Positions 1-64,000 of a DNA stretch of 64,000 nt are shown here, in pieces. The notes below the pieces were generated by a model. The model saw only the letters and a list, made by a program, of their open reading frames with translations. It did no database searches and was not told the DNA's origin. The DNA is from Archangium lansingense. GTDB taxonomy: Bacteria > Myxococcota > Myxococcia > Myxococcales > Myxococcaceae. Position 1 is the stretch's first letter, and each line of letters opens with the position of its first letter. A program made the translations under genes and the position numbers. The stretch is from NCBI RefSeq assembly GCF_026626635.1, contig NZ_JAPNKA010000001.1:12012501-12076500 (forward strand), written 5' to 3'.

Positions 1-1994
1 AGGTTCTTGTCGTGCTTGCCCGACACCATCTGGTGCAGGTTGTACGACTGGAAGGCCGTGTTGCCGTCCTGCAGGTCCGCCATGAACTTGGTGTAGCTGA
101 GGGACGCGTACAGGTCGTCGGTGAGCTGGTAGCCGGCGCCCAGGTTGAAGCTGGTGTAGTTCAGCACGCGGTCGTCATCGGAGATGTCGTCGAAGGGCTT
201 GAACTGGTAGCCCGACACGCCGTCCGTGTTGGTGACCAGACCCGGGTTCTGGAAGTAGACCGCGTCCGCGGTGGAGCGCTGGGTGCCCGCCCCGTCATCG
301 TAGTAGTAGCGCTTGTTGCCGGCGCAGGCCACGCCGCCGCCGGGGCAGTCCCCGTCCTGGTAGGGCAGGTACTTCTTGTCGTTCAGGCGCTTGTCGGTGT
401 CGTGGATGTACTTGAACTTGCCGAACACGTCGATGCCGCGGCCGAAGTCGAGCACGTAGCGGGCCTTGAGGGCCACGATCTGCGTCTGCTTCTCCTGGAA
501 GGGCTGGTAGGCGCTGCGGAAGTTGTGCAGCACGCCCGAGCCCAGCTCGGTGCCCGGGTAGTCGGTGTCGGTGACGGAGCGGGAGTCGTCGCCCCAGGCC
601 TGCCAGTTCTGGTTGTAGGTGATGAACGAGTACTCACCGGCGACATCCAGCGCCCCGTTGCTGTACACGGGGTTGAACGTCACGCCCTTCCAACCGATGG
701 CCGTCTCGGCCATGGGCTCGTCGAAGTCGGTGAACTCGTTGTCCACGTTGAGCGTAGCCACCTGCTGGGATTCGCTGGTCCAGCCACCGTAGCCAATGTT
801 GGTGGGGTTGCCGGCGAACACGCCGTACTTGGCGTTGTTGGGGCCAGGGAAAGCGAAGGAGGCGTCGTGGCCCTCGGTGAGCAGCACGTCCGACTCACGC
901 CGGGCGGCCATGATGGCCACGTAGTCCGCGCCAATGCTGAACGCCTGCGCGTTGAGCGACAGGCCGATCTCCAGTGGATCATTCAGCGTGAGGTCCACCT
1001 TCCAGGTGTTGTCCTCGTGCTTGCCCGCGGGCACCGGCGAGTACTTGTTGATGTCGTTGAAGCTCTTGGGCACCCAGCGCGGATCCTTGTCGTCGACGCC
1101 GAAGTAGTTGGTGTTCTCCGCGTGCATGTACGAGCGGTAGAACGCGCCGCGCACGTCCAGCACGGAGCCCCAGTGGAAGCCGGCCTTCACGCCGCCCACG
1201 CCGTTGCGGAAGCGCGGGAAGAGCTCCCGCCCGTTGTCCAGGTTGAAGTCGCCGGTGTTCAGCTCGTTGTCGATGGCGTACTGGAAGATGCCACCCACGT
1301 CGAACATGTCGTTGAAGGCGTACTTGCCCTGAAAGACGTAGGAGGCGTCCGTGGTGTGGAACGCGCCCGTGGTGTAGTTGGGGCCGGCCCAGAGGCGGGG
1401 CAGGGAGATGCCGGCCACGTCGTACGTCAGCTTGCGCTCGAGCGCCGAGCCCTGCACGAGCACGCCGTAGGCGTTGTCGCGGTCGATGTAGCGGATGCGG
1501 CCGACGACGTACGGATCGAACTGGCCGAAGTCGTTGGCGCCGATGGTGGCCGAGTCGATGAGGTAGCCCGGCGTCAGGGTGACGGCGAGACCGCGCAGCT
1601 TGATGTACTGGTTGGAGCGCGCGTCGAACTCACCGCAGTCGCCATTGACACAGGGGGCGTTGGGGTTGCCGCCAAAGCCGCCGAAGTTCGACCAGAAGTT
1701 CTGGCTGAAGCGGCTGTGGATGCGGCCGCGCACCTCGACGGCACTGGACAGCCGCGCGTTGAGGAGCAGCTCGAGCTCGGTGCCGATGCCGTTGTCACCA
1801 GATCCCTCATTGGGGATGGTGGTGAAGTTGTACATCGCGCCCTGCTGGCGCGTGTTGCCATACAGCCACTTGGTGTAGGTGGTACCGCCAATCTGGAGCT
1901 TGGGGGCCTCCTGGGCGAGCGAGACAGTAGCGGGTAGCAGGGTGGCAGCGGCGGTGAGGGCAACTGCGCCCTTCCGCAGGGACTTCGTCTTCAT
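1..1994 (-). CDS. Outer-membrane beta-barrel protein (3' end outside window)
   Basis: About 664 codons are open from the ATG at 1994 to the window edge; the stop codon lies outside. The start is preceded by AGAGAGGGG. Residues 1-27 form a Sec signal peptide ending ...TVSLAQ. The rest is rich in alternating aromatic/polar strands, Asn, Gly and Tyr, as in large outer-membrane barrels, and contains a Cys pair (CVNGDC). Being last in the maltodextrin operon, it may be the outer-membrane channel for maltodextrins, but it does not read like classical LamB. Role is inferred from context. The complementary strand also has a 641-codon open frame, which is a GC-bias artefact. Confidence 0.8.
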   Translation of the reverse strand, partial: MKTKSLRKGAVALTAAATLLPATVSLAQEAPKLQIGGTTYTKWLYGNTRQQGAMYNFTTIPNEGSGDNGIGTELELLLNARLSSAVEVRGRIHSRFSQNFWSNFGGFGGNPNAPCVNGDCGEFDARSNQYIKLRGLAVTLTPGYLIDSATIGANDFGQFDPYVVGRIRYIDRDNAYGVLVQGSALERKLTYDVAGISLPRLWAGPNYTTGAFHTTDASYVFQGKYAFNDMFDVGGIFQYAIDNELNTGDFNLDNGRELFPRFRNGVGGVKAGFHWGSVLDVRGAFYRSYMHAENTNYFGVDDKDPRWVPKSFNDINKYSPVPAGKHEDNTWKVDLTLNDPLEIGLSLNAQAFSIGADYVAIMAARRESDVLLTEGHDASFAFPGPNNAKYGVFAGNPTNIGYGGWTSESQQVATLNVDNEFTDFDEPMAETAIGWKGVTFNPVYSNGALDVAGEYSFITYNQNWQAWGDDSRSVTDTDYPGTELGSGVLHNFRSAYQPFQEKQTQIVALKARYVLDFGRGIDVFGKFKYIHDTDKRLNDKKYLPYQDGDCPGGGVACAGNKRYYYDDGAGTQRSTADAVYFQNPGLVTNTDGVSGYQFKPFDDISDDDRVLNYTSFNLGAGYQLTDDLYASLSYTKFMADLQDGNTAFQSYNLHQMVSGKHDKN

Positions 1995-2012
1995 GGGTGA
2001 TACCCCTCTCTT

Positions 2013-2049
2013 GGCAGCCGCACCGGGAAGCGGGGGCTTCCCGGCTGCC
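2013..2049 (-). promoter_or_regulatory. Intercistronic stem-loop before the beta-barrel gene
   Basis: CCGGGAAGC at 2023-2031 is the perfect inverted complement of GCTTCCCGG at 2036-2044, and GGCAG/CTGCC extend the stem. The hairpin lies between the DOMON-type gene and the ribosome binding site of the beta-barrel gene. There is no T-run, so it is more likely an mRNA-stabilising or attenuating structure than a full terminator. Confidence 0.5.
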
Positions 2050-2111
2050 GGCGCGAGCGGCTCATCACCGCCCGCGCGGCCTCCGGCAGGAATGCATGAA
2101 TCTGGGAAGGA

Positions 2112-2954
2112 CTACTTCTGCTCCTCGGCAGCAGCCGGCTTCGCCGTGCCACCCACCATCGTCAGCGTGGCCGGCTTCTTGGCGGAGCCGTCCTCGGCGC
2201 ACTCGTAGCTGAGCATCTCGTGCTGGGCCTTCGTCTCGGAGGCGTCGCCCTTGCCCTCGCCGGCGAGCATGTCCATCACGTGCGGATCACAGTCGCCGTC
2301 GTTGCCGCCACCGAAGCGGTGCTGGCCCTCGTACTCGTTCACCTTGCGGGTGAGCAGATCATTGCCGGCGGGGAAGCCCTCGTTGGACTGCACCAGCACC
2401 TGGAAGCCCCACTGCGAGGGGTCCCCCTCGAGGCCGGCCAGGTCCACGGTGGCGGTCACCTTGCGGCCCGAGCCCTTGGTGCGGGTGGGGACGAGCACGT
2501 TGTCCTTGGCGGCGCCGGCCTTGCTGCCCACCTCGGCCTTCACGCGGGCGGAGTTCTGCGGGGAGATGACGATGACCTTCTCCCAGCCGTTGTTGGGGGC
2601 GAACTTCACGTTGAGGCCGGGCAGGGAGTCGGTGGAGCCGCTGCCCTCCTTGCCGTCCGTGTCGATGAAGATGAAGACCATCTGCACGGAGAAGCCGGAG
2701 GTCGTCTTCCAGGGGTCCTCGAGCGTGGTGTTGAAGCCCAGGGTGATGTCGGCCTTGTTGCCCTTCTTCTCGAAGGTGAAGTCCGTCAGGTCGAACGAGC
2801 CGCGCTTGTACACGACGTCGGTCGGGTACGAATACTTGCCGGGACCGTTGTCGTCACCGGTCGGGTCCTTGAAGGACACCTTGTTCGCGGCGAGGGCCGG
2901 GGCGCTGAGGAGCGCGGCGGCCAGGGACAGCACTGCGAGACGCGAGGTCTTCAT
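2112..2954 (-). CDS. Secreted glucodextranase-C/DOMON-like carbohydrate-binding protein
   Basis: A 280-residue protein with an N-terminal signal peptide (MKTSRLAVLSLAAALLSAPALA). The mature part starts with the FKDPTGDDNGPGKYSYPTD pattern typical of the C-terminal binding module of glucodextranases and amylopullulanases (DOMON_glucodextranase-like, PF09985). Here the module stands alone, with no catalytic domain. AGGAGAG precedes the ATG. It follows malG by 44 bases in the same direction, so it probably binds alpha-glucans or maltodextrins outside the inner membrane for the transporter. The C-terminal 60 residues, including DGDCDPH and a Cys pair, are not recognised. Confidence 0.75.
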   Translation of the reverse strand: MKTSRLAVLSLAAALLSAPALAANKVSFKDPTGDDNGPGKYSYPTDVVYKRGSFDLTDFTFEKKGNKADITLGFNTTLEDPWKTTSGFSVQMVFIFIDTDGKEGSGSTDSLPGLNVKFAPNNGWEKVIVISPQNSARVKAEVGSKAGAAKDNVLVPTRTKGSGRKVTATVDLAGLEGDPSQWGFQVLVQSNEGFPAGNDLLTRKVNEYEGQHRFGGGNDGDCDPHVMDMLAGEGKGDASETKAQHEMLSYECAEDGSAKKPATLTMVGGTAKPAAAEEQK

Positions 2955-2998
2955 TGCAATCTCTCCTGGTTGCGGGAACTGCGCTGGGGAACTGCGGA

Positions 2999-3877
2999 CT
3001 AGCCCTTGACGCTACCGGCGGTGAGGCCGGAGACGAGGTACTTCTGGAGGAAGAGGAAGAGGATGACCACCGGGATGGACACGATGATGGAGCCGGCGGC
3101 GAAGTAGCCCCACTGCTGCTGGTACTCGCCCACGAAGAAGCGCAGGCCCACGGGCGCCGTGTACATCGCCTCCTGGTCCATGAAGGTGGCGGCGAGGATG
3201 AACTCGTTCCACGCGGTCATGAAGGAGAAGAGGGCCGTCACCGCCACCGCCGGCTTGGCCAGCGGGAGGATGATGGTCCAGAAGATGCGGCCCACCGAGG
3301 CGCCCTCGATGAGCGCGGCCTCCTCCAGGTCCTTGGGAATGGTGTCGAAGTAGCCCTTGAGCATCCACACGCTGAAGGGAATGGACGTGGTGGCGTAGAC
3401 GATGATGAGGCCCAGCCGCGAGCTGCCCAGGCCCAGCCACTGCACCAGGATGATGTAGAGGGGAATCAGCATCAGCGTGCCCGGGAACATCTGGGACACG
3501 AGGAAGGCCATCATGCCGGTGCGCTGGCCGGTGAACTTGAAGCGGCTGAAGGCGTAGGCGGCGGTGCACGCCAGGAACACGCCCACCACGGTGGTGCCCA
3601 GCGCGATGATGGCGCTGTTGAGAATCCACTGACCGAAGGGCTGCTCGGTCATCACGTCCACGAAGTTGGACGCGGACCACTGGGCCGGCCAGGGAGCCAC
3701 CGCCCGCAGGCGGTCCATCATCGTGGGGTCCTTGGGCAGGGTGATGACGGCCAGGCTCTGCTGGCCGGAGAAGGCCAGGGAGACGACCCAGAGGATGGGG
3801 TAGAGCGTGAAGAGGGTGAAGGCGGCCAGCAGGAGGTGCAGCGGCCAGTGAGGGAAGCCCTCGCGTCGGGAGAACAT
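2999..3877 (-). CDS. malG: Maltose/maltodextrin ABC transporter permease MalG
   Basis: A 292-residue integral membrane permease with about six membrane segments. The EAA loop that docks on the ATPase is clear (EEAALIEGASVGRIFWTIILP). Length and the C-terminal GLTAGSVKG are typical of MalG. The start overlaps the malF stop in a TGATG junction, implying translational coupling. With MalF it forms the inner-membrane channel for maltodextrins delivered by MalE and powered by MalK. Confidence 0.93.
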   Translation of the reverse strand: MFSRREGFPHWPLHLLLAAFTLFTLYPILWVVSLAFSGQQSLAVITLPKDPTMMDRLRAVAPWPAQWSASNFVDVMTEQPFGQWILNSAIIALGTTVVGVFLACTAAYAFSRFKFTGQRTGMMAFLVSQMFPGTLMLIPLYIILVQWLGLGSSRLGLIIVYATTSIPFSVWMLKGYFDTIPKDLEEAALIEGASVGRIFWTIILPLAKPAVAVTALFSFMTAWNEFILAATFMDQEAMYTAPVGLRFFVGEYQQQWGYFAAGSIIVSIPVVILFLFLQKYLVSGLTAGSVKG

Positions 3878-5916
3878 CAGGCGGCCTCCGTGGCGCGCGA
3901 CATGCGGTTCTGCACCATGCTGTAGAGGAGCAGGATGCCGAAGATGACCGTCGAGTAGGCCGCCGCGTACCCGTAGCGGTAGCGCTGGAAGGCGAACTTG
4001 TACGCCTGCGTGACGAGGATTTCGGTCGAGTTGTTCGGCTCGCCGCCCGTCACCAGGAAGATGATGTTGAACATGTTGAAGGTCCAGACGACCGACAGGA
4101 TGATGGCCGGGACCAGGGCGGGCTTGAGCGCGGGCAGGGTAATGGCGGTGAACTGCTGCCAGCGCGAGGCGCCATCCACGCGAGCGGCCTCATACAGCTC
4201 CATGGGGATGGACTGGAGGGCGCCGAGCGACACCACCATCATGAAGGGGAAGCTCAGCCAGCCGTTGGTGGTGAGCGCCGTCATGAAGGAGGTGAAGGGC
4301 GAGTTGAACCAGGCGAGCCCCTCGCCGCCGAACATGCGGATGACATGGTTCACCACGCCGAACTGCTCGTGGAACATGCCCTTCCAGATGAGGGCGGTGA
4401 TGTAGTTGGGCATGGCCCAGGGCAGGATGAGCAGCACGCGGTACATGGGCCGCAGCGCCAGGCCGTTGATGTTGAGCATGAGGGCCAGAATCAGGCCCAC
4501 GCTCACGCCGATGACCACGTTGGTGATGGTCCACACCACCGTGAAACCGAGCGTGTAATAGAAGTTGAGGTAGTTGGTGGAGCCGTCCTCCTTGGTGAAG
4601 TTGAAGTCACCGAGGATTTCGACGTAGTTGCGCGCGCCCACCCAGATGTCCGTCAGCGGCTGCCCCGTGTTGTAGAGGTTGGAGTCGGTGAAGGACAGGG
4701 TGATGCCGTAGAAGAACGGGAAGAAGACGAGCACCACCATGCCGACCATGGCGGGGGCGATGTAGAGGTAGGCGGTGCGGTTCTCCACCACCGTCTCCAC
4801 CGTGCGGGCCAGGCCGCCCATGCCGATGAAGAGCAGCACGGCGAGCGCGAGCGCGCCCAGGCCACCCAGCGCCCGGCTCGCACCCGAGCGCAGCTCGGCC
4901 ACGCGAGCGGACACCGCCGCCTCGTTCACCGCGCCCTCGGGCGTGACGAGCCCGAGCGGACGGCGGTACTGGTCCGCGTCCCAGCTGCCGGGCTGCAGGG
5001 CGGGCTCGGCGGCGAGCTGGTGCTCGGCCATGACGGCCTGGGCCCGCTCCGCCATGGAGCGCATCTGCCCGGCCACGAGCGACTGTGTCTCGCGCACCTG
5101 GGCGTCCAGCATCCCCAGCGAATAGGAGGCGTAGCCGCCCACGCCCACCGCGAGCGCCACCACCGAGGCGATGACGAGCACACGCTGGCTGCGCACGGCG
5201 AAGGCCGCCCCGGCGCATAGCGCCAGCGGCACCAGCAACCACAGCAGCAGCGTGCCCGTGCCGGGCTTGAGCGGGGCCTTCAGCGGAGGCGTAGCCAGCT
5301 CCACCATGCCCACCACCGCGCCTTCCACCTCCACCGGTGCGCTGAGCTGACGGCCGCCGTTGGGGAGCGCCTCGGCCTCCACCTCCAGCTTGCGCGCGGT
5401 GCCCTCCTCGCGGTTGGTCTCCACCGCGGTGCGCAGCCGCTGGCCGCGGTCATAGATGGGCTTCTCCTCTCGCGACAGCCGGCGCGGGGCCGCGCGCTCC
5501 CCCTGGTCCTCGGGGAAGGTAGAGGCCTCGAGCTTGATGCCCGAGAAGGCAATGACCCGCACCGCGCTGCCGGGCGGGAGCTGCTGCTGCCAGGAGGACA
5601 GCAGGGCGCGCACGGAGTCGCCCGAGCCTCCCGCGCGCTGGACGAGGTCCTCCAGCGCCCGAAGGGACACGAAGGCCTGCCGGTCAGTGCGCTCGGTGGC
5701 GATGCTCTCCAGGGCCCGGGTCAGCAGGCCCTGGGCGAGCACGAGGGAGAGAGCGAGTGCGAGGGACAGCCCCACGAGCACCCGCACGCGGTGGGGTGCA
5801 CGACCCTGGGGGACCCCGGAGGGACCGCCCGTGCTGTGGAGGGGTTCAGAGGCACCGCGCTCGCTGAGCGGGTGGGCGGAGTCACCGCCGGAACGCTGTG
5901 GGGCCGTCGTGCTCAC
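3877..5916 (-). CDS. malF: MalF permease with long N-terminal sensor-like extension
   Basis: A 679-residue protein, against roughly 300 for most MalF-type permeases and 514 for E. coli MalF. Canonical MalF begins near residue 380 and includes the EAA loop at about 575-595 (YEAARVDGASRWQQFTAITLP region). The first 380 residues are extra: a Pro/Ser-rich cytoplasmic tail, a membrane segment at 44-68, an extracytoplasmic domain at 69-220 that looks PAS/Cache-like, two membrane segments at 221-268, a second loop, and a further segment at 351-371. This layout resembles chemoreceptor or kinase input modules. The start is GTG with GAGG eight bases upstream; malE ends eight bases before it. Confidence 0.85.
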   Translation of the reverse strand: MSTTAPQRSGGDSAHPLSERGASEPLHSTGGPSGVPQGRAPHRVRVLVGLSLALALSLVLAQGLLTRALESIATERTDRQAFVSLRALEDLVQRAGGSGDSVRALLSSWQQQLPPGSAVRVIAFSGIKLEASTFPEDQGERAAPRRLSREEKPIYDRGQRLRTAVETNREEGTARKLEVEAEALPNGGRQLSAPVEVEGAVVGMVELATPPLKAPLKPGTGTLLLWLLVPLALCAGAAFAVRSQRVLVIASVVALAVGVGGYASYSLGMLDAQVRETQSLVAGQMRSMAERAQAVMAEHQLAAEPALQPGSWDADQYRRPLGLVTPEGAVNEAAVSARVAELRSGASRALGGLGALALAVLLFIGMGGLARTVETVVENRTAYLYIAPAMVGMVVLVFFPFFYGITLSFTDSNLYNTGQPLTDIWVGARNYVEILGDFNFTKEDGSTNYLNFYYTLGFTVVWTITNVVIGVSVGLILALMLNINGLALRPMYRVLLILPWAMPNYITALIWKGMFHEQFGVVNHVIRMFGGEGLAWFNSPFTSFMTALTTNGWLSFPFMMVVSLGALQSIPMELYEAARVDGASRWQQFTAITLPALKPALVPAIILSVVWTFNMFNIIFLVTGGEPNNSTEILVTQAYKFAFQRYRYGYAAAYSTVIFGILLLYSMVQNRMSRATEAA

Positions 5917-5924
5917 TCAGTGCC

Positions 5925-7151
5925 TCACTTCTTGCGCAGGCCGGCCACGTCCTTGGCCACGGCCTTCTGGGCCCCGTCCAGGGCGGCCTTGGGGGTGGAA
6001 GCCTTCTTGAGGATGGCGTTCATCGCCGAGGTGGCCGGCGACCAGACCATCGACATCTCCGGCACGTTGGGCATCGGCACCGCCACCTCGACCTGGTCGC
6101 GGAAGGCCTTGAGCTGCGCGTCGCCGGCAATCTTCGGGTCGGCGTACACGGCCTGGTTGGCGGGGCTCTGGCGGCCCTGCAGCGCGAGCACCTTGGCGGC
6201 CTCGGTGCTGGTGAGGAAGTTGGCAACCTCGTAGGCGGCTTCCTTGTTCTTCGACTGGGCGGAGATGTACACGCCCTCCACCGTCATCCACGGACGCATC
6301 GGCTTGCCGCCGGCCTCGTCCAGGGTGGGCAGCGGGGCCAGGCCGTAGTCCACGCCCTTGGCGATCTCCCCGAGGAACCAGGGGCCGGAGAACACCATGG
6401 CCGCCTTGCCCTCGTTGAAGAGCGAGGTGATGAGCGCGGTGGAGGGCTCGGAGGGCATGATGCCGTCCTTCTCCGCCCACTTCATCATCTGCTCCACCGA
6501 CTTGAGGTTCTGCGCCGAGTTGAGGGTGGGCGTGGCGTTCGGGCCGAACACGCCACCGCCGAAGCCGTTCATCAGGGCCGCGTGGTAGTAGAAGTCGCCG
6601 TAGGAGTAGGCCAGACCGAAGCGGCCCGCCTTCTTGTCCGTCAGCTTCTTGGCCATCGCCACCAGCTCGCCGCTCGTCTTGGGCGGCACGGGGACGAGCT
6701 TCTTGTTGTAGATGAGCGTGATGACCTTGTAGTTGAGCGGCAGGCCGTAGACGGTGCCGCGGTAGGTCATCGCCTCCATGGTGGTGGGGATGAAGCGCTT
6801 GCGGGTGGCGTCATCCATGAAGAAGTCGAACGGCTCCATGTTGCCGGCCTCGGTCCACCCGCCCAGACGGTCCTGGGCGAAGATGAAGAGGTCCGGACCC
6901 TTGCCGCGCGGCACGGTGGCGGAGATCTTGTCCGCGTAGGCGTCGTAGGGCACCGCGAGCGTGGTGACCTTGATGCCCTTGGCGGCATTGGCGGCGTTGA
7001 ACTGGGCGACGACCTTCTCCAGCGCATCCTTCTCGTCAGCGCGGTAGGCGTGCCAGAGGACCAGCTCCTTGGTCTGAGCGGAGGCGGGCGTGGACAGCAG
7101 GCCGAGCGCACACAAGCACACGGCCGCGATCATCAGTCGCAGGTTCTTCAT
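5925..7151 (-). CDS. malE: Maltose/maltodextrin-binding protein MalE
   Basis: A 408-residue periplasmic solute-binding protein of the extracellular family 1. It has a signal peptide ending ...STPASA and the typical opening KELVLWHAYR, followed by GPDLFIFAQDRLGGW and FSGPWFLGEI, which match the MalE fold. AGGAG lies eight bases before the ATG. It sits between malK and malF, as expected for a complete importer. Substrate is assigned from family resemblance and the neighbouring amylase. Confidence 0.92.
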   Translation of the reverse strand: MKNLRLMIAAVCLCALGLLSTPASAQTKELVLWHAYRADEKDALEKVVAQFNAANAAKGIKVTTLAVPYDAYADKISATVPRGKGPDLFIFAQDRLGGWTEAGNMEPFDFFMDDATRKRFIPTTMEAMTYRGTVYGLPLNYKVITLIYNKKLVPVPPKTSGELVAMAKKLTDKKAGRFGLAYSYGDFYYHAALMNGFGGGVFGPNATPTLNSAQNLKSVEQMMKWAEKDGIMPSEPSTALITSLFNEGKAAMVFSGPWFLGEIAKGVDYGLAPLPTLDEAGGKPMRPWMTVEGVYISAQSKNKEAAYEVANFLTSTEAAKVLALQGRQSPANQAVYADPKIAGDAQLKAFRDQVEVAVPMPNVPEMSMVWSPATSAMNAILKKASTPKAALDGAQKAVAKDVAGLRKK

Positions 7152-7181
7152 GTCGGGAGCTCCTGGGGGTAGGGACTCGGA

Positions 7182-8276
7182 CTAGAGGGACAGACGTTGT
7201 TCGGTTTCAGCGTCGAAGAGGTGCAGCGAGTCCAACTCGATGAGCACCGGAACCTTCGCGCCAGTCTCGGGAGTGTGCTGGGGCGGGAGGCGGAAGACCA
7301 GCGAGTTGTCAGCGAGGCGGGAGTGGACGATGACCTCGTTGCCGAGCGGCTCAACGAGCTCCACCTTCACCTCCACCTGGGCCGTCTCGCCACGGGCGGT
7401 GACCGAGGGCGAGACGATGTTGTCGGGACGGATGCCGACCTTCAGCTTGCGGCCGCCCTTGCCCGCCGTCACCGGGCGCAGGCTCTGGGGCACCGGCAGC
7501 GTGAAGCCGTCGCCCTCGAGCGCCTCGCCGTTGGCGGACAGGGTGACGGAGGTGAAGCTCATGGGCGGCGAGCCGATGAACTGGGCCACGAAGACATTGG
7601 CCGGGCGCTCGTACACCTCCAGCGGGGTGCCGAGCTGCTGCAGCTTGCCGTCCTTCATCACCGCGATGCGGTGGCCCATCGTCATGGCCTCGATCTGGTC
7701 GTGCGTCACGTAGACCGAGGTGACGCCGAGGCGCTGCTGGAGCTTCTTGATCTCCGAGCGCATCTGCACGCGCAGCTTGGCGTCGAGGTTGGACAGGGGC
7801 TCGTCGAAGAGGAACACCGCCGGCTTGCGCACGATGGCGCGTCCGAGTGCGACGCGCTGGCGCTGGCCACCAGAGAGCTGCTTGGGCTTGCGCTCCAGCA
7901 GGTGGGTGATGCCGAGAATCTCCGCGGCGTCGTTCACCAGCCGGTCCATCTCCGGCTTGGGCGTCTTGCGGATTTTGAGGCCGAACTCGAGGTTCTCCCG
8001 GATGGTCATATGCGGGTAGAGCGCATAGTTCTGGAAGACCATCGCGACGTCGCGCTCCTTGGGGGCGAGCTCGTTCACCACGCGATCGCCGATGGAGAGC
8101 GCGCCGCCGGTGATCTCCTCCAGGCCGGCGATCATCCGCAGCGCGGTGGACTTGCCGCAGCCGGAAGGGCCCACCAGCACCATGAACTCGTGGTCGCGGA
8201 TATCGAGGTTCAACCCCTCGATGACGGACACATCTCCGTACCGCTTGGCCACATTCTTGAAAACGACTCCGGCCAT
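7182..8276 (-). CDS. malK: ABC transporter ATPase MalK/UgpC type
   Basis: A 364-residue ATPase. Walker A GPSGCGKST is at 36-44, the LSGGQ signature at 134-138, Walker B VFLFDEP at 154-160, and the switch His at 192 (VTHDQ). The C-terminal 120 residues form the TOBE/OB regulatory domain found in MalK, UgpC and MsmK, including VGIRPDNI. The start ATG has GGAG about ten bases upstream. It energises the MalFG channel. A MalK of this type can serve several sugar importers. Confidence 0.93.
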   Translation of the reverse strand: MAGVVFKNVAKRYGDVSVIEGLNLDIRDHEFMVLVGPSGCGKSTALRMIAGLEEITGGALSIGDRVVNELAPKERDVAMVFQNYALYPHMTIRENLEFGLKIRKTPKPEMDRLVNDAAEILGITHLLERKPKQLSGGQRQRVALGRAIVRKPAVFLFDEPLSNLDAKLRVQMRSEIKKLQQRLGVTSVYVTHDQIEAMTMGHRIAVMKDGKLQQLGTPLEVYERPANVFVAQFIGSPPMSFTSVTLSANGEALEGDGFTLPVPQSLRPVTAGKGGRKLKVGIRPDNIVSPSVTARGETAQVEVKVELVEPLGNEVIVHSRLADNSLVFRLPPQHTPETGAKVPVLIELDSLHLFDAETEQRLSL

Positions 8277-8310
8277 CTTCAGGCTCTCCCCACGCGGGAT
8301 TGCAACCAGT

Positions 8311-9966
8311 TCATCGCGCCCGACCGAGGATGCGGACGGACAGCGGCTCGACGGTGACTTCCACCGTGGGAGCAGCCGTCAGGCGGCCTCCGTCGAGCAA
8401 ATCTTCCGCGTCCGCGCCGCTCCAGGCCTCGGGCCAGGGGAACGAGGCGGACGCCTTCTTGTCACTGCGGTTCACCGCCACCACCACCGCGTCGCCGGAC
8501 TCCGCGTCGTGCCGGAGGAAGGTGTAGACCTCGCCCTCGGTGGCGAGCCCCTTGTGGGAGCCGCGCGAGAGCGCCGGGTGGGCTCGGCGGATGGAGATGA
8601 GCTTGCGGTAGAGCTCGCGCAGGGACTCATCCCGCGGCAGGCCCGCGCCGGGCTGCACCGCGCGCTCGCCCCAGGGCATGTCGCTGCGATTGGCCGGCCA
8701 GTCACCGCCGGGACGGCCCACCTCCTCGCCGTAGTAGATGACGGGGATGCCAGAGGTGGTGAGCTGCAGCGCCGCCGCGAGCCGGAAGCGCGCCTTGTCG
8801 CCCTTGAGCTGGAAGAGCAGCCCGGGCACGTCGTGCGAGGACAGGAAGTGCGACAGGTGGTAGCCCTTGCGCACCTTGTGCCGCGAGCGGAGGTAGGAGT
8901 CGAAGGCCACGGTGCGCCCGCGCCCCAGCGCCCACGCGAGCGCGTTGCCCTGGAAGCCGAAGTCGAAGCCGGCATCCATCTCGTCGTTGCTGAACCAGGG
9001 GTCCAACGACTCGCGGTCCCCGCCCCACACCTCGCCGAGCAGGAAGAAGTCCTTGCCCAGCTCCTCGCGCGTGCGGCGGCGGTGCTCCTGCCAGAAGGGA
9101 TGGTCGACGTGCTTCACCGTGTCCAGCCGGAAGCCGTCCACGCCCGAGCGCTTGCCCCAGGCAATCTGCGCGTCGAGCAGGTACTTCGCCACCTCGGGCT
9201 GCTCCGTCTTGAAGTCCGGCAGGCCAGACACGCAGCTCGTCAGGTCATCCTGCCCGCAGGTACCCTTCTCTTCCGAGCGCAGCCAGCCCTTCGTCTCGGG
9301 CGCCTGGAGGTAGCGCGACAGGTAGCCGGGGTGGTTGTAGACCACGTCCAGCAGCACGCGGATGCCCCGCTGGTGACACGCGTCCACCAGCGCCTTCAGC
9401 TCCTGCTCGGTGCCGAAGCGCGGATCCAACTGGTGGAAGTCATCCGCCCAGTACCCATGGTAGCCCCAGTCCGGGAAGCCGGCGCCGGAGACGAAGCCGT
9501 CGATGTTCTTCACCACCGGGGTAATCCAGAGCGCCGTCACACCCAGCGAGGACAGCTCGTCGAGCTGCTCGCGCAGGCCCTTGAAGTCTCCGCCGTGGAA
9601 GGCGCCCGGGGCCTTCTTGTCCACCTTGAGGTTGTTGGCGGCATCGCCGTCGGCGAAGCGGTCCAGCACGACGAAGTAGAGGACCTCGTCGGCCCAGCGA
9701 CGCGCGGGAGCCTCGGGAGCAGCCGCGACGGGCGCGGAAGGCGTGGGAGCAGCAGGGGATGCAGCGGCCTCAGGCGCCGCCGGAGCCGACGCGCCCGTAC
9801 TCACCTCCGAGGTGGTCTCCCTCGGGGGCGGCGGCTGCGGGTGAGCGCAGCCCGCGAGCGCCAGCGGGAAGAGCAGCAGGGAGGTGGCGAGAGGATGACG
9901 AATGTTCGCGCGTCTGGTCTGGGGGCGACAAGGCGACGAATCAACCATTGCGCGGGACTTTTTCAC
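8311..9966 (-). CDS. Alpha-amylase family (GH13) lipoprotein
   Basis: A 551-residue GH13 glycosidase. The N-terminus has a hydrophobic segment ending in lipobox LAGC (Cys40), then a Pro/Ala-rich linker to about residue 90. Catalytic regions are intact: DVVYNH (207-212), nucleophile Asp282 in GFRLDTVKH, acid/base Glu312 in LLGEVWGG, and transition-state Asp379 in SSHD. The protein is therefore predicted to be a membrane-anchored enzyme degrading starch or maltodextrins for the downstream importer. The start is GTG at 9966; an in-frame ATG at 9948 is an alternative. malK begins 34 bases after its stop. Confidence 0.92.
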   Translation of the reverse strand: MKKSRAMVDSSPCRPQTRRANIRHPLATSLLLFPLALAGCAHPQPPPPRETTSEVSTGASAPAAPEAAASPAAPTPSAPVAAAPEAPARRWADEVLYFVVLDRFADGDAANNLKVDKKAPGAFHGGDFKGLREQLDELSSLGVTALWITPVVKNIDGFVSGAGFPDWGYHGYWADDFHQLDPRFGTEQELKALVDACHQRGIRVLLDVVYNHPGYLSRYLQAPETKGWLRSEEKGTCGQDDLTSCVSGLPDFKTEQPEVAKYLLDAQIAWGKRSGVDGFRLDTVKHVDHPFWQEHRRRTREELGKDFFLLGEVWGGDRESLDPWFSNDEMDAGFDFGFQGNALAWALGRGRTVAFDSYLRSRHKVRKGYHLSHFLSSHDVPGLLFQLKGDKARFRLAAALQLTTSGIPVIYYGEEVGRPGGDWPANRSDMPWGERAVQPGAGLPRDESLRELYRKLISIRRAHPALSRGSHKGLATEGEVYTFLRHDAESGDAVVVAVNRSDKKASASFPWPEAWSGADAEDLLDGGRLTAAPTVEVTVEPLSVRILGRAR

Positions 9967-10104
9967 ACCCGCTTTGGAAAGTGAACCTCTCGACTCGGGG
10001 TGTCCCGAAACCTCCGGAGATCCACGAGGTTATCGTGTCTTTTTCACGTAAAGCGCTCCGCGAATACACGCGTTGTCAACATCACCCACGAGGTGGATTG
10101 AAAA

Positions 10105-10133
10105 ATGACACGGCGCGCCAGCGCACTGTGTCA
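10105..10133 (-). promoter_or_regulatory. Candidate sigma70-like promoter for the mal operon
   Basis: On the minus strand TTGACA (10133-10128) is followed after 17 bases by TGTCAT (10110-10105). It lies about 140 bases upstream of the amylase gene, in the only sizeable gap before the operon. The -10 box matches four of six consensus positions. A second TTGACA at 10079-10074 lacks a convincing -10. No clear LacI-type operator was identified. Confidence 0.35.
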
Positions 10134-10547
10134 ATACGGGACGGTGTTGGTCCGATCCGGGAGCTGCACGGGGTCCGCCTTGCCCACGTCCTGCACGACG
10201 ATGATCTCCCGGGCGATCATCTCGGTGTCGTTGTTGGCGAACGCGGCGCGCACGGTAGAGCCAGGCGCCAGGAACTCGCGGCCGATCTGCTTACCATCCT
10301 GGTAGTAGCGCGTCTGGTCGGTGATGCGCAGGTAGCGGGGCCTGCCCCACTTGTCCTCGATGACGAGCACGTCCGAGTACTCGCCGGTGACGGTGCCCTT
10401 CAAGGTGAAGCCCCGCTCGAGCGAGTGGGGATTCTTCGCCACGGTGCCCTCGCTGCCCGAGCCGCTGCGCATGGCCACCGTCCTGTCCGTCCTACAGCCC
10501 GCGAGCAGCACCGCGCCCACCATCGCGCCCCAGATGATTCGCCTCAT
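10131..10547 (-). CDS. Small lipoprotein of unknown function
   Basis: A 138-residue protein starting at ATG 10547, chosen because it gives a short lipoprotein signal (MRRIIWGAMVGAVLLAGC, Cys18); upstream in-frame sequence is only GC-biased shadow. The mature part looks like a small beta-rich domain: FTLKGTVTGEYSDVLVIED followed by TDQTRYYQDGKQIGREFLAPGSTVRAAF, resembling OB-like or DUF5666-type folds. Function is unknown. It is separated from the chemosensory cluster by 100 bases and from the mal operon by a promoter-containing gap. Confidence 0.8.
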   Translation of the reverse strand: MRRIIWGAMVGAVLLAGCRTDRTVAMRSGSGSEGTVAKNPHSLERGFTLKGTVTGEYSDVLVIEDKWGRPRYLRITDQTRYYQDGKQIGREFLAPGSTVRAAFANNDTEMIAREIIVVQDVGKADPVQLPDRTNTVPY

Positions 10548-10648
10548 GCTCGCCTGCCCCCCAGGGCGGAGAACCGCCACCCCACGGGGAATGTGGAGAG
10601 AGGCCTCGGATACCGCAACGAGCCCGGATGAACGGCTGCCCGGCTGCC

Positions 10649-11245
10649 CTAGACGCCGAGGCGGGCGAGCAACGCCTTGGAGCTCTCGCGCTCGAGCACC
10701 AGCAGCACCTGGCCGGACACCGCGGGCGCACCCACCGAGGAGAAGCGAGTCTCCAGGACCACCACGCGATCGTCCCCCTGCGCCTCCGCCACCGCGCGCG
10801 AGACCACCAGGCCCGCCGCGCCCCGCACCAGCTCTGGCACCGAGGGCAGCAGCCTCCAGCCCGTCAGCGTCCCAATGGCTGACAGGCACGCGCTCGCGAC
10901 GATGTTGGCCGCCTCCGACAGCGCGCTCTCACGCTCCTCCGCCGGCGCGTCCTGACGCCGGAGCAGCAACGCCTCCAACGCCACACTGTCCTCGCGGGGC
11001 AGCACCAGCAACAACGTGCCCCGAAGCTGCCCCTCCATACCCAACCTGGCCGCCACCACGGGCGCCTCACTGCCGCCCAGCAGCTCCGCCACCTCCGAGG
11101 CCGCGGCCAGCACGGCACGAGGCACGGACAGGTTCACCGTGCGGCCTCCCACCAGCCGCGCGAGCGCGTTGACGGCATGCCCGCAGCCGATGTTGGCCAC
11201 CTCGCGGAGGGCGTCCAGCTGAATGTCGCTCGGAGAAGGGCTCAC
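10649..11245 (-). CDS. cheC: CheC-family CheY-phosphatase (DifG-like)
   Basis: A 198-residue protein with the two CheC signature helices: DALREVANIGCGHAVNALA near the N-terminus and ESALSEAANIVASACLSA near residue 105, each with the E..N pair that removes phosphate from CheY-P. The GTG start overlaps the cheA stop (GTGA), so the two are coupled. It is the last gene of the chemosensory operon. In M. xanthus Dif, a CheC homolog (DifG) together with a CheY homolog negatively regulates exopolysaccharide; the same role is inferred here. Confidence 0.87.
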   Translation of the reverse strand: MSPSPSDIQLDALREVANIGCGHAVNALARLVGGRTVNLSVPRAVLAAASEVAELLGGSEAPVVAARLGMEGQLRGTLLLVLPREDSVALEALLLRRQDAPAEERESALSEAANIVASACLSAIGTLTGWRLLPSVPELVRGAAGLVVSRAVAEAQGDDRVVVLETRFSSVGAPAVSGQVLLVLERESSKALLARLGV

Positions 11246-13317
11246 GCGGACAGTAACCTCGGCACATCCAGAATGAAGACCGGGCGGCCACTTCCCAGGA
11301 TGGTCACTCCCGAGAGCCCCGGCAGCAAGTCCAGGGGCCGGGACAGCGGTTTGAGCACCGCCTCTTCCTGCCCCACCAATCGGTCAACCGCGAGCGCGAC
11401 CCGTCCCGCGTCCCCTTCCATCACCACGAAGGGCCTGACGCCCTTGCGCGGCGGGGCCCGGACGCCCACCAGCTCGTCCAGCCCGTATACCGGCAGCAGC
11501 CCCTGGCCATGCGGCAACAGCGGCATCTCCCGGCTGCGGTCCAGCTTCTCGCTGTCCGCCTCCATCGCCCCCACCACCTTGGCGATGGGCAGGCCGAACA
11601 CCTCGTCCCCCACCGCCACCAGCAGCAAGTGCACGACTGCCACCGTCAACGGCAGCCGCAGCGTGAAGCGCGTGCCGCGCCCCAGCTCACTCTCAATCTC
11701 CAGCGTCCCGCCCACGTTCTCCACCACCCGCTTCACCGCGTCCATGCCCACGCCGCGGCCGGAGATCTCCGACACGTCCTTGGCGGTGGACACGCCCGGC
11801 AGGCACGCGAGCATGAAGGCCTCGCGGTCCGTCATCCGCGCCGCCGCCTCCGCGCTGAGGGCGCCGCGAGCCACCGCCGCCGCCTTCAGCTTCGCCGCAT
11901 TCATGCCGCGGCCGTCGTCCTCCATCTCCAGGACGACCCGGTCACGCGCACGACGCACCGACACCAGCACGCGCCCGCGCGCGCCCTTGCCCCCCGCCAG
12001 GCGCTCCTCCGCCGGCTCCAGGCCGTGGTCGATGCAGTTGCGCAGCATGTGCAGCAGCGGATCCGCCAGCTCGTCGAGGATGGCCCGATCGAGCTCGATC
12101 TCCGCGCCCGTTATCACCAGGTCCACCTCGCGCTCCCGGCGCCGGGCGATGTCGCGCGCCGCGCGGGGCAGCCGGTCCGTGATGAGCGACAGCGGCGTCA
12201 TGCGCGCGCTCATCACCTTGTCGTGCAGGTCCTTCACCAGCGCCTGCAACCGGTAGACGCCCTCCTCGATGGGGGGACGCGAGCTCTCCGGCAGCACCTT
12301 GCCCAGCTCGCGCAGGCGCGCGGTGGCCAGCAGCAGCTCGCCCACGGTGTCCAGGAAGTAGTCCAGCAGCTCCGTGCGCACGCGCACCGTGCGCGCCGCA
12401 TCCACGCCCGTGGGGGGCCGGGGAGCCTCCGCCGCTGCGGGGCTCGCAGCAGCAGTGGCGGACGCGGGCGGCGGCGCCACCACCGCCGGCTTCAGCGAGA
12501 CGAGCTCCACCTCCGCCACGTTGCGCAGCGCCTTGCGGATGCCCTCCTCGCCCTCGGCCGTCTCCAGCTCCACCTGGATGTTGCCCTCGGGGATGCGGCC
12601 GGCCTTGAGGTCCTCCAGCGGAGGCTGCAGGCCGTGCAGCGTGCCCAGGCCCGTCAACCGCTTGTGCACCAGGAAGGCGCGCACCCCTGGCGTCTGGCAG
12701 GTGGGGGCAATGCGCAACCGCACCGCCCAGCGCGTCGCCGTCTTCGAAGCCCCCTCCCCTTCCGTCGCGGGCGCAGCGGCTGCCGGGGCTTCGGCCGCGG
12801 GAGGAGGCGGAGGCGTGGCCTCGGAAGGCTCGGGGTGCACACGCGCGGCGACGGTCACTGGCGCGGGCGCGGCAACCGCCGGGATACTGACCGACGGCCG
12901 GTTGAGCACCCGCGTGGCGCCGGGCGTGCGACCGGTGACGACGCTCACCTTGTCCGCGAGTTGGCCGAGCAGCGCCGAGGCATCATCCGGCGGCTTGTTG
13001 TCCGCCACGGAGCGCACCTGAGCCAGCATCATGTCGGTGGCACCCAGCAGCAGGTCCACCAGGGTGCGCTCCAGCTTGCTGGGGTCCTGGCGAATGGCGT
13101 CCACCAGGTCTTCCACCCGGTGGGCCACCACGGCGATGGACTCGAAGCCCATCGAGGAGGCCATGCCCTTCACCGAGTGGGCGTGGCGGAACATGGAGTC
13201 CACCACGGCGGGGGCGCCCTCGCGCTCCAGCTGCACGAGATCCCTGCCCAACCCCTCCAGGTGCTCGCTCGCCTCGGTCAGGAACAGGCCGAGGTAGCGG
13301 GACATGTCCATCGTCAT
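11242..13317 (-). CDS. cheA: Chemotaxis histidine kinase CheA (DifE-like)
   Basis: A 691-residue CheA. The HPt domain carries phospho-acceptor His47 (RHAHSVKGMA). A Pro/Ala-rich linker spans roughly 130-200, followed by a P2-like segment, the P3 dimerisation region, the HATPase domain (LRNCIDHGLEP, GRGVGMDAVKRVVE, GRGTRFTLRLPL) and a C-terminal CheW-like P5 domain. The core kinase of the cluster, it should phosphorylate the neighbouring CheY. The ATG at 13317 has AGGCAGGA just upstream; Met5 is an alternative. No receiver domain is fused. Confidence 0.93.
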   Translation of the reverse strand: MTMDMSRYLGLFLTEASEHLEGLGRDLVQLEREGAPAVVDSMFRHAHSVKGMASSMGFESIAVVAHRVEDLVDAIRQDPSKLERTLVDLLLGATDMMLAQVRSVADNKPPDDASALLGQLADKVSVVTGRTPGATRVLNRPSVSIPAVAAPAPVTVAARVHPEPSEATPPPPPAAEAPAAAAPATEGEGASKTATRWAVRLRIAPTCQTPGVRAFLVHKRLTGLGTLHGLQPPLEDLKAGRIPEGNIQVELETAEGEEGIRKALRNVAEVELVSLKPAVVAPPPASATAAASPAAAEAPRPPTGVDAARTVRVRTELLDYFLDTVGELLLATARLRELGKVLPESSRPPIEEGVYRLQALVKDLHDKVMSARMTPLSLITDRLPRAARDIARRREREVDLVITGAEIELDRAILDELADPLLHMLRNCIDHGLEPAEERLAGGKGARGRVLVSVRRARDRVVLEMEDDGRGMNAAKLKAAAVARGALSAEAAARMTDREAFMLACLPGVSTAKDVSEISGRGVGMDAVKRVVENVGGTLEIESELGRGTRFTLRLPLTVAVVHLLLVAVGDEVFGLPIAKVVGAMEADSEKLDRSREMPLLPHGQGLLPVYGLDELVGVRAPPRKGVRPFVVMEGDAGRVALAVDRLVGQEEAVLKPLSRPLDLLPGLSGVTILGSGRPVFILDVPRLLSA

Positions 13318-13372
13318 GTCCTGCCTCGGTGGCGCACGACAGCTCTCCGCACGCCTGCATCAGGGCGGGGCG

Positions 13373-13741
13373 CTAGCCCTCGCCCAGTACCTTCTTCACG
13401 ACGGCCAGCACGTCCTCGGCCCGGAACGGCTTCACGATGAAGTCCGATGCTCCCGCCTCGATGGCCTCCATCACCAGGCTCTCCTGGCCCAGCGCCGAGC
13501 ACATGATGACGACCGCGTTGGCGTCGAACTTGATGATCTCCCGAGTGGCCTCGATGCCGCTCTTGAACGGCATGACGATGTCCATCGTGGTGAGATCTGG
13601 CTTCAGATCCTTGTACTTCTCCACGGCCTCCAGTCCGTTGGCCGCCTCTCCGACAACCTCGAAGCCACCGGACGCGAAGATGTCCTTGATCATGTTGCGC
13701 ATGAAGATGGCATCGTCGACGACCAGCACCCGCTTAGCCAT
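13373..13741 (-). CDS. cheY: CheY-type single-domain response regulator (DifD-like)
   Basis: A 122-residue receiver domain with no output domain. The acidic pocket is Asp9-Asp10, the phospho-acceptor Asp54 (TTMDIVMP), the switch Ser82 and the Lys104 (VKPF). It lies between cheW and cheA. In Dif-like systems such a CheY often acts as a phosphate sink or modulator rather than as a flagellar switch binder, which fits a non-flagellated gliding bacterium; that part is inference. Confidence 0.93.
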   Translation of the reverse strand: MAKRVLVVDDAIFMRNMIKDIFASGGFEVVGEAANGLEAVEKYKDLKPDLTTMDIVMPFKSGIEATREIIKFDANAVVIMCSALGQESLVMEAIEAGASDFIVKPFRAEDVLAVVKKVLGEG

Positions 13742-13813
13742 GTGCAGCTCCGCCTCCGCTTAAGGCCCCGAGAGGGCCGCGGACACTACCACCCGCCCAT
13801 TTCGGGCGGCTAC

Positions 13814-14242
13814 TCACTTCTGTTGAGTCGCGGTGAAGAGTCCAACCACCGCGGAATCCAGTCCCTCTGGATCCAAAACCGTCACTGCCAGGCCCTTCAA
13901 CCGCGCCACCCCGCGAACCGCCGGCACCGTCTTGCCCGGAGCCGCACTCACCCGCTCCACCGCCTCGATTCCATCCACATCCGTCACCAGCAGGCCGATG
14001 TCCCGCCGCCCCCGCTCCAACAGCACCACCCGGCCTGATGGGGTGGGCCCATCCGGCAGGCCCAACAACTGGCGCAGCTCCACCACCGTCACCACCCGAC
14101 CGCGGAGGTTCATCACCCCCGTCACCGCCGCCGGAGCCCGAGGCACCCGGGTGAAGCGCTCTGGAGGCACAACCACTTCCTTCACCGCGGCCAGCGGCAG
14201 CCCGTACCGCTCCTTCTCCACCCGGAAGATGACATGCCGCAC
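13814..14242 (-). CDS. cheW: CheW-type coupling protein (DifC-like)
   Basis: A 142-residue CheW domain: FRVEKERYGLPLAAVKEV at the start, then VTGVMNLRGRVVTVVELRQLLGL, which is the typical receptor- and kinase-contact core. It should link the MCP encoded just upstream to CheA. The start is GTG. The gap to the MCP gene holds a palindromic repeat. Confidence 0.9.
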   Translation of the reverse strand: MRHVIFRVEKERYGLPLAAVKEVVVPPERFTRVPRAPAAVTGVMNLRGRVVTVVELRQLLGLPDGPTPSGRVVLLERGRRDIGLLVTDVDGIEAVERVSAAPGKTVPAVRGVARLKGLAVTVLDPEGLDSAVVGLFTATQQK

Positions 14243-14307
14243 GGAGAAGACTTTCTATCAGCAGGTCTGGGGTTCAGGGAAATACGTGAAAGCGAACAAG
14301 CGGGCGA

Positions 14308-14347
14308 CCCTCCCCCCGCCCCTCCCCCAGGGGGAGAGGGGGTGGGT
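14308..14347. repeat. REP-like palindrome (copy 1)
   Basis: CCCCTCCCCC and GGGGGAGAGGGG form an imperfect inverted repeat with CCCTCC and GTGGGTGG arms. It starts about ten bases beyond the stop of the MCP gene. It is the most diverged of the six copies in the window. Confidence 0.65.
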
Positions 14348-14356
14348 GGACAGGAT

Positions 14357-15748
14357 TCAGGCATTCAGCCGGAAGCTGCGCACCACGCTCTGTAGCTCGA
14401 TGGAGAGGTTGGTCAGCTCGCTGGCCAGCGAGGTCATCCGCACCATGGCATCTGTCTGATCCTGAATGACTGCCTGGATGGCCTCGGTGGAGGCGGCGTT
14501 GTTGCGGGCCACCAGGGAGATCTCCTCGGTGGCGTTCACCATCTCCTGGCTGCCCTTGAGCTGCTCGCGGGCGCTCTCGGAGATGAGGTGCACCTTCTCG
14601 GCCACCTTGCGCACGGTGTCGGTGATGGCGCTCATGGAGCGCACGATGCCGGTGAGGTCCTCACGGCCCTCGGCCAGCTCCTCGATGCCCTCCTTCATGG
14701 CGCTCACCACCGCTGTGGACTGGCCGGAGATGTCGCGCGCCAGCCGGGAGATCTGCTCCGCCGAGCGGCCCGCGCTCTCGGCCAGCTTGCGCACCTCGTC
14801 GGCGACCACGGCGAAGCCGCGGCCGTACTCACCCGCGCGCGCCGCCTCGATGGTGGCGTTGAGCGCCAGCAGGTTCGTCTGCTGGGCCACCTGGGTGATG
14901 GCGTCGACGATCTTCGAGATTTCCTGCGTCTTCTCGCCGAAGGCGAACACCTGCTGGCTCGCCGCCTCGATGCGGTTGAAGACCTTCTTCACCTTCTCGC
15001 CAGCCAGCAGCGCCGCCTTGCTGCCGTTCTCGGCTGCGCTGCTCGTCTCGGCGGCGGTGCGGGCGGCGTCCTCGGCGCTCGCGGCAGTGCGCTGGATGCT
15101 GCCCGCCATCTCGGTAATCACCTTGGACGTCTTGCCCACCAGCTGCGACTGCGTCTCCGCGCCCTGGGCGATCTTGTCCATGGACAAGCCCACCTCTTCA
15201 TTGGTCGCGTTGACGTTCTCCGCCGAGCCCTGCAGATCCTTGGCCGTATCCGCCACGCTCTTGGCGGTGTCCTGAATCTTGCCCACCAGGTCGCGCAGGT
15301 TCTCCTGCATCCGGCGGATGGCCATCGCCAGCTCGTCGATCTCATCGCGGCGCAGGGCGCGCGGCGGCTCGACGATGAGTGGCTTGGACAGGTCACCCTG
15401 GGAGATCTCGAAGGCCGAGCGCGAGAGCACCCGAACCCGCGTCACGCGAGCCAGGTAGCGAGGCAGGCTCAGCGCCAGCCCCAGGGTGATGCCCAGCGCC
15501 ATGCCGATGCGCCAGTAGAAATCCAGCAGCGGCTCCGCGATGAGGAGTGCCGCCGTCAGCACGCACCCCATCATCAGGTAGCCGGTGAAGATCTTCAGCT
15601 GTAGGGAGACCTCATGCCCTCCCGTGCCGGGCTGCTCGACACTGCGCAGCAGCCGCTGCACGGGATCACGGCGGGGAGTGAGGCCGGGAGATGGATCGTC
15701 GCGGAGAGGGCGGCGCACGGTTTCGCTTTTTCCGGGGGACAGCGACAA
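14357..15748 (-). CDS. Methyl-accepting chemotaxis protein with minimal periplasmic loop (DifA-like)
   Basis: A 463-residue receptor. Two membrane segments (about 54-72 and 79-97) are separated by only some six residues, so there is almost no periplasmic sensor. A HAMP region follows (100-155). The signalling hairpin is at 275-325 ([34 protein letters not shown]). Such a short loop is a hallmark of M. xanthus DifA, which receives its signal from other proteins such as type IV pili. The start is uncertain: TTG at 15748 gives the longest frame, and GTG codons at 15718 and 15661 are alternatives. thiL ends 12 bases upstream. Confidence 0.9.
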
Positions 15749-15760
15749 CGGGGTACGGGT

Positions 15761-16747
15761 TTAGCCCTCCCGTCCGGATCGGTCAATCCGGCGGCCCCCT
15801 CGGAAGTGATCGAAGCCGGCAGGCAAGCGCAAGCTTCGTCCCGATGCGTCACGGATGTGTCCCGGCACACCCGGAGTGAGCCGGCCGATGCGTGTGACGG
15901 ACTCCTCTCCTCGGAGACAGGCTCGCTCGAAGGCGGAGGTACGCTCAGGTGGGACGGCGAGGAGCAGCTCGTAGTCCTCGCCGCCCGCGAGCGCTCCCTC
16001 GCTCCCCAGAGAGGCACGAACGGCCCGGGAGAGGGGCAATCGCTCGAGCTCCAGCTCGGCGCCCACGCGCGAGGCGGTGCACAGGTGCCCGAGGTCCTGC
16101 GCGAGTCCATCGGAGAGGTCCAGCCCCGCCGAAGCGAAGCGCGCGGCGAGCCGGCCCAGCGTCATCCTCGGCAGCGGGCGCTTCTGGCGAAGAATGGCCG
16201 CCGAGCGCCGCAGACCCGCTTGGAGCTGTTGCAGTCCCAGCCGCGCGTCCCCCAGCGTGCCCGAGACGTACAGCACGTCTCCCGGCCGGCCTCCCGCGCG
16301 GGTGATGGGCGCGGTGCCCGGAAGCAGCTCTCCCGCCGCGGTGAGGGTGATGGACAGCTCGCGCGCGGAGGTGAAGTTGCCGCCCACCAGGGTGATGTTG
16401 TGCTCGCGCGCCAGTGCGCTCATGCCCCTCGCGATGCCGGACAGGTCCCGGCGCGGAAAGTCCCGGGGCAGCGCCAGCGCGCAGACGAACCAGCGCGGCA
16501 CCGCTCCCATCGACGCCAGGTCCGACAGGTTCACCGCCAGCGCCTTGTGGCCGATGTCCTCCGGAGAGAACCAGGCCCGCGTGAAGTGCACGTCCTCCAC
16601 CACTGCATCGGTCGTAATGCACTGTGCGCCCTTGGAGGGGGCGAGGACGGCACAGTCGTCTCCTGGGCCCACGGGCACTCGCGCCCGCGGGAAGTGGGAG
16701 AGGAAAAGATCGATGAAGGTGAATTCGCCCGCGGCCCGTGTGCTCAC
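15761..16747 (-). CDS. thiL: Thiamine-monophosphate kinase
   Basis: A 328-residue ThiL that makes thiamine diphosphate from thiamine monophosphate and ATP. Diagnostic motifs are VGPGDDCAVL near 26-35, TTDAVVEDVHF, KALAVNLSDLASMGA, GGNFTSA and GLDLSDGLAQDL, all conserved in the AIR-synthase-like fold. The start is GTG. It lies immediately upstream of the MCP gene and may share its transcript, although a functional link to chemosensing is not obvious. Confidence 0.93.
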   Translation of the reverse strand: MSTRAAGEFTFIDLFLSHFPRARVPVGPGDDCAVLAPSKGAQCITTDAVVEDVHFTRAWFSPEDIGHKALAVNLSDLASMGAVPRWFVCALALPRDFPRRDLSGIARGMSALAREHNITLVGGNFTSARELSITLTAAGELLPGTAPITRAGGRPGDVLYVSGTLGDARLGLQQLQAGLRRSAAILRQKRPLPRMTLGRLAARFASAGLDLSDGLAQDLGHLCTASRVGAELELERLPLSRAVRASLGSEGALAGGEDYELLLAVPPERTSAFERACLRGEESVTRIGRLTPGVPGHIRDASGRSLRLPAGFDHFRGGRRIDRSGREG

Positions 16748-16764
16748 GGAGCGCAGGGTAGACG

Positions 16765-16797
16765 CTCACCCCGGCCCTCTCCCAGAGGGAGAGGGCG
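16765..16797. repeat. REP-like palindrome (copy 2)
   Basis: CTCACCCCGG, then CCCTCTCCC-A-GAGGGAGAGGG. It lies nine bases beyond the stop of the PocR histidine kinase gene and before thiL. It has no T-run. Confidence 0.75.
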
Positions 16798-16806
16798 TAG
16801 TGGAGC

Positions 16807-18303
16807 TCAGAAACGCTCGGGATCCGTATCGATCGGTGGCGGGATGTACGCCGGTCCCTGCCCCGACAGCGGCGGCTCCTTCGGAAGCACCACCCGGAAG
16901 CACGAGCCCCGACCCACCTCGCTCGTCACGGACACCTGCCCGCCGTGCCCTTCCACGTAGCTCTTCACGATCGCCAGCCCCAACCCCGCTCCGCCGTACT
17001 CGCGCGTCGGGCTGTCGTCCACCTGGTAGAAGCTCTGGAAGATGCGCTCGCGCTGGTCCACCGGGATTCCCACCCCCGTGTCCTCCACCTCGATGCGGTA
17101 GCCGTCCACTCCCAGGTCCGCCTGCGGGCCCTGCTCCGACAGCCGTACCTCCAACCGCCCACCGCCCGGCGTGAACTTCACCGCGTTCGCCAGCAGGTTC
17201 ACCACCACCTGCCTCAGCTTCTCCCGGTCCGCCACCACCCGCGGCTGCACCACCTCCGGCAGCTGCATCTTCACCGTCAGGCCCTTGCGCTGCGCCTGTG
17301 GCATCACGCTCGTCAGCGAGCTCTCCACCAGCTCCTGCACGTCCACCCATTCGAAGGCCAGCCGCACCTTGCCGGCTTCGATCTGGCTCATGTCCAGGAT
17401 GGAGGAGATGAGCTTGAGCAGCGTGTTGCCCTTCTCCATGATGGTACGCACGAACTGCATCTGCTCCGCGTTCAGCCCCCCCACCAGCCCCTCGGACAAC
17501 ATCTCCGAGTAGCCGATGATGGACGACAGCGGCGTGCGCAGCTCGTGGCTCACCGTCCCCAGGAAGCTGGATTTGATCCGGTCCGCCTCCTTCAGCCGCT
17601 GGTTGAGCCGCAGCAGTTGCGCGTTCTGCGCCTCCAGGTCCCGCTGTGTCTCCAGCATCGCCTCGAGGTGCATCTGCCCCGTCAGATAGGACTTCTGCCC
17701 GGCCGACAGCAGTGCCGTCATCACGTGGGCCACGTGCGCCAGCATCTTCGCCACCCGGTGCTCGGACAGCCGCCCCACCTGAGCCAGCAGCTCCCGCGCC
17801 CGCTCCAGGTCCAGCCCCTCTACCTCGGCCAGCGAGGCCGGCAGGTCCGCCATCTCCTCCGGTGCGAACGGCCCGAAGACGACCCGCCCCAGCACATCCC
17901 CGTCCCACTGCACCGGCATCACCACATAACGCAGGCCGGTGAAGCAGGGCTGCGCCAGCCACTCTCCTCCCAGGGGACTCGTCCCAGGCAGCACCTGTGC
18001 CCCCTGCGAGGGCGCGAGCGGGCCATCGATCAACCGCGCCACCAGCGCCCCACACCGCGAGCGCCCCTGGGCCGTGGTGTTCACGAAGCCGCAGAAGTCT
18101 CCGTTGCTGCCCTTGGTGTCCGCCAGCGTCCGGCCCCGCTCGTCCACCACCCGGATACCCACCCGGTACAGCTCTCCGAGGCTCTCCACCACATCCCCGA
18201 AGGTGAGTGGATCCAACATGTCCACCAACGAGGGCTTTCGCTGGAGCACCGAGCCGGCGTGCTCTGGCCCGCTCCCCGCGGCGCCTGGTTTGTCGGCGCT
18301 CAT
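16807..18303 (-). CDS. PocR-domain sensor histidine kinase
   Basis: A 498-residue soluble kinase with no membrane segment. Residues 30-200 match the PocR sensory domain (DPLTFGDVVESLGELYRVGI; three Cys at 71, 84 and 120 that could bind metal or sense redox). A coiled segment follows, then HisKA with His253 (VSHELRTPLSSIIGYSEML) and HATPase_c (NLLANAVKF, DTGVGIP, GLGLAIVKSYVEGHGG). No receiver domain is adjacent. The ATG at 18303 was chosen because it overlaps the upstream GTPase stop in an ATGA junction; longer in-frame extensions lack support. Confidence 0.9.
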   Translation of the reverse strand: MSADKPGAAGSGPEHAGSVLQRKPSLVDMLDPLTFGDVVESLGELYRVGIRVVDERGRTLADTKGSNGDFCGFVNTTAQGRSRCGALVARLIDGPLAPSQGAQVLPGTSPLGGEWLAQPCFTGLRYVVMPVQWDGDVLGRVVFGPFAPEEMADLPASLAEVEGLDLERARELLAQVGRLSEHRVAKMLAHVAHVMTALLSAGQKSYLTGQMHLEAMLETQRDLEAQNAQLLRLNQRLKEADRIKSSFLGTVSHELRTPLSSIIGYSEMLSEGLVGGLNAEQMQFVRTIMEKGNTLLKLISSILDMSQIEAGKVRLAFEWVDVQELVESSLTSVMPQAQRKGLTVKMQLPEVVQPRVVADREKLRQVVVNLLANAVKFTPGGGRLEVRLSEQGPQADLGVDGYRIEVEDTGVGIPVDQRERIFQSFYQVDDSPTREYGGAGLGLAIVKSYVEGHGGQVSVTSEVGRGSCFRVVLPKEPPLSGQGPAYIPPPIDTDPERF

Positions 18304-19004
18304 CGCGCCCTCCCTGCCGAAGCCGGATAGAGGGACTCGAGGGCGGTGCCCGTCAGGTCCATCTGCTGAAAGATGTGCGTGAGGAACTCCTTCTCCGTCA
18401 GGCCGATGTTGCGCGACAGCCGCGCGCGCTCGTCCAGGTTGCGCCACGCCGACTGCAAGAGCGCGTGCAGCGTCTCCATCACGCCCTCGCCCCTCAGGGC
18501 CACCGCCCCCACCACCGGCTCCGCCCCCTTCTTGCGCGCCTCGTCCAGCTCCGCGTCCGTCTGCGCGTCCGGCAAGTCCCGCTTGTTGAACTGGATGACC
18601 ACCGGCACCTGCGTCGCGTCCAGACCGATCTCCCTCATGTTGGCCCGGAGCTTGCGCCAGTAGGCGTTGTTCTCCGCGGAGGCGCTGCGGCGGCTGTCGG
18701 CGATGAAGGCCACCGCATCCGCGTTCTGCAGCACCACCCGCCGGGTGGCGTCATGCACCACCTGCCCCGGCACGGTGAAGAGCTTGAGCTTCACCTTGAA
18801 GCCCGAGCTGCTGGTGAAGAACACCGGAAGCAGATCGAAGAAGAGCGTACGATCCTCGTGTGTCTCCACGCTGAGCAGCCGGCCACGAACCTCCGGCCGG
18901 GCCCGCGCGTGGATGGCACGCAGGTTCGTCGTCTTCCCACTCAGCCCTGGGCCGTAGTAGACGATCTTCAGGGTGAGTTCGCGCTGGGCGTGGTTGAGTT
19001 GCAC
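18300..19004 (-). CDS. MglA-like Ras-family small GTPase
   Basis: A 234-residue protein of the bacterial MglA/Rab-like group. P-loop GPGLSGKTTN is at 18-27, the G3 region reads TVPGQ (77-81) instead of DxxG as in MglA, and G4 is NKRD at 140-143. It is about 40 residues longer than MglA; the C-terminal extension contains LTEKEFLTHIFQQMDLTGTALESL. The start is GTG. The downstream PocR kinase is translationally coupled to it. Likely a polarity or signalling switch rather than MglA itself, since no mglB-like gene is adjacent. Confidence 0.88.
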   Translation of the reverse strand: MQLNHAQRELTLKIVYYGPGLSGKTTNLRAIHARARPEVRGRLLSVETHEDRTLFFDLLPVFFTSSSGFKVKLKLFTVPGQVVHDATRRVVLQNADAVAFIADSRRSASAENNAYWRKLRANMREIGLDATQVPVVIQFNKRDLPDAQTDAELDEARKKGAEPVVGAVALRGEGVMETLHALLQSAWRNLDERARLSRNIGLTEKEFLTHIFQQMDLTGTALESLYPASAGRAR

Positions 19005-19290
19005 GTGCGGAGCTCAGGCTGCCGAGAGGGAGGGGGAAGGTTCGGCCAACCCGCTCCAGGCGGACGGTTTTTTATAGTGAAAGGTGTTCAGCATTGAAAG
19101 CCGCCCCCCACCCTACCCGTGTGAAAACCCCCGGATGAGGCGGGAGCGGGCGGCCTTGGAATGCCTGGAGCCCATGCGCAGTTTGGGAAAGTCCGGCTCT
19201 ACCCCCGTGAGGGGAAATGTGCGCCGAACCCAGGGCGTGCATGGGCACCGGGGAAGCGGTTAGGATCGTAGCGCAATGGAGGAGCAAGGC

Positions 19291-19827
19291 ATGACGATGA
19301 AGCGGGTGGACCCGGGCGTGGAGGTGGCCGCGATGCCAGTGCCGGATATGGCCAACCTGCCCAACGACCTGGCGCCGGCGGTGAAGTTTTCCGCCCCGAC
19401 CGATGAGGACATGGCGTCCGTGGCCGCCCTGCGCTCCAGCTCGGAGCCCTGGAAGAGCCGCGGAGAGACGGTGGAGGACAGCCTCAAGGCGCTGACGGCG
19501 CTGAGGCCCTTCGTCCACGTGGCCAAGGTGCAGAACCAGGTGGTGGGCTATGTGACGGTGGAGCGGGACGGCCCGGTGCCCGGCGCCGCCTACATGCGCA
19601 ACATCGTCGTGCGGCCGGAGCTGCGCCGGCGCGGCCTGGGCATGGCGGTGCTCAACCAGGCCCTGCAGGTGGCGCGGGACATGTTCCGCAAGACGATTGC
19701 CCTGCGGGTAGACCCGGCCAACGCCCCGGCGGTGAGCTTCTACCGCAACGCGGGCTTCACCACCGTGGCCACGGTGGTGTCCAAGAAGTCCGGCAAGCTG
19801 CGCCTCCTCATGTCTCGAGAGCTGTGA
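19291..19827 (+). CDS. GNAT family N-acetyltransferase
   Basis: A 178-residue GNAT protein. The acetyl-CoA-binding segment is clear: NIVVRPELRRRGLGMAVLNQAL (V..RxxGxG/A), followed by LRVDPANAPAVSFYRNAGF. The ATG at 19291 is preferred over 19276 because a perfect GGAGGAG sits just six bases before it. Substrate is unknown. It is monocistronic, closed by a strong terminator, and preceded by 286 bases in which no further gene was found. Confidence 0.9.
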   Translation: MTMKRVDPGVEVAAMPVPDMANLPNDLAPAVKFSAPTDEDMASVAALRSSSEPWKSRGETVEDSLKALTALRPFVHVAKVQNQVVGYVTVERDGPVPGAAYMRNIVVRPELRRRGLGMAVLNQALQVARDMFRKTIALRVDPANAPAVSFYRNAGFTTVATVVSKKSGKLRLLMSREL

Positions 19828-19890
19828 GCGAGGCTCCCAGGACGGGAAGAGCGGCCGCGTCCTCCAGGACCGCCTCCTCCCTCTCCTGAA

Positions 19891-19942
19891 AGCGCCCGGC
19901 AAGGACCCTCCCCGAGGGCCCGTGCCGGGCGCTCTCTTTTAT
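19891..19942 (+). terminator. Rho-independent terminator after the GNAT gene
   Basis: AGCGCCCGGCA (19891-19901) is the exact inverted complement of TGCCGGGCGCT (19923-19933), followed by CTCTTTTAT. This is the clearest intrinsic terminator in the window. Confidence 0.85.
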
Positions 19943-20079
19943 GGCCGCTCTCCCGCCCGCCCACGGGCCCGGCGGCGCACCGGCCGTCCTCTTTCCAGAA
20001 TTCGAGGCAATTCGCGGCTATGCTGCTCCGCTCTCCCGGCGGCGGTGGGGCCCCGGGCTGGAAGAAGGATGAGCCAGGA

Positions 20080-21825
20080 ATGAAGACCCTCACGGAGTTG
20101 CTGCGTCACCTGACCCGCCCGGGTGTAGTCGAGCTCGCCCTCATCTCCGGGCGGGCCCCCATGGTGAAGACGGCGCTCGGCGCCTTCGAGGCGCTGGACG
20201 AAACCGCGCTCACCCAGCCGAGGCTCCACGTGATGCTCCAGACGCTGGTGGGCGAGGCTCGCGCCACCAGTATCTCCGACAAGCCCAGCCAGTGGGCGCT
20301 GCGGCTGGAGGGTGTGGGCCCCGTCGTTGTCGGCGCCCTGCTCCGGGGAGACGTGCTCAACGTGCGTGTCATCCGCACCGAGCCGGAGCAGGCCGGAGCA
20401 CCCGCGCCCCGGGCCCCCGCGCCAGCCCCCACCGCCCCCCCGGCTCCTGCCGCCCCCTCGGCTCCTGCCGCCCCCTCGGCTCCTGCCGCCCCCTCGCGTC
20501 CGGCGGCCCCGGCGGGCCTGTCCCCCAAGCCAGCCCGAGGGGTGCAGATCCTCCCGACGGAGAAGAACACACCCGAGCCTCCGGCGCAGCAGCCCGAGCC
20601 GCCTCCGCCCGCTGCCGCCGAGCCCGTGGTCGAGGAGCCCAAGGCCCCCCGGCTCGTCGTGCGGCCAGAGTCCGCGCGCAACCTGACGATGCTGCTGGAG
20701 GACGCGCGCACCGTGGGCGCGAGCGACCTGCACGTCGTCGCCGGCCGCCCTCCCCTCTTCCGCCTCGTGGGCGAGCTGCTGCCCCACGGCGACCCGCTGC
20801 CGCCCGACGCGGTGGAGACGATGCTGCTGCCGCACGTGCCCGCGCGCCTGCGCCCGGTGCTCGACCGCGAGGGGAGCTGTGACTTCTCGCTCGACCTGGG
20901 CGAGTCCGGCCGCTTCCGCGTCAACGTCACCCGCCAGCGCACCGGCTACAAGGGCTGCTTCCGCCTCATCTCCCGCCAGATTCCCACCCTCGAGTCGCTC
21001 GGCCTGCCGGTGGACATCGCCAAGGCCACCCACCACCACCAGGGCCTCATCGTCGTCACCGGCCCCTCCGGCCACGGCAAGACGAGCACCCTGGCGGCCA
21101 TCGTGGACCGCATCAACTGCGAGACGACCCACCATGTGCTCACCGTGGAGGATCCGGTGGAGTTCCTCCACCCGCGCAGGAGGGCGCTGATGAGCCAGCG
21201 CGAGGTGGGCACGCACACCAAGACGTTCGCCAGCGCCCTCAAGGGCAGCCTGCGCGAGGACCCGGACGTCATCCTGGTGGGCGAGCTGCGCGACACCGAG
21301 ACGGTGCGCATGGCGCTGGCCGCCAGCGAGACGGGCCACCTGCTCATCTCCACGATGAACACGCCCAGCGCGGCGAAGACCATCGACCGGCTCATCGACC
21401 TCTTCCCTCCGGCGGACCAGGCGCAGGTGCGCATGACGCTCGCCAGCAGCCTGCGCCTCATCGTCAGCCAGCGGCTGCTGCCGAGCGCGGACCGCCAGAG
21501 CATGGTGGCCGCCGCCGAGCTGCTCCCGGGCTCGGTGGCCCTGGGCAACCTCATCCGCGACAACAAGACGTACCAGATTCCCTCCCTGCAGCAGCGCGGC
21601 AAGTCGCTGGGCATCGTCCGCTTCGACGACTCGCTCGCCGACCTGGTGCGCTCCGGGAAGACGACGCTGGAGATCGCGAAGGCCTACGCCGAGAGCCCCG
21701 ACGAGTTGGAGGCCATGGTGACGGGCAAGCGGCCCGGCGCGCCCCCCGAGGGCGCACAGTCGCCGGATGGGGCCAAGCAACTGCTGTCCAAGATGGGCAA
21801 CCTCCTCAACCGGAAGAGCGCCTGA
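20080..21825 (+). CDS. PilT-like ATPase with duplicated N-terminal domain and Pro/Ala linker
   Basis: A 581-residue PilT/VirB11 family ATPase, far longer than the usual 340-370. Residues 1-100 look like a degenerate copy of the PilT N-terminal PAS-like domain. A Pro/Ala linker spans 104-190, including three identical 18-base repeats. The regular PilT N-domain follows (ASDLHVVAGRPPLFRLVGEL), then Walker A GPSGHGKTS at 328-336 and Walker B VILVGELRD. Two stretches of Glu and His residues expected in PilT are present (TVEDPVEF, ETGHLLISTMNT). The second pilT gene starts two bases after its stop. Confidence 0.88.
   Translation: MKTLTELLRHLTRPGVVELALISGRAPMVKTALGAFEALDETALTQPRLHVMLQTLVGEARATSISDKPSQWALRLEGVGPVVVGALLRGDVLNVRVIRTEPEQAGAPAPRAPAPAPTAPPAPAAPSAPAAPSAPAAPSRPAAPAGLSPKPARGVQILPTEKNTPEPPAQQPEPPPPAAAEPVVEEPKAPRLVVRPESARNLTMLLEDARTVGASDLHVVAGRPPLFRLVGELLPHGDPLPPDAVETMLLPHVPARLRPVLDREGSCDFSLDLGESGRFRVNVTRQRTGYKGCFRLISRQIPTLESLGLPVDIAKATHHHQGLIVVTGPSGHGKTSTLAAIVDRINCETTHHVLTVEDPVEFLHPRRRALMSQREVGTHTKTFASALKGSLREDPDVILVGELRDTETVRMALAASETGHLLISTMNTPSAAKTIDRLIDLFPPADQAQVRMTLASSLRLIVSQRLLPSADRQSMVAAAELLPGSVALGNLIRDNKTYQIPSLQQRGKSLGIVRFDDSLADLVRSGKTTLEIAKAYAESPDELEAMVTGKRPGAPPEGAQSPDGAKQLLSKMGNLLNRKSA
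20442..20495 (+). repeat. Three perfect 18-bp tandem repeats (GGCTCCTGCCGCCCCCTC)
   Basis: Three identical 18-base units at 20442-20459, 20460-20477 and 20478-20495 encode repeated APAAPS in the linker of the long PilT-like ATPase. Perfect identity suggests recent expansion and possible length variation between strains. Confidence 0.9.
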
Positions 21826-21827
21826 TC

Positions 21828-22952
21828 ATGAGCTCCACGCCGCGCATCGCCGCCCTCTTCGACAAGCTCCTGGAGAACAAGGGAAGCGACCTGCACATGA
21901 GCATCGGCCACCCGCCCCTGGGGCGCATCCGCGGCCAGCTCACCCCCCTGCGCGAGGCCCTCCTCACCCAGCAGGAGATGGAGTCGCTGCTCTTCGAGCT
22001 CACCAGCCCCGAGCAGAAGCGGCAGATAATGGAGGAGCTCGACCTGGACTTCGCCTACAGCTACGGCACCAAGGCGCGCTTCCGCTCCAACTACTTCTAC
22101 AAGACGTCGGGACTGGCGGCCGTCTTCCGCACCATTCCCAGCAAGGTGCTGTCGCTGGCGGAGCTCAACGCTCCGGAGGTGGTGCGCAAGCTGGCCGAGC
22201 GCCGCAGCGGACTGGTGCTCGTCACCGGCCCCACCGGCAGCGGCAAGTCCACCACGCTGGCGGGGATGATCCACCACATCAACCACTCCCGCCCGGCGCA
22301 CATCCTCACCATCGAGGATCCGGTGGAGTTCGTGCACGAGTCGGCGAAGTCCCAGGTGACGCACCGTGAGGTGGGCATCCACGCCTCCAGCTTCGCCACG
22401 GCCATCCGCTCTGCGGGCCGCGAGGACCCCAACGTCATCCTCATTGGCGAGCTGCGCACCAACGAGACGATGAAGCTGGCACTGCAGCTGGCCAGCTTCG
22501 GCGTGCTGGTGATGGCCACGGTGCACACCAACAGCGCACCAGCCACCATCGACCGCATCATCAACTCCTTCCCCGCAGAGGAGCAGCCCCAGGTGCGCGG
22601 CATGCTCGCCGAGGGCCTTGCCGGCATCGTGGCCCAGCAGCTCATCCGTACGGCGGATGGAAAGGGCCGCGTGGCCGCGCTGGAGATCCTCATCGGCACG
22701 AGCGCCATCGCGTCGATGATCCGCGAGGGGAAGGTGTTTCAAATCGCGAGCAAGATGCAGGCGAGCCAGAACCTGGGCATGCAGACGCTGGACATGAACC
22801 TGGAGAAGCTGGTGGCCGCGAACACCATCACTCCGGAGGCCGCCATGGAGAAGGCCCAGGACAAGGAGGCTTTCGCCAAGGTGCTCCAGCGGCTCAAGCC
22901 GGAGTTCGAGGTGCCCGAGTTCGACCTCGGAGAGGCCGGCGGCTCGCACTGA
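21828..22952 (+). CDS. pilT: PilT-type twitching ATPase paralog
   Basis: A 374-residue ATPase of normal PilT length. N-domain motif GSDLHMSIGHPPLGRIRGQL, Walker A GPTGSGKST at 134-142, Asp box TIEDPVEFVHE, Walker B VILIGELRTNETM and the His box VMATVHTNSAPATIDRII are all present. It belongs to the PilT/PilU retraction-ATPase group. The C-terminal 25 residues are acidic and extended. No pilB, pilC or pilA is nearby, so this is one of the detached PilT paralogs seen in myxobacteria, possibly serving motility or secretion with its tandem partner. Confidence 0.9.
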   Translation: MSSTPRIAALFDKLLENKGSDLHMSIGHPPLGRIRGQLTPLREALLTQQEMESLLFELTSPEQKRQIMEELDLDFAYSYGTKARFRSNYFYKTSGLAAVFRTIPSKVLSLAELNAPEVVRKLAERRSGLVLVTGPTGSGKSTTLAGMIHHINHSRPAHILTIEDPVEFVHESAKSQVTHREVGIHASSFATAIRSAGREDPNVILIGELRTNETMKLALQLASFGVLVMATVHTNSAPATIDRIINSFPAEEQPQVRGMLAEGLAGIVAQQLIRTADGKGRVAALEILIGTSAIASMIREGKVFQIASKMQASQNLGMQTLDMNLEKLVAANTITPEAAMEKAQDKEAFAKVLQRLKPEFEVPEFDLGEAGGSH

Positions 22953-22982
22953 GCCTCAAGTGGGCACGCGCGCGGCGGGGAG

Positions 22983-23981
22983 TCACGCCTCCGCCGTGAC
23001 GTCCGAGACACTGCTGGCCTTCAGGGCCCGCTCGAGCCACCGGTCCAGGAGCGCCGGGTCCCTGCACGTCAGGATGAGCTTGCGAGCGTTGTCGTCCACG
23101 TGAATACCCCGCATGGTGAGAATTCGAACGATGTCCTCGGCACGCCCCTCGAGCCGACCCTTGAGGATTCCCTCCTGGCGACCCTGTTCGATGAGTTCCT
23201 CACCCACAGTCATCATCACGTCCTCCGTTCGCTTCGTACCTGCCACGGAACGTAACACTTCCTTCGTGGCCTCACGCGCCGCCTTGTTCCCCACCTGGAA
23301 GAGGTAACGGACGACCACGCGCAGGTTGTCGAGCCCATCGGGGGCGGCGTGAACCTCCGCGAATAACGCCGTCCAACCCGCCAACCGTTGGCTGAGCTCC
23401 TCGGAGCGTCCGTAGCGCAACGCGAGCAACGCCAGTCGCGCCAGGGGAGGACCAGGGCGTGCCATCAACCCCTCCGCGCGCTCTGCCGTCAGGTCGTCGA
23501 GCAGGAACTCGAAGCGTGGAATGAGCGTCCTCCATTGCTCCCTCACCTCCGCCTCTTCTGGCAGTTCGAAAAGCTCCTCGACCCGGCGAGGCGCCGTCCA
23601 GGCTCCGCCAGGCCCGTGGTACATGACCAGGGGAACGATCACCGGTAGCCGCTCGCTCTCCGGGTGCGCCTTGCGCCAGTGCTCGGCCTGACGAACCACG
23701 TAGCGAAGCATGCGCAGCGCCATCCATCCATCCACCGAGGACTGGTGCTCGAGGAGGATGTAGAGCAGGAGCTGCTGTCCCCCGAACAGACGGGCTGAGA
23801 AGAGCAGGTCGCTCTGGGTCTCCCTCAGCTCCGGGTCCACGACAGAGCCCGGCTCGCGGCTCAGGGTGGACCAGTCCACTCGGGACACGACTTCTGGAGG
23901 CAAGACGGCGCGCAGCTCGGCCGCCGCCCGCTCGGGTTGGCCCAGGGTGAATCGCACAAAGAGGTCATGGGGACCGGACAT
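22983..23981 (-). CDS. Rpn-family nuclease / transposase-31-like protein
   Basis: A 332-residue protein of the RpnA/PF04754 group (PD-(D/E)XK-fold DNases, once annotated as putative transposases). The opening DLFVRFTLGQPERAAAELRAVLP and the core DLLFSARLFGGQQLLLYILLEHQSSVD, with the E-x-Q catalytic signature, are typical. The C-terminal third carries the EQGRQEGILKGRLEGRAE motif that is common in this family. No inverted repeats or target duplications were seen, so it is not part of an obvious transposon. Confidence 0.85.
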   Translation of the reverse strand: MSGPHDLFVRFTLGQPERAAAELRAVLPPEVVSRVDWSTLSREPGSVVDPELRETQSDLLFSARLFGGQQLLLYILLEHQSSVDGWMALRMLRYVVRQAEHWRKAHPESERLPVIVPLVMYHGPGGAWTAPRRVEELFELPEEAEVREQWRTLIPRFEFLLDDLTAERAEGLMARPGPPLARLALLALRYGRSEELSQRLAGWTALFAEVHAAPDGLDNLRVVVRYLFQVGNKAAREATKEVLRSVAGTKRTEDVMMTVGEELIEQGRQEGILKGRLEGRAEDIVRILTMRGIHVDDNARKLILTCRDPALLDRWLERALKASSVSDVTAEA

Positions 23982-24081
23982 GGCGAGCAGTGCTCAGCAT
24001 GACGCGTACCAATGCGACCTCGCGACGGACCTACCAACGCCCCCGTCCACGCCGACTCCCAGCGTCCCGAAAGGGAGACGC

Positions 24082-26082
24082 TCAGAAGTCGATGTCGTCC
24101 TCGCGCACGACCTCGGGCCTGCCTTCGAACCATGCACTCAGCGCGTCGAGCTGGTCGATGCGCCGCGCCGGCGGCAGGCTGGTGAGGAAGGCGCGCCCGT
24201 AGTTCTTCGTGACGATGCGCCGGTCCAGCATCGCCACGATGCCCCGGTCCGCCCGCGTGCGGATGAGCCGGCCGAAGCCCTGACGCAGCGCCAGCGCCGC
24301 CTGCGGGAGCTGGTAGCCACCAAAGGCCTCCTCACCCCGCGCCTCGAGCTGGCGGATGCGTGCCGCCACCACCGGATCCCCCGGCGATGCGAACGGCAAC
24401 CGGTCGATGATGACCAGGCTCAGCGCGTCCCCCGGCACGTCCACGCCCTCCCAGAAGCTGTGCGCCGCGAAAAGCACACTGGGCACCTCGCGGAAGGACT
24501 CCAGAAGCTGCTGCTTGGGACGCTCGCCTTGCAACAGCACCTGGTAGGGCAGCCGGCTGCGCGTCAGCGCGTGCGCTCGCTCCATGTTGCGCAAGCTGGT
24601 GAAGAGCACGAAGGCCCGGCCTCCCGTCACCTCGCACAACCGGAGGATCTCCTCCGCCGCCGCCTCGATGAAGCCGGTGGCCGCCGGGTCCGGCAGGTGC
24701 GTGGGCAGGTACAGCGCCGACTGCTGCTCGAAGTCGAAGGGGCTGGGCACCGACACGGTGCGCACGCTCGCCACCGGCACGCCTTCCTCGTCGTACAGCC
24801 CCATGCGCCGCGCGAAGAAGTCGAAGCGGCCCTCCGCCGCCAGCGTCGCCGAGGTGAACACCACCGTGTCCACCCCTCCGTAGAGCCGCTCCTGCAGCTC
24901 CCTGGCAATCTCGATGGGGCTCGCGCGCAGGAACACTCCCCGCCCGCGCGCCTCCGCCCAGTACACGTGGTCGTGCGACTCCACCTTCTCCAGGAAGGAC
25001 AGGTCCGCCACCAGCTCTGCGCACCGCCGGGTGAGCAGCGTCAGCTCCGGCTCACGCTCGCTCGTGGTGAAGGCCGACAGCGCCGAGAGCGACGCCTTCA
25101 CCTGCTCGATGGAGCCTGACAGCAGCGCCAGCCGCTCGGGCTTGAGCGCCACCGCACCCTCGCTCTCGTTGAGCCCCAGCACCCGCGGCGCCTGCGAGAA
25201 GAGCGCCTCCGCATGCGTACGCAGGCGCACCACCAGCGAGGACAGCATCCCGAAGCGCGAGTCCGTCGTCTCCAGCGTCCCCAGCGCATCGCGCACCAGG
25301 TCCTCCAGCCGGAAGCTCGATACCGAGTGCCCGAAGTGGCTCCCCGCCGCGTCCTCCAGGGCGTGCGCCTCGTCGAAGATGACCGCGTCGTATTGCGGCA
25401 GCACGCCCTCGCCCCGCTGGCCTCGGCCTCGCAGCGCCAGGTCCGCGAAAAAGAGGTGGTGGTTCACCACCAGCAGGTCCGCCGCCTCCGCCGCTCGCCG
25501 CACCCGCGTCACATGGCAGCTCTCGTACACCGGGCACTTCGAGCCCAGGCACGTGTCCGACGTCGTCGACAGCCGGCTCCACGCACTGAAGGACTCGGGC
25601 AGCTCCAGCTCGCTCCGGTCCCCTGTCTCCGTCCGGCTCGCCCACGCCTGCAGGTGCTTCCAGTACCGCCCCTCCTCGCGCGAGGCGAACTGCGGATCCT
25701 TGCTGAAGGACTCGTAGCGGTGCAGGCACAGGTAGTTGTTGCGCCCCTTGAGGTATGCCGCCTCGAAGGACAGGCCCATCCGCTCGCGCAGCAGCGGCAG
25801 GTCCTTGAAGAAGATCTGCTCCTGCAGCGTCTTCGTCGCCGTGGACACCACCACCCGCCGGCCCGACAGCAGCGCCGGCACCAGATAGGCCAGCGTCTTG
25901 CCCGTGCCCGTGCCCGCCTCGGCCAGCAGGTAGCCCCGCTCGCTGAAGGCCTTCTCCACCGAGCGCGCCATCTGCAACTGCTCCGGGCGGTACTCGTAGG
26001 CCTCCAGCGCGGACTGGAGCGCCCCACCAGGGCCGAGCAGCGTGTCGACAGAGAGCCGGAGCGAGGGGGCGGGCAGGGACAT
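24082..26082 (-). CDS. DinG/YoaA-like ATP-dependent DNA helicase (XPD family)
   Basis: A 666-residue superfamily-2 helicase. Walker A AEAGTGTGKT is near 54-63 and the DEAH box VIFDEAH near 234-240. Four Cys (about 119, 178, 183 and 189; TCLGSKCPVYESC) can hold the 4Fe-4S cluster typical of XPD/DinG. Motifs V/VI are present near the end (SFWEGVDVPGD, QGFGRLIRTRADRG). The family unwinds 5' to 3' and resolves R-loops and damaged DNA. ATG 26082 is preferred to GTG 26112. The next upstream gene is separated by palindromic repeats. Confidence 0.9.
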   Translation of the reverse strand: MSLPAPSLRLSVDTLLGPGGALQSALEAYEYRPEQLQMARSVEKAFSERGYLLAEAGTGTGKTLAYLVPALLSGRRVVVSTATKTLQEQIFFKDLPLLRERMGLSFEAAYLKGRNNYLCLHRYESFSKDPQFASREEGRYWKHLQAWASRTETGDRSELELPESFSAWSRLSTTSDTCLGSKCPVYESCHVTRVRRAAEAADLLVVNHHLFFADLALRGRGQRGEGVLPQYDAVIFDEAHALEDAAGSHFGHSVSSFRLEDLVRDALGTLETTDSRFGMLSSLVVRLRTHAEALFSQAPRVLGLNESEGAVALKPERLALLSGSIEQVKASLSALSAFTTSEREPELTLLTRRCAELVADLSFLEKVESHDHVYWAEARGRGVFLRASPIEIARELQERLYGGVDTVVFTSATLAAEGRFDFFARRMGLYDEEGVPVASVRTVSVPSPFDFEQQSALYLPTHLPDPAATGFIEAAAEEILRLCEVTGGRAFVLFTSLRNMERAHALTRSRLPYQVLLQGERPKQQLLESFREVPSVLFAAHSFWEGVDVPGDALSLVIIDRLPFASPGDPVVAARIRQLEARGEEAFGGYQLPQAALALRQGFGRLIRTRADRGIVAMLDRRIVTKNYGRAFLTSLPPARRIDQLDALSAWFEGRPEVVREDDIDF

Positions 26083-26211
26083 TGCGGGGAAAGGCGCGGG
26101 AGGGAGAGGCACGCGAGAATAACAGTGGAACGCTCGCTCGTCGGGTTTTGTGACGGAGGGGTCCGAGTGCCTGCTCGGGGGGCATGGGACACCTGAGTCC
26201 CTCGGGGAAGA

Positions 26212-26245
26212 CCCTCACCCCAGCCCTCTCCCAGAGGGAGAGGGT
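26212..26245. repeat. REP-like palindrome (copy 3)
   Basis: CCCTCACCCCAG followed by CCCTCTCCC-A-GAGGGAGAGGGT. It is nearly identical to copies 2 and 5. It lies in the 290-base gap between the response-regulator stop and the helicase start, which otherwise holds no gene. Confidence 0.8.
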
Positions 26246-26274
26246 GCAGGCACGGATACAACCCGGGGTCCTTG

Positions 26275-26342
26275 GCCCCCTCACCCCGGGGGGCTTGCCC
26301 CCCCTTTGAACGACGGGGGCCTCCTCTCCCGGAGGGCGAGGA
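26275..26342. repeat. Variant REP-like palindromes (copy 4)
   Basis: A rearranged relative of the repeat: CCCCCTCACCCCGGGGGG, a GGGGGGCTTGCCCCCC hairpin, then CTCCTCTCCC-GGAGGGCGAGGAG. It lies 31 bases beyond the response-regulator stop and 30 bases from copy 3. Confidence 0.6.
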
Positions 26343-26372
26343 GATATCTGCGACCCAGGACTCCCTGGTTCT

Positions 26373-26927
26373 CTACTGCGCGGGCGGGTACTTCTGGAGC
26401 TTCCGCTGGAGTGAGCGCCGGTGCAGCCCCAGTCTTCTCGCTGCCTCGGAGATGTTGCCGCCACAGTCCGCCAACACCCGCTGGATGTGCTCCCACTCGG
26501 CTCGCGCCAGCGTCGGCGGCTGGAAGTCCTCCGTCACCTGCGCCGGCTCGCCTGGGCCTCGTGAGAAGGCGACCAGCAGATCATCCACGTCCGCCGGTTT
26601 GGGCAGGTAGTTGAACGCCCCCAGCTTCACCGCCTCCACCGCCGTGGCGATGCTGCCGTAGCCTGTGAGAACGATGATGCGCGTGGACTCATCCAGTGCG
26701 TGCAGCGCCCGCACCAGCTCCAGCCCACCGCGCCCCGGCATCCGCAGGTCCACCACCGCCAGCTCCGGCGACTCCTTCGTGGCCAGCGCGAGCGCCTCGT
26801 CATACGAGCCCGCGGTGCTCACCTCGAAGCCGCGCTCGCGGAAAGCCCTCGCCAGCCGCTCGCGGAACACCGCCTCGTCGTCCACCAGCAGAAGGGTCGG
26901 GGCATGGCCGGGCGTCGGGCTCGTCAT
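26373..26927 (-). CDS. RegA/PrrA/ActR-type response regulator
   Basis: A 184-residue two-domain regulator: receiver with Asp60 (VVDLRMPGRGG) and a C-terminal Fis-type helix-turn-helix (WEHIQRVLADCGGNISEAARRLGLHRRSLQRKL). There is no AAA+ domain, which defines the RegA/PrrA class of redox-responsive global regulators. The start at 26927 is fixed by an ATGA overlap with the kinase stop; the longer frame from 26996 is less likely. Cognate partner of the RegB-like kinase. Confidence 0.92.
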   Translation of the reverse strand: MTSPTPGHAPTLLLVDDEAVFRERLARAFRERGFEVSTAGSYDEALALATKESPELAVVDLRMPGRGGLELVRALHALDESTRIIVLTGYGSIATAVEAVKLGAFNYLPKPADVDDLLVAFSRGPGEPAQVTEDFQPPTLARAEWEHIQRVLADCGGNISEAARRLGLHRRSLQRKLQKYPPAQ

Positions 26928-28258
26928 GGTCCTGGCTTCGCGCGGGACGCCTCCAGAGGCAACGCGGCGGATTGTCGCAGCCCCCCCGCCGGCCACGTCA
27001 GCACCACCGTCGTCCCCTGGCCCGGTGTAGAGCGGAGCACCAATCCTCCGCCCAATTGCTCCAGCACCGCACGCGTGAGGAAGAGGCCCAGCCCCATCCC
27101 CTCCCCGGGTGCCTTGGTGGTGAAGAAGGGCTCACCCGCCCGCGCAAGCACCTCCGCCGGCATCCCCTCGCCCGAGTCCTCCACCGTGAGCCGCCACCCC
27201 TGCGCCTCGCGCACCAGCCCCAGCCGCACCTGCGTCCCCGGCGCCGAGGCCTGCAGCGCGTTCTTCACCACGCCCCGGATGGCCCGAGCGAAGGCGTGCG
27301 CGGGGACCAGCTCCCGCTCCTCCCGCGTCCGAGCATCCAGCTCCGTCTGCACCCGCTCCCGGTCCGGCAACCCCTCCAGCGCCTCCTCCACCAGCGCCGC
27401 GGGTGCCAGCTCCACCATGGACTCGCCCTGGCTCGCCCCCGCGTCCGACGTCATCTGCGTCAGGATGTCCCGGCAACGCGCCACCTGCTCACGGATGAGT
27501 TGCACGTCCTCGAGCGTGGTGGCCTCCGCCCCGGTGCGCGCCAACTGGCGCTCCAGCTCCCGCGCCGCCACGGCGATGGTGGACAGCGGGGTGGACAGCT
27601 CGTGCGCCGCTCCCGCCGCCAGCGTGCCCAGCGCTGTCAGCTTCTCGTGGCGCGCCGCCGCTGCCCGGGCTTCCACCAGCTCCGCCTCACGCGCCGCCAG
27701 CGCCCGCGTCACCCGCTGCACGAAGTAGACGATGAAGCCCGCCGCCAGCGCGAAGGCCGCCCACATCCCCTCCAGGTGCATCCGCACGTCATGAATGTGG
27801 TGCTGCGGATGGTGCGCGGAGGACAGCTCACTGCCCCAGCTGGGAAACCACAGGTGGTCCACGAAGAGCGCGCCGAAGCACGCGATGGCCAGCCCCGTCA
27901 GCCCCCACGTCCACCCCGCCCGCAACACCACCGCCGCCAGCGCGATGTGCACCAGATACAGCGCGCTGAAGGGGTTGAAGGGGCCGCCGCTCAGGTCCAG
28001 CAGCACCGTGAGCAGCACCACGTCCAACGCCATCACCGCCCAGAGCAGCCGCTCGCGAATGAGGCGCTCGCGCCGGGCCCACAGCCCCAGGGCCACGTTG
28101 CTCGCTGCCGCCACGGCAATGGTGGCGAACAGCGGCCCCAGCCGCTGGAGCATGCCCAGCCCGAAGTGCACGCCCAGGATGAGGGCCACCTGCCCGACGA
28201 TGGCGCCCCAGCGCAGGCGCAGCAGCCAGGAGAGGTTGATGGACTGAGCGTCTCGCAC
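26924..28258 (-). CDS. RegB/PrrB-like redox sensor histidine kinase
   Basis: A 444-residue kinase with about six membrane segments in the first 185 residues, including GGPFNPF at 91-97, which corresponds to the quinone-sensing loop of RegB. The phospho-acceptor is His219 (GAAHELSTPLSTIAV), and Cys262 (ARCRDIL) is in the place of the redox-active RegB Cys. The HATPase domain ends with EPFFTTKAPGEGMGLGLFLTRAV. The GTG start lies four bases after the zinc-ribbon gene stop, so the pair is co-transcribed with the M50 protease and the zinc-ribbon protein. Confidence 0.9.
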   Translation of the reverse strand: MRDAQSINLSWLLRLRWGAIVGQVALILGVHFGLGMLQRLGPLFATIAVAAASNVALGLWARRERLIRERLLWAVMALDVVLLTVLLDLSGGPFNPFSALYLVHIALAAVVLRAGWTWGLTGLAIACFGALFVDHLWFPSWGSELSSAHHPQHHIHDVRMHLEGMWAAFALAAGFIVYFVQRVTRALAAREAELVEARAAAARHEKLTALGTLAAGAAHELSTPLSTIAVAARELERQLARTGAEATTLEDVQLIREQVARCRDILTQMTSDAGASQGESMVELAPAALVEEALEGLPDRERVQTELDARTREERELVPAHAFARAIRGVVKNALQASAPGTQVRLGLVREAQGWRLTVEDSGEGMPAEVLARAGEPFFTTKAPGEGMGLGLFLTRAVLEQLGGGLVLRSTPGQGTTVVLTWPAGGLRQSAALPLEASRAKPGP

Positions 28259-28262
28259 TGCC

Positions 28263-29444
28263 CTACGGAGTCCCAGACGTCAGCATCCGCCGCACCTGGG
28301 CGCCGATGACCACGGCCGCCACCATCAGCAGCAGGAACAGCACGCCCAGCCCGGCCATCTTCAGCTTCGTGCGCTTGTCCGGCGGAGGCGTGGCCATGAA
28401 GGTCGAGCCCGCAGAGGCCAGCCGGAGCACCTCCTCGCGCCCCCGCTTCGCCACGGCGTCATCCCCATTGCGGGCCAGCCGGATGCGGTACAGGCGGCCC
28501 AGCGCGGCCAGCTCCCCGCGCTCCGAGGACAGCGCGAGCACCTTGTCGTGAGCGCTCTTGCTCTCCCACAGCTCCAGCACCCCCAGCCACGTGGAGGCCA
28601 CCGCCCCGGAAGGACGGAACTCCTCGGCCCGGAAGCGCGCGTAGTCCAGCCCGCAGTAGGGGCACACCGCCGCGCCCTCCTTCTTCACGCCAATGCACTT
28701 GGGGCAGTAACCCGCCGGTGGCATGAACGGGTCTTCCGACGACGACTGCGCGGAGGGCGGAGCGGACGGCGTGGAGGCGTCTGCAACCACGCGCAGCTGG
28801 GTGCTCGAGGCCCTCGCCGACATGGGCTCCGGAGCAGCGGGCGCGGGTGCGGACTCGCCCCCTCGCGACTGCACCTCCGAGATCCGCAGCACCATCAAGT
28901 TCGCCGCCGCGGCCTCCGACATCGCCAACCGGGACGACGAGCTCTTCGCCGACACCGGCTCGGGCGCCGGAGCCTTCGCAGCCACGGGCTCGGGCGCGGG
29001 GAACTTCGTCACCACGGGCTCGGGTACCGGGGCCTTCACCACGGGCACGGGCGCCGGAGTCTTCGCCGGCTCGGACACGGGCGCCGGAGTCTTCGCCGAC
29101 TCGGGCGCCTTCGCCTTGCGGCGCGCCTCTCGGGCCTCGTTCTCGATGGCCGCGAGCACCTCCGCCGGCACCGCCACACGCCGGGTCGGCTCGTTCTCGA
29201 TAGGGTCCGGCTCGGCCTCCTCCTCGCCGAGCATGATCACCGGCTCCGCCGACTTCGACGACTTCGACGATTTCGACGACTTCGACGATTTGGAGGGGGC
29301 CGCGGGGGCAGCCTCCTCTCCCTGCTCGGGCACGCCGCGCATCTCCACCTTGCAGCGCGAGCATTTGACCACGAGCATGCCGTCTTCCAACCGGAACGAC
29401 GCCGGAGGAACGAGCCGCTCGCAAGCCTCGCAGAAGTACTTCAC
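28263..29444 (-). CDS. Zinc-ribbon membrane protein with disordered central region
   Basis: A 393-residue protein starting at GTG 29444 (GGAG seven bases upstream). The start overlaps the protease stop (GTGA). The N-terminus has an MJ0042-like zinc ribbon (CEAC...CSRC, residues 5-32). A low-complexity region rich in Ser/Lys, then Pro/Ala/Glu follows. A second four-Cys ribbon (CPKC...CPYC) lies near 245-265, and a membrane segment near the C-terminus (about 360-383). Function unknown; the topology suggests a tail-anchored cytosolic protein. A longer open frame to 30911 is antisense to the protease and promoter and is not real. Confidence 0.82.
   Translation of the reverse strand: MKYFCEACERLVPPASFRLEDGMLVVKCSRCKVEMRGVPEQGEEAAPAAPSKSSKSSKSSKSSKSAEPVIMLGEEEAEPDPIENEPTRRVAVPAEVLAAIENEAREARRKAKAPESAKTPAPVSEPAKTPAPVPVVKAPVPEPVVTKFPAPEPVAAKAPAPEPVSAKSSSSRLAMSEAAAANLMVLRISEVQSRGGESAPAPAAPEPMSARASSTQLRVVADASTPSAPPSAQSSSEDPFMPPAGYCPKCIGVKKEGAAVCPYCGLDYARFRAEEFRPSGAVASTWLGVLELWESKSAHDKVLALSSERGELAALGRLYRIRLARNGDDAVAKRGREEVLRLASAGSTFMATPPPDKRTKLKMAGLGVLFLLLMVAAVVIGAQVRRMLTSGTP
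29251..29286 (-). repeat. Four 9-bp units encoding Ser/Lys repeats
   Basis: GACTTCGAC is repeated (one unit differs, GATTTCGAC) in the low-complexity part of the zinc-ribbon protein and encodes KSSKSSKSSKS. Small in-frame tandem repeat, possibly variable in length. Confidence 0.8.
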
Positions 29445-30424
29445 CAGATCTCCATTCGGATGGGCACGGGCATGGCACACCCCACCAAGGCGAGGAAGCA
29501 TACCGCGCAGACCAGCTTCCGCCCGAGTCCCAAAGGCTCGGCTGGCTGCGTTACCTCCGGGTGGCCGAACCCCACCAGCTTGGTCGCTACCAGGAACCAG
29601 GGCCCCCAGGTAACCGTGTAGAACAGGGTGAGGAAAAGCAGCACCAGGGCCATGGCCTTCCCCACCCAGCGAGCGTGCTTCCCCCACAGGGCGTATGCCA
29701 GGTGTCCGCCATCGAACTGTCCCACCGGGACGAGGTTGAGCAGCGTCACCAGCAGGCCGAACCAGCCGGCAATCACCACCGGGTGCTCCTGGAGGCCCTT
29801 GCCCGGGGGCAGCGGCCCGAGCACCAGCCACTTCAGCCCCTGCATCAGCGGCCCGTCCCCGAAGACGAGGAGGGCATGCTGGGGGGTAAAGGAGCTGTCC
29901 GGGGGGGCCTCGGCCAGGGAGAGCTTCACCTGGAGCCATTGAACGAAGTCCCCGCCCAGGCTCCAGAGGGAGGTGCGGCCCGGAAAGGAGGCGTGCACCT
30001 CGGGCACATCCACCACCGGGGAGTGGGCCAGGCCCCAGAGGAGAAAGGGCAGGGCCACCGCCAGGCCGGCCAGGGGCCCCGCCGCGCCAATGTCCACCAG
30101 GGCGTTGCGGGTGGGGATGCGGCTGCGGATGCGGATGACGGCGCCCAGCGTGCCCACCCCGAGGTATGGCAGCGGGATGAAGTAGGGCAGCGACGCATCC
30201 ACCCCGTGCAGGCGCGCCAGCAGGTAGTGCCCCATCTCGTGCGCGCCCAGGATGGTCAGCAACGCGACACTGAAGGTCAGCGCTTCGGAGAGCCGTGCAC
30301 TCCACGGGAGGGACGCCCCGAGGAAGAGGCTGTCGAACGTGAGCGAGGTGGTGCCGACGGTCAGCACGAAGAGCAGCAGGTGCAACCACGGGCGGTTGAC
30401 GGTTCGAACGGGGGCGCTCTCCAT
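29441..30424 (-). CDS. M50-family site-2-protease-like membrane metalloprotease
   Basis: A 327-residue membrane protease. The zinc motif HEMGHY is at about 62-67 and the second motif, NLVPVGQFDGGH, near 225-236, as in S2P-type enzymes. Several hydrophobic segments surround both. No PDZ domain is visible. Such proteases cleave membrane-bound regulators, so an adjacent membrane-bound zinc-ribbon protein and redox two-component system are notable. ATG 30424 is favoured; GTG 30457 adds 11 residues. Confidence 0.88.
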   Translation of the reverse strand: MESAPVRTVNRPWLHLLLFVLTVGTTSLTFDSLFLGASLPWSARLSEALTFSVALLTILGAHEMGHYLLARLHGVDASLPYFIPLPYLGVGTLGAVIRIRSRIPTRNALVDIGAAGPLAGLAVALPFLLWGLAHSPVVDVPEVHASFPGRTSLWSLGGDFVQWLQVKLSLAEAPPDSSFTPQHALLVFGDGPLMQGLKWLVLGPLPPGKGLQEHPVVIAGWFGLLVTLLNLVPVGQFDGGHLAYALWGKHARWVGKAMALVLLFLTLFYTVTWGPWFLVATKLVGFGHPEVTQPAEPLGLGRKLVCAVCFLALVGCAMPVPIRMEIW

Positions 30425-30513
30425 GGTGCTGGAAGGGGGTAGCCATGCCCCCTCCACATTTCAACGCGCACCCGGGCGAACGGGCCAGGCCCGCGGGTCG
30501 GAAGATCCATTGC

Positions 30514-30541
30514 TTGACTTGAAAGGAGCCTTTGCTACGAC
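30514..30541 (+). promoter_or_regulatory. Sigma70-like promoter upstream of the small lipoprotein
   Basis: TTGACT (30514-30519), a 16-base spacer and TACGAC (30536-30541), about 92 bases before the lipoprotein ATG at 30633. The region is locally AT-richer than its surroundings. Confidence 0.45.
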
Positions 30542-30632
30542 GGCCCGGCAGCTTGAAGACCAATCGACCTGTTGGGGGCCTAGTCAGCGGAATGCTCCGT
30601 GCTCCCAGCGACAATTCGGAGGGAAGCACACG

Positions 30633-30983
30633 ATGAAGAAGGCCATTGTTTCGGCGTTTCTGGCGAGCAGCCTGCTGGCGTGCACGAGCGTGGAGACCGC
30701 GGTGGTTTCCGGCAACGAGGTCGCCGCCACCGGTGGTGAGCCCATCGCCGTCATCCAGGGCACCTCGCTGGGCCTGACCGCCATCTTCCACGTGGTTGAC
30801 CTGGTGCAGAGCGACCTGGACACCGTGGTGAACAAGCTCCTGGTGGCCGAGGCCAAGGCCATGGGCGGCAACAAGGTGCAGCTGCTGTCGGCCGGCACCA
30901 CGCCGCGTCACGGCATCTTCGCCCTGACCGGCCTCATCATCGGCTTCCCCATGTCCCAGGCCACCGGCGTGGCGGTGAAGTAG
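30633..30983 (+). CDS. Small membrane lipoprotein of unknown function
   Basis: A 116-residue protein with lipoprotein signal MKKAIVSAFLASSLLAC (Cys17). The mature part has VVSGNEVAATGGEPIAVIQG and the conserved-looking AEAKAMGGNKVQLLSAGTTPRHG, then a hydrophobic stretch, FALTGLIIGFPMSQATG. GGAGGG precedes the ATG. It has its own promoter and terminator, so it is monocistronic and possibly well expressed. No family recognised. Confidence 0.82.
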   Translation: MKKAIVSAFLASSLLACTSVETAVVSGNEVAATGGEPIAVIQGTSLGLTAIFHVVDLVQSDLDTVVNKLLVAEAKAMGGNKVQLLSAGTTPRHGIFALTGLIIGFPMSQATGVAVK

Positions 30984-31012
30984 TCAGTCTCCGCCATTTG
31001 CACGTAGCGTGC

Positions 31013-31049
31013 GAAGGCCCCCTGGCGACAGCGGGGCCTTCTGCTTTTT
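31013..31049 (+). terminator. Rho-independent terminator
   Basis: GAAGGCCCC (31013-31021) pairs with GGGGCCTTC (31033-31041), followed by TGCTTTTT. It closes the small lipoprotein gene, 30 bases after its stop. Confidence 0.85.
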
Positions 31050-31071
31050 CAGCGCCCTTCTTCAGCCCCCC

Positions 31072-31839
31072 ATGTCCGTCCGCCACCTGTCCCTGCTCCT
31101 GCTCGTCCTCGCCGGCTGCCGCCGTGGAGACGACACGTCCGCCCTGCTCTCCGACGCCCGGCAGCGCCTGTCCGCGCGCGACGGCAAGCTCACCAGCTAC
31201 GTGCTGGCGGGCACCGCCCGCGAGGGCGCCCAGACGATGGACTTCCAGTTCGCCTACCGCGCTCCGCAGAAGATGCTGGGCACGCTCGGCGCCCCCGTCT
31301 CGCGCACCTTCGCCTGGGACGGAGAGCACCTCTTCGAGCGCGACGACGCGGCGAAGAAGTTCCGCACCTATGACGGAGGACTCGGCCCGGAGGAGCGCGC
31401 GGGCGTGCTCACGGCGCTCTTCGCCCCCTTCGCCCCCGAGGGCTTCCGCGCGCCGCTGCTGCCCGGCCAGGGCGTGAGCGCCCGCCGCACCCCGCACCCA
31501 CGCGGCCCCGAGGCCGTGGAGCTGACGGTGAAGCCCGCCGGCACGGACGTGGAGGTGACGTATGTGCTGCGCTGGCCCGCCATGGACTTCCTCGGCAAGC
31601 GCACCCGCAGCGGCGCGGACACCGCGGAGATCCGCGTGGAGGAGGAGCACTGCGAGCAGGCCCTCGGCCTGTGCGTGCCCAAGCGGCTGACGCAGTGGGG
31701 TGGCGGACAGCAGGTGGCCGAGACGTCCCTCACGCGCGTGGAGCTCAACCCCACCCTGCCCGCGGAGACCTTCGCGCTCAGCGCGCCCGGGGGTTACGAC
31801 GTTGAGACGAAGACGCTGGCGACGCTCGGGGGGCGGTAG
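31072..31839 (+). CDS. Lipoprotein, possibly LolA/LolB-like fold
   Basis: A 255-residue lipoprotein; ATG 31072 gives a compact signal with lipobox LAGC (Cys16). The mature chain alternates beta strands such as KLTSYVLAG, QTMDFQFAYRAPQKMLG, RTFAWDGEHLFERDDAAKKF, a pattern seen in outer-membrane lipoprotein-sorting or LolB-type folds. One Cys pair (HCEQALGLCVP) may form a disulphide. Function is not established. It starts within 25 bases of the preceding terminator, so its promoter must overlap that region. Confidence 0.75.
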   Translation: MSVRHLSLLLLVLAGCRRGDDTSALLSDARQRLSARDGKLTSYVLAGTAREGAQTMDFQFAYRAPQKMLGTLGAPVSRTFAWDGEHLFERDDAAKKFRTYDGGLGPEERAGVLTALFAPFAPEGFRAPLLPGQGVSARRTPHPRGPEAVELTVKPAGTDVEVTYVLRWPAMDFLGKRTRSGADTAEIRVEEEHCEQALGLCVPKRLTQWGGGQQVAETSLTRVELNPTLPAETFALSAPGGYDVETKTLATLGGR

Positions 31840-31908
31840 GACGTCCACGCGGGGTTGATGACCTCGGGGAGCGTCCCCACCTTCCCCACCGGGAAGGAGC
31901 ACGAGGTC

Positions 31909-32628
31909 ATGGCGCTGGTGCAAAACGTCATCTTCGATGTGGATGGCACGCTGGTGGACTCGGTGGATGAGCATGCCGAGGCCTGGAGACGCGCCTTCCT
32001 GGAGTTCGGCCGGGACGTGCCCTTCGCGCACGTGCGCAGCCAGATTGGCAAGGGCGCGGACCAGCTGATGCCCGTCTTCTTCACCGAGGACGAGCTGGAG
32101 AAGTTCGGGAAGGAGCTGAGCGACTTCCGCTCCACGCTCTTCAAGCGCGAGTTCATGCCCAAGCTGCGCCCGTTCCCGCGGGTGCGCGAGCTGTTCCAGC
32201 GGCTGCGCAAGGACGGGCTGCGCATCGCGGTGGCCTCCAGCGCCAAGGAGGACGAGCTCGAGTTCTACCTGCGCCTGTGCAACATCCAGGGGATGCTGGA
32301 CGGCGAGACGTCCAAGGACGACGTGTCGAAGTCGAAGCCGCACCCGGACATCTTCGAGGCGGCGCTGGAGCGGCTGGGCCGGCCGGACACGCGAAGCGTG
32401 GTGGTGATTGGGGACACGCCGTACGACGCGCTGGCCGCAAGCAAGCTGGGGGTGCCCACGGTGGGCATGCTGTGCGGCGGCTTCCCAGAGGAGGATCTGC
32501 GCACGGCGGGCTGCCGCGCCATCTATCAGGACCCGGCGGACCTGCTGGCCCACTACGACTCCTCGCGAGACACCTGGCCGTGGGCTGAGGACGCGGTGGC
32601 CGCCGCCAAGGACGAGGAGCCGCGCTAG
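31909..32628 (+). CDS. HAD-superfamily hydrolase, phosphoglycolate-phosphatase-like
   Basis: A 239-residue HAD phosphatase. Motif I FDVDGTLVDS gives nucleophile Asp10 and Asp12. Motif II is VASSAK, motif III Lys is in SKSKPHPD and motif IV is VVIGDTPYDALAA. The helical cap between motifs I and II is of type C1. Substrate unknown; sugar phosphates or phosphoglycolate are common for this group. ATG 31909 is preferred to 31855 because homology to HAD begins immediately after it. Confidence 0.9.
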   Translation: MALVQNVIFDVDGTLVDSVDEHAEAWRRAFLEFGRDVPFAHVRSQIGKGADQLMPVFFTEDELEKFGKELSDFRSTLFKREFMPKLRPFPRVRELFQRLRKDGLRIAVASSAKEDELEFYLRLCNIQGMLDGETSKDDVSKSKPHPDIFEAALERLGRPDTRSVVVIGDTPYDALAASKLGVPTVGMLCGGFPEEDLRTAGCRAIYQDPADLLAHYDSSRDTWPWAEDAVAAAKDEEPR

Positions 32629-32722
32629 GGCGGAAAAAAGAAGAGGAAATCCCGCCCGCAACCAACTCGCGGGACCTGGGTTCATGGGAACGAGGCCGGA
32701 CACCAACCCTCGGAGAAAGCCC

Positions 32723-33580
32723 ATGAACCGCACCACGCCCTACCGCCGTCTGCTGACCGCTGCCCTCTGCTTCACCCTCCCTCTGGCCACCGTGGCCTGC
32801 AACGGCTCGCCCGAAGAGGCGGAGCTTGTCGTCGGAGAGGCCGCGTCCTTCCTCTCCGCCTCGGAGGAGACCGGGGACATCGGCTCCGACGCCGTGGTCG
32901 ATGCCTCCTCCGACACGCTCACGTCCATGAGCACCGAGGACGCGGACACCGCCACCGAGCCCACCACGGGCAGCCCGGGCATCTGCGACTTCAGTGCCCG
33001 CCGCCAGGAGGTGCTGGAGAAGTATGACGCCAACCAGGACGGCAAGCTGGACCGCGCCGAGCTGAGGGAGCTCAAGGCGGACCTCGCCGAGCAGGGCCGC
33101 GCCCCGCGTTTCGCCCGCCAGGGCATGCGCATCCGCCAGTGGGCCTTCTGGCGCGTGCGCTGGGCCTTCGACGAGAACGGCGACAAGACGCTGTCCACCG
33201 AGGAGCGCACCGCCCTGGTGGATGCCATGGAGGCTCGCTGCCAGCGCCTCCACCAGCAGGCCCTGGAGAAGTACGACACCAATAAGGACGGCACGCTCGA
33301 TGAGTCCGAGCGCCAGGTCGCCGCCCAGGCCATCCGCGCCGCCTGGGAGCAGAAGCGCCAGGAGTTGCTCGCGCAGTACGACACCAACGGCAACGGCACC
33401 CTCGAGCTCACCGAGCGCTCCCAGCTCCGCGAGGACCGCCTCGCCGCCGCGCGCGCCCGCCGCCAGGAGCTGCTCGCGCAGTACGACACCAACAAGGACG
33501 GCCACCTGAGCACCGAGGAGGCCCTGCCCCTGCGCCAGGAAATCCAGCGCCGCATCATCGAGGGCCAGGGCGCCAACTGA
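32723..33580 (+). CDS. Lipoprotein with five EF-hand calcium-binding loops
   Basis: A 285-residue protein. The lipobox is ATVAC (Cys26). After an acidic, Ser/Thr-rich spacer, five canonical EF-hand loops appear at about 102-113, 150-161, 185-196, 220-231 and 255-266 (for example DANQDGKLDRAE and DTNKDGHLSTEE). Loops 3-5 are spaced exactly 35 residues apart, showing tandem duplication. It probably binds calcium at the cell envelope. GGAG precedes the ATG at 32723. Confidence 0.88.
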   Translation: MNRTTPYRRLLTAALCFTLPLATVACNGSPEEAELVVGEAASFLSASEETGDIGSDAVVDASSDTLTSMSTEDADTATEPTTGSPGICDFSARRQEVLEKYDANQDGKLDRAELRELKADLAEQGRAPRFARQGMRIRQWAFWRVRWAFDENGDKTLSTEERTALVDAMEARCQRLHQQALEKYDTNKDGTLDESERQVAAQAIRAAWEQKRQELLAQYDTNGNGTLELTERSQLREDRLAAARARRQELLAQYDTNKDGHLSTEEALPLRQEIQRRIIEGQGAN

Positions 33581-33653
33581 TGTAACGGCCCCTCGCTCCC
33601 TCCCCCGCTGCCCCCCTGGCTCCCCTGCCCGCTCGTGCGCACCTTTGCCGGAA

Positions 33654-34652
33654 ATGGCCGGCGAAGCTTCTCCAGACGCTGCACTCACGGAACTACCCAA
33701 GCGCGGCACCCCCGATGAGGGACCCGCGCTCCTCGTCGTGAACAGCAAGTGCCGCATGGGACGCGAGGCCTTCCCAGCCGCACGCGCGGCGCTCGCGGCC
33801 CGGGGCATTTCCCTCGCGGCCTGCCATCGGCTCTCCCGCCAGAAGCGCATGGACCAGGTGCTGCGTGACGCCCTGGAGGCCGGGGTGCGGCGCATCCTCA
33901 TCGGCGGCGGGGACGGCACGTTGAACAACGCCGTCCAACACCTGCTCGGACGCGACGTGACGCTGGGCGTGCTGCCGCTGGGCACGGGCAATGACTTCGC
34001 GCGCTCGCTTGGCATCGCCCCCACGCTGGAGGCTGCCTGTGACGTCATCGCCGCGGGCTATACGGCGCGCGTGGACGTGGGGCTCGCCAATGGACGGCCC
34101 TTCCTCAACGCGGTGAGCCTCGGCCTGGCCTCCGCCATCGCTCGGCGGCTGACGCCCCAGCTCAAACGGCGCGCCGGCAAGCTGGCCTACCCCGTGGCCG
34201 CCGTCGCGGAGCTCTGGGAGCACCAGCCCTTCCACGTGCGCATGACGACCGACCGCGGGGACCTGGAGCTGGACGTACTTCAGCTCGTGGTGGGCAACGG
34301 GCGCTACCACGGCGCGGGCAACGTGGTGACGCCCGAGTCCCGGCTGGATGACCACCGCCTGGACGCCTACACCATCACCGCTCCCTCGGCCGAGTCCGGG
34401 CGCGAGGGCACGGGGCTGGGCCACATGCAGGACCTCTCCACCCTGGCGCGCATCGCGCTGTCCCTGCGCCGGGGCGAGCACGTGAGCCACCCGTCCGTCA
34501 CCTCGGTGCACAGCACGCGCCTGTACGTGGATGCGCAGCCCGCGCAGGACGTCAACGCGGACGGGGAAATCATCGGCCACACGCCGGTGCGCTTCGAGCT
34601 CGCCCCCGCGGCCCTCCGCGTCTACGTCCCCGCGCCCCCCGCCACTCACTGA
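33654..34652 (+). CDS. Diacylglycerol/lipid kinase, YegS-like
   Basis: A 332-residue protein of the DAGK catalytic family. GGGDGTLNNAV and LGVLPLGTGNDFARSLG are the nucleotide- and substrate-loop signatures. C-terminal ADGE (in VNADGEIIG) and VVGNGRYHGAGN agree with YegS-type enzymes. It should phosphorylate diacylglycerol, sphingoid or related lipids at the membrane. No membrane segment is visible. Confidence 0.9.
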   Translation: MAGEASPDAALTELPKRGTPDEGPALLVVNSKCRMGREAFPAARAALAARGISLAACHRLSRQKRMDQVLRDALEAGVRRILIGGGDGTLNNAVQHLLGRDVTLGVLPLGTGNDFARSLGIAPTLEAACDVIAAGYTARVDVGLANGRPFLNAVSLGLASAIARRLTPQLKRRAGKLAYPVAAVAELWEHQPFHVRMTTDRGDLELDVLQLVVGNGRYHGAGNVVTPESRLDDHRLDAYTITAPSAESGREGTGLGHMQDLSTLARIALSLRRGEHVSHPSVTSVHSTRLYVDAQPAQDVNADGEIIGHTPVRFELAPAALRVYVPAPPATH

Positions 34653-34699
34653 GCAGAGATTTCGGCCCGCACCGGATTCGCGGCTAGGCTCTCCATGGG

Positions 34700-37588
34700 G
34701 TGTCGTCCATCCCCGCGGAGAAGCTCGTGCGCCAACGTCCCCTCTTCCCGCTCGTGGTTGCCGCCATTCTTTGCGTGGCAGCACTCCTGCTGCTGTGGCT
34801 CCGCCCCACCCTGGGCGAGGAGACTCCCAGCACGGCCACGGTGGGCACCCGGACCGTCGCGCGCCCGGGCTCGTCCGGCGTCTCCCCGGCCCGCGTTCCG
34901 CCCCGTCCCACCCCGCCGCTCGACACGCCCGCAACGCTGGCCGATGGAAGCTTCGTGGTGCGAGTGAAGGCCTCGGGCGCTCCCGTATCGGGGGCGACAG
35001 TGCGGGCCTGGTTGAAGGGGCCAGAGGACAGCGCGGGCCAGCCCTCGTGGCGCCACGCGGGCGAGGGGACGACGGCGGAGGACGGCTCGCTGCGGCTGCC
35101 CGCGGCCCCGGGCCTCTACCTCCTCAGTGCCCAGGCCCAGGGTTACGCGCCCGCGCGTCGCGAAGTGGCCCGGCACCAGGGTGAGTCGGAGACGGTGGTG
35201 GAGCTGTCCCTGCCCGCCAGCGTCTCGCTGCGAGGGCGCACGGTGGCCGAGGGCCGCGGCGAGCCGGTGCCTCTGGCCGAGGTGACGCTGCGTCCCTACA
35301 CCGAGCCAGGAAGCCCGTCAGCCCAGGCCCACGCGCTGCCCGAAGAGGTGGCGGTGGCGACGAGTGACGAGCAAGGGCGCTTCGACTTCACCGGGCTCGC
35401 GCCGGGCCGCTACGAGCTGGTGGCGGAGGCACCGGGCTTCAGCCGCCGGACGCTGCGCTTCGTCCCAGTGCCGACCTCGGGCGAGCTGGAAGTGGGACTG
35501 TGGCCGGCCTCCACGCTGGAGGGCTTCGTGCTGGGCGCGGACGGGCAGCCGGCGCTGGACGCAGAGGTGCGGGTGCTGGGAGGGCCCACGGATTTCCGCA
35601 CCACCACGGGCGCGGGCGGCGGCTTCTCGCTGGAGGTGTCCAGCGGGACGTATTGGGTAATTGCCCGAAAGGGCGGCCAGGTGGGACGAGCGCCGGGCTT
35701 CATCGTGGTGGGGCCAGGGGAGACAGCGCGCGATGTCACGGTGCGGCTCGGGGCCACCGGGCACCTGGCGGGCACGGTGACGCGCGTGGCGGACGCCGGG
35801 CCCGTGGAGGGAGCATGGCTGGTGGCCAGCCCGACCGGTGCGGGCGGCGAGCTGGGACGCGCACGGACGGATGCGGCGGGCCAGTACGCACTGGAGCTGC
35901 CGCCGGGGGACTATGACGTGAGGGTGCTGGCCTCGGGCCACACGGATGCCTCGAGCCAGGGACTGGTGGTGGAGGCAGACCGGTACACCGTGGCGGACTT
36001 CCGCCTGGAGGGCACCGCGTCGGTAGAGGGCACGGTGGTGGACCCGCGAGGACGGCCCCTGGCTGGAGTGAGCGTGCGCGCGGGACTGCTGCGGGGTGCC
36101 TCGGGCGAGGAGCTCTACACGCGCACCGATGCAGCGGGAACCTACCTACTGGAAGGACTGCCGGTGGGCACGGTGCGAGTGCGAGCGAAGCAGGACACCT
36201 CGGCCGTGTGGACGAGCCGCACCGCGCAGCTCGCCACGGGCGCGCGGGGCCGGGTGGACTTCATGCTCTCGGAGACAGGCCTGGTGCAGGGCCGGGTGAC
36301 GCTGGCCTCGGGCGAGCCGCTGCCCGAGCCGGCCGTGGTGCGCGCGATGGCCAAGGAGGGCTCCGGCGGCCTCATGGACATGGGCCTCGCCGAAACAGAC
36401 GCGGAGGGCCACTACCAGCTCGAGCTGCGCGCGGGGGTGTACCAGCTCACCGCAGTGCTGCCGGGCGCCCGCTACACCTACTACCACGTGGATGACCCAG
36501 CGGTGACGGTGGAGCCCGGAACCTCGGTGACGATGGACCTCTCGTTGATGGATGAGCGCGGGCTGCGCGGTGTGGTGCTGGAGCCCTCGGGAGCGCCGAG
36601 TCCCCGGGCCCTGGTGGTGGCAACCCAGGCGGGAGACTTCCCCCTCTCCATTCCCGTGGACGCGGACGAAGAGGGGCGCTTCAGCGTTCCGCCCCACCCC
36701 CAGCCCACCGCGCTGACGCTGCAGGCGCACAACGCGGGCCGGCTGAGCGCGCCCCTGCCCATCCCGGAGGGTGCGGGCGAGCTGAAGCTCCAGCTTCGCC
36801 CCGCGGCCACGCTCCGGGGACGAGTGGTGGCACGCAGCGGTGCCGCTCCGAGCGGCTTCACCCTGCGCCTGCTCGAGGCGGACGGCTCGGCCCCGGTCTG
36901 GGCTCGCGACACGCAGCGGACGTTCCCCGGCAACGAGTTCCTGCTCACCGACGCACCGGGGCAGCCGCTGAAGGTGAGCGTGCGCACCACCGACGGGCGC
37001 ACGGGCGAGGCGCAGGTGACGCTCTCGCCAGGACTGCGCGCGGACGTGGAAGTGCCGCTGACGGGCGGCGCATCGTCCATCTCGGGGCGGGCGGTATGGA
37101 GCCACTCAGGGGCACCCGTTCAGGGCGTGGGCCTCTACCTGGACCGTCCACCGGGCTCGTCGGCCGATGCGCGCACGGGACCCGATGGACGCTTCCGCCT
37201 GAAGGACGTGACGCCGGGAGCGCACACCGTGCACCTGCTCGCACCCGAGGGTAAGCCAGAGGCCCGCAGCGTGACGGTGGCCACGAGCGAGGCCGTAGAC
37301 CTCGGAGACGTGCAGGTGTCAGCGCGCAAAGCGAACGCGGGCAGCGTGGGCGCGGGCTTCAGCGAGGATCGTGGCTGGGTGTCCGTGGCCTGGCTGACGC
37401 CGGAGGGACCCGCGGCTCAGGGCGGCGTGCGCGTAGGGGACCGGCTGTTGGCGGTGGACGGGCAGGTGGTGCGCAACCGCACGGAGGCAGAGCGCCGCAC
37501 CCAGGGGGCGCCCGGCACACCGGTACAGGTGACAGTGCGGCGCGAGGGCGGCGCGGAGCAGACCCTGCAGTTGACCCGGGCAGATTGA
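34700..37588 (+). CDS. Membrane-anchored carboxypeptidase-regulatory-like repeat protein with C-terminal PDZ
   Basis: A 962-residue protein starting at GTG 34700. A signal-anchor helix (residues 14-34) is followed by a Pro/Thr spacer and about nine beta-sandwich units of the carboxypeptidase regulatory-like (CarboxypepD_reg/transthyretin-like) type, recognised by repeated phrases such as GRFDFTGLAPGRYELVAE and AGTYLLEGLPVGTVRVRA. The last 80 residues form a PDZ domain (GPAAQGGVRVGDRLLAVDGQVV). Probably an extracytoplasmic scaffold. No catalytic residues seen. Confidence 0.85.
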   Translation: MSSIPAEKLVRQRPLFPLVVAAILCVAALLLLWLRPTLGEETPSTATVGTRTVARPGSSGVSPARVPPRPTPPLDTPATLADGSFVVRVKASGAPVSGATVRAWLKGPEDSAGQPSWRHAGEGTTAEDGSLRLPAAPGLYLLSAQAQGYAPARREVARHQGESETVVELSLPASVSLRGRTVAEGRGEPVPLAEVTLRPYTEPGSPSAQAHALPEEVAVATSDEQGRFDFTGLAPGRYELVAEAPGFSRRTLRFVPVPTSGELEVGLWPASTLEGFVLGADGQPALDAEVRVLGGPTDFRTTTGAGGGFSLEVSSGTYWVIARKGGQVGRAPGFIVVGPGETARDVTVRLGATGHLAGTVTRVADAGPVEGAWLVASPTGAGGELGRARTDAAGQYALELPPGDYDVRVLASGHTDASSQGLVVEADRYTVADFRLEGTASVEGTVVDPRGRPLAGVSVRAGLLRGASGEELYTRTDAAGTYLLEGLPVGTVRVRAKQDTSAVWTSRTAQLATGARGRVDFMLSETGLVQGRVTLASGEPLPEPAVVRAMAKEGSGGLMDMGLAETDAEGHYQLELRAGVYQLTAVLPGARYTYYHVDDPAVTVEPGTSVTMDLSLMDERGLRGVVLEPSGAPSPRALVVATQAGDFPLSIPVDADEEGRFSVPPHPQPTALTLQAHNAGRLSAPLPIPEGAGELKLQLRPAATLRGRVVARSGAAPSGFTLRLLEADGSAPVWARDTQRTFPGNEFLLTDAPGQPLKVSVRTTDGRTGEAQVTLSPGLRADVEVPLTGGASSISGRAVWSHSGAPVQGVGLYLDRPPGSSADARTGPDGRFRLKDVTPGAHTVHLLAPEGKPEARSVTVATSEAVDLGDVQVSARKANAGSVGAGFSEDRGWVSVAWLTPEGPAAQGGVRVGDRLLAVDGQVVRNRTEAERRTQGAPGTPVQVTVRREGGAEQTLQLTRAD

Positions 37589-37601
37589 CGGGGACAGCCC
37601 C

Positions 37602-38351
37602 TCACCCGGCCCGCAGGAACTCCAGGGCCGTCTCGCGGAATCGCGGAGCCATCGGGCCGAAGAGGGGAACATGTCCTCCGTTCGGAACGATCCACAACGC
37701 CGCCCTGGGGATGGCTGTGTACATCTCGATCGCCAGGTTCACCGGGTACAAGGGATCACGGTCTCCGTGCACGATGAGCGTGCGGGCCGTAATCGTCGAC
37801 AGGTACGGCGGCGTGAAGTTCATGTCGTCGTAGCTGTCCTTGAGTGCCCGGAGCTGCGCGTGCAGCGCGCGAATCTGCTCATCGCCGTGGACGTGCTTCT
37901 GCCGCAGCACCTTCCACTCCGCCTCGGTCAGGGTATCGGCGTTGGTCTGCGCCATGATCGCCCGGGCCTGCGGAGGAAAATACGGAGTCGCGCTGACGAG
38001 CACCATGGCATCAACGCGCGCTGGCTGAGCGGTCGCCACATGCAGCAGCGCCTTGGCGCCGAGGCTCATGCCAATGGCCTTGAAGCGCTCGACACCGAGG
38101 CGGTCCATCAACGCGAGCACATCGCTCGCCACCTGGCGAAAGGTGAGCGTCCCAGAGGGATTCGTCGATCGTCCGTGGCTGCGCAGGTCCGGAACAATCG
38201 TCCGGTATCCCTCGAGCGACTCGTCGAAGACGTAGCGCCAGTCGCTGCCGGCTCCCGTGCCACCGTGCAGCAGCACCAGGGGTTCGCCGTCGCCGCGAAC
38301 CTCGCAGTACATCTCCATACCATTGAGCTCGAATTTCTGAGCCGTGTGCAT
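37602..38351 (-). CDS. Alpha/beta hydrolase
   Basis: A 249-residue hydrolase: oxyanion region LVLLHGGTGAG, nucleophile elbow GMSLGA with Ser96, acid Asp in VHGDRDPL (about 197/199) and His227 in NGGHVPL. ATG 38351 is the first start with fold homology; upstream in-frame sequence overlaps the Imm11 gene. Its gene starts 13 bases after the Imm11 stop, so it may share the toxin-immunity transcript, though nothing links it functionally. Substrate unknown. Confidence 0.88.
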   Translation of the reverse strand: MHTAQKFELNGMEMYCEVRGDGEPLVLLHGGTGAGSDWRYVFDESLEGYRTIVPDLRSHGRSTNPSGTLTFRQVASDVLALMDRLGVERFKAIGMSLGAKALLHVATAQPARVDAMVLVSATPYFPPQARAIMAQTNADTLTEAEWKVLRQKHVHGDEQIRALHAQLRALKDSYDDMNFTPPYLSTITARTLIVHGDRDPLYPVNLAIEMYTAIPRAALWIVPNGGHVPLFGPMAPRFRETALEFLRAG

Positions 38352-38364
38352 ACGGGAGTCCTTA

Positions 38365-38940
38365 TCAAACCTCGATGAACCGCGGGCCAGTGATGCCCAT
38401 GCGTTCCATCTCCAGCTTGACACGCTCGGAGACGATGAGCGCCCCCGTCCAACCCCAGGGTCGGAAGATCTGGGCACCCTCTGCCCTCGCGGAGTCTATC
38501 TTGAGCCCCGCGACGTTCCGATACTCCCCTACCCTGTCGGGAGCTCCGTGTCTGGGTTCCCAGAACCGGACCTCCTCACACCTCGCGTCGTCGATGCATC
38601 GAATGATCCGCAGGGCATTGAGGATCCAATAGGGTTCTGATTCTCCCTCCACATGCGCCGGGAGGAACTGCACCTCGTCCCGGAGGCCCAGCCGGTCGAA
38701 GATGGAAACGACTCGACCGTGAACCAAGGGGACCGTGAAGCCGGCCAACGTGAAGTCGAGCGGCTTGCCGACAGGGTCCGGACGGAAGCGTGGCTCTCCT
38801 TGCAGCTCGAGAACTCTTCCCTCTTTGAATTGCCAGGGATTCAACTCCTCGCCTCGCGCATCGAAGGGACCATCCAAATGCCAACGCCCCTCGATGCGCA
38901 TCTCGTCCCACAGATCGAAATACCTGCTCACCGGACTCAT
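38365..38940 (-). CDS. Imm11-family immunity protein
   Basis: A 191-residue protein resembling the Imm11 (PF07791) immunity family common in myxobacteria: RYFDLWDEMRIEGRWHLDGP at the start, then VPLVHGRVVSIFDRLGL and the ending RPWGWTGALIVSERVKLEME. The ATG overlaps the stop of the AHH toxin gene (ATGA), the usual toxin-immunity arrangement; this fixes the start. It probably neutralises the nuclease encoded just upstream. Confidence 0.85.
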   Translation of the reverse strand: MSPVSRYFDLWDEMRIEGRWHLDGPFDARGEELNPWQFKEGRVLELQGEPRFRPDPVGKPLDFTLAGFTVPLVHGRVVSIFDRLGLRDEVQFLPAHVEGESEPYWILNALRIIRCIDDARCEEVRFWEPRHGAPDRVGEYRNVAGLKIDSARAEGAQIFRPWGWTGALIVSERVKLEMERMGITGPRFIEV

Positions 38941-39383
38941 GGCTTCCTCGTGGCAAGCTTGTTGAGCCTGGAGCCAGGAGTGCATACGTCGCCCGCGATC
39001 TCATCCAGTGCATCCACGAGCCTGCCCCTGCATTCAGCCTGGGACTGGCAATTCTTGAGTGCGTCCTCGAGCCGCCGATAGACCTCCTGGTGGTACTCCT
39101 CGGGGTGGGGCCCCACGTGCCCGACGAGATAGATGATGTTCGCCGGGTCATCGAGGCTCATCCCCACCTTGTCGAAGAGCTTCTTGAATCGAGGTGTCCA
39201 GGGACCGCCACGGACATCGGCCTTGTCGTTCTTGTCGGTAGCGAGGTGATGGCCTTTCGCATCGCCCTTATCCGATGCACTCCGGCAGGCTCCTGTTGTC
39301 CGTGCCGAAGAGACCGCCGAGGAGGCTGCCTGGACTGTCGTTCCGGCCGCCGCCCCCATGAGCACCACCGTGCCGTTCGCCAC
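38937..39383 (-). CDS. AHH-domain nuclease toxin, C-terminal part (frame-shifted from its N-terminus)
   Basis: 148 residues from a GTG at 39383. The nuclease signature is GHHLATDKND with the HH pair, then KLFDKVGMSLDDPANIIYL and HPEEYHQEVYRRLEDAL, as in the AHH group of HNH/EndoVII toxins. It lacks a signal peptide. In the same frame the sequence stays open upstream to about 39461 and reads PPRGFFIGAGARAEVAVANG, a conserved join to the preceding frame. It is therefore the tail of the gene starting at 40317, displaced by one base. Whether it is translated separately is unknown. Confidence 0.8.
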   Translation of the reverse strand: MANGTVVLMGAAAGTTVQAASSAVSSARTTGACRSASDKGDAKGHHLATDKNDKADVRGGPWTPRFKKLFDKVGMSLDDPANIIYLVGHVGPHPEEYHQEVYRRLEDALKNCQSQAECRGRLVDALDEIAGDVCTPGSRLNKLATRKP

Positions 39384-40317
39384 GGCTACCTCGGCACGGG
39401 CCCCTGCCCCAATGAAGAAACCTCTCGGTGGGCTGCCTCCCGCGAAAGCATGGCGAGGGGGGCGAGAGTTTCTCCCACAGACCTCCCCTGGGCACCTCCG
39501 GGAGATTCCTGGACAGCTTCGCCCCTGCCACTGTCAGCAACACCCGCAGACCCACTCCACCTATCACCTGACCAAAGCGCTCGGCTGCCGCCTCCAACTG
39601 GGCCTGGGTCCTCGCGGCTTCTGCTTCACGATACAGGTTCAGGCATGCCAATCCCACATTGAAGAGCTCCGCCGCGGTGTAGGTCATCAACAGACCGAGA
39701 GTGACCGCCGCCGCCAATGCCTTTGAAAGCACTGGCTCGGGTGCTGCCCACGCAATCATATACAGCATCATGGACATCCCCACGGACAGCAGAACAGCGG
39801 GGGAGCTGAACATCTCCATGGCCGCCTCACGAACACCCGCGCCCATGTAACGTGGCGAGAGCGCGAGCGCCTGGAACCACCGGGCATCCTCCAGGGAAGC
39901 TGGCAATGGAATCGAGGAGGGCCCATAAAGCGCACCGTATTGCTGGCGCACCAGTCTCTCCAGGTCCGAGGACCTGGCAGTCGTCGATAGCATGAGTCCG
40001 GTACCTGCAGCAGGCATGCCCATGGGGCGCTTCGCCAACGGAGGAGAACCAGCTCTCGATTTCACCACCTTGAATTCCTCTTCCAGCGCCACCACGATGG
40101 CTCGCGCGTCATCGGGCGTGAATCGGGCCAATGATGGATCCGGCCGAAGCGGCTTGAAGGTGAGTTTGAGACCACGACCCTGCGCTGGGTCGTGGTACTC
40201 GCTCAGACTCACGGGTTCCAGAAATCGGAGCCGGGACTCGACCTCGGAAGGAACGGCTCGGGCCGGGAAAGAAACCAGCAACAGGAGACATAGAGCGGGG
40301 GCGATGTACGGATGCAT
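39268..40317 (-). pseudogene. AHH polymorphic toxin, N-terminal part with frameshift
   Basis: 349 residues from ATG 40317 (AGGAG seven bases upstream). A signal peptide (about 1-21, no lipobox Cys) is followed by an Ala/Arg-rich region and hydrophobic segments at 173-192 and 199-226. The authentic frame ends near residue 286 (LWEKLSP); the rest is Arg/Gly-rich nonsense. Removing one base from the six-G run at 39457-39462 (C in the gene sense) joins it in frame to the AHH tail, giving about 459 residues. This could be a true mutation, a phase-variable tract or a sequencing error. Confidence 0.8.
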
Positions 40318-40381
40318 GACTGGCTCCTCTTGCCCGCTCGGAGTGGCCAAGGGGCCTGCGCCGATGAATACCCACCACGTG

Positions 40382-41090
40382 TCAATCGAATGCCCGGTCC
40401 GTCAGTTCGATGAACAGTGGATGCTCTCGTAGAAAATGGAACTGCGGGAGCACCTTCGCCTCCGCGCTGGTGCCAGGTGCAGCCTTGATTGCCTGTGCGA
40501 GCAACTCGAGCGCGAGGTCGTGCTCGCCCTCGACCGCGTGCAGTGCGGACTTCGGCAGCAGCCTGGGTGAGCGAGCAACAAGCTGCCTCGTCTTGTCTCG
40601 GAACTCTTCGGTGATGCCCGCCTCATCACCTCCTATTACGTTATGGATTGCCCAAAGCGCCAAGAGCCCCATCTCACGATCCGGGTCAATCCTGACCACG
40701 GCACTGAAGTCCTCTCGGGCCGCCCGAAAATCCTTGGACGCATAGCGAAGGCAAGCCCGCACATAAAAGGCAAGACATTCATTAGAAGAGTCCACGGAGA
40801 GCGAACGTGAGCACATCGCTTCGGACTGGTCACACTCGCTTCTCCACAGAAGCAGCCGGGCATACAGTGCCAGGGACCGAGCATCGGTTTCGGCCAACAT
40901 GCGAGCCTTCATCAAAGAAGCCTCCGCATCCCTGAAAAGCCCGAGCCATAGCTGTGTATCCCCCAGGGCGCCATGGTAGTCTGCGTTCTTGGGCTCTAGT
41001 TGTGCTGCTATTTGGCAGTGCTCAAGCGCCTTACCAAACTGATTAAGCCAGCGGAAAGTGGTTCCCAACTCGCGATGATTGCTCGCGTCC
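40382..41090 (-). pseudogene. C-terminal TPR portion of interrupted STAND ATPase
   Basis: About 235 codons in the same frame as the STAND gene but cut off from it by stop codons inside a small element at 41095-41204. It encodes TPR-like repeats (SNHRELGTTFRWLNQFGKALEH; PKNADYHGALGDTQLWLG). The nearest start is at 41068. Deleting the element and one copy of CTAG restores AVELDPRDASNHREL without a stop and puts neighbouring TPR units exactly 34 codons apart. Confidence 0.85.
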
Positions 41091-41208
41091 CTAGGAGCCT
41101 GTCGGAATACCTCGGCTACCCACTACATGAGGGGTAGTGCGACTCAAACACACCGCTATGGTTGGTATGTAGGAGTCGTTTTTCGGCGATTCTCCGACAA
41201 GCTCCTAG
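41091..41208. mobile_element. MITE-like element with CTAG target duplication
   Basis: A 110-bp element (41095-41204) flanked by CTAG on both sides (41091-41094 and 41205-41208; CCTAGG if the outer bases are counted). Its ends are near-perfect inverted repeats: GAGCCTGTCGGA at the left, and GAGCTTGTCGGA read from the other end. It has no coding capacity, and an internal CTACCC/GGGTAG pair can form a hairpin. The insertion adds 114 bases (38 codons), keeping frame but bringing in three stops. A 4-bp CTAG duplication suits mobilisation by an IS1182- or IS5-like transposase, but the parent is not in the window. Confidence 0.85.
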
Positions 41209-43273
41209 GGTCCAACTCCACCGCCTTCAAGAAGTGCTCCAGCGCCTTGCCATGCCTCCTGAGCCAATTATAAGTGACTCCCAACTCGCGATGATTGCTC
41301 TCGTCCTGCTGACACGAGATACCCAACGCCTCATCGGACAGCCTTCGGCGCAGAGGCGTCTCCAGATCAGGTGGACACCAGTTGATTGCTTTCACGATAC
41401 GATCCAGGGCTTCACTCAACCGCCCCGAATATCTTAGACCTTGCGCCTCCATCCAGAGCTTGATCGCTGAGCGCTCGCCCGCATGTGCGTCGCCCTGATC
41501 CTCCTCGGGCAACCAGCGCCGTTCCAGATCCTTCTCCAACAGCATCATCAGGCGCAGGCGAGCGCCTGTATCCCAGACATGCTGCCCTTCACGAAGCATG
41601 TTCAGGCGCTTGCGGCTTCGGTCATCCAGGACACCACGCCACGATTCACCCATTTCCAGAACCGCGTCCCTGAGGGCCTGGCTGTACGAAATTCCTTCCA
41701 GGAATCGCAACGTGAGCAACCGGCACGCCTCATCTTCCTGAATCCAGAAGAGGTAATTGATGAGCTTTCGGCTTGCCTCGATGTAGTTCTTGTCGGCCGC
41801 CAGTTCGTGCAGCCGGGTATGGTAGGCGCAAGGCTTCTGCATCACCTTGCGACAGTGCTCGGAGGCTCGCTGAGCATACGTGCGGACCCACTCCTCAGTG
41901 CGCCAGGCTCCACGCAAGTGCTCGATATAGAACCGGGCCGGCTCATCATGGAGCCGTGGCGAGCTGCTCGACTGGCGTTGCACGGCCGAGTATCGCTCGC
42001 GGACGCGCTGGATATATGCCTCATAAGCGCACTTCCTGACGTCGCATTCCGGAACGAGCATGGCCTTGAGAATTTCGGTATCGCCTTCGGCCATGGCGAT
42101 CGCGGCCAGAGCATGCCGGTCGTACTCATCCACGCAGTGGAGCTCGTAGCGAGCGATCATCCGACTCAGGAGGTCTTCATTGGTGAGCCCATCTTCATTG
42201 TGGATGTGATGAATGTCGCCGGTATCGTTCCAGATCGCGGCGGCGAGCCGGATGGCCAGCGGAATGGCGCGGGTGGAACGATTGACGGCATTCAACTGCT
42301 CGTCGTCGAGCACCGGACGTCCCGGAGCCGCCTGGCGGAAGTACTCGCGAATGTCCGGGCGCGCGAGTGCGTGGAGATCGATCGGGCGGATGTGATAGGA
42401 ATGATCCTCTTCTTCGCGATAGCCAACTTCGCGCGTCCCCGAGCGAAGCTCATAGGTCTCGTACAAGTCGCGCCGCCCGACGATGACCCATGCCACGCGA
42501 GGGCCCGCTGCCTTGATGACCTCGCGAAGGAATGGGTCCACGACATCGACGATCTCGTAGGTGTCGAGCGCCACCAGGATTGGCCAGTCGGCAGCAGCCA
42601 CACGCAGGTCCTTGCCCAGTGCTTGAGCCAGGTGCCTTGGCCCCGCCGTGAGCAGGGTTTCATCGATATTGGGGAGGCGTAACTTGTTCTGTGCCAGCAG
42701 GTTCTTGAGCGCCTGCATCCCGAACCGGGTCGCACTCTTCCAGATTCCCAATCCCGGATCGCCCGTGACGGCGGTGATGGCCAGATCCTTGACCAGATCC
42801 TCGGCTGGTTTGAACAGGTCTCCGGGTTGGGTTGCACGAGGTGGAGCCTCGCTCCGTTTCCTGGCCTCCTCGAACACCCCCCACGCATGCTCGATCCGCT
42901 CCCGCATCTTCACGAAAGCGCCCTTCTTGAACACCGCGGCCAGGCCAAGTCTTTCGCCTGCGGCATCGAGAAGAATCCGGAGCACCTGCTCTATGTCGAG
43001 GTCTTCCGTACGAACGTTGAGGACACCGTGGTTGTGAGTTCTCTGTTCTTCCCAGTCGACTCGCAGAGTCCGGAAGCGCCCCGCATACTCATTCTCCACG
43101 AGACGGAGGAACTCACGCAGGAGCGCCGATTTACCGATACCGCCCTGTCCCCAGATGAGCGCGACATGTGGCAGGGCATTGTCGGGTGTCAAGAAGCCCG
43201 ACATCATCTTGCGCAGATCCTTGAGCTGCCGGTCGCGGCCCAGGAAGATGTCTTTCTGAGTCTCAGGGAGCAT
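41156..43273 (-). CDS. STAND-type NTPase (NB-ARC/NACHT-like), truncated by MITE
   Basis: 705 residues from ATG 43273, ending at a TAG inside the inserted element. Walker A GQGGIGKS is at 42-49 (VALIWGQGGIGKSALL), a Walker-B-like ILVALDTYEI follows, and VAWVIVGRRDLYETYELR resembles the sensor-1/RNBS-B region. The C-terminal part is alpha-helical with TPR repeats. The uninterrupted protein would be about 925 residues. STAND proteins act as signal-activated switches, often in anti-phage defence, but no effector domain is recognised. The start is uncertain; the frame is open to 43429. Confidence 0.8.
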   Translation of the reverse strand: MLPETQKDIFLGRDRQLKDLRKMMSGFLTPDNALPHVALIWGQGGIGKSALLREFLRLVENEYAGRFRTLRVDWEEQRTHNHGVLNVRTEDLDIEQVLRILLDAAGERLGLAAVFKKGAFVKMRERIEHAWGVFEEARKRSEAPPRATQPGDLFKPAEDLVKDLAITAVTGDPGLGIWKSATRFGMQALKNLLAQNKLRLPNIDETLLTAGPRHLAQALGKDLRVAAADWPILVALDTYEIVDVVDPFLREVIKAAGPRVAWVIVGRRDLYETYELRSGTREVGYREEEDHSYHIRPIDLHALARPDIREYFRQAAPGRPVLDDEQLNAVNRSTRAIPLAIRLAAAIWNDTGDIHHIHNEDGLTNEDLLSRMIARYELHCVDEYDRHALAAIAMAEGDTEILKAMLVPECDVRKCAYEAYIQRVRERYSAVQRQSSSSPRLHDEPARFYIEHLRGAWRTEEWVRTYAQRASEHCRKVMQKPCAYHTRLHELAADKNYIEASRKLINYLFWIQEDEACRLLTLRFLEGISYSQALRDAVLEMGESWRGVLDDRSRKRLNMLREGQHVWDTGARLRLMMLLEKDLERRWLPEEDQGDAHAGERSAIKLWMEAQGLRYSGRLSEALDRIVKAINWCPPDLETPLRRRLSDEALGISCQQDESNHRELGVTYNWLRRHGKALEHFLKAVELDPRSLSENRRKTTPTYQP

Positions 43274-43467
43274 GGAGAGGGATGCTACATGCCCCAAGGG
43301 GCACACCCCAAACGCGCAGGCGCTCCCGCTGGAGTCCTCCACGTCCACGCCCCAGTTACTTCTGTGACCACCGGACGGCGGGTCCACGAGGGCACCGCCG
43401 CCAGCGGATACGCGACGCAGCCGAGCCACGCCTCAACGAGAAGGGAGGCCAGCCCGGCGCTGACGCA

Positions 43468-44247
43468 TCAGTTGCAGCCCTGGCTCGCCAGCCAGTTCAC
43501 GCCCGTGGTCCGCTGGGTCGTGCCGTTCGAGCCGCCGTAGTCCACGTTCGAGAAGGACAAGGTCACGGTGGCGCCCGAGGACTGGTTCCTGAGCTCCATC
43601 GTCAGGTTGTTGGGGACGAGCGCGGTGGAGTTCGGGTAGTTCGCACCGATGTAGTAGCGAATCCGGCCGCTCGGCAGGCTCCCGCACGTGGCCATCTTGT
43701 TCTCGAGCTGCAGCCAGTTGCCGCGGTTGAAGTTGGCATCCTGCGGCACCAGGTTCGCCCGGCCACCCCAGCCCCCGAGCTGCGAGCCGATCATGTGCCC
43801 ACCGTCATAGTCGTTGCTGGGGTTCTCCGCGTCGCCCCACTGCCCCACGTTCAACTGACAGGAGTCGATGCGCGCCGCGGCGGAGATCGGCGGCAGGTAC
43901 TTGTACGCCCGGCTCGGCCGGCCCGAGCCGTCGATGAGGTAGTACTCGCCGTCGAAGTTGTGCCAGATGTTCCGGTCGCCCGTCGGGAAGTACTTCGGAC
44001 AGTCGCTGATCGCCTCCTCGGTGACCCGACCGCGGACGACGTACCCGATGCCGTAGGGCTTCAGCGCCTCCCGGATCTCCTCCTCCGTGTGGCTCTGGAA
44101 GAACTCCATGAGCCCGTTCGGACCACCAAAGTCCTGCTCCATCTGACTGGCAACGCCTTCGCCCCCCAGGTCCAGCTCCGTGGCTCCGCAACCGCCGAGC
44201 ACCAGGCCAAACACCGCCGCGACAGACAGCTTGTTCAGAGTGCGCAT
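43468..44247 (-). CDS. DNA/RNA non-specific endonuclease, lipoprotein
   Basis: A 259-residue secreted nuclease. The lipobox is LGGC (Cys20). The beta-beta-alpha-metal core reads DYDGGHMIGSQLGG (catalytic His151), ANLVPQDANFNRGNW (metal Asn) and LENK, matching the Endonuclea_NS_2 family. Localisation at the envelope suggests degradation of extracellular DNA or prey nucleic acids. It is preceded by an AT-rich region and followed by 194 bases with no gene. Confidence 0.87.
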   Translation of the reverse strand: MRTLNKLSVAAVFGLVLGGCGATELDLGGEGVASQMEQDFGGPNGLMEFFQSHTEEEIREALKPYGIGYVVRGRVTEEAISDCPKYFPTGDRNIWHNFDGEYYLIDGSGRPSRAYKYLPPISAAARIDSCQLNVGQWGDAENPSNDYDGGHMIGSQLGGWGGRANLVPQDANFNRGNWLQLENKMATCGSLPSGRIRYYIGANYPNSTALVPNNLTMELRNQSSGATVTLSFSNVDYGGSNGTTQRTTGVNWLASQGCN

Positions 44248-44572
44248 TCTTCTTGGTCCTTCTTCACCGGGTTCACTGCATTACCGGTCTTAAATACCAA
44301 GAAAGAGAGAAGCGCTTTGCAACATTTCTAAGGAATTCGTACAAGTACAAATCTATGCAAAAAACATGCTATTTCCTCTCTCCGCGTAAAAGCTGCGTGA
44401 GGGGTCCATCGGTTCATCCGCAACGGGCAGAGCGCCTCCTGACACGAGCTCTCAGTGAGACCCGTGCGGGTAGCGAACGCTGGCCGAAGTGGTTTGAACG
44501 GGGGGGTTTGAGGCGGGACTCGAGTTTGGGAGAGGTGGCTCGGGCTCGGCCACACTCAATCCCGGGGGCAGA
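44248..44572. other. Intergenic AT-rich regulatory region
   Basis: About 325 bases without a gene. The part at 44280-44400 is clearly AT-richer than the rest of the window (runs such as AAAAAACATGCTATTTCC) and lies directly upstream of the nuclease, so it probably holds its promoter. No hexamer pair with good spacing could be chosen. The remaining part is plain GC-rich sequence leading into a palindromic repeat. Confidence 0.5.
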
Positions 44573-44606
44573 CCCTCACCCCAGCCCTCTCCCAGAGGGA
44601 GAGGGA
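44573..44606. repeat. REP-like palindrome (copy 5)
   Basis: CCCTCACCCCAG, then CCCTCTCCC-A-GAGGGAGAGGG. It begins eight bases beyond the hrcA stop and is nearly identical to copy 3. Confidence 0.8.
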
Positions 44607-44613
44607 GGAGGGC

Positions 44614-45648
44614 TCAGGCCTTGTCGAGCGCCATCGACAGCACCTGGGCGGTGAAGTTCACCAGGGGGATGATGCGCTGGTAGTTCATCCGCGTGGGGCC
44701 AATGACGCCCACCGTGCCGAGCACCTGCTCGCGGCTGCCGTAGGGGCTCGCGATGACCGTCACGTCACCGGCCGAGGAGAACTCGCTCTCGGTGCCGATG
44801 AAGATCTGCATCTCTCTCGCGCGCTGCACCCGGTCCAGCAGCGACAGCAGCTTGTGCTTCTCCCCGAGCGCCTTGAAGAGCGCGCGCATGCGCTCCACGT
44901 CAGCGAACTCGGGCTGCTCCAGGAACGAGCCGGTGCCCTCGATGAGCACGCGCTCACCCGTCTGCAGGTCCGTGGCCGCCGCGCCCAGCTTGAGCGCCTT
45001 GGACGTCAGCGCGTTGTAGAGCGCCTGCTCCTGGTCCAGCTCCGCCCGGATGCGCTCGCGTGCCTCCTCCAGCGTCACCTCGTGCAACAGCTCGGACAGG
45101 TAGTTGCTCGCCTTGAGCAGCTCGTCCGAGGTGACGGGGAAGTCCACCACGAGCAGCTTGTTGTGCACCTGGCCGTTCTGCCCCACCAGGATGGCGAGCA
45201 CCCGGTCCTCGCGCAGCCGAACGAACTCGATTCGCTGGAAGATGGCCACGTCCGGGCGCGGGGTGACGACGACTCCCGCGTGCCGGGTGAGCGAGTGCAG
45301 CAGGCGCGAGGCCTCGGAGAGCAGCTCCTCCATGCCCGACTCGTGCGCCAGCCCGGCGTGGATGAGCTCGCGGTCGCGCGGTGCGGGATCCTTCAGCCGC
45401 ACCATCGTGTCCACGTAGAAGCGATAACCGCGGTCCGTCGGCACTCGGCCAGCGGAGGTGTGGGGCTTCTCGAGGAAGCCGAGCTCCTCCAGGTCCGCGA
45501 GCACATTGCGCAGCGTGGCGGAGGAGACGTCGAACTCCGCCCGCCGTGCCAGGTGCTGACTGCCGACCGGGCCACCCGTGGCGATGTATTCCTGAACGAC
45601 AGCGCGGAGGACTTCCTTCTCGCGCTCACCCAGCAGCTCCTCGGACAT
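44614..45648 (-). CDS. hrcA: Heat-inducible transcription repressor HrcA
   Basis: A 344-residue HrcA. The N-terminal winged helix (EKEVLRAVVQEYIATGGPVGSQ; SSATLRNVLADLEELGFL) and the AGRVPTDRGYRFYVD segment are diagnostic. HrcA represses dnaK/groE by binding CIRCE. No CIRCE inverted repeat was seen here, and the usual grpE-dnaK neighbours are absent, so this is a detached hrcA. ATG 45648 is the family-typical start (MSEELLGERE). Confidence 0.93.
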   Translation of the reverse strand: MSEELLGEREKEVLRAVVQEYIATGGPVGSQHLARRAEFDVSSATLRNVLADLEELGFLEKPHTSAGRVPTDRGYRFYVDTMVRLKDPAPRDRELIHAGLAHESGMEELLSEASRLLHSLTRHAGVVVTPRPDVAIFQRIEFVRLREDRVLAILVGQNGQVHNKLLVVDFPVTSDELLKASNYLSELLHEVTLEEARERIRAELDQEQALYNALTSKALKLGAAATDLQTGERVLIEGTGSFLEQPEFADVERMRALFKALGEKHKLLSLLDRVQRAREMQIFIGTESEFSSAGDVTVIASPYGSREQVLGTVGVIGPTRMNYQRIIPLVNFTAQVLSMALDKA

Positions 45649-45811
45649 CCTTGGCTCACACTCTCCAACGAACGGCGCTTCGCCCGGGACGGGCGGAAAC
45701 ACCGACCATGCCCTGAAACATTAAGAAGGTGGAAGGAACGGTTCAATCCCCCGCACTTCCAGGGAGCGAGCGAGCAGGCCCCCACCTCCCCCATACCTGT
45801 CCACACACGGT

Positions 45812-46945
45812 TCAGGGCTTCCGTGCGCGGCAGGTGCGGTCCAACTCACTGATAAGCGCTGGCTCCATCGCCCGCGTCGTCCGGGGGGACAGTGTCCGGA
45901 AGTGTCGGCACCGCTCCTGAGGGTCCTTCTCCTGCTGGAAGTAGCGAGCCATGACGCCTGCCGCTTCCTCCGCCCGTCCCTGCTTCAGGTGCAGGCGCTG
46001 CAGCGCGAGGTAGGGCTCCGCCGGTGCGGGGTTCTCCTGAATCTGACGTTCCAGCTCCTGGATGGCGGCGTCGTCCTTCCCCTGGCGCTCCAGCTCCACG
46101 GCCCCTTCCAAGCGGGGCGTCCCAGAACAGGCGGTCCGGATTTCACGGAGCCGCTGCGCGAACCGAGCGCCCATGCGCTCGTAGGGGTCGAGGTCCACGG
46201 ACTTGAATATCTGGCAGCGCTCGGCCCGGGGCTCCTTGGCGGTGGCATCCCAGACGGCGTCGTACACCTGAGCGGCCTCGCGCACGCGCCCGGCCGCGGC
46301 GAGCCTGTCGGCGAACTGGATGTCCGCCAGCGCGTCCTCACGGCCCTCATAGGGGCGGACCGAGAGATGGGTGCGGTACTCGCGAACCGCCTCGTCCGTC
46401 TGGCCCTGGTCGAGCAGCAGCCCAGCCAGGTCCTTGTGAGCCTCGGGGTGCTTCGGGTTGAGCTCCAGGGTGCGCCGCAGCAGCCGGATGCGGGCCTCCG
46501 GGTCGCGAGTCAGGACGCTGAGTCCGTAGTACGGCCGCGCATCCTGGATGCCCAGGTTCACGAGCTGCTGGTAGAGGTCGAGCGAGCGCTGGCGGAGGCG
46601 TGCGCGCTCAGCGCTGCCCTCGGGCTGGCGGAAGGCCTGGTTCCAGACGGCATCCGCGAGCGCGAGCTGGGCATCGAGCTGACGCGGGTCATCGCGAACC
46701 ACGGCCTCGAGCTGGCGCACGGCCTTCTCGCACGCGGCGTCGTCGAAGCCCTCGGCCTGGCAGCCCTCCTGGTGGAGCCGCAGCGCCTCGCGAGCGGCGG
46801 CGGAGGGCGGAGCGGGCACGTAACGTCCGGGGGGCGCGACGGCGAATGAGCGGCTGGGAGCGGTGGAGGGCTGCTGGGCCCAGGCCGCGGAGGAGAGGAG
46901 CACGCAACAGGCGAGCAGACGGAAGGTAGGGGAAGCCATGGGCAT
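45812..46945 (-). CDS. Secreted TPR-repeat protein
   Basis: A 377-residue protein with signal peptide (ending ...SAAWAQ) and TPR-like repeats, clearest at ELNPKHPEAHKDLAGLLLDQGQ and PAEPYLALQRLHLKQG. The ATG at 46945 has AAGGAA just upstream. It follows the M15-like peptidase gene by 16 bases and is likely co-transcribed. Probably a periplasmic protein-interaction factor; no specific function recognised. Confidence 0.82.
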   Translation of the reverse strand: MPMASPTFRLLACCVLLSSAAWAQQPSTAPSRSFAVAPPGRYVPAPPSAAAREALRLHQEGCQAEGFDDAACEKAVRQLEAVVRDDPRQLDAQLALADAVWNQAFRQPEGSAERARLRQRSLDLYQQLVNLGIQDARPYYGLSVLTRDPEARIRLLRRTLELNPKHPEAHKDLAGLLLDQGQTDEAVREYRTHLSVRPYEGREDALADIQFADRLAAAGRVREAAQVYDAVWDATAKEPRAERCQIFKSVDLDPYERMGARFAQRLREIRTACSGTPRLEGAVELERQGKDDAAIQELERQIQENPAPAEPYLALQRLHLKQGRAEEAAGVMARYFQQEKDPQERCRHFRTLSPRTTRAMEPALISELDRTCRARKP

Positions 46946-46961
46946 GTTTCCTTTCCGGGAC

Positions 46962-48176
46962 TCAGCGCTGGACATGGACGTGGTCGGCCGCCGGGCTGTC
47001 GCAGGCGAGGAAGAGGGTGGCGCCGCGTTCGGTGAAGGAGGCGCGCTCGCCGACGACGGCGTCTCCAGCGGCCTCGACGATGCACATCAACTGCTGCGGC
47101 GTCTTGCCCGGGATGGGCATCCGGCGCGGGTCGATGTCCAGCGCGCTCCCGCTCGTGTGGCGGCTGTTGATGGTGGCGGAGCCAGCGGCGCGGTTGCGCT
47201 GCGGGTTGCGGAAGGCGCTGCTGACGAACTCCTCCAGCTGCACCCGCGCTTCGCGGTTGTTGGCGCGCGTGTCGGCGATGCCGTTCGGCCCGGCGAGGAT
47301 GGGGCCATTGCACCGCCCGCCGACCTGGGGACCCGCGCAGACGTCATCCTTCTCGGGGTCCGTGTCCCCGAGCGCCCCCACGGTGAGGATGGGCGCGCCG
47401 GGCGACACCACCACCGTCTGCGGCGTCAACCCGCGCGTTCCCACCCGCTTCTCCTGCACGTCGTTCTGGAGGAGCGCGTTGACCCGCTCATCCAGCTGGT
47501 TCAACAGGCGCGAGAGCCCGCCCGCTTCCGTCTCGGCGATGACGCTGTAGTTGCCGGTGTTGAGGACGGGGCGGCCCGGAACGGAGATATGGGCGCGACC
47601 CGGTTTGAAGCGTGTTCCGAAGTCGAGGTACTCCTGCCGCAGCACATCGTCCTCCTCCTGGCGGAGGAAGGTGGTCGGGGGCAGGCGAACCTCGAGCGTC
47701 TCCCCGCCCTCCAAGGGCAGCGACGCCACCAGCTCGTACTCCAGCGGCGGATTGGGCTGGCGGTTGCCCTGAGTGCCCACGCGCGAGCTGGCGTGGAAGA
47801 CGACCTCCTGCCCCTCCTTCGTGACCGGGTCCGCGGGCCCCGTCTGGGTCCCCACCGGCTGAAGGCTCCACTGGATGCGCGCCTCGAGCTCCTCCGCGTT
47901 GCGCACCCGGCCGCGCGCGGTGATGGACTCGACCGTCACGAAGGAGGTCCCCGAGGCCTCCGCGCCCTCGCCGCCGACGGAGACGTCAACCACCTCCAGG
48001 ACAATCTCCTCGTCTCCCCGCCGCGTGCTGTCCTGGCCCAGGGGCGCCGGCTCTCCGCTACCGCCCGCGCCCCCCGTGCCCTCCTCCGAGGCTGGACGCT
48101 TGGAGCACGTACAACCCGCCAGCACGATGGCTCCGCAGACGAACCACGCCCGCCAGCCAGCCCGGGTTTTGCTCAC
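46962..48176 (-). CDS. Lipoprotein with M15/VanY-like peptidase domain
   Basis: A 404-residue protein. GTG 48176 is chosen because it has GGAGGG eight bases upstream and yields a lipoprotein signal with LAGC (Cys22). The N-terminal half is a beta-rich, unrecognised region. The C-terminal 150 residues contain NSRHTSGSALDIDPRRMP and the terminal DHVHVQR; the H...D and HVH pattern resembles zinc D-Ala-D-Ala carboxypeptidases of the M15 group. Likely acts on peptidoglycan at the envelope. Domain assignment is moderate. Confidence 0.75.
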   Translation of the reverse strand: MSKTRAGWRAWFVCGAIVLAGCTCSKRPASEEGTGGAGGSGEPAPLGQDSTRRGDEEIVLEVVDVSVGGEGAEASGTSFVTVESITARGRVRNAEELEARIQWSLQPVGTQTGPADPVTKEGQEVVFHASSRVGTQGNRQPNPPLEYELVASLPLEGGETLEVRLPPTTFLRQEEDDVLRQEYLDFGTRFKPGRAHISVPGRPVLNTGNYSVIAETEAGGLSRLLNQLDERVNALLQNDVQEKRVGTRGLTPQTVVVSPGAPILTVGALGDTDPEKDDVCAGPQVGGRCNGPILAGPNGIADTRANNREARVQLEEFVSSAFRNPQRNRAAGSATINSRHTSGSALDIDPRRMPIPGKTPQQLMCIVEAAGDAVVGERASFTERGATLFLACDSPAADHVHVQR

Positions 48177-48426
48177 GGCAGTACCCTCCCCCCGCCACGC
48201 GTCTTGCGCGGCGAAACGCGCGCCACCGTAGGGAGCCACCGCGAACGCCTCCATCGCCCCCAAGGCACAGGTGTCGCAGAGCAGACGCCTCCGGCGGCGG
48301 ATGTGAGGCAGGCAGCCAGGCATTGCCCCGCAGGGTAGGCCGAGGAATTACATCGCGGAGCAAGGGCCACGGCGTTAGAAGCGCGACGCTTTGTCCTCCG
48401 CCTCTTCTTCGATCCCCACCGCGGCG

Positions 48427-49311
48427 ATGCCCGCGGACACCACGCCCGCGGACCCCAATCGCGGGATGCTCATCTTCTGCCTCTTCGCGCTCTACGTCGT
48501 CTGGGGCTCGACGTACCTGGCCATCCGCTGGGCGCTGCAGGGGGGCTTCCCGCCGTTCCTCATGGCGGGCATGCGCTTCTTGCTGGCGGGCCTCATCCTC
48601 TACACGGTGCTGCGGCTGCGCGGGTACGCCAACCCGTCAGCGCGGGAGTGGGGAGCAGGCGCCCTCATCGGCACGCTGCTGCTGGTGATGGGCAACGGCA
48701 GCGTCGTCTTCGCGCAGCAGTACGTGCCCTCGGGCGTAGCCGCGCTCGTGGTGGGCAGCGTGCCCTTGTGGGCGGCACTCTTCGGGGGACTCTTCGGCCA
48801 ATGGCCGGGACGCGCCGAGCGCTGGGGCCTGGCCATCGGCTTCTGCGGCCTCATCCTGCTCAACCTGGGCAGCGACATGAGCGGCAACGCGTGGGCCGCC
48901 TTCGCGCTGTTGCTGGGCCCCATCACGTGGGCCTTTGGCTCCATCTGGTCGCGCAGGCTGCCCATGGCGCCGGGGCTCATGTCCACCGCCACGCAGATGC
49001 TCACCGGCGGCGCCCTCTTCCTGCTCATCAGCTTCGGGCTCGGCGAGCGCCTCGCGGTCATGCCCTCGGTGCGCGCGCTCAGCGCCTTCTTCTACCTGGT
49101 GCTCTTCGGCTCGCTGGTGGCCTTCAGCGCCTACGGCTACCTGCTGCGCAATGCGAGGCCGGCGCTCGCCACCAGCTACGCCTACGTCAATCCGATGGTG
49201 GCAGTGCTGCTGGGCACCTTCCTGGCGGGCGAGTCGCTGAGCACCTGGGGGATGCTCGCCATGGGGGCCATCCTGGGCTCGGTGGTGCTGCTCACCCGCG
49301 CGAAACGCTGA
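48427..49311 (+). CDS. EamA/DMT-family exporter (YedA-like)
   Basis: A 294-residue membrane protein with ten predicted membrane segments in two EamA repeats: ALYVVWGSTYLAIRWALQ at the start of the first, and ALLLGPITWAFGSIWSRR at the second. It matches the drug/metabolite transporter group that includes YedA. ATG 48427 is preferred to a TTG at 48391. Substrate unknown. It is divergent from the M15-like gene, with 250 bases of gene-free sequence between the two starts. Confidence 0.88.
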   Translation: MPADTTPADPNRGMLIFCLFALYVVWGSTYLAIRWALQGGFPPFLMAGMRFLLAGLILYTVLRLRGYANPSAREWGAGALIGTLLLVMGNGSVVFAQQYVPSGVAALVVGSVPLWAALFGGLFGQWPGRAERWGLAIGFCGLILLNLGSDMSGNAWAAFALLLGPITWAFGSIWSRRLPMAPGLMSTATQMLTGGALFLLISFGLGERLAVMPSVRALSAFFYLVLFGSLVAFSAYGYLLRNARPALATSYAYVNPMVAVLLGTFLAGESLSTWGMLAMGAILGSVVLLTRAKR

Positions 49312-49499
49312 AAGCCCCGCCCAGACGGGCCCGGCTCGAGCCCGAGTGTCATCACTTTGACGTGACACCCCCGCGCACTGATTGGGCGCGAGCGGAGTGT
49401 CGCGCCGTGCGCAGGTTCCTCCTTTCCTCTGGAGGGGCTCGTTCCTAGTGTCCGCGACGCACTGGGACTACCCACTCGGTAGAAAAGGACTGCGCCCCT

Positions 49500-50921
49500 A
49501 TGAGCAACAAGACGGCGAAGGACGTGCTCTCGTATGCCAAGGAGCACGGCACGCAGATGGTGAGCCTGCGGTTCATCGACTTCATCGGCCGCTGGCGCCA
49601 CTTCGCGGTGCCGCTGCACGAGCTGAGCGAGGGCATCTTCGAGGAGGGCCTGGGCTTCGACGGCTCGTCCATCAAGGGCTGGTTGGAGATTCACAACTCC
49701 GACATGCTGGTGATTCCGGACCCGAACACGGCGGTGATGGATCCGTTCACGCAGACGCCGACGCTGGTGCTGCTGTGCAACGTGAGCGATCCCATCACCA
49801 AAGAGCAGTACATGAGGGATCCACGCAACATCGCGGCGCGCGCGGAGAAGTACCTCAAGAGCACGGGCCTGGCGGACACGGCGTACTTCGGACCGGAGGC
49901 CGAGTTCTTCATCTTCGACGGAGTGCGCTACAGCACGGAACCGCACCACATGTTCTTCGAGGTGGACTCCATCGAGGGCGCGTGGAACACGGGCCGCGAG
50001 GAGCCGGGCGGCAACCTGGGCTACAAGCCGGGCTTCAAGGACGGCTACAACGCGGTGATGCCCACGGACGCGCACAACGACATGCGCGACGAGATGTGCC
50101 GGATTCTGGGTGAGGTGGGCATCTCGGTGGAGCGGCAGCACCACGAGGTGGCGACGGCAGGCCAGTCGGAGATCGACTTCCGCTTCGACACGCTGGTGAA
50201 GACGGCGGACAACCTGATGTGGTTCAAGTACGTGCTGAAGAACGTGGCGGCACGGCACGGCAAGACGGTGACGTTCATGCCCAAGCCGCTGTACGGGGAC
50301 AACGGCAGCGGCATGCACACGCACCAGTCGCTGTGGAAGGGCGGCAAGCCGCTGTTCGCGGGCGAGAGCTACGCGGGCATGAGCGAGATGGCGTTGCACT
50401 ACATTGGCGGCATCCTGAAGCACGCGCGGGCGCTGGCGGCGATCTGCAACCCGACGAACAACTCGTACAAGCGGCTGGTGCCGGGCTACGAGGCGCCGGT
50501 GAACCTGGCGTACTCGAGCCGCAACCGGAGCGCGTCCATCCGGATTCCGATGTTCAGCGCGAGCCCGAAGGCGAAGCGGCTGGAGTTCCGCTCACCGGAT
50601 CCGAGCTGCAACCCGTACCTGGCGTTCGCGGCGCAGCTGATGGCGGGGCTGGACGGCATCGAGAACAAGATCGACCCGGGCGATCCGCTGGACAAGGACA
50701 TCTACGGGCTGTCGCCGGAGGAGCTCAAGGACGTGCCGAAGATGCCGGGCTCGCTGGAGGAGGCGCTGGACTGCCTGAAGAAGGACCACAAGTTCCTGCT
50801 GAAGGGGGACGTGTTCAGCGAGGACGCGCTCGAGAGCTGGATTGAGCAGAAGCAGAAGGAGGTGGACGCCATCCGCCTGCGTCCGCACCCGATGGAGTAC
50901 CAGCTCTACTACGACATCTGA
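49500..50921 (+). CDS. glnA: Glutamine synthetase type I
   Basis: A 473-residue GSI enzyme: [11 protein letters not shown], the ATP-loop-like [37 protein letters not shown] and [25 protein letters not shown] region are intact. Tyr402 in [11 protein letters not shown] sits at the adenylylation site, so it is probably the GSI-beta form regulated by GlnE. It makes glutamine from glutamate, ammonia and ATP. The 188 bases upstream show no obvious sigma54 site. A palindromic repeat follows the stop. Confidence 0.96.
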
Positions 50922-50979
50922 GCCGGGCCCCGCCAAACCAACACCCCACTCCCAACACCCAACTCCCACGGAGCCAACT

Positions 50980-51015
50980 TCCCCTCTCCCCTCGGGAGAG
51001 GGACGGGGTGAGGGT
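50980..51015. repeat. REP-like palindrome (copy 6, inverted)
   Basis: TCCCCTCTCCC-CTC-GGGAGAGGGACGGGGTGAGGG: here the GGGGTGAGGG tail is on the right, so the element is inverted relative to copies 2, 3 and 5. It lies between the convergent ends of glnA and the M49-like peptidase gene, where it could serve both as a stopper. Confidence 0.75.
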
Positions 51016-51102
51016 ATCGAGCCTCCCTGATTGAACACGGGGCGCATCCCGGGGACACCTGGGGGCGCCCCGTGGCCATCAGGGTCCTCGAGTGGATGAC
51101 AC

Positions 51103-52893
51103 CTACTCGCCGAGGGCCCCGTAGTGCACGACGCGGAAGCGGGCGCCCTGGGCCTCGCGGATGCCGGCGGCGAGCGCCTCATGCAGCTCGGGCGTCCAGG
51201 TGGTCCACTGGTCGAAGAAGCGCGCGGCGGCGGCCTTGTCTCCCGCGTGCTGGAGCGCGAGCACTTCCTTGAGCAGCGAGGTGAAGGTCTCCGGGTAGCG
51301 CTCGTACCGGAGGGTGAGGCGCGCGGTCTTCGGGTCCGCCTCGATCAGCCCATGCGCGAGGAACCAGTTGAACTGGATGAGCTGCATCGTCTGGTAGGGC
51401 TGGTCGCGGCGCGGCTTCGCGTTCTGCAGCGTGCGGCGGATACCGGAGGCCCGCACGGCGCGCAGCGTGGCATCGCTCACCGTCCCCGCCTTGTGCATGG
51501 AGTGCAGCGCGAAGAGCGAGACGAGGTCGGCCTTCATCTCCTCGAGCGCGTCCGAGTAGTCCTCCAGCGCGACCTCGAGCGTGCGCCCCTTCACGTCCCG
51601 CTCGACACCAAGGTAGTGGCCGATCTCATGCCACAGCGTGCGCTGGGAGTTCCCCTCGGGTGCGAGGTCTCCGGCGTGGGCCTCCACGGTGACGGCGCGC
51701 CAGATGCGCTCGTCGGCGGCGAAGATGTCCGGGTTCTTCATGATGTTGTCGCGCAGCAGGATGGTGCGGCCGTAGCGACGAGAGAAGAGCGCGTCATTGG
51801 GGAGGATGCTCGCGGTGTTCGTGCCACGAGCCTGGCCGAAGTCGGCGATGACCTCGTAGACGCCGACCGGGATGTCCTCGCGCACGCGCCGAGGGTACGG
51901 ATACGGCAGGGAGTCTTGGAGCGCCTGCAAACCACCGAGGGCCCGGCGCAGCTCACGCGTCGCCTCCTCGTTCTCCAGGAGCAGGCTCATGCTGTGGAAC
52001 GCCTTCACGCCGAAGAGCGCGTCATCGTACGTCTCATAGGAGCCGATCTGCGCATTGAGGCGCTGGAAGCGGCCCGTCACCCAGGACGCATCGCCGCTCT
52101 CGTAGTCGTTGGAGAGCAGGTCCCGAGCGCGGTTGCGAAGGAAGCGGGCGAACTCGCCGTCCGACTTCTCCACCGAGTCCGCGGCGCTCATGAGCAGCTC
52201 ATACGCGCGCAGGAAGTCGTTCGCGTACGCGACCGGGTACGGCACCGCGTAGAACGTCTTCGCATCGGGCTTCTTCGCGAGTGACTTCAGGTGTGGGGCG
52301 AGCCGGGGGTGGAGAACCGCGAGCACGGGGTGCTTCACGAGCGTGGCCAGGTCTCGGTCGAGCCAGGCCTTCGTCGCGCGACGGACGACGGTCCGCTCAC
52401 CGAGAATCGCCTCGCGCTGCTCCGGGAAGCGGGTCAGGAAGGCATCGAGTTCCTCGCGCGTGGCGTCCGAAGGATAGACGTTGCGCGCGGGCACCTCCGG
52501 GGTGACGGGAAGGAAGGGCTCGCGGCGGTTGTCGAGCGTCGTGGCGATGGGACCCTGGAAGAGGCGGTAGAGGGTGAGGAGGTCGCGCGTCTCCTTGGAG
52601 CCGCGGAGCTGCTGGTCGGTTCGGGCAAGGCGGGCATGCGCCTCGAGCGCCTGGGGATGGCGGGACTCCTCGTAAACGCGCTGGAGGAGCTGCCCCACTT
52701 CCAGGAGGTCTTTCACGGCCCGCTGCTCCTCGGGCGAGAGGCGCGAGAGGTCTGGCACGAGGCGGATGGTCTCGGTCTTGGCGAGCAGCTCCTGGGTCCT
52801 GGACTCGGGCCAATAGCCAGCCGGGAGCGAGGATTTTGACGCGGCAGAGGCGGCTGTGGAGAGCGCGAGGGTGATGACGAGCGGCAGTTTCAT
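51103..52893 (-). CDS. Secreted M49-like (dipeptidyl-peptidase III-related) metallopeptidase
   Basis: A 596-residue protein with signal peptide (MKLPLVITLALSTAASA). The zinc motif is LWHEIGHYLG (about residue 420) and a second acidic helix reads ALEEMKADLVSLF, the arrangement of the HEXXGH/EExxAD pair of M49-like families. Probably cleaves peptides in the periplasm or outside. It begins 12 bases after the degenerate E2-like gene and ends a three-gene run. Family assignment is by motif; substrate unknown. Confidence 0.8.
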   Translation of the reverse strand: MKLPLVITLALSTAASAASKSSLPAGYWPESRTQELLAKTETIRLVPDLSRLSPEEQRAVKDLLEVGQLLQRVYEESRHPQALEAHARLARTDQQLRGSKETRDLLTLYRLFQGPIATTLDNRREPFLPVTPEVPARNVYPSDATREELDAFLTRFPEQREAILGERTVVRRATKAWLDRDLATLVKHPVLAVLHPRLAPHLKSLAKKPDAKTFYAVPYPVAYANDFLRAYELLMSAADSVEKSDGEFARFLRNRARDLLSNDYESGDASWVTGRFQRLNAQIGSYETYDDALFGVKAFHSMSLLLENEEATRELRRALGGLQALQDSLPYPYPRRVREDIPVGVYEVIADFGQARGTNTASILPNDALFSRRYGRTILLRDNIMKNPDIFAADERIWRAVTVEAHAGDLAPEGNSQRTLWHEIGHYLGVERDVKGRTLEVALEDYSDALEEMKADLVSLFALHSMHKAGTVSDATLRAVRASGIRRTLQNAKPRRDQPYQTMQLIQFNWFLAHGLIEADPKTARLTLRYERYPETFTSLLKEVLALQHAGDKAAAARFFDQWTTWTPELHEALAAGIREAQGARFRVVHYGALGE

Positions 52894-52905
52894 GTGCGCG
52901 CCAGC

Positions 52906-53724
52906 CTACCGCGCCGAGGGAACCTCGGGGGCAGGAGGACCCCAGGCGGACTCGGGATTCTCCAGCGCATCGCCAATGTGGCGCAGGACACGCGCGACGA
53001 GCTCCGCATCGAGCAAGCGCGCATCGAAGGTGCACGAGAGCGTCATCACCTTGCCGGGGACGAGCGAGTCCCCCTCGAGCACGGGAACTTCCCGCACAGC
53101 ACCGGAGGCAAGGCAAAGGGCCACGCGGGTGTAGGGCACCATGGCCAGCCAGGCTCGCTCCAGACCGAGCGACCCCACGTTGGAGACGGCGACGGAGCCG
53201 AACGGGTCCCTCGGCATGCCGACCCATGCGAGGTCCACATTGAGGGTGAACCAGACGAAGGAGAGCAACCGGAGGACGGTGTGCATGAAGAGGCCGGGGA
53301 CGCGGTACGAGCGCCGCTTGCCCCGCTCGATGACGGCGTCACGGCGGTGACGGACGTGCTCGACTCGCTCCTGCATCGCGCTGGCGAAGTCCTGGAGCGA
53401 GAGCGCATCCGCATCGGGGACGGTGGCGGTGGTGAGGTCCACGCGGCCGAGGTGCTCGGGCTGTACCACGAGGACACAGACGCTCACGCGCTTGCGCAGC
53501 CAGGGACGGTTCCAGCGCAGGATGGCATTGGCCTCGGGGTAACGGCGCAGGGCATCGGCGGCGGCCTTGGCCACCAGGTGCGTCACCGTGAGGCGCTGGC
53601 CCGAGCGAGAACGGAAGGCCTCCACATACGCGAGGGCGCGCTCCATGCGCACCTCGATCGCCGCATAGGCACTCGGGTCCCGAGGGGACTTGTAGGTGCC
53701 AAGGGCGAGGAGGGGGAAGTTCAC
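52906..53724 (-). CDS. 2-oxoacid-dehydrogenase E2-type acyltransferase domain, probably inactive
   Basis: A 272-residue protein made of the E2/CAT-fold catalytic domain only; lipoyl and peripheral-subunit-binding domains are absent. The core is recognised by VTHLVAKAAADALRRYPEANAIL, FGSVAVSNVGSLGLERAWLAMVP and the final CTFDARLLDAELVARVLRHI. The family's catalytic DHRxxDG reads DARLLDA here: the His is replaced by Ala and the Gly is lost, so normal acyltransfer is unlikely. The GTG start has AGAGGAG 12 bases upstream. It sits between an unknown gene and the M49-like peptidase. Confidence 0.8.
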   Translation of the reverse strand: MNFPLLALGTYKSPRDPSAYAAIEVRMERALAYVEAFRSRSGQRLTVTHLVAKAAADALRRYPEANAILRWNRPWLRKRVSVCVLVVQPEHLGRVDLTTATVPDADALSLQDFASAMQERVEHVRHRRDAVIERGKRRSYRVPGLFMHTVLRLLSFVWFTLNVDLAWVGMPRDPFGSVAVSNVGSLGLERAWLAMVPYTRVALCLASGAVREVPVLEGDSLVPGKVMTLSCTFDARLLDAELVARVLRHIGDALENPESAWGPPAPEVPSAR

Positions 53725-53739
53725 GGGCTCGCGACTCCT

Positions 53740-54333
53740 CTACCACCGGTCATCGGTGAAGAGGCAGTCGATCAGCTTCGCATCACCAAGCGCCACGTTG
53801 CCGCACTGGATGTCGGGTACGGGCGTGAAGAGCGTCTCGTTGGGCAGGCGGTGGACATGCAGCACGTCCCGAACGATGCCCTCGACCTTGTCCGCGTAGG
53901 ACTTCGTCTCGGGGACGTCTTCGTAGAAGGTCTCCGAGGGCCAGGCTCTTTTCTCAACCAGTGAATAGCGCTGGAACGAACTGTAGCGGGCGTAAACAGG
54001 CGCGAGGATGCTGACCAGGACAACCACGGTTCTGACCTCGTCTTGCCCGCCAGGAAGCTTCAGCACCTCGGGCAGCTCCACCCTGACACGCCAGCAGTTA
54101 TCGTCGGAGAAGAGTACGGTCCAGTCCTGCACCTTACACTCGGGTAGCACCTCGCGAAGTCGGGCGATCAGCCTCCGCCAATCACCTGGGTTCTTCAGTG
54201 CATGCCCCCGCAATTGCAACATGCGCTGGTACTGCTCTGATTCATCGTAGCCCTCCGCGTCGCCATGCAAGTTGGCGGGGTAGTAGCGGTGGAGAAGTTC
54301 GATGAGCCGTGAGGAGGAGAGATCCTCATTCAT
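53740..54333 (-). CDS. Hypothetical protein
   Basis: A 197-residue soluble protein with no recognised family. It has no signal peptide or membrane segment and is rich in aromatic and charged residues (LLHRYYPANLHGDAEGYDESEQYQRML; DNCWRVRVELPEVLKL). Its stop is 15 bases before the E2-like start, so it may head that unit. By eye it is less GC-rich than its neighbours, a possible sign of transfer. An orphan immunity-type role is conceivable but unsupported. Confidence 0.7.
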   Translation of the reverse strand: MNEDLSSSRLIELLHRYYPANLHGDAEGYDESEQYQRMLQLRGHALKNPGDWRRLIARLREVLPECKVQDWTVLFSDDNCWRVRVELPEVLKLPGGQDEVRTVVVLVSILAPVYARYSSFQRYSLVEKRAWPSETFYEDVPETKSYADKVEGIVRDVLHVHRLPNETLFTPVPDIQCGNVALGDAKLIDCLFTDDRW

Positions 54334-54580
54334 GGTGGTTGTTCCAATTCGAACTCGAAAATCTCAGGGACCTCTACCCTTCTTGGTGGCCCCCTTCATG
54401 TACGGCCAAGCCGAGCAGCAGGACGGAACGCCTCATCACCACCTCCCAGACCACAGCCATGGAGGACGCTATGCGGATCCCATGCACGCCGGTTGTCACG
54501 AATCGCGCTCCGCGTCCACCTCCTGACGTGCCCGCCACGGTCCAGTGGCGCACGGAGCGGCTGACCGTCATAGATGCGGC

Positions 54581-55732
54581 ATGCGTACCTGCCTCACACT
54601 CTCCGCACTCGTGTTCCTCGCCGCCTGCTCCGGCTGCCGCAAGAGTCAGGCGAAAACCGCCCCCGACTGCATCCTCGTTGAGGATGACTTCGGTCCCACA
54701 GGTACCGTGCCCATCACCGTCGACGTCGTCGCCGAGGGCCTCGACGTCCCCTGGGGCATCGCCTGGCTCCCGGGTGGCGATGCCCTCGTCACGGAACGTC
54801 CCGGCCGTATCCGACTGCTGCGCAACGGCACGCTCCAGCCGGCTCCCGTCGCCACCGTGAAGATCTCCTCTGCCGGCGAGAGCGGCCTGCTCGGCATCGC
54901 CGCGAATCCCTCCTTCGCGAGCAACCGGCAGTTCTACATCTACGTGACCACCGACGAGGGCGGCTCGACACAGAACCGCGTGGAGCGGTGGACGCTCTCC
55001 GAGGACCACACCACCGCCACCTTCGACCGCGTCATCTTCGGCGGCATCCCCGCGGCCATGTACCACGACGGCGGGCGCATCCGCTTCGGCCCGGACGGCA
55101 TGCTCTACGTCGGCACGGGAGACGCGCGCACGCCGGACAACTCGCAGAACGTAAACACTCCCGCCGGCAAGCTGCTGCGCCTCACGCCCGAGGGCGAAGT
55201 GCCCGAGGACAACCCCTTCCCGGGCAAGCCCGCCTTCCTCATCGGTGTGCGCAACACCCAGGGTTTCGACTGGAAGGACCGGGAAACGCTCTACTTCACC
55301 GACCATGGCCCCAGTGGCGACACGCTCCGCAGAGGCCACGACGAGGTCAGCGTGGTGCGCAAGGGCGACAACCTCGGCTGGCCCACCCTCTACAGCTGCG
55401 AGTCCGGCGAGGGCTTCGTCACCCCGTCCCTCACCTGGGAGGACGCGGCGCCTCCGGGTGGAGCCGCCATCTACACCGGTGACACCATTCCCGAGTGGAA
55501 GGGCTCCCTGCTCATCGGAATACTCGGCTCACGGCACCTTCATCGCGTGGTGTTCTCCCAGGAGAATCCAAACCAGGTCGCCCAGCACGAGGTGTACCTG
55601 CGCAACGAGTGGGGCCGCCTGCGGGAGACCATCATGGGTCCGGACGGCCACCTCTACGTCACCACCAGCAACTGTGACAGCCGAGGAGACTGCACGGCGC
55701 GCAAGGACGTCATCCTGCGCATCCGCCGCTGA
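54581..55732 (+). CDS. PQQ-dependent aldose sugar dehydrogenase-like lipoprotein
   Basis: A 383-residue protein of the soluble glucose dehydrogenase (YliI/Asd, GSDH) family. It has a lipoprotein signal (LAAC, Cys16), then VPWGIAWLPGGDALVTERPGRIRLL, GESGLLGIAANPSF, HDGGRIRFGPDGMLYVGTGDA, and RNTQGFDW, all typical of the six-bladed propeller that binds PQQ. It probably oxidises sugars in the periplasm. ATG 54581 is preferred to GTG 54545. The 247 bases upstream contain no gene. Confidence 0.9.
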   Translation: MRTCLTLSALVFLAACSGCRKSQAKTAPDCILVEDDFGPTGTVPITVDVVAEGLDVPWGIAWLPGGDALVTERPGRIRLLRNGTLQPAPVATVKISSAGESGLLGIAANPSFASNRQFYIYVTTDEGGSTQNRVERWTLSEDHTTATFDRVIFGGIPAAMYHDGGRIRFGPDGMLYVGTGDARTPDNSQNVNTPAGKLLRLTPEGEVPEDNPFPGKPAFLIGVRNTQGFDWKDRETLYFTDHGPSGDTLRRGHDEVSVVRKGDNLGWPTLYSCESGEGFVTPSLTWEDAAPPGGAAIYTGDTIPEWKGSLLIGILGSRHLHRVVFSQENPNQVAQHEVYLRNEWGRLRETIMGPDGHLYVTTSNCDSRGDCTARKDVILRIRR

Positions 55733-55740
55733 ACGAGGCA

Positions 55741-55774
55741 GGGGCCGCGTGCCCAGTCGGGCGCACGCGGCCCC
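55741..55774. terminator. Bidirectional hairpin between convergent genes
   Basis: GGGGCCGCGTGC (55741-55752) is a perfect inverted complement of GCACGCGGCCCC (55763-55774), between the stop of the sugar dehydrogenase and that of the opposing lipoprotein. There is no T-run on either side; probably a factor-assisted or bidirectional terminator. Confidence 0.65.
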
Positions 55775-55780
55775 TCGAAC

Positions 55781-57550
55781 TCACCAGCTCACCGAGTCCA
55801 CGTACACCGTGCCGGACCAGGCGGCATCGGTGAAGAGCTCGAGGCCGAGCTGGTGCAGCGGCGACACCGCGTTCGTGGGCAGCTTCACGGTGACGGTGCT
55901 CCAGTCACCGGCCTTAAGGGACGTGGGGGCCACCCACGCGCCCGTCCACAGCCAGCCGCCCGTCGAGCCCTGCTGCACATAGGGCTGGAGGCCGGTGATG
56001 CGGCTGCCCGCCGGAATCCACACGCGGAAGGACACCGTCCGGCCCGCGGGCACGGCGGCGTTGAGCACGGAGACCCGGGACATCCCAGCCGCCGTGCCCC
56101 CCATCGTCACCGCGAGCGAGCGGCTGCCCGCATACGCCTTCGCGGTGGACGCCGTCACGCCCTTCACGAGCGCTCCCGAGAAGGTCCACCCCTGAGTGCC
56201 CGACTCGAAGCTGTACGTCGCGGTGTCAGGACCGGGCGTGGGTGTCGGCGTGGGCGTGGGCGTCGTGGTGGAGCCCGCGGGGATGGCGAGCCCACCGGCC
56301 TTCAGGAAGGCACCCGCGTAGGTCTTCAGGAAGAGCTGGCCGTTCTTGTCATGGTCGTTGGTGTGCGAGGCCTGCTGCCCCTCGCCCCGTCCGAAGAGCA
56401 GCGCGATGACACCGCTGCTCGCGAACTTCTCGCGGTGCGTGGCGCCCCCGGTGCCGAAGAAGTACTCGGTGCGGTTGTCCTTGTAGCCCGCGCGCGGCGC
56501 GTTGCTCGTGTTGTCCACGTTCAGGCTGTCGGAGTTGCCCTCCGGAAGCTGCCACAGCACCCAGCGCTTGCCCGAGGTGACGTTCCACAGCCGCAGCCAC
56601 TCGGCATACCGGTTGAAGCTCTTGGACGAGATGGAGGCCGAGTCACTGGCGTCCCACCACCGGTCCTGGCTGAACGTATGCGCGTAGAAGTCCGCGTCGC
56701 GGTCGAGCGGGTCTCCTACCAGCACGTCATAGGTGGCGCCCGTGACGTTGGGCCCCAGACCGAGCGGCTTGAGGAAGTTGTAGACCTTGTCCACCTCCGG
56801 CTGCAGCGGATCCGTCACGGAGAAGTGAGCGATGTCCTTGCCACTGGCCCACCCCGAGATGTGCATGCCCAGGGTGACGTTGTTGGCCCCCACCGCCTTG
56901 CGCAATTGGAGGAAGGCGAGCCCCCACCCGGCCACCGTGTTGGGCAGCCCCGCCAGCTCCGGCAGCCCCGTGGCCGCCACGGCCGCATAGGCGCCGGGGT
57001 TGTTGTTCGAGTGCTGCTGGAGGTAGCCATAGCCATCCGCCTCCATCAGCACGAGCACCGGCTTGCCGAACTCCTTGGCCCGCTGCATCAGCACCTTGAA
57101 GTCGGAGAAGTAGCTCTTCATCGTGGTGGCGTTCTGCGCCTTGGCGAGGAACTGCGCCTCGCCGCCACCGGGCTCCTCATTGACCTGGTAGTACTGGATG
57201 GCTGGGATGAAGCCCTGGAGGGCAGACTCCGTCATGAACTGCTTGCCCCAGGAGCCATCGGAGGCCGACCAGCCCCAGTTGTTGACCCACCCCTTGGTGA
57301 AGTAGCGGTAGCGCACGTCCCAGGGCACGGCGCTGTCCTTCATCCACGTCTGGCCGGTGTCCTCGAAGAGACCCACCATCAAGCGCGCGGGCAGACCCGC
57401 GGGGATGGAGCCCGCGGGCGGCGTCACCACCGGAGCCTCGTGAGTCTCCACGGTGTCCAGAGAGGGATTCTCTGAAGAGACATCTCCGGGTAGCTCGGGA
57501 CCACAAGCCGCGCACGCCAGGAGAGCAAGCGATAGGAGGATGTGTTTCAT
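55781..57550 (-). CDS. Lipoprotein with putative glycoside-hydrolase-like and carbohydrate-binding domains
   Basis: A 589-residue protein. ATG 57550 gives a lipoprotein signal (LACAAC). Residues about 50-430 form a large aromatic-rich domain with TIM-barrel-like segments (FIPAIQYYQVNEEPG, KPVLVLMEADGYGYL, TLGMHISGWASG, KRWVLWQLPEGN), suggestive of a glycoside hydrolase but not matched to a family. A PTPTPTPTP linker follows, then a C-terminal jelly-roll, CBM-like domain beginning ATYSFESGTQGWTFSG. Likely acts on polysaccharide at the surface. Catalytic residues are not assigned. Confidence 0.75.
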   Translation of the reverse strand: MKHILLSLALLACAACGPELPGDVSSENPSLDTVETHEAPVVTPPAGSIPAGLPARLMVGLFEDTGQTWMKDSAVPWDVRYRYFTKGWVNNWGWSASDGSWGKQFMTESALQGFIPAIQYYQVNEEPGGGEAQFLAKAQNATTMKSYFSDFKVLMQRAKEFGKPVLVLMEADGYGYLQQHSNNNPGAYAAVAATGLPELAGLPNTVAGWGLAFLQLRKAVGANNVTLGMHISGWASGKDIAHFSVTDPLQPEVDKVYNFLKPLGLGPNVTGATYDVLVGDPLDRDADFYAHTFSQDRWWDASDSASISSKSFNRYAEWLRLWNVTSGKRWVLWQLPEGNSDSLNVDNTSNAPRAGYKDNRTEYFFGTGGATHREKFASSGVIALLFGRGEGQQASHTNDHDKNGQLFLKTYAGAFLKAGGLAIPAGSTTTPTPTPTPTPGPDTATYSFESGTQGWTFSGALVKGVTASTAKAYAGSRSLAVTMGGTAAGMSRVSVLNAAVPAGRTVSFRVWIPAGSRITGLQPYVQQGSTGGWLWTGAWVAPTSLKAGDWSTVTVKLPTNAVSPLHQLGLELFTDAAWSGTVYVDSVSW

Positions 57551-57741
57551 GGGGCCCCCAACCAGAAGAGGGCCCTCCCCTTTCCCACCTCTCTGTCCAT
57601 GCTCCAGGAGTGAACCCAAGGGCTCGCTTCCCCGGCCCCCCTGTTGCGAGGCCCGAATATTCCATCCCTCCGGCACGAGTTCTCACCCGGCCTCAGGCAA
57701 CCCGTGCAGGCGGCTCGCGCTTCTGCGAGGCTTGGTCCCGC

Positions 57742-59334
57742 GTGCACCTCGAAATGCCCCTCATCATCGGCCTGATGGTGGCCGCCAGTTCGCTCGCCAT
57801 CGCCGCCAAGCGCGTCCGGATTCCGTACAACGTCGCGCTGGTGGTGGGTGGCCTGCTCCTCTCCGTGGGAGGTGTCCTCACGGGCGTGCCTCCACTCAAC
57901 CCCGAGGTCGTCTTCCTCGTCTGCCTCCCGCTGCTGCTCTTCGAGGGCGGCATCACCGCGGACGTGGCCAATGTGCGCGCCAACCTCCTGCCCATCGCCA
58001 TGCTGGCCACCCTGGGCATGGTGCTGGCCATCGCCGCCACCGGCACGGCGCTCCACTACACCCTGGCGCTCGCCTGGGGACCCGCGCTGCTGCTCGGGGC
58101 CATCCTCGCCGTCACCGACACCGTCTCCATCCTCTACGCCTTCCGCCGCGCCCCCGTGCCCCGGCGCCTCTCCGGCATCATGCAGGGCGAGAGCCTCTTC
58201 AACGACGGCACCGCGCTGGTGGCCTACGCGGCCATCTCCAGCATCGTCGTAGGCGGCCAGTCCTCGTTCTCGCTGCCGCTCATCAGCGCCAAGGTGCTGG
58301 GCGCCACCATCGGAGGTCTGGCCATCGGCCTCACCCTGGGCCTGGTGGCCGGCTTCATCATCCGCCGGACGGAGGATCCGCTCGCGGAGATCATGGTGAC
58401 CTCGGCGCTGGCCTTCGCATCCTTCGTCATCGGCGAGCAGCTGCACTTGTCGGGCGCCATCGCCGCGGTGACGGCCGGGCTGGCCACGGGCATCAACCTG
58501 CGGCGCCACGTGTCCCCGCAGAGCCAGGTGGCCATCCACACCTTCTGGGAGTACGCCGCCTTCGGGGTGAACACCTTCCTCTTCCTCTCGATGGGGCTCA
58601 CCACCCGGCCCGAGACGCTGGTGCGCTACCTGCCCCAGACGCTGATCGCGGTGGCCTGTGTCTTCGCCGGCCGCGCGGTGGCCATCTACCTCCCCTTCCT
58701 GCTGCTGCGCTGGCTGCGCCCCTCCGAGGCCGTCCCCGTGCGCTGGCAGCACGTCTTCATCCTCGGCAACATCAAGGGCGCGCTGTCCATCGGCCTGGCG
58801 CTCGGTCTGCCGGAGAGCACGCCCTCGCGCGAGCTGCTGGTGGCCATCGCCTTCGGAGTCTGCTTCCTGTCCCTGGTCCTGCAGGGGTTGATGCTCACCG
58901 GCATCCTCAAGCGGCTGGGCCTCTTCCATGAGGACCCGGTGGCCTACGCGGTGGCGGATCAGCAGGCGCGCCTCATCGCCAGCCGCGCCGCGCGCCAGGA
59001 GTTGGAGGAGCTGCACGACCAGGGGCTCATCCCCCGCGCGGCCTATGAGCACCTGCGCAGCGACTACCAGGTGGGCATCGCCAGCGCCGAGCGCGAGCTG
59101 CGCCGGCTCAGCGAGCAGCACCTGGCACAGGGGGCGAAAATCGTATTGGCCACGCGCCGCCGCCTCATCGACGCGGAGCGCACGGCGCTGCTGTCGGCCC
59201 GGCGAGCCGGCCTCATCCCCGAGGTCACGGCCGAGGCGCAGCTGGCGAAGCTGGACACGCGCACACTGGAGCTGGAGCACGTGCTGGCGAGCGCCCAGGA
59301 GCATGAGGCGGGCAGTGAGAGGAAGGCGTCATGA
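57742..59334 (+). CDS. CPA1-family sodium:proton antiporter
   Basis: About 530 residues. Roughly 12 membrane segments include the CPA1 core PLLLFEGGI, LAVTDTVSILYAF and GESLFNDGTALVAY. The last 115 residues are cytoplasmic, charged and helical (coiled-coil-like). The GTG at 57742 and ATG at 57754 are both plausible starts. The stop overlaps the start of the RCK-cNMP gene (ATGA), so the two probably form one transporter complex that exchanges Na+ or K+ for H+. Confidence 0.9.
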   Translation: MHLEMPLIIGLMVAASSLAIAAKRVRIPYNVALVVGGLLLSVGGVLTGVPPLNPEVVFLVCLPLLLFEGGITADVANVRANLLPIAMLATLGMVLAIAATGTALHYTLALAWGPALLLGAILAVTDTVSILYAFRRAPVPRRLSGIMQGESLFNDGTALVAYAAISSIVVGGQSSFSLPLISAKVLGATIGGLAIGLTLGLVAGFIIRRTEDPLAEIMVTSALAFASFVIGEQLHLSGAIAAVTAGLATGINLRRHVSPQSQVAIHTFWEYAAFGVNTFLFLSMGLTTRPETLVRYLPQTLIAVACVFAGRAVAIYLPFLLLRWLRPSEAVPVRWQHVFILGNIKGALSIGLALGLPESTPSRELLVAIAFGVCFLSLVLQGLMLTGILKRLGLFHEDPVAYAVADQQARLIASRAARQELEELHDQGLIPRAAYEHLRSDYQVGIASAERELRRLSEQHLAQGAKIVLATRRRLIDAERTALLSARRAGLIPEVTAEAQLAKLDTRTLELEHVLASAQEHEAGSERKAS

Positions 59335-60464
59335 AGATCATCATCGCGGGTGGTGGACGGGTGGGTGGGACGCTGGCGGCACGGCTGGTGGCGGAGCACC
59401 ACCATGTGACGGTGGTGGAGAAGGACCAGAACATCTGCAATCGGCTCTTCGAGGACATTGGCGCGGTAACGGTGTGCGGGGATGCCAATGACCCATCGGT
59501 GCTGGATTCGGCGGGCATCTCGGGCGCGGACATCGCCGCGGGAGTGCTGGCGCGCGACGCGGAGAACCTGGCCTTCGCCACGCTGGTGCGCTCCATGAGC
59601 AAAGCGCGCGTCATGGTGCGCATGCTGGACAGCCGCTACCGCCAGGCCTACCGGCTGGCCGGGGTGAGCGAGCTGGTGGCGGAGGCCGAGGTGGTGGTGG
59701 CGAAGATGAGCACGGCCATCGACTTCCCCGAGGTTGCGGGCTCGCTGCCGTTGGCGGCGGGGACGGCCATCCTCTTCGAGCTGGAGATAAGCGCGAAGGC
59801 GCTGGTGGCCGGGCGCACGGTGGCCCAGGTGCGCGCGCTGCCCGAATTCCCCCGCGAGTGCGTGTTCATCGGCGTGGTGGACCCGGAGGGCAGCATTACG
59901 CTACCGGACGGGAACACGGTGCTGCGGGCGGGCCACACCATCATCCTCGTGGCGCGGCGCGCCGAGCTGGCCCGAGCCGTGGAGTGCCTCACTGCCGAGC
60001 TCCAGCGCCAGAGCGACACGCCGCTGGCGGAGCTGCTGCGCAAGGTGGACTTCCTCGCGCCGCTCAACGACGAGCAGCTCGCCTCGGTAGCGCGCGGCGC
60101 CGATTACATCCGCAAGGAGACCGGTGAGAGCCTCTTCAAGAAGGGCGACGCGGGAGAGTCGTTCTACGTCGTCGTCTCCGGCGAGATGAACCTGCTGGCC
60201 GAGGGCGGGCGGCTGGTGGAGGTGGTGAAGCCTGGAGGCTTCTTCGGGGAGATCGCCCTGCTCACGGGGGAGCCGCGCGCCACGACTGCCATGGCCGCCA
60301 CGGCGTGCGAGCTGGCCGCCGTGGGCCGCGAGGACTTCCAGGGGATGGTGATGGCCAACCCCACCGTGGCGCTGGAGATGAGCCGCATCCTCGGGCAGCG
60401 GCTGGCGAAGATGGCCCAGCAGGAGCGAGCGCCCCAGAAGCGCAAGGGCCTGTTCGGCCGCTGA
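59331..60464 (+). CDS. RCK (TrkA-type) regulatory subunit with cyclic-nucleotide-binding domain
   Basis: A 377-residue cytosolic protein: RCK_N Rossmann domain (IIAGGGRVGGTLAARL, residues 3-18) for NAD(H)/ATP, RCK_C at about 140-225 (PDGNTVLRAGHTIILVAR), and a C-terminal cNMP/Crp-type domain (about 250-365, GESLFKKGDAGESFYVVVSG; GGFFGEIALLTGEPRATT). The arginine in the phosphate-binding cassette is present. Fusion of RCK to a cNMP domain next to an antiporter suggests ion transport gated by a nucleotide signal. Confidence 0.9.
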   Translation: MKIIIAGGGRVGGTLAARLVAEHHHVTVVEKDQNICNRLFEDIGAVTVCGDANDPSVLDSAGISGADIAAGVLARDAENLAFATLVRSMSKARVMVRMLDSRYRQAYRLAGVSELVAEAEVVVAKMSTAIDFPEVAGSLPLAAGTAILFELEISAKALVAGRTVAQVRALPEFPRECVFIGVVDPEGSITLPDGNTVLRAGHTIILVARRAELARAVECLTAELQRQSDTPLAELLRKVDFLAPLNDEQLASVARGADYIRKETGESLFKKGDAGESFYVVVSGEMNLLAEGGRLVEVVKPGGFFGEIALLTGEPRATTAMAATACELAAVGREDFQGMVMANPTVALEMSRILGQRLAKMAQQERAPQKRKGLFGR

Positions 60465-60628
60465 GCACCGGGGCCAGCCGCCCGGCAGCAGTGTTCAGCA
60501 GCACGAATTGACGCACCGCGAGTGTCCATCGGCATACCTGCTGGGCACCCGCCTCCTGGTGTCCCGGATGTGTCCGCTCCATAGCGTTGCCCCCCGTGCG
60601 GGAATAGGCACCGCCGGAGGAGAGCACC

Positions 60629-61243
60629 ATGAGACACGTCGCGAACGCACTGCTGCTCGTTGGAATGCTGTGGGCCGCGCAGGGACAGGCCCGCGACAAG
60701 ACGATGGACTTCCGGGGGATGAAGTTCTCCACCGACCCGAAGCAGTTCGTCGAGCGGATGCTCTACCTGCATGGGGAGATCATCGACGAGGGCAAGCTGG
60801 CCCAGCGCAGCAGCCAGTCGCAGCAGGTCAAGGAGCTCTCCGAGACGCTGGTGAAGACCCATCAGTCTTTCGATGACCGGCTGAAGACGCACCTCAAGGA
60901 GCAGAAGCTGCAGGCCGGCACCTTCAAGCCCAAAACGGACGAGGAGCGGAGCACCGTCGCGTTCGAGAAGTCCACCGAGACCAAGCTCAAGACGCTCTCT
61001 GGTGAGGCATTCGATCAAGCCTTCCTCGCCGCCCAGGTCAGCGATCATGACCGACTGCTCCTGACCGTCCTGGCTGGCCAACAGATGTTCTCCGGACAGC
61101 CGCTCGCCGCGGTGCTCGCGGAGATGCAGCCCGAGCTCCTGAAGCTCCGAGAGCGGTCCTACCAGCTCCTGGGTGAGCAGGCGGCGAGCCTCGGCACGGG
61201 TGGTGCCGGCACTGGAACGGGCGGCGAGGACGGGAAGAAGTAA
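60629..61243 (+). CDS. DUF4142-like secreted protein
   Basis: A 204-residue protein with signal peptide (ending ...QGQA). The long helices (LHGEIIDEGKLAQRSSQSQQVKELSETLVKTHQSFDDRL) resemble the ferritin-like DUF4142 family. A Gly/Thr-rich tail ends in EDGKK. GGAGGAG precedes the ATG. Function unknown; related genes are often stress-associated in other bacteria. Confidence 0.8.
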   Translation: MRHVANALLLVGMLWAAQGQARDKTMDFRGMKFSTDPKQFVERMLYLHGEIIDEGKLAQRSSQSQQVKELSETLVKTHQSFDDRLKTHLKEQKLQAGTFKPKTDEERSTVAFEKSTETKLKTLSGEAFDQAFLAAQVSDHDRLLLTVLAGQQMFSGQPLAAVLAEMQPELLKLRERSYQLLGEQAASLGTGGAGTGTGGEDGKK

Positions 61244-61294
61244 CAGCCTGGGAACCCATTGCACGGAGGCGGGCAGGCGCCGTGTAATGAGGGC

Positions 61295-62866
61295 ATGACT
61301 CCCAGCGTGACCTTCGCCGTGGACGACGTCATCCCTGCCCCTTTTCCCCTGCCGGATTGCGACCTCGCCGAGTCACTCGCGGCGAGGCTCAAGGAGCCGG
61401 TACTCGGTTCATCCCACGCGCTGAAGGCCCGCTTCGTCCCACCGGAGGACACGCATCCGCTCATGGCCGCGGTGCACCTGGCCTTCAGCGAGCACCGCCC
61501 GCTGGTGCTCTCGCCCGACATCCTCTGGGTGACCATCGCCCAAGGGCTCGCGCTGCACATCGTGCGCAACGCGGAGTCCCTGCGGTTCGACCTGGTCCGT
61601 CACCAGGGCAAGAAGCGGCTCGTGGTGCCACGCACGGCGTGGGACCTCTCCTCGGCGGAGTTCTGGAACGGGGTCGTCGGCGATTTCTCGGCGATGCTCC
61701 ACGAGGAGAGCACGGCCCTCCATGACTTGATGGTGTGCGACTTCTCGACGACGGGCACCATCGAGCGCGTGGTCAGCCAGGTGGTGCTGATGGACTCGCT
61801 GCGCGAGTACTTCGATTACGTCCTGGAGTGCATCTGCGGCATTCCCACTGTCACGCTCGAGGGCACTCCGGCGGACTGGAGCCGGCTCCGCGAGAAGGTC
61901 GAGCAGCTCTCCCGATACGGGCTGGACTGGTGGACGCGACACCTGCTGCCCATCTGTGACCAGCTCGTGAGAGCCTCACAGGGGAACGCGGACCGGGCGT
62001 TCTGGCGGGACATCTACAAGCCTCGGCAGGCCTACGGCGGAGACGTCATCAACGGGTGGGTTTGCAAGCTGTTCCCCTTCCTCCGCAATGGCGTCACCGG
62101 CCAGTACGACGTCCGGAGCCCGGTCTTCGAGTCCGACGCCAGCGCCACCGACGAGGATGAGGGTGGACCCGTCCCGCCCCTCGGGTGGATCCAAAGCGAG
62201 AGCCTGCCCACCGGGCTCTCTCGTGTTCCGCTCACCCTCGAGGAGCACACACCCGGAGGCAAGAAGAAGCGGAGCCTGGCCCTCACCGCTGGCTTCCTGG
62301 GCGTGAGCCAGTCCTCGAAGACGATGGCCCTGCGCCCCGAGCTTGGCTGGGTCGTCCACGATGACCTCGGCCTGGAGGCCCTGCTGCGGCGTGTATGCGA
62401 GGAGCATCAGGCAACGCCTCCGCTCCCGCAGGAGCGACTCTCGGCGTGGAAGGACACGTGGGGGGACGCCGGGCTCGCGGCCGAAATCGTGCGCCTGTAC
62501 AGCACCTGCGATGGGGTCTCGCTCTTCGGTAAGCAGGGCATGCCCACGTACCGGCTCCGTGCCACGAGGGAGCTCGAGTTCCGGGAGAAGAACCGCTGGT
62601 TGCGCCCGAACTCCCGCGAAACGACAAGCAGCCCCCACGGCTGGACGCGCTTCTGCGACCTGGCGGACGGCAGCTTCCTGGCCTTCAACTTCGGCCTCGC
62701 AGACAGGCCGTTGCTGCCCATCGTCTGGGTGAAGGACAACCAGGCCCGGCACGGAGAGCGCGTCGCCGACAGCCTGGAGCAGTTCCTGCTGCGCGCGCTC
62801 GAGTCCGGGGGCCGCCCGTACTTCCAGGAGCCGGGGTTCACGCCTGGGGAGCGGGTCGAGCTCTGA
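61295..62866 (+). CDS. DUF4419 protein with C-terminal SUKH/SMI1-KNR4-like domain
   Basis: A 523-residue cytosolic protein. Residues about 30-330 match DUF4419 (HPLMAAVHLAFSEHRPLVLSPD; WWTRHLLPICDQL; INGWVCKLFPF). The C-terminal 170 residues resemble SUKH (SMI1/KNR4) domains: EIVRLYSTCDGVSLFG, TRFCDLADGSFLAFNF and EQFLLRALE. SUKH domains are common in immunity proteins against polymorphic toxins. ATG 61295 chosen; the frame is open upstream. The 3' end overlaps the antisense antiporter gene by 29 bases. Confidence 0.82.
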   Translation: MTPSVTFAVDDVIPAPFPLPDCDLAESLAARLKEPVLGSSHALKARFVPPEDTHPLMAAVHLAFSEHRPLVLSPDILWVTIAQGLALHIVRNAESLRFDLVRHQGKKRLVVPRTAWDLSSAEFWNGVVGDFSAMLHEESTALHDLMVCDFSTTGTIERVVSQVVLMDSLREYFDYVLECICGIPTVTLEGTPADWSRLREKVEQLSRYGLDWWTRHLLPICDQLVRASQGNADRAFWRDIYKPRQAYGGDVINGWVCKLFPFLRNGVTGQYDVRSPVFESDASATDEDEGGPVPPLGWIQSESLPTGLSRVPLTLEEHTPGGKKKRSLALTAGFLGVSQSSKTMALRPELGWVVHDDLGLEALLRRVCEEHQATPPLPQERLSAWKDTWGDAGLAAEIVRLYSTCDGVSLFGKQGMPTYRLRATRELEFREKNRWLRPNSRETTSSPHGWTRFCDLADGSFLAFNFGLADRPLLPIVWVKDNQARHGERVADSLEQFLLRALESGGRPYFQEPGFTPGERVEL

Positions 62867-64000
62867 GCTCCGGGTCGGGCTCTACGGGAGGACGTGGGGG
62901 CATCGGATCAATCTCGATGGCGTCCACGTAGCACCACGCCCAGTACTCCCCCGGCTCGAAGGAGCGCATCAGCGGGTGTCCTGTGGCCTCGTAGTGCTTC
63001 ACCGCGTGCCGGCCGAACGAGGCATCGCAGCAGCCCACGTGGCCGCACGTCAGGCACATCCGCAGGTTGTGCCATCGCAGGTGCTGGGCCAGACAGTCCT
63101 CGCAGCCCGACGTCCGGGGCAGCACGTCGTACCGCAACAGCTCCAGGTGCGAGCACGTGGTGGCGGTACCGCGCCGCAGTCCGCCCATCGTCCCCAGCAT
63201 GCGCCGTGGCCCGGAGACGGGGCCGTGCTCGGGGACGCCTTCGTGGCGCAGCGCGGCCAGCAGCTCGTTCATGACCTCCTCCGCCACCCCGCCCGCGTGC
63301 AGCACCCGCGTCACCGCCTCCAGCGCTGTCTCGAACTCACCGGCCACGATGTCGCTCGCGCCGCGCTCATGCAGGTCTCCGATGTCCCGCAGCCGAGGCA
63401 CCTTCACCAGGATGGGCACGTCCGGCGACAGCCTCCGCGCGGCAGACACCGCCCGCTGCGAGCCCTCCGGGTCACTGATGAGCAGCACCAGCGCTCGCGC
63501 CCGGTGGATGCCCGCGCGCTCCAATATCTCCGGGCTGGTGATGTCGCCGTAGTACATGACCTCGCCGCGCCGCCGCGCTTCCGCCACCACGTGCGGATCC
63601 AGCTCGATGACCACGTGGGGCAGGTTGCTAGCGCGCAGGGCTCGCACCACCATGCGTCCGGCGGTGCCCAGCCCCGCGACGATGAAGTGCTCGGACAGCG
63701 CCTCGTGCTCGGGCTCCAGCCGGTGCGGCCCATGCGCGCCGAACAGCACCTCCAGCGGCCGGAGGTGCGCCACCCCCGCCGCCAGCCGGGGCGCGAAGCT
63801 CAGCGCCACCGGAGTCACCGCCATGGTGAGGACGCTCATGCACACGAAGAGGTCTCGCTCCCCTTCGCTGAGCAGCCCCACCTGCAGCCCCGCGTTGGCC
63901 AGCACGAAGGAGAACTCTCCAATCTGCGCCAGCCCCACGCCCGCCAGCACCGCGACCCGGAGGGGGAAGCGCATCACCAGCGCCCCCACTCCGCCGAGCA
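62838..64000 (-). CDS. CPA2-type antiporter C-terminus with RCK_N and UBP zinc finger (5' end outside window)
   Basis: 387 codons are visible; the gene starts beyond the window. Two or more membrane segments end the antiporter core (GVGLAQIGEFSFVLANAG, as in KefB/RosB-type CPA2). An RCK_N domain follows (HFIVAGLGTAGRMVVRAL; VMYYGDITSPEILERAG). The C-terminal 100 residues form a UBP-type zinc finger: CSHLELL, GCEDCLAQ, CLTCGHVGCCDASFGRHAVKHYEATGHPL. This zinc finger binds ubiquitin C-termini in eukaryotes; its role here is unknown. Confidence 0.88.
   Translation of the reverse strand, partial: LGGVGALVMRFPLRVAVLAGVGLAQIGEFSFVLANAGLQVGLLSEGERDLFVCMSVLTMAVTPVALSFAPRLAAGVAHLRPLEVLFGAHGPHRLEPEHEALSEHFIVAGLGTAGRMVVRALRASNLPHVVIELDPHVVAEARRRGEVMYYGDITSPEILERAGIHRARALVLLISDPEGSQRAVSAARRLSPDVPILVKVPRLRDIGDLHERGASDIVAGEFETALEAVTRVLHAGGVAEEVMNELLAALRHEGVPEHGPVSGPRRMLGTMGGLRRGTATTCSHLELLRYDVLPRTSGCEDCLAQHLRWHNLRMCLTCGHVGCCDASFGRHAVKHYEATGHPLMRSFEPGEYWAWCYVDAIEIDPMPPRPPVEPDPELRARPAPQA

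Follow-up and report, generated by a model that had tools for sequence, protein, structure and literature searches.

A probable IS1182-type MITE, recently multiplied, interrupts a STAND-like AAA_16/TPR gene in Archangium lansingense

Introduction

In the window, the whole stretch of 64,000 nucleotides of Archangium lansingense that was analysed, a gene on the minus strand is interrupted by a short segment at 41091-41208. The locus raises the question of what this segment is, how it came to its place and what became of the gene. An earlier note, made from the letters of the window, had described a 110-bp miniature inverted-repeat transposable element (MITE) flanked by a CTAG duplication, which splits a STAND/TPR gene. 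According to the sequence comparisons reported here, the 110-bp element is with a probability of roughly 0.94 an IS1182-type MITE, which recently multiplied, inserted into CTAG and truncated a STAND-like AAA_16/TPR gene.

Results

The segment is composed of CTAG, 110 bp and CTAG (118 bp in total). The element itself (41095..41204, assigned to the minus strand, which is that of the interrupted gene) starts with GAGCCTGTCGGA and finishes with the reverse complement of GAGCTTGTCGGA. These 12-bp terminal inverted repeats (41095..41106 on the plus strand and 41193..41204 on the minus strand) match each other in inverted orientation at 11 of the 12 terminal bases and form the outer stem in predicted folds. 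The two copies of the CTAG target are located at 41091..41094 and 41205..41208. The only open frame in the 118-bp unit has 39 codons and a transposase gene is absent, which is in line with the inverted ends and the non-coding nature ascribed to the element by the earlier note; plus-strand frame 0 of the element is free of stops. The predicted DNA fold of the element strand is 4.5 standard deviations more stable than shuffled sequences and the RNA fold 5.8 or 7.5, depending on the strand, an extra stability expected from the inverted ends. A consensus scan of 41000-41300 revealed neither a promoter-like nor a terminator-like site, and the element was rejected as carrier of either.

The genome of A. 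lansingense (13.83 Mb, two contigs) harbors 24 copies of the element, 23 of which are identical over 118 of 118 bp, while one has three changes. All 24 are flanked by CTAG at both ends. Their right flanks are all distinct and 23 distinct left flanks were found; the only one that occurs twice (at L008 and L016) consists in both cases of the right end of one and the same type of insertion sequence. Since there are zero differences among 23 copies, the element is, judged by these sequences, the product of a very recent burst, in which it multiplied to 24 chromosomal sites. The earlier note had proposed a search for other copies and had named, as an outcome speaking against it, the same 110 bp at this position in all relatives and no copies elsewhere. 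Instead, 23 further copies and three empty sites were found.

To look for empty sites, ten one-sided flanking sequences taken from the 24 sites were used as queries, and those of five loci gave hits (18 matches). For L001, L013, L019, L020 and L022 there were no matches, or no usable ones of their own. The comparison took in 16 of the 18 matched loci, covering five sites, and gave clean empty orthologous sites with one CTAG and no element in congeners at three of them (L006/L092, L014/L096 and L017/L103). In the more distant L105 and L106, both sides of L006 align, CGAG replaces CTAG and the element is absent. The remaining comparisons were partial. For L010, only the right flank aligned with L091, L093 offered for the left flank just 22 matching bases at another place, and the flanks were about 490 bases apart, without CTAG, in L094. 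For L021, the right flank alone aligned in all five matched loci. L014 and L108 aligned over part of one flank, L017 and L102 over one flank, and L100 matched both flanks of L017, but not the site itself. A further line of evidence is the copy at L015, which sits within a repeat of the form GGGAGAGGG-CTAG-GGTGAGGG, of which the same genome contains 32 unfilled copies with one CTAG each. The single CTAG at the three empty sites and in the 32 unfilled repeats indicates that CTAG is duplicated on insertion, as the earlier note had proposed for the 110-bp MITE.

The target is scarce, with 12 CTAG in the window versus 188.5 expected from base composition and approximately 3,300 in the genome (extrapolated from 168 kb). 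TTAA is found 5 times in the window, with 41.3 expected. The extragenic palindrome-like repeat GGGAGAGGGCTAGGGTGAGGG, present at 32 exact places in the genome (0 for a control pattern), supplies many of the rare CTAG targets.

The N-terminal piece of the interrupted gene (41209..43273, minus strand) contains Pfam AAA_16 and TPR domains, and the C-terminal piece severed by the element (40382..41090, minus strand) contains TPR_1, TPR_2 and TPR_19, in agreement with the claim that a STAND/TPR gene is split. The insertion led to a net gain of 114 bases (3 x 38), which leaves the reading frame unshifted, so that the gene is broken by stops only. Read through the element, the frame of the gene continues as ...TYQP* and meets the stops TAG, TGA and TAG that the earlier note had named. 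The 21-mer CCCAACTCGCGATGATTGCTC was found at 41064..41084 (3' of the break) and at 41280..41300 (5' of the break); the copies are 216 bases apart, or 102 after subtraction of 114, which bears out the spacing given in that note. When the element and one CTAG are taken out, the frame is open over 977 codons from GTG 43429 or 925 codons from ATG 43273. The database protein for this locus (P0001) comprises 705 residues; the join lies after residue 689, and the last 16 residues are encoded by the element together with the CTAG copy.

Among the 7998 candidates with most shared words, an intact homolog of 961 residues (P0002) was found, which shares 71% identity with the N-terminal ORF across 93% of that ORF and whose C-terminal part aligns with the C-terminal piece. 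The joined protein and P0002 are 69% identical over 951 columns, with 28 gap columns. At the join, both read LDP, eight residues and LG, in the same register. Intact homologs lacking the join residues, which were named beforehand as evidence against the proposal, were not seen, and P0002 supports an intact protein of about 925 residues, the predicted length that removal of the element had been claimed to restore. No match to the STAND gene was obtained at E <= 0.001 in any of 58 other genomes searched for an uninterrupted allele; the gene therefore looks accessory. None of the PADLOC defence models matched either piece at E <= 0.01, and its assignment to a known defence system was rejected at this threshold. 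The insertion has probably abolished the function of the gene. Two neighboring ORFs on the minus strand were noted, one at 39268-40350 with a partial match to SitA5_escort (69 bits, cut-off 160) and one upstream of the STAND gene at 43468-44247, which by eye resembles a secreted DNA/RNA endonuclease.

A scan for the ends of the element led to two full-length types of insertion sequence (IS), each located between CTAG repeats, from which their target duplication was read, while the empty sites were checked for element copies. IS-A (1729 bp including CTAGs) is present in three copies and IS-B (1714 bp including CTAGs) in four copies identical at 1714 of 1714 positions; both types are intact in the genome. 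Their ends read CTAG-GAGC(T/G)TGTCGG(A/C), and those of the element differ from them by one or two bases. With the IS1182 model NF033551 (cut-off 270), the IS-A transposase reached 356 bits; it contains the domains DUF772 and DDE_Tnp_1. The transposases of IS-A and IS-B share 90% identity, and the genome contains five more partial matches. A transposase with the same ends, which the earlier note had suggested looking for, is thus encoded in the same genome and belongs to the IS1182 family. Altogether, the element is short, lacks a transposase gene, carries terminal inverted repeats and a target duplication, is dispersed in copies and shares its ends and target with an autonomous partner, all of which are features of MITEs.

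The stretch common to the element and these ISs is confined to the 15-22 terminal bases; with IS-A, 15 of the first 16 positions are the same, CTAG included. Beyond the ends, the interior matched none of the eight ISs compared, and its derivation from one of them was rejected. The element did therefore not arise simply by loss of the inner part of a known IS copy. At two unrelated sites with different outer flanks (L051, C1:4773540-4775367, and L053, C1:7583066-7584893), IS-B and the element lie in tandem with one common CTAG, the element being placed directly behind the right end of IS-B. The chance of at least two of the 24 copies lying at any of 14 IS ends was calculated to be approximately 0.005, given an estimated 3,300 CTAG sites and no bias towards IS ends. 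These tandems suggest that IS-B and the element may move together, or that one may attract the other; they may have been transferred as a unit, or the element may have inserted twice next to IS-B. Empty sites of the two tandems were sought as well, and no match crossed a boundary.

Pfam searches covered ten pieces of genes at eight of the 24 sites, and hits were obtained for five pieces from five sites. The element is located inside a polysaccharide deacetylase gene (L006) and a DinB gene (L014). The piece at L021 is the last part of a LysR-type gene, and a protein-kinase gene starts just past the element at L019. At L007 (element at 1501-1618) it interrupts a gene whose first part, with the pieces examined separately, matches the Cap4 nuclease domain. 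The copy at L022 (C1:934754-934871) is in frame and open, and encodes 38 residues within an ORF of 821 residues (L088:781-3246). Exactly those 38 are missing from a homolog of this ORF (P0029), which begins 72 residues further on and agrees with it at 709 of its 711 residues. The P0029 gene comes from a 13,506,606-base contig that is distinct from both contigs of the genome studied here, so that P0029 is probably carried by another close assembly.

With a covariance model built from 12 copies and applied with strict filters, under which weak matches may be lost, the element was detected in 14 of 96 genomes of the bacterial family (that of A. lansingense included) and in 4 of 26 genera. Relatives of the transposase at E <= 1e-100 were found in 11 of the 96, and both occur together in nine genomes (hypergeometric 8e-8, uncorrected for kinship); in both searches, a limited number of candidates was scored per genome. 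Five of the 14 genomes with the element had no transposase relative at this threshold (G001, G032, G033, G111 and G130), and in two of the 11 with the IS no element was found (G002 and G123). An exact-pattern scan of contigs, in a collection that may omit genomes near that of the window, gave one record, a Myxococcaceae MAG with the same element as the G111 copy.

A second subfamily is characterized by TGTTG...GTAA ends and a mostly different interior; seven of its eight sequences are 117 bp long. IS ends were read in G000 and six more genomes (8 of 12 IS loci) and not found at L112, L117, L122 and L123. In five of the six genomes in which both could be read, IS and element have ends of the same type: G027 and G040 have TGTTG...GTAA ISs together with elements of that end type, and G000, G003 and G052 have TGTCGG-type ISs together with TGTCGG elements. 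G047 is the mismatch, its IS being of the TGTCG type and its element of the TGTTG type, and G123 has a readable IS and no element. One end of an element in G027 (L083) reads TGTCG, and G040 additionally carries a TGTCGG-type element without a matching IS, its transposase relatives being only 43-44% identical.

The interior is conserved in two blocks. In the alignment, columns 37-62 and 84-94 have mean pairwise identities of 0.89 and 0.93, compared to 0.88-0.89 for the ends and 0.64-0.74 for the linkers. Base pairing between these blocks is possible, and the block near the end is recognizable in the second subfamily: over its first 40 bases, a first-type copy is 82% identical to an element of G027. 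Covariation supports the pairing weakly. One compensatory inner pair was observed in the second subfamily (eight sequences), whereas the inner stems of the first subfamily had none; of 500 shuffles, 67 and 38 reached the covariation scores. A short history aside, the conservation of the interior is the one feature lacking an ordinary explanation. It might be a module selected for mobility (e.g. as a cruciform or a second contact of the transposase) or for persistence in the host and carried between the ends of different IS lineages, which we regard as a speculative and rather unlikely idea. In G033, a weak match to the model (L084, G033:C13:229620-229747, E 3e-4 for one genome) is located between CTAG repeats; its ends differ (CAGGCTGCTGAAAAAGT), yet the block CGACCCACTAC is found inside. 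L084 is possibly the same interior with the ends of another IS type.

Discussion

In the proposed mechanism, a DDE transposase encoded by either IS-A or IS-B, the two intact ISs of the IS1182 family in this genome, would recognize the 16-20 bp ends of the element, excise or copy it in trans, and insert it into the rare palindrome CTAG, which would be duplicated. Mobilization in trans by an IS transposase is the probable route, as judged from ends and target, with the tandems of IS and element as indirect evidence. The likeliest source of this transposase would be IS-B, with its four identical copies, rather than IS-A. The insertion at 41091-41208 would have put stop codons between two TPR units of the STAND-like gene, with a truncated product of 705 residues replacing one of about 925.

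A different, unseen transposase could move the element, its resemblance to IS1182 ends being coincidental. Such a view would fit the fact that only the 15-22 terminal bases are common with the ISs of the genome and that the interior is unrelated to them. However, the agreement with IS-A at 15 of the first 16 positions goes together with the same CTAG target and the same 4-bp duplication, the end types agree in five of six genomes, element and transposase co-occur in nine genomes, and IS and element form tandems, so that a coincidence is very improbable. The conserved columns 37-62 and 84-94, which resemble the ends in their conservation and can pair, might also be taken to indicate a structured RNA gene or a regulatory cassette, repeated by chance and not a transposon remnant. 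Against this reading, no Rfam family was found in the window copy, and a match in one relative is at chance level (E 0.27, 15 bits with a cut-off of 97), by which a known RNA family was rejected. Moreover, the stretch around the element is devoid of promoter- and terminator-like sites, and the CTAG duplication together with the empty sites demonstrates insertion; of the alternatives weighed here, this one is the least probable.

The net length of 114 bases and the open frame could have been selected for insertion of 38 residues into genes, as in the protein-adding palindromic elements of Rickettsia. The L022 copy, which adds exactly 38 in-frame residues that P0029 lacks, and the stop-free plus-strand frame 0 agree with such a function. 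At least one open frame was, however, also present in 1379 of 2000 shuffled interiors, and the comparison of the element with seven relatives revealed no bias in codon position (e.g. 6, 6 and 6), with most altered codons changing the residue in six of the seven comparisons. Furthermore, of the nine members of the family whose net length is a multiple of three, five carry a stop in that frame, and the window copy itself brings stops. A coding role of this kind is largely refuted by the codon-position counts and the shuffles, with no conserved peptide in the family, and it is considered highly unlikely. The preferred reading is still an IS1182-type MITE.

The family is a new one of IS1182 type in myxobacteria, and its mechanism is ordinary; what stands out is the recent burst, the well-matched partner IS and the conserved interior. 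With 23 identical copies, known empty sites, a partner IS in identical copies and a near-identical homolog lacking one copy, the set represents a clean natural experiment. It permits a direct test of which IS moves the element, and the impact of a MITE burst on genes can be measured on the STAND-like truncation, the interrupted Cap4-nuclease gene and the 38-residue in-frame addition. For annotation it is a warning, as the 705-residue protein recorded at the STAND locus is truncated and its final residues stem from the transposon.

In the REP/RAYT system, the partner is a single-strand transposase (RAYT) and no target is duplicated; the CTAG duplication argues against membership of the element in this system. 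RMX is the name of an old Myxococcus repeat, and no title on RMX was found among the matches listed in a literature search. In a search for MITEs with myxobacteria or IS1182, titles and abstract openings among the matches listed, mostly from non-subscription journals, contained no such family. Like the Rickettsia palindromic elements and other in-frame MITE fusions, one of the 24 copies adds residues in frame; unlike the palindromic elements, the family shows neither a conserved peptide nor a codon-position bias. Fusions of this type have already been described (excerpts of PMC10969869 and PMC5896051). The bacterial MITEs Correia, ERIC, QMITE and Chunjie are short and non-coding, with inverted ends, target duplication and many copies, some of them in genes (excerpt of PMC10969869), and the element resembles them in all these traits. 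QMITE and Chunjie copies vary in size and sequence according to the same excerpt, whereas 23 of 24 copies are identical here. Most bacterial MITEs target TA, as stated in the available part of PMC5896051, and the present element targets CTAG.

A close likeness also exists to the ISs of the IS1182 family, which have similar ends and a 4-bp duplicated target, the element differing from them by the missing transposase and by an interior unmatched in the eight ISs. Some members of the family target palindromic sequences, as the available text of PMC5678879 reports with reference to other work. IS1272, which is placed in the IS1182 family there, is reported to replace a stem-loop target without duplication; here, by contrast, CTAG is duplicated and nothing was lost at the three empty sites. 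ISPse1, an IS1182-family member trapped in Paracoccus (1653 bp; excerpt of PMC3281130), is listed with 16/16 inverted repeats and a 4-bp duplication, which resembles the situation described here.
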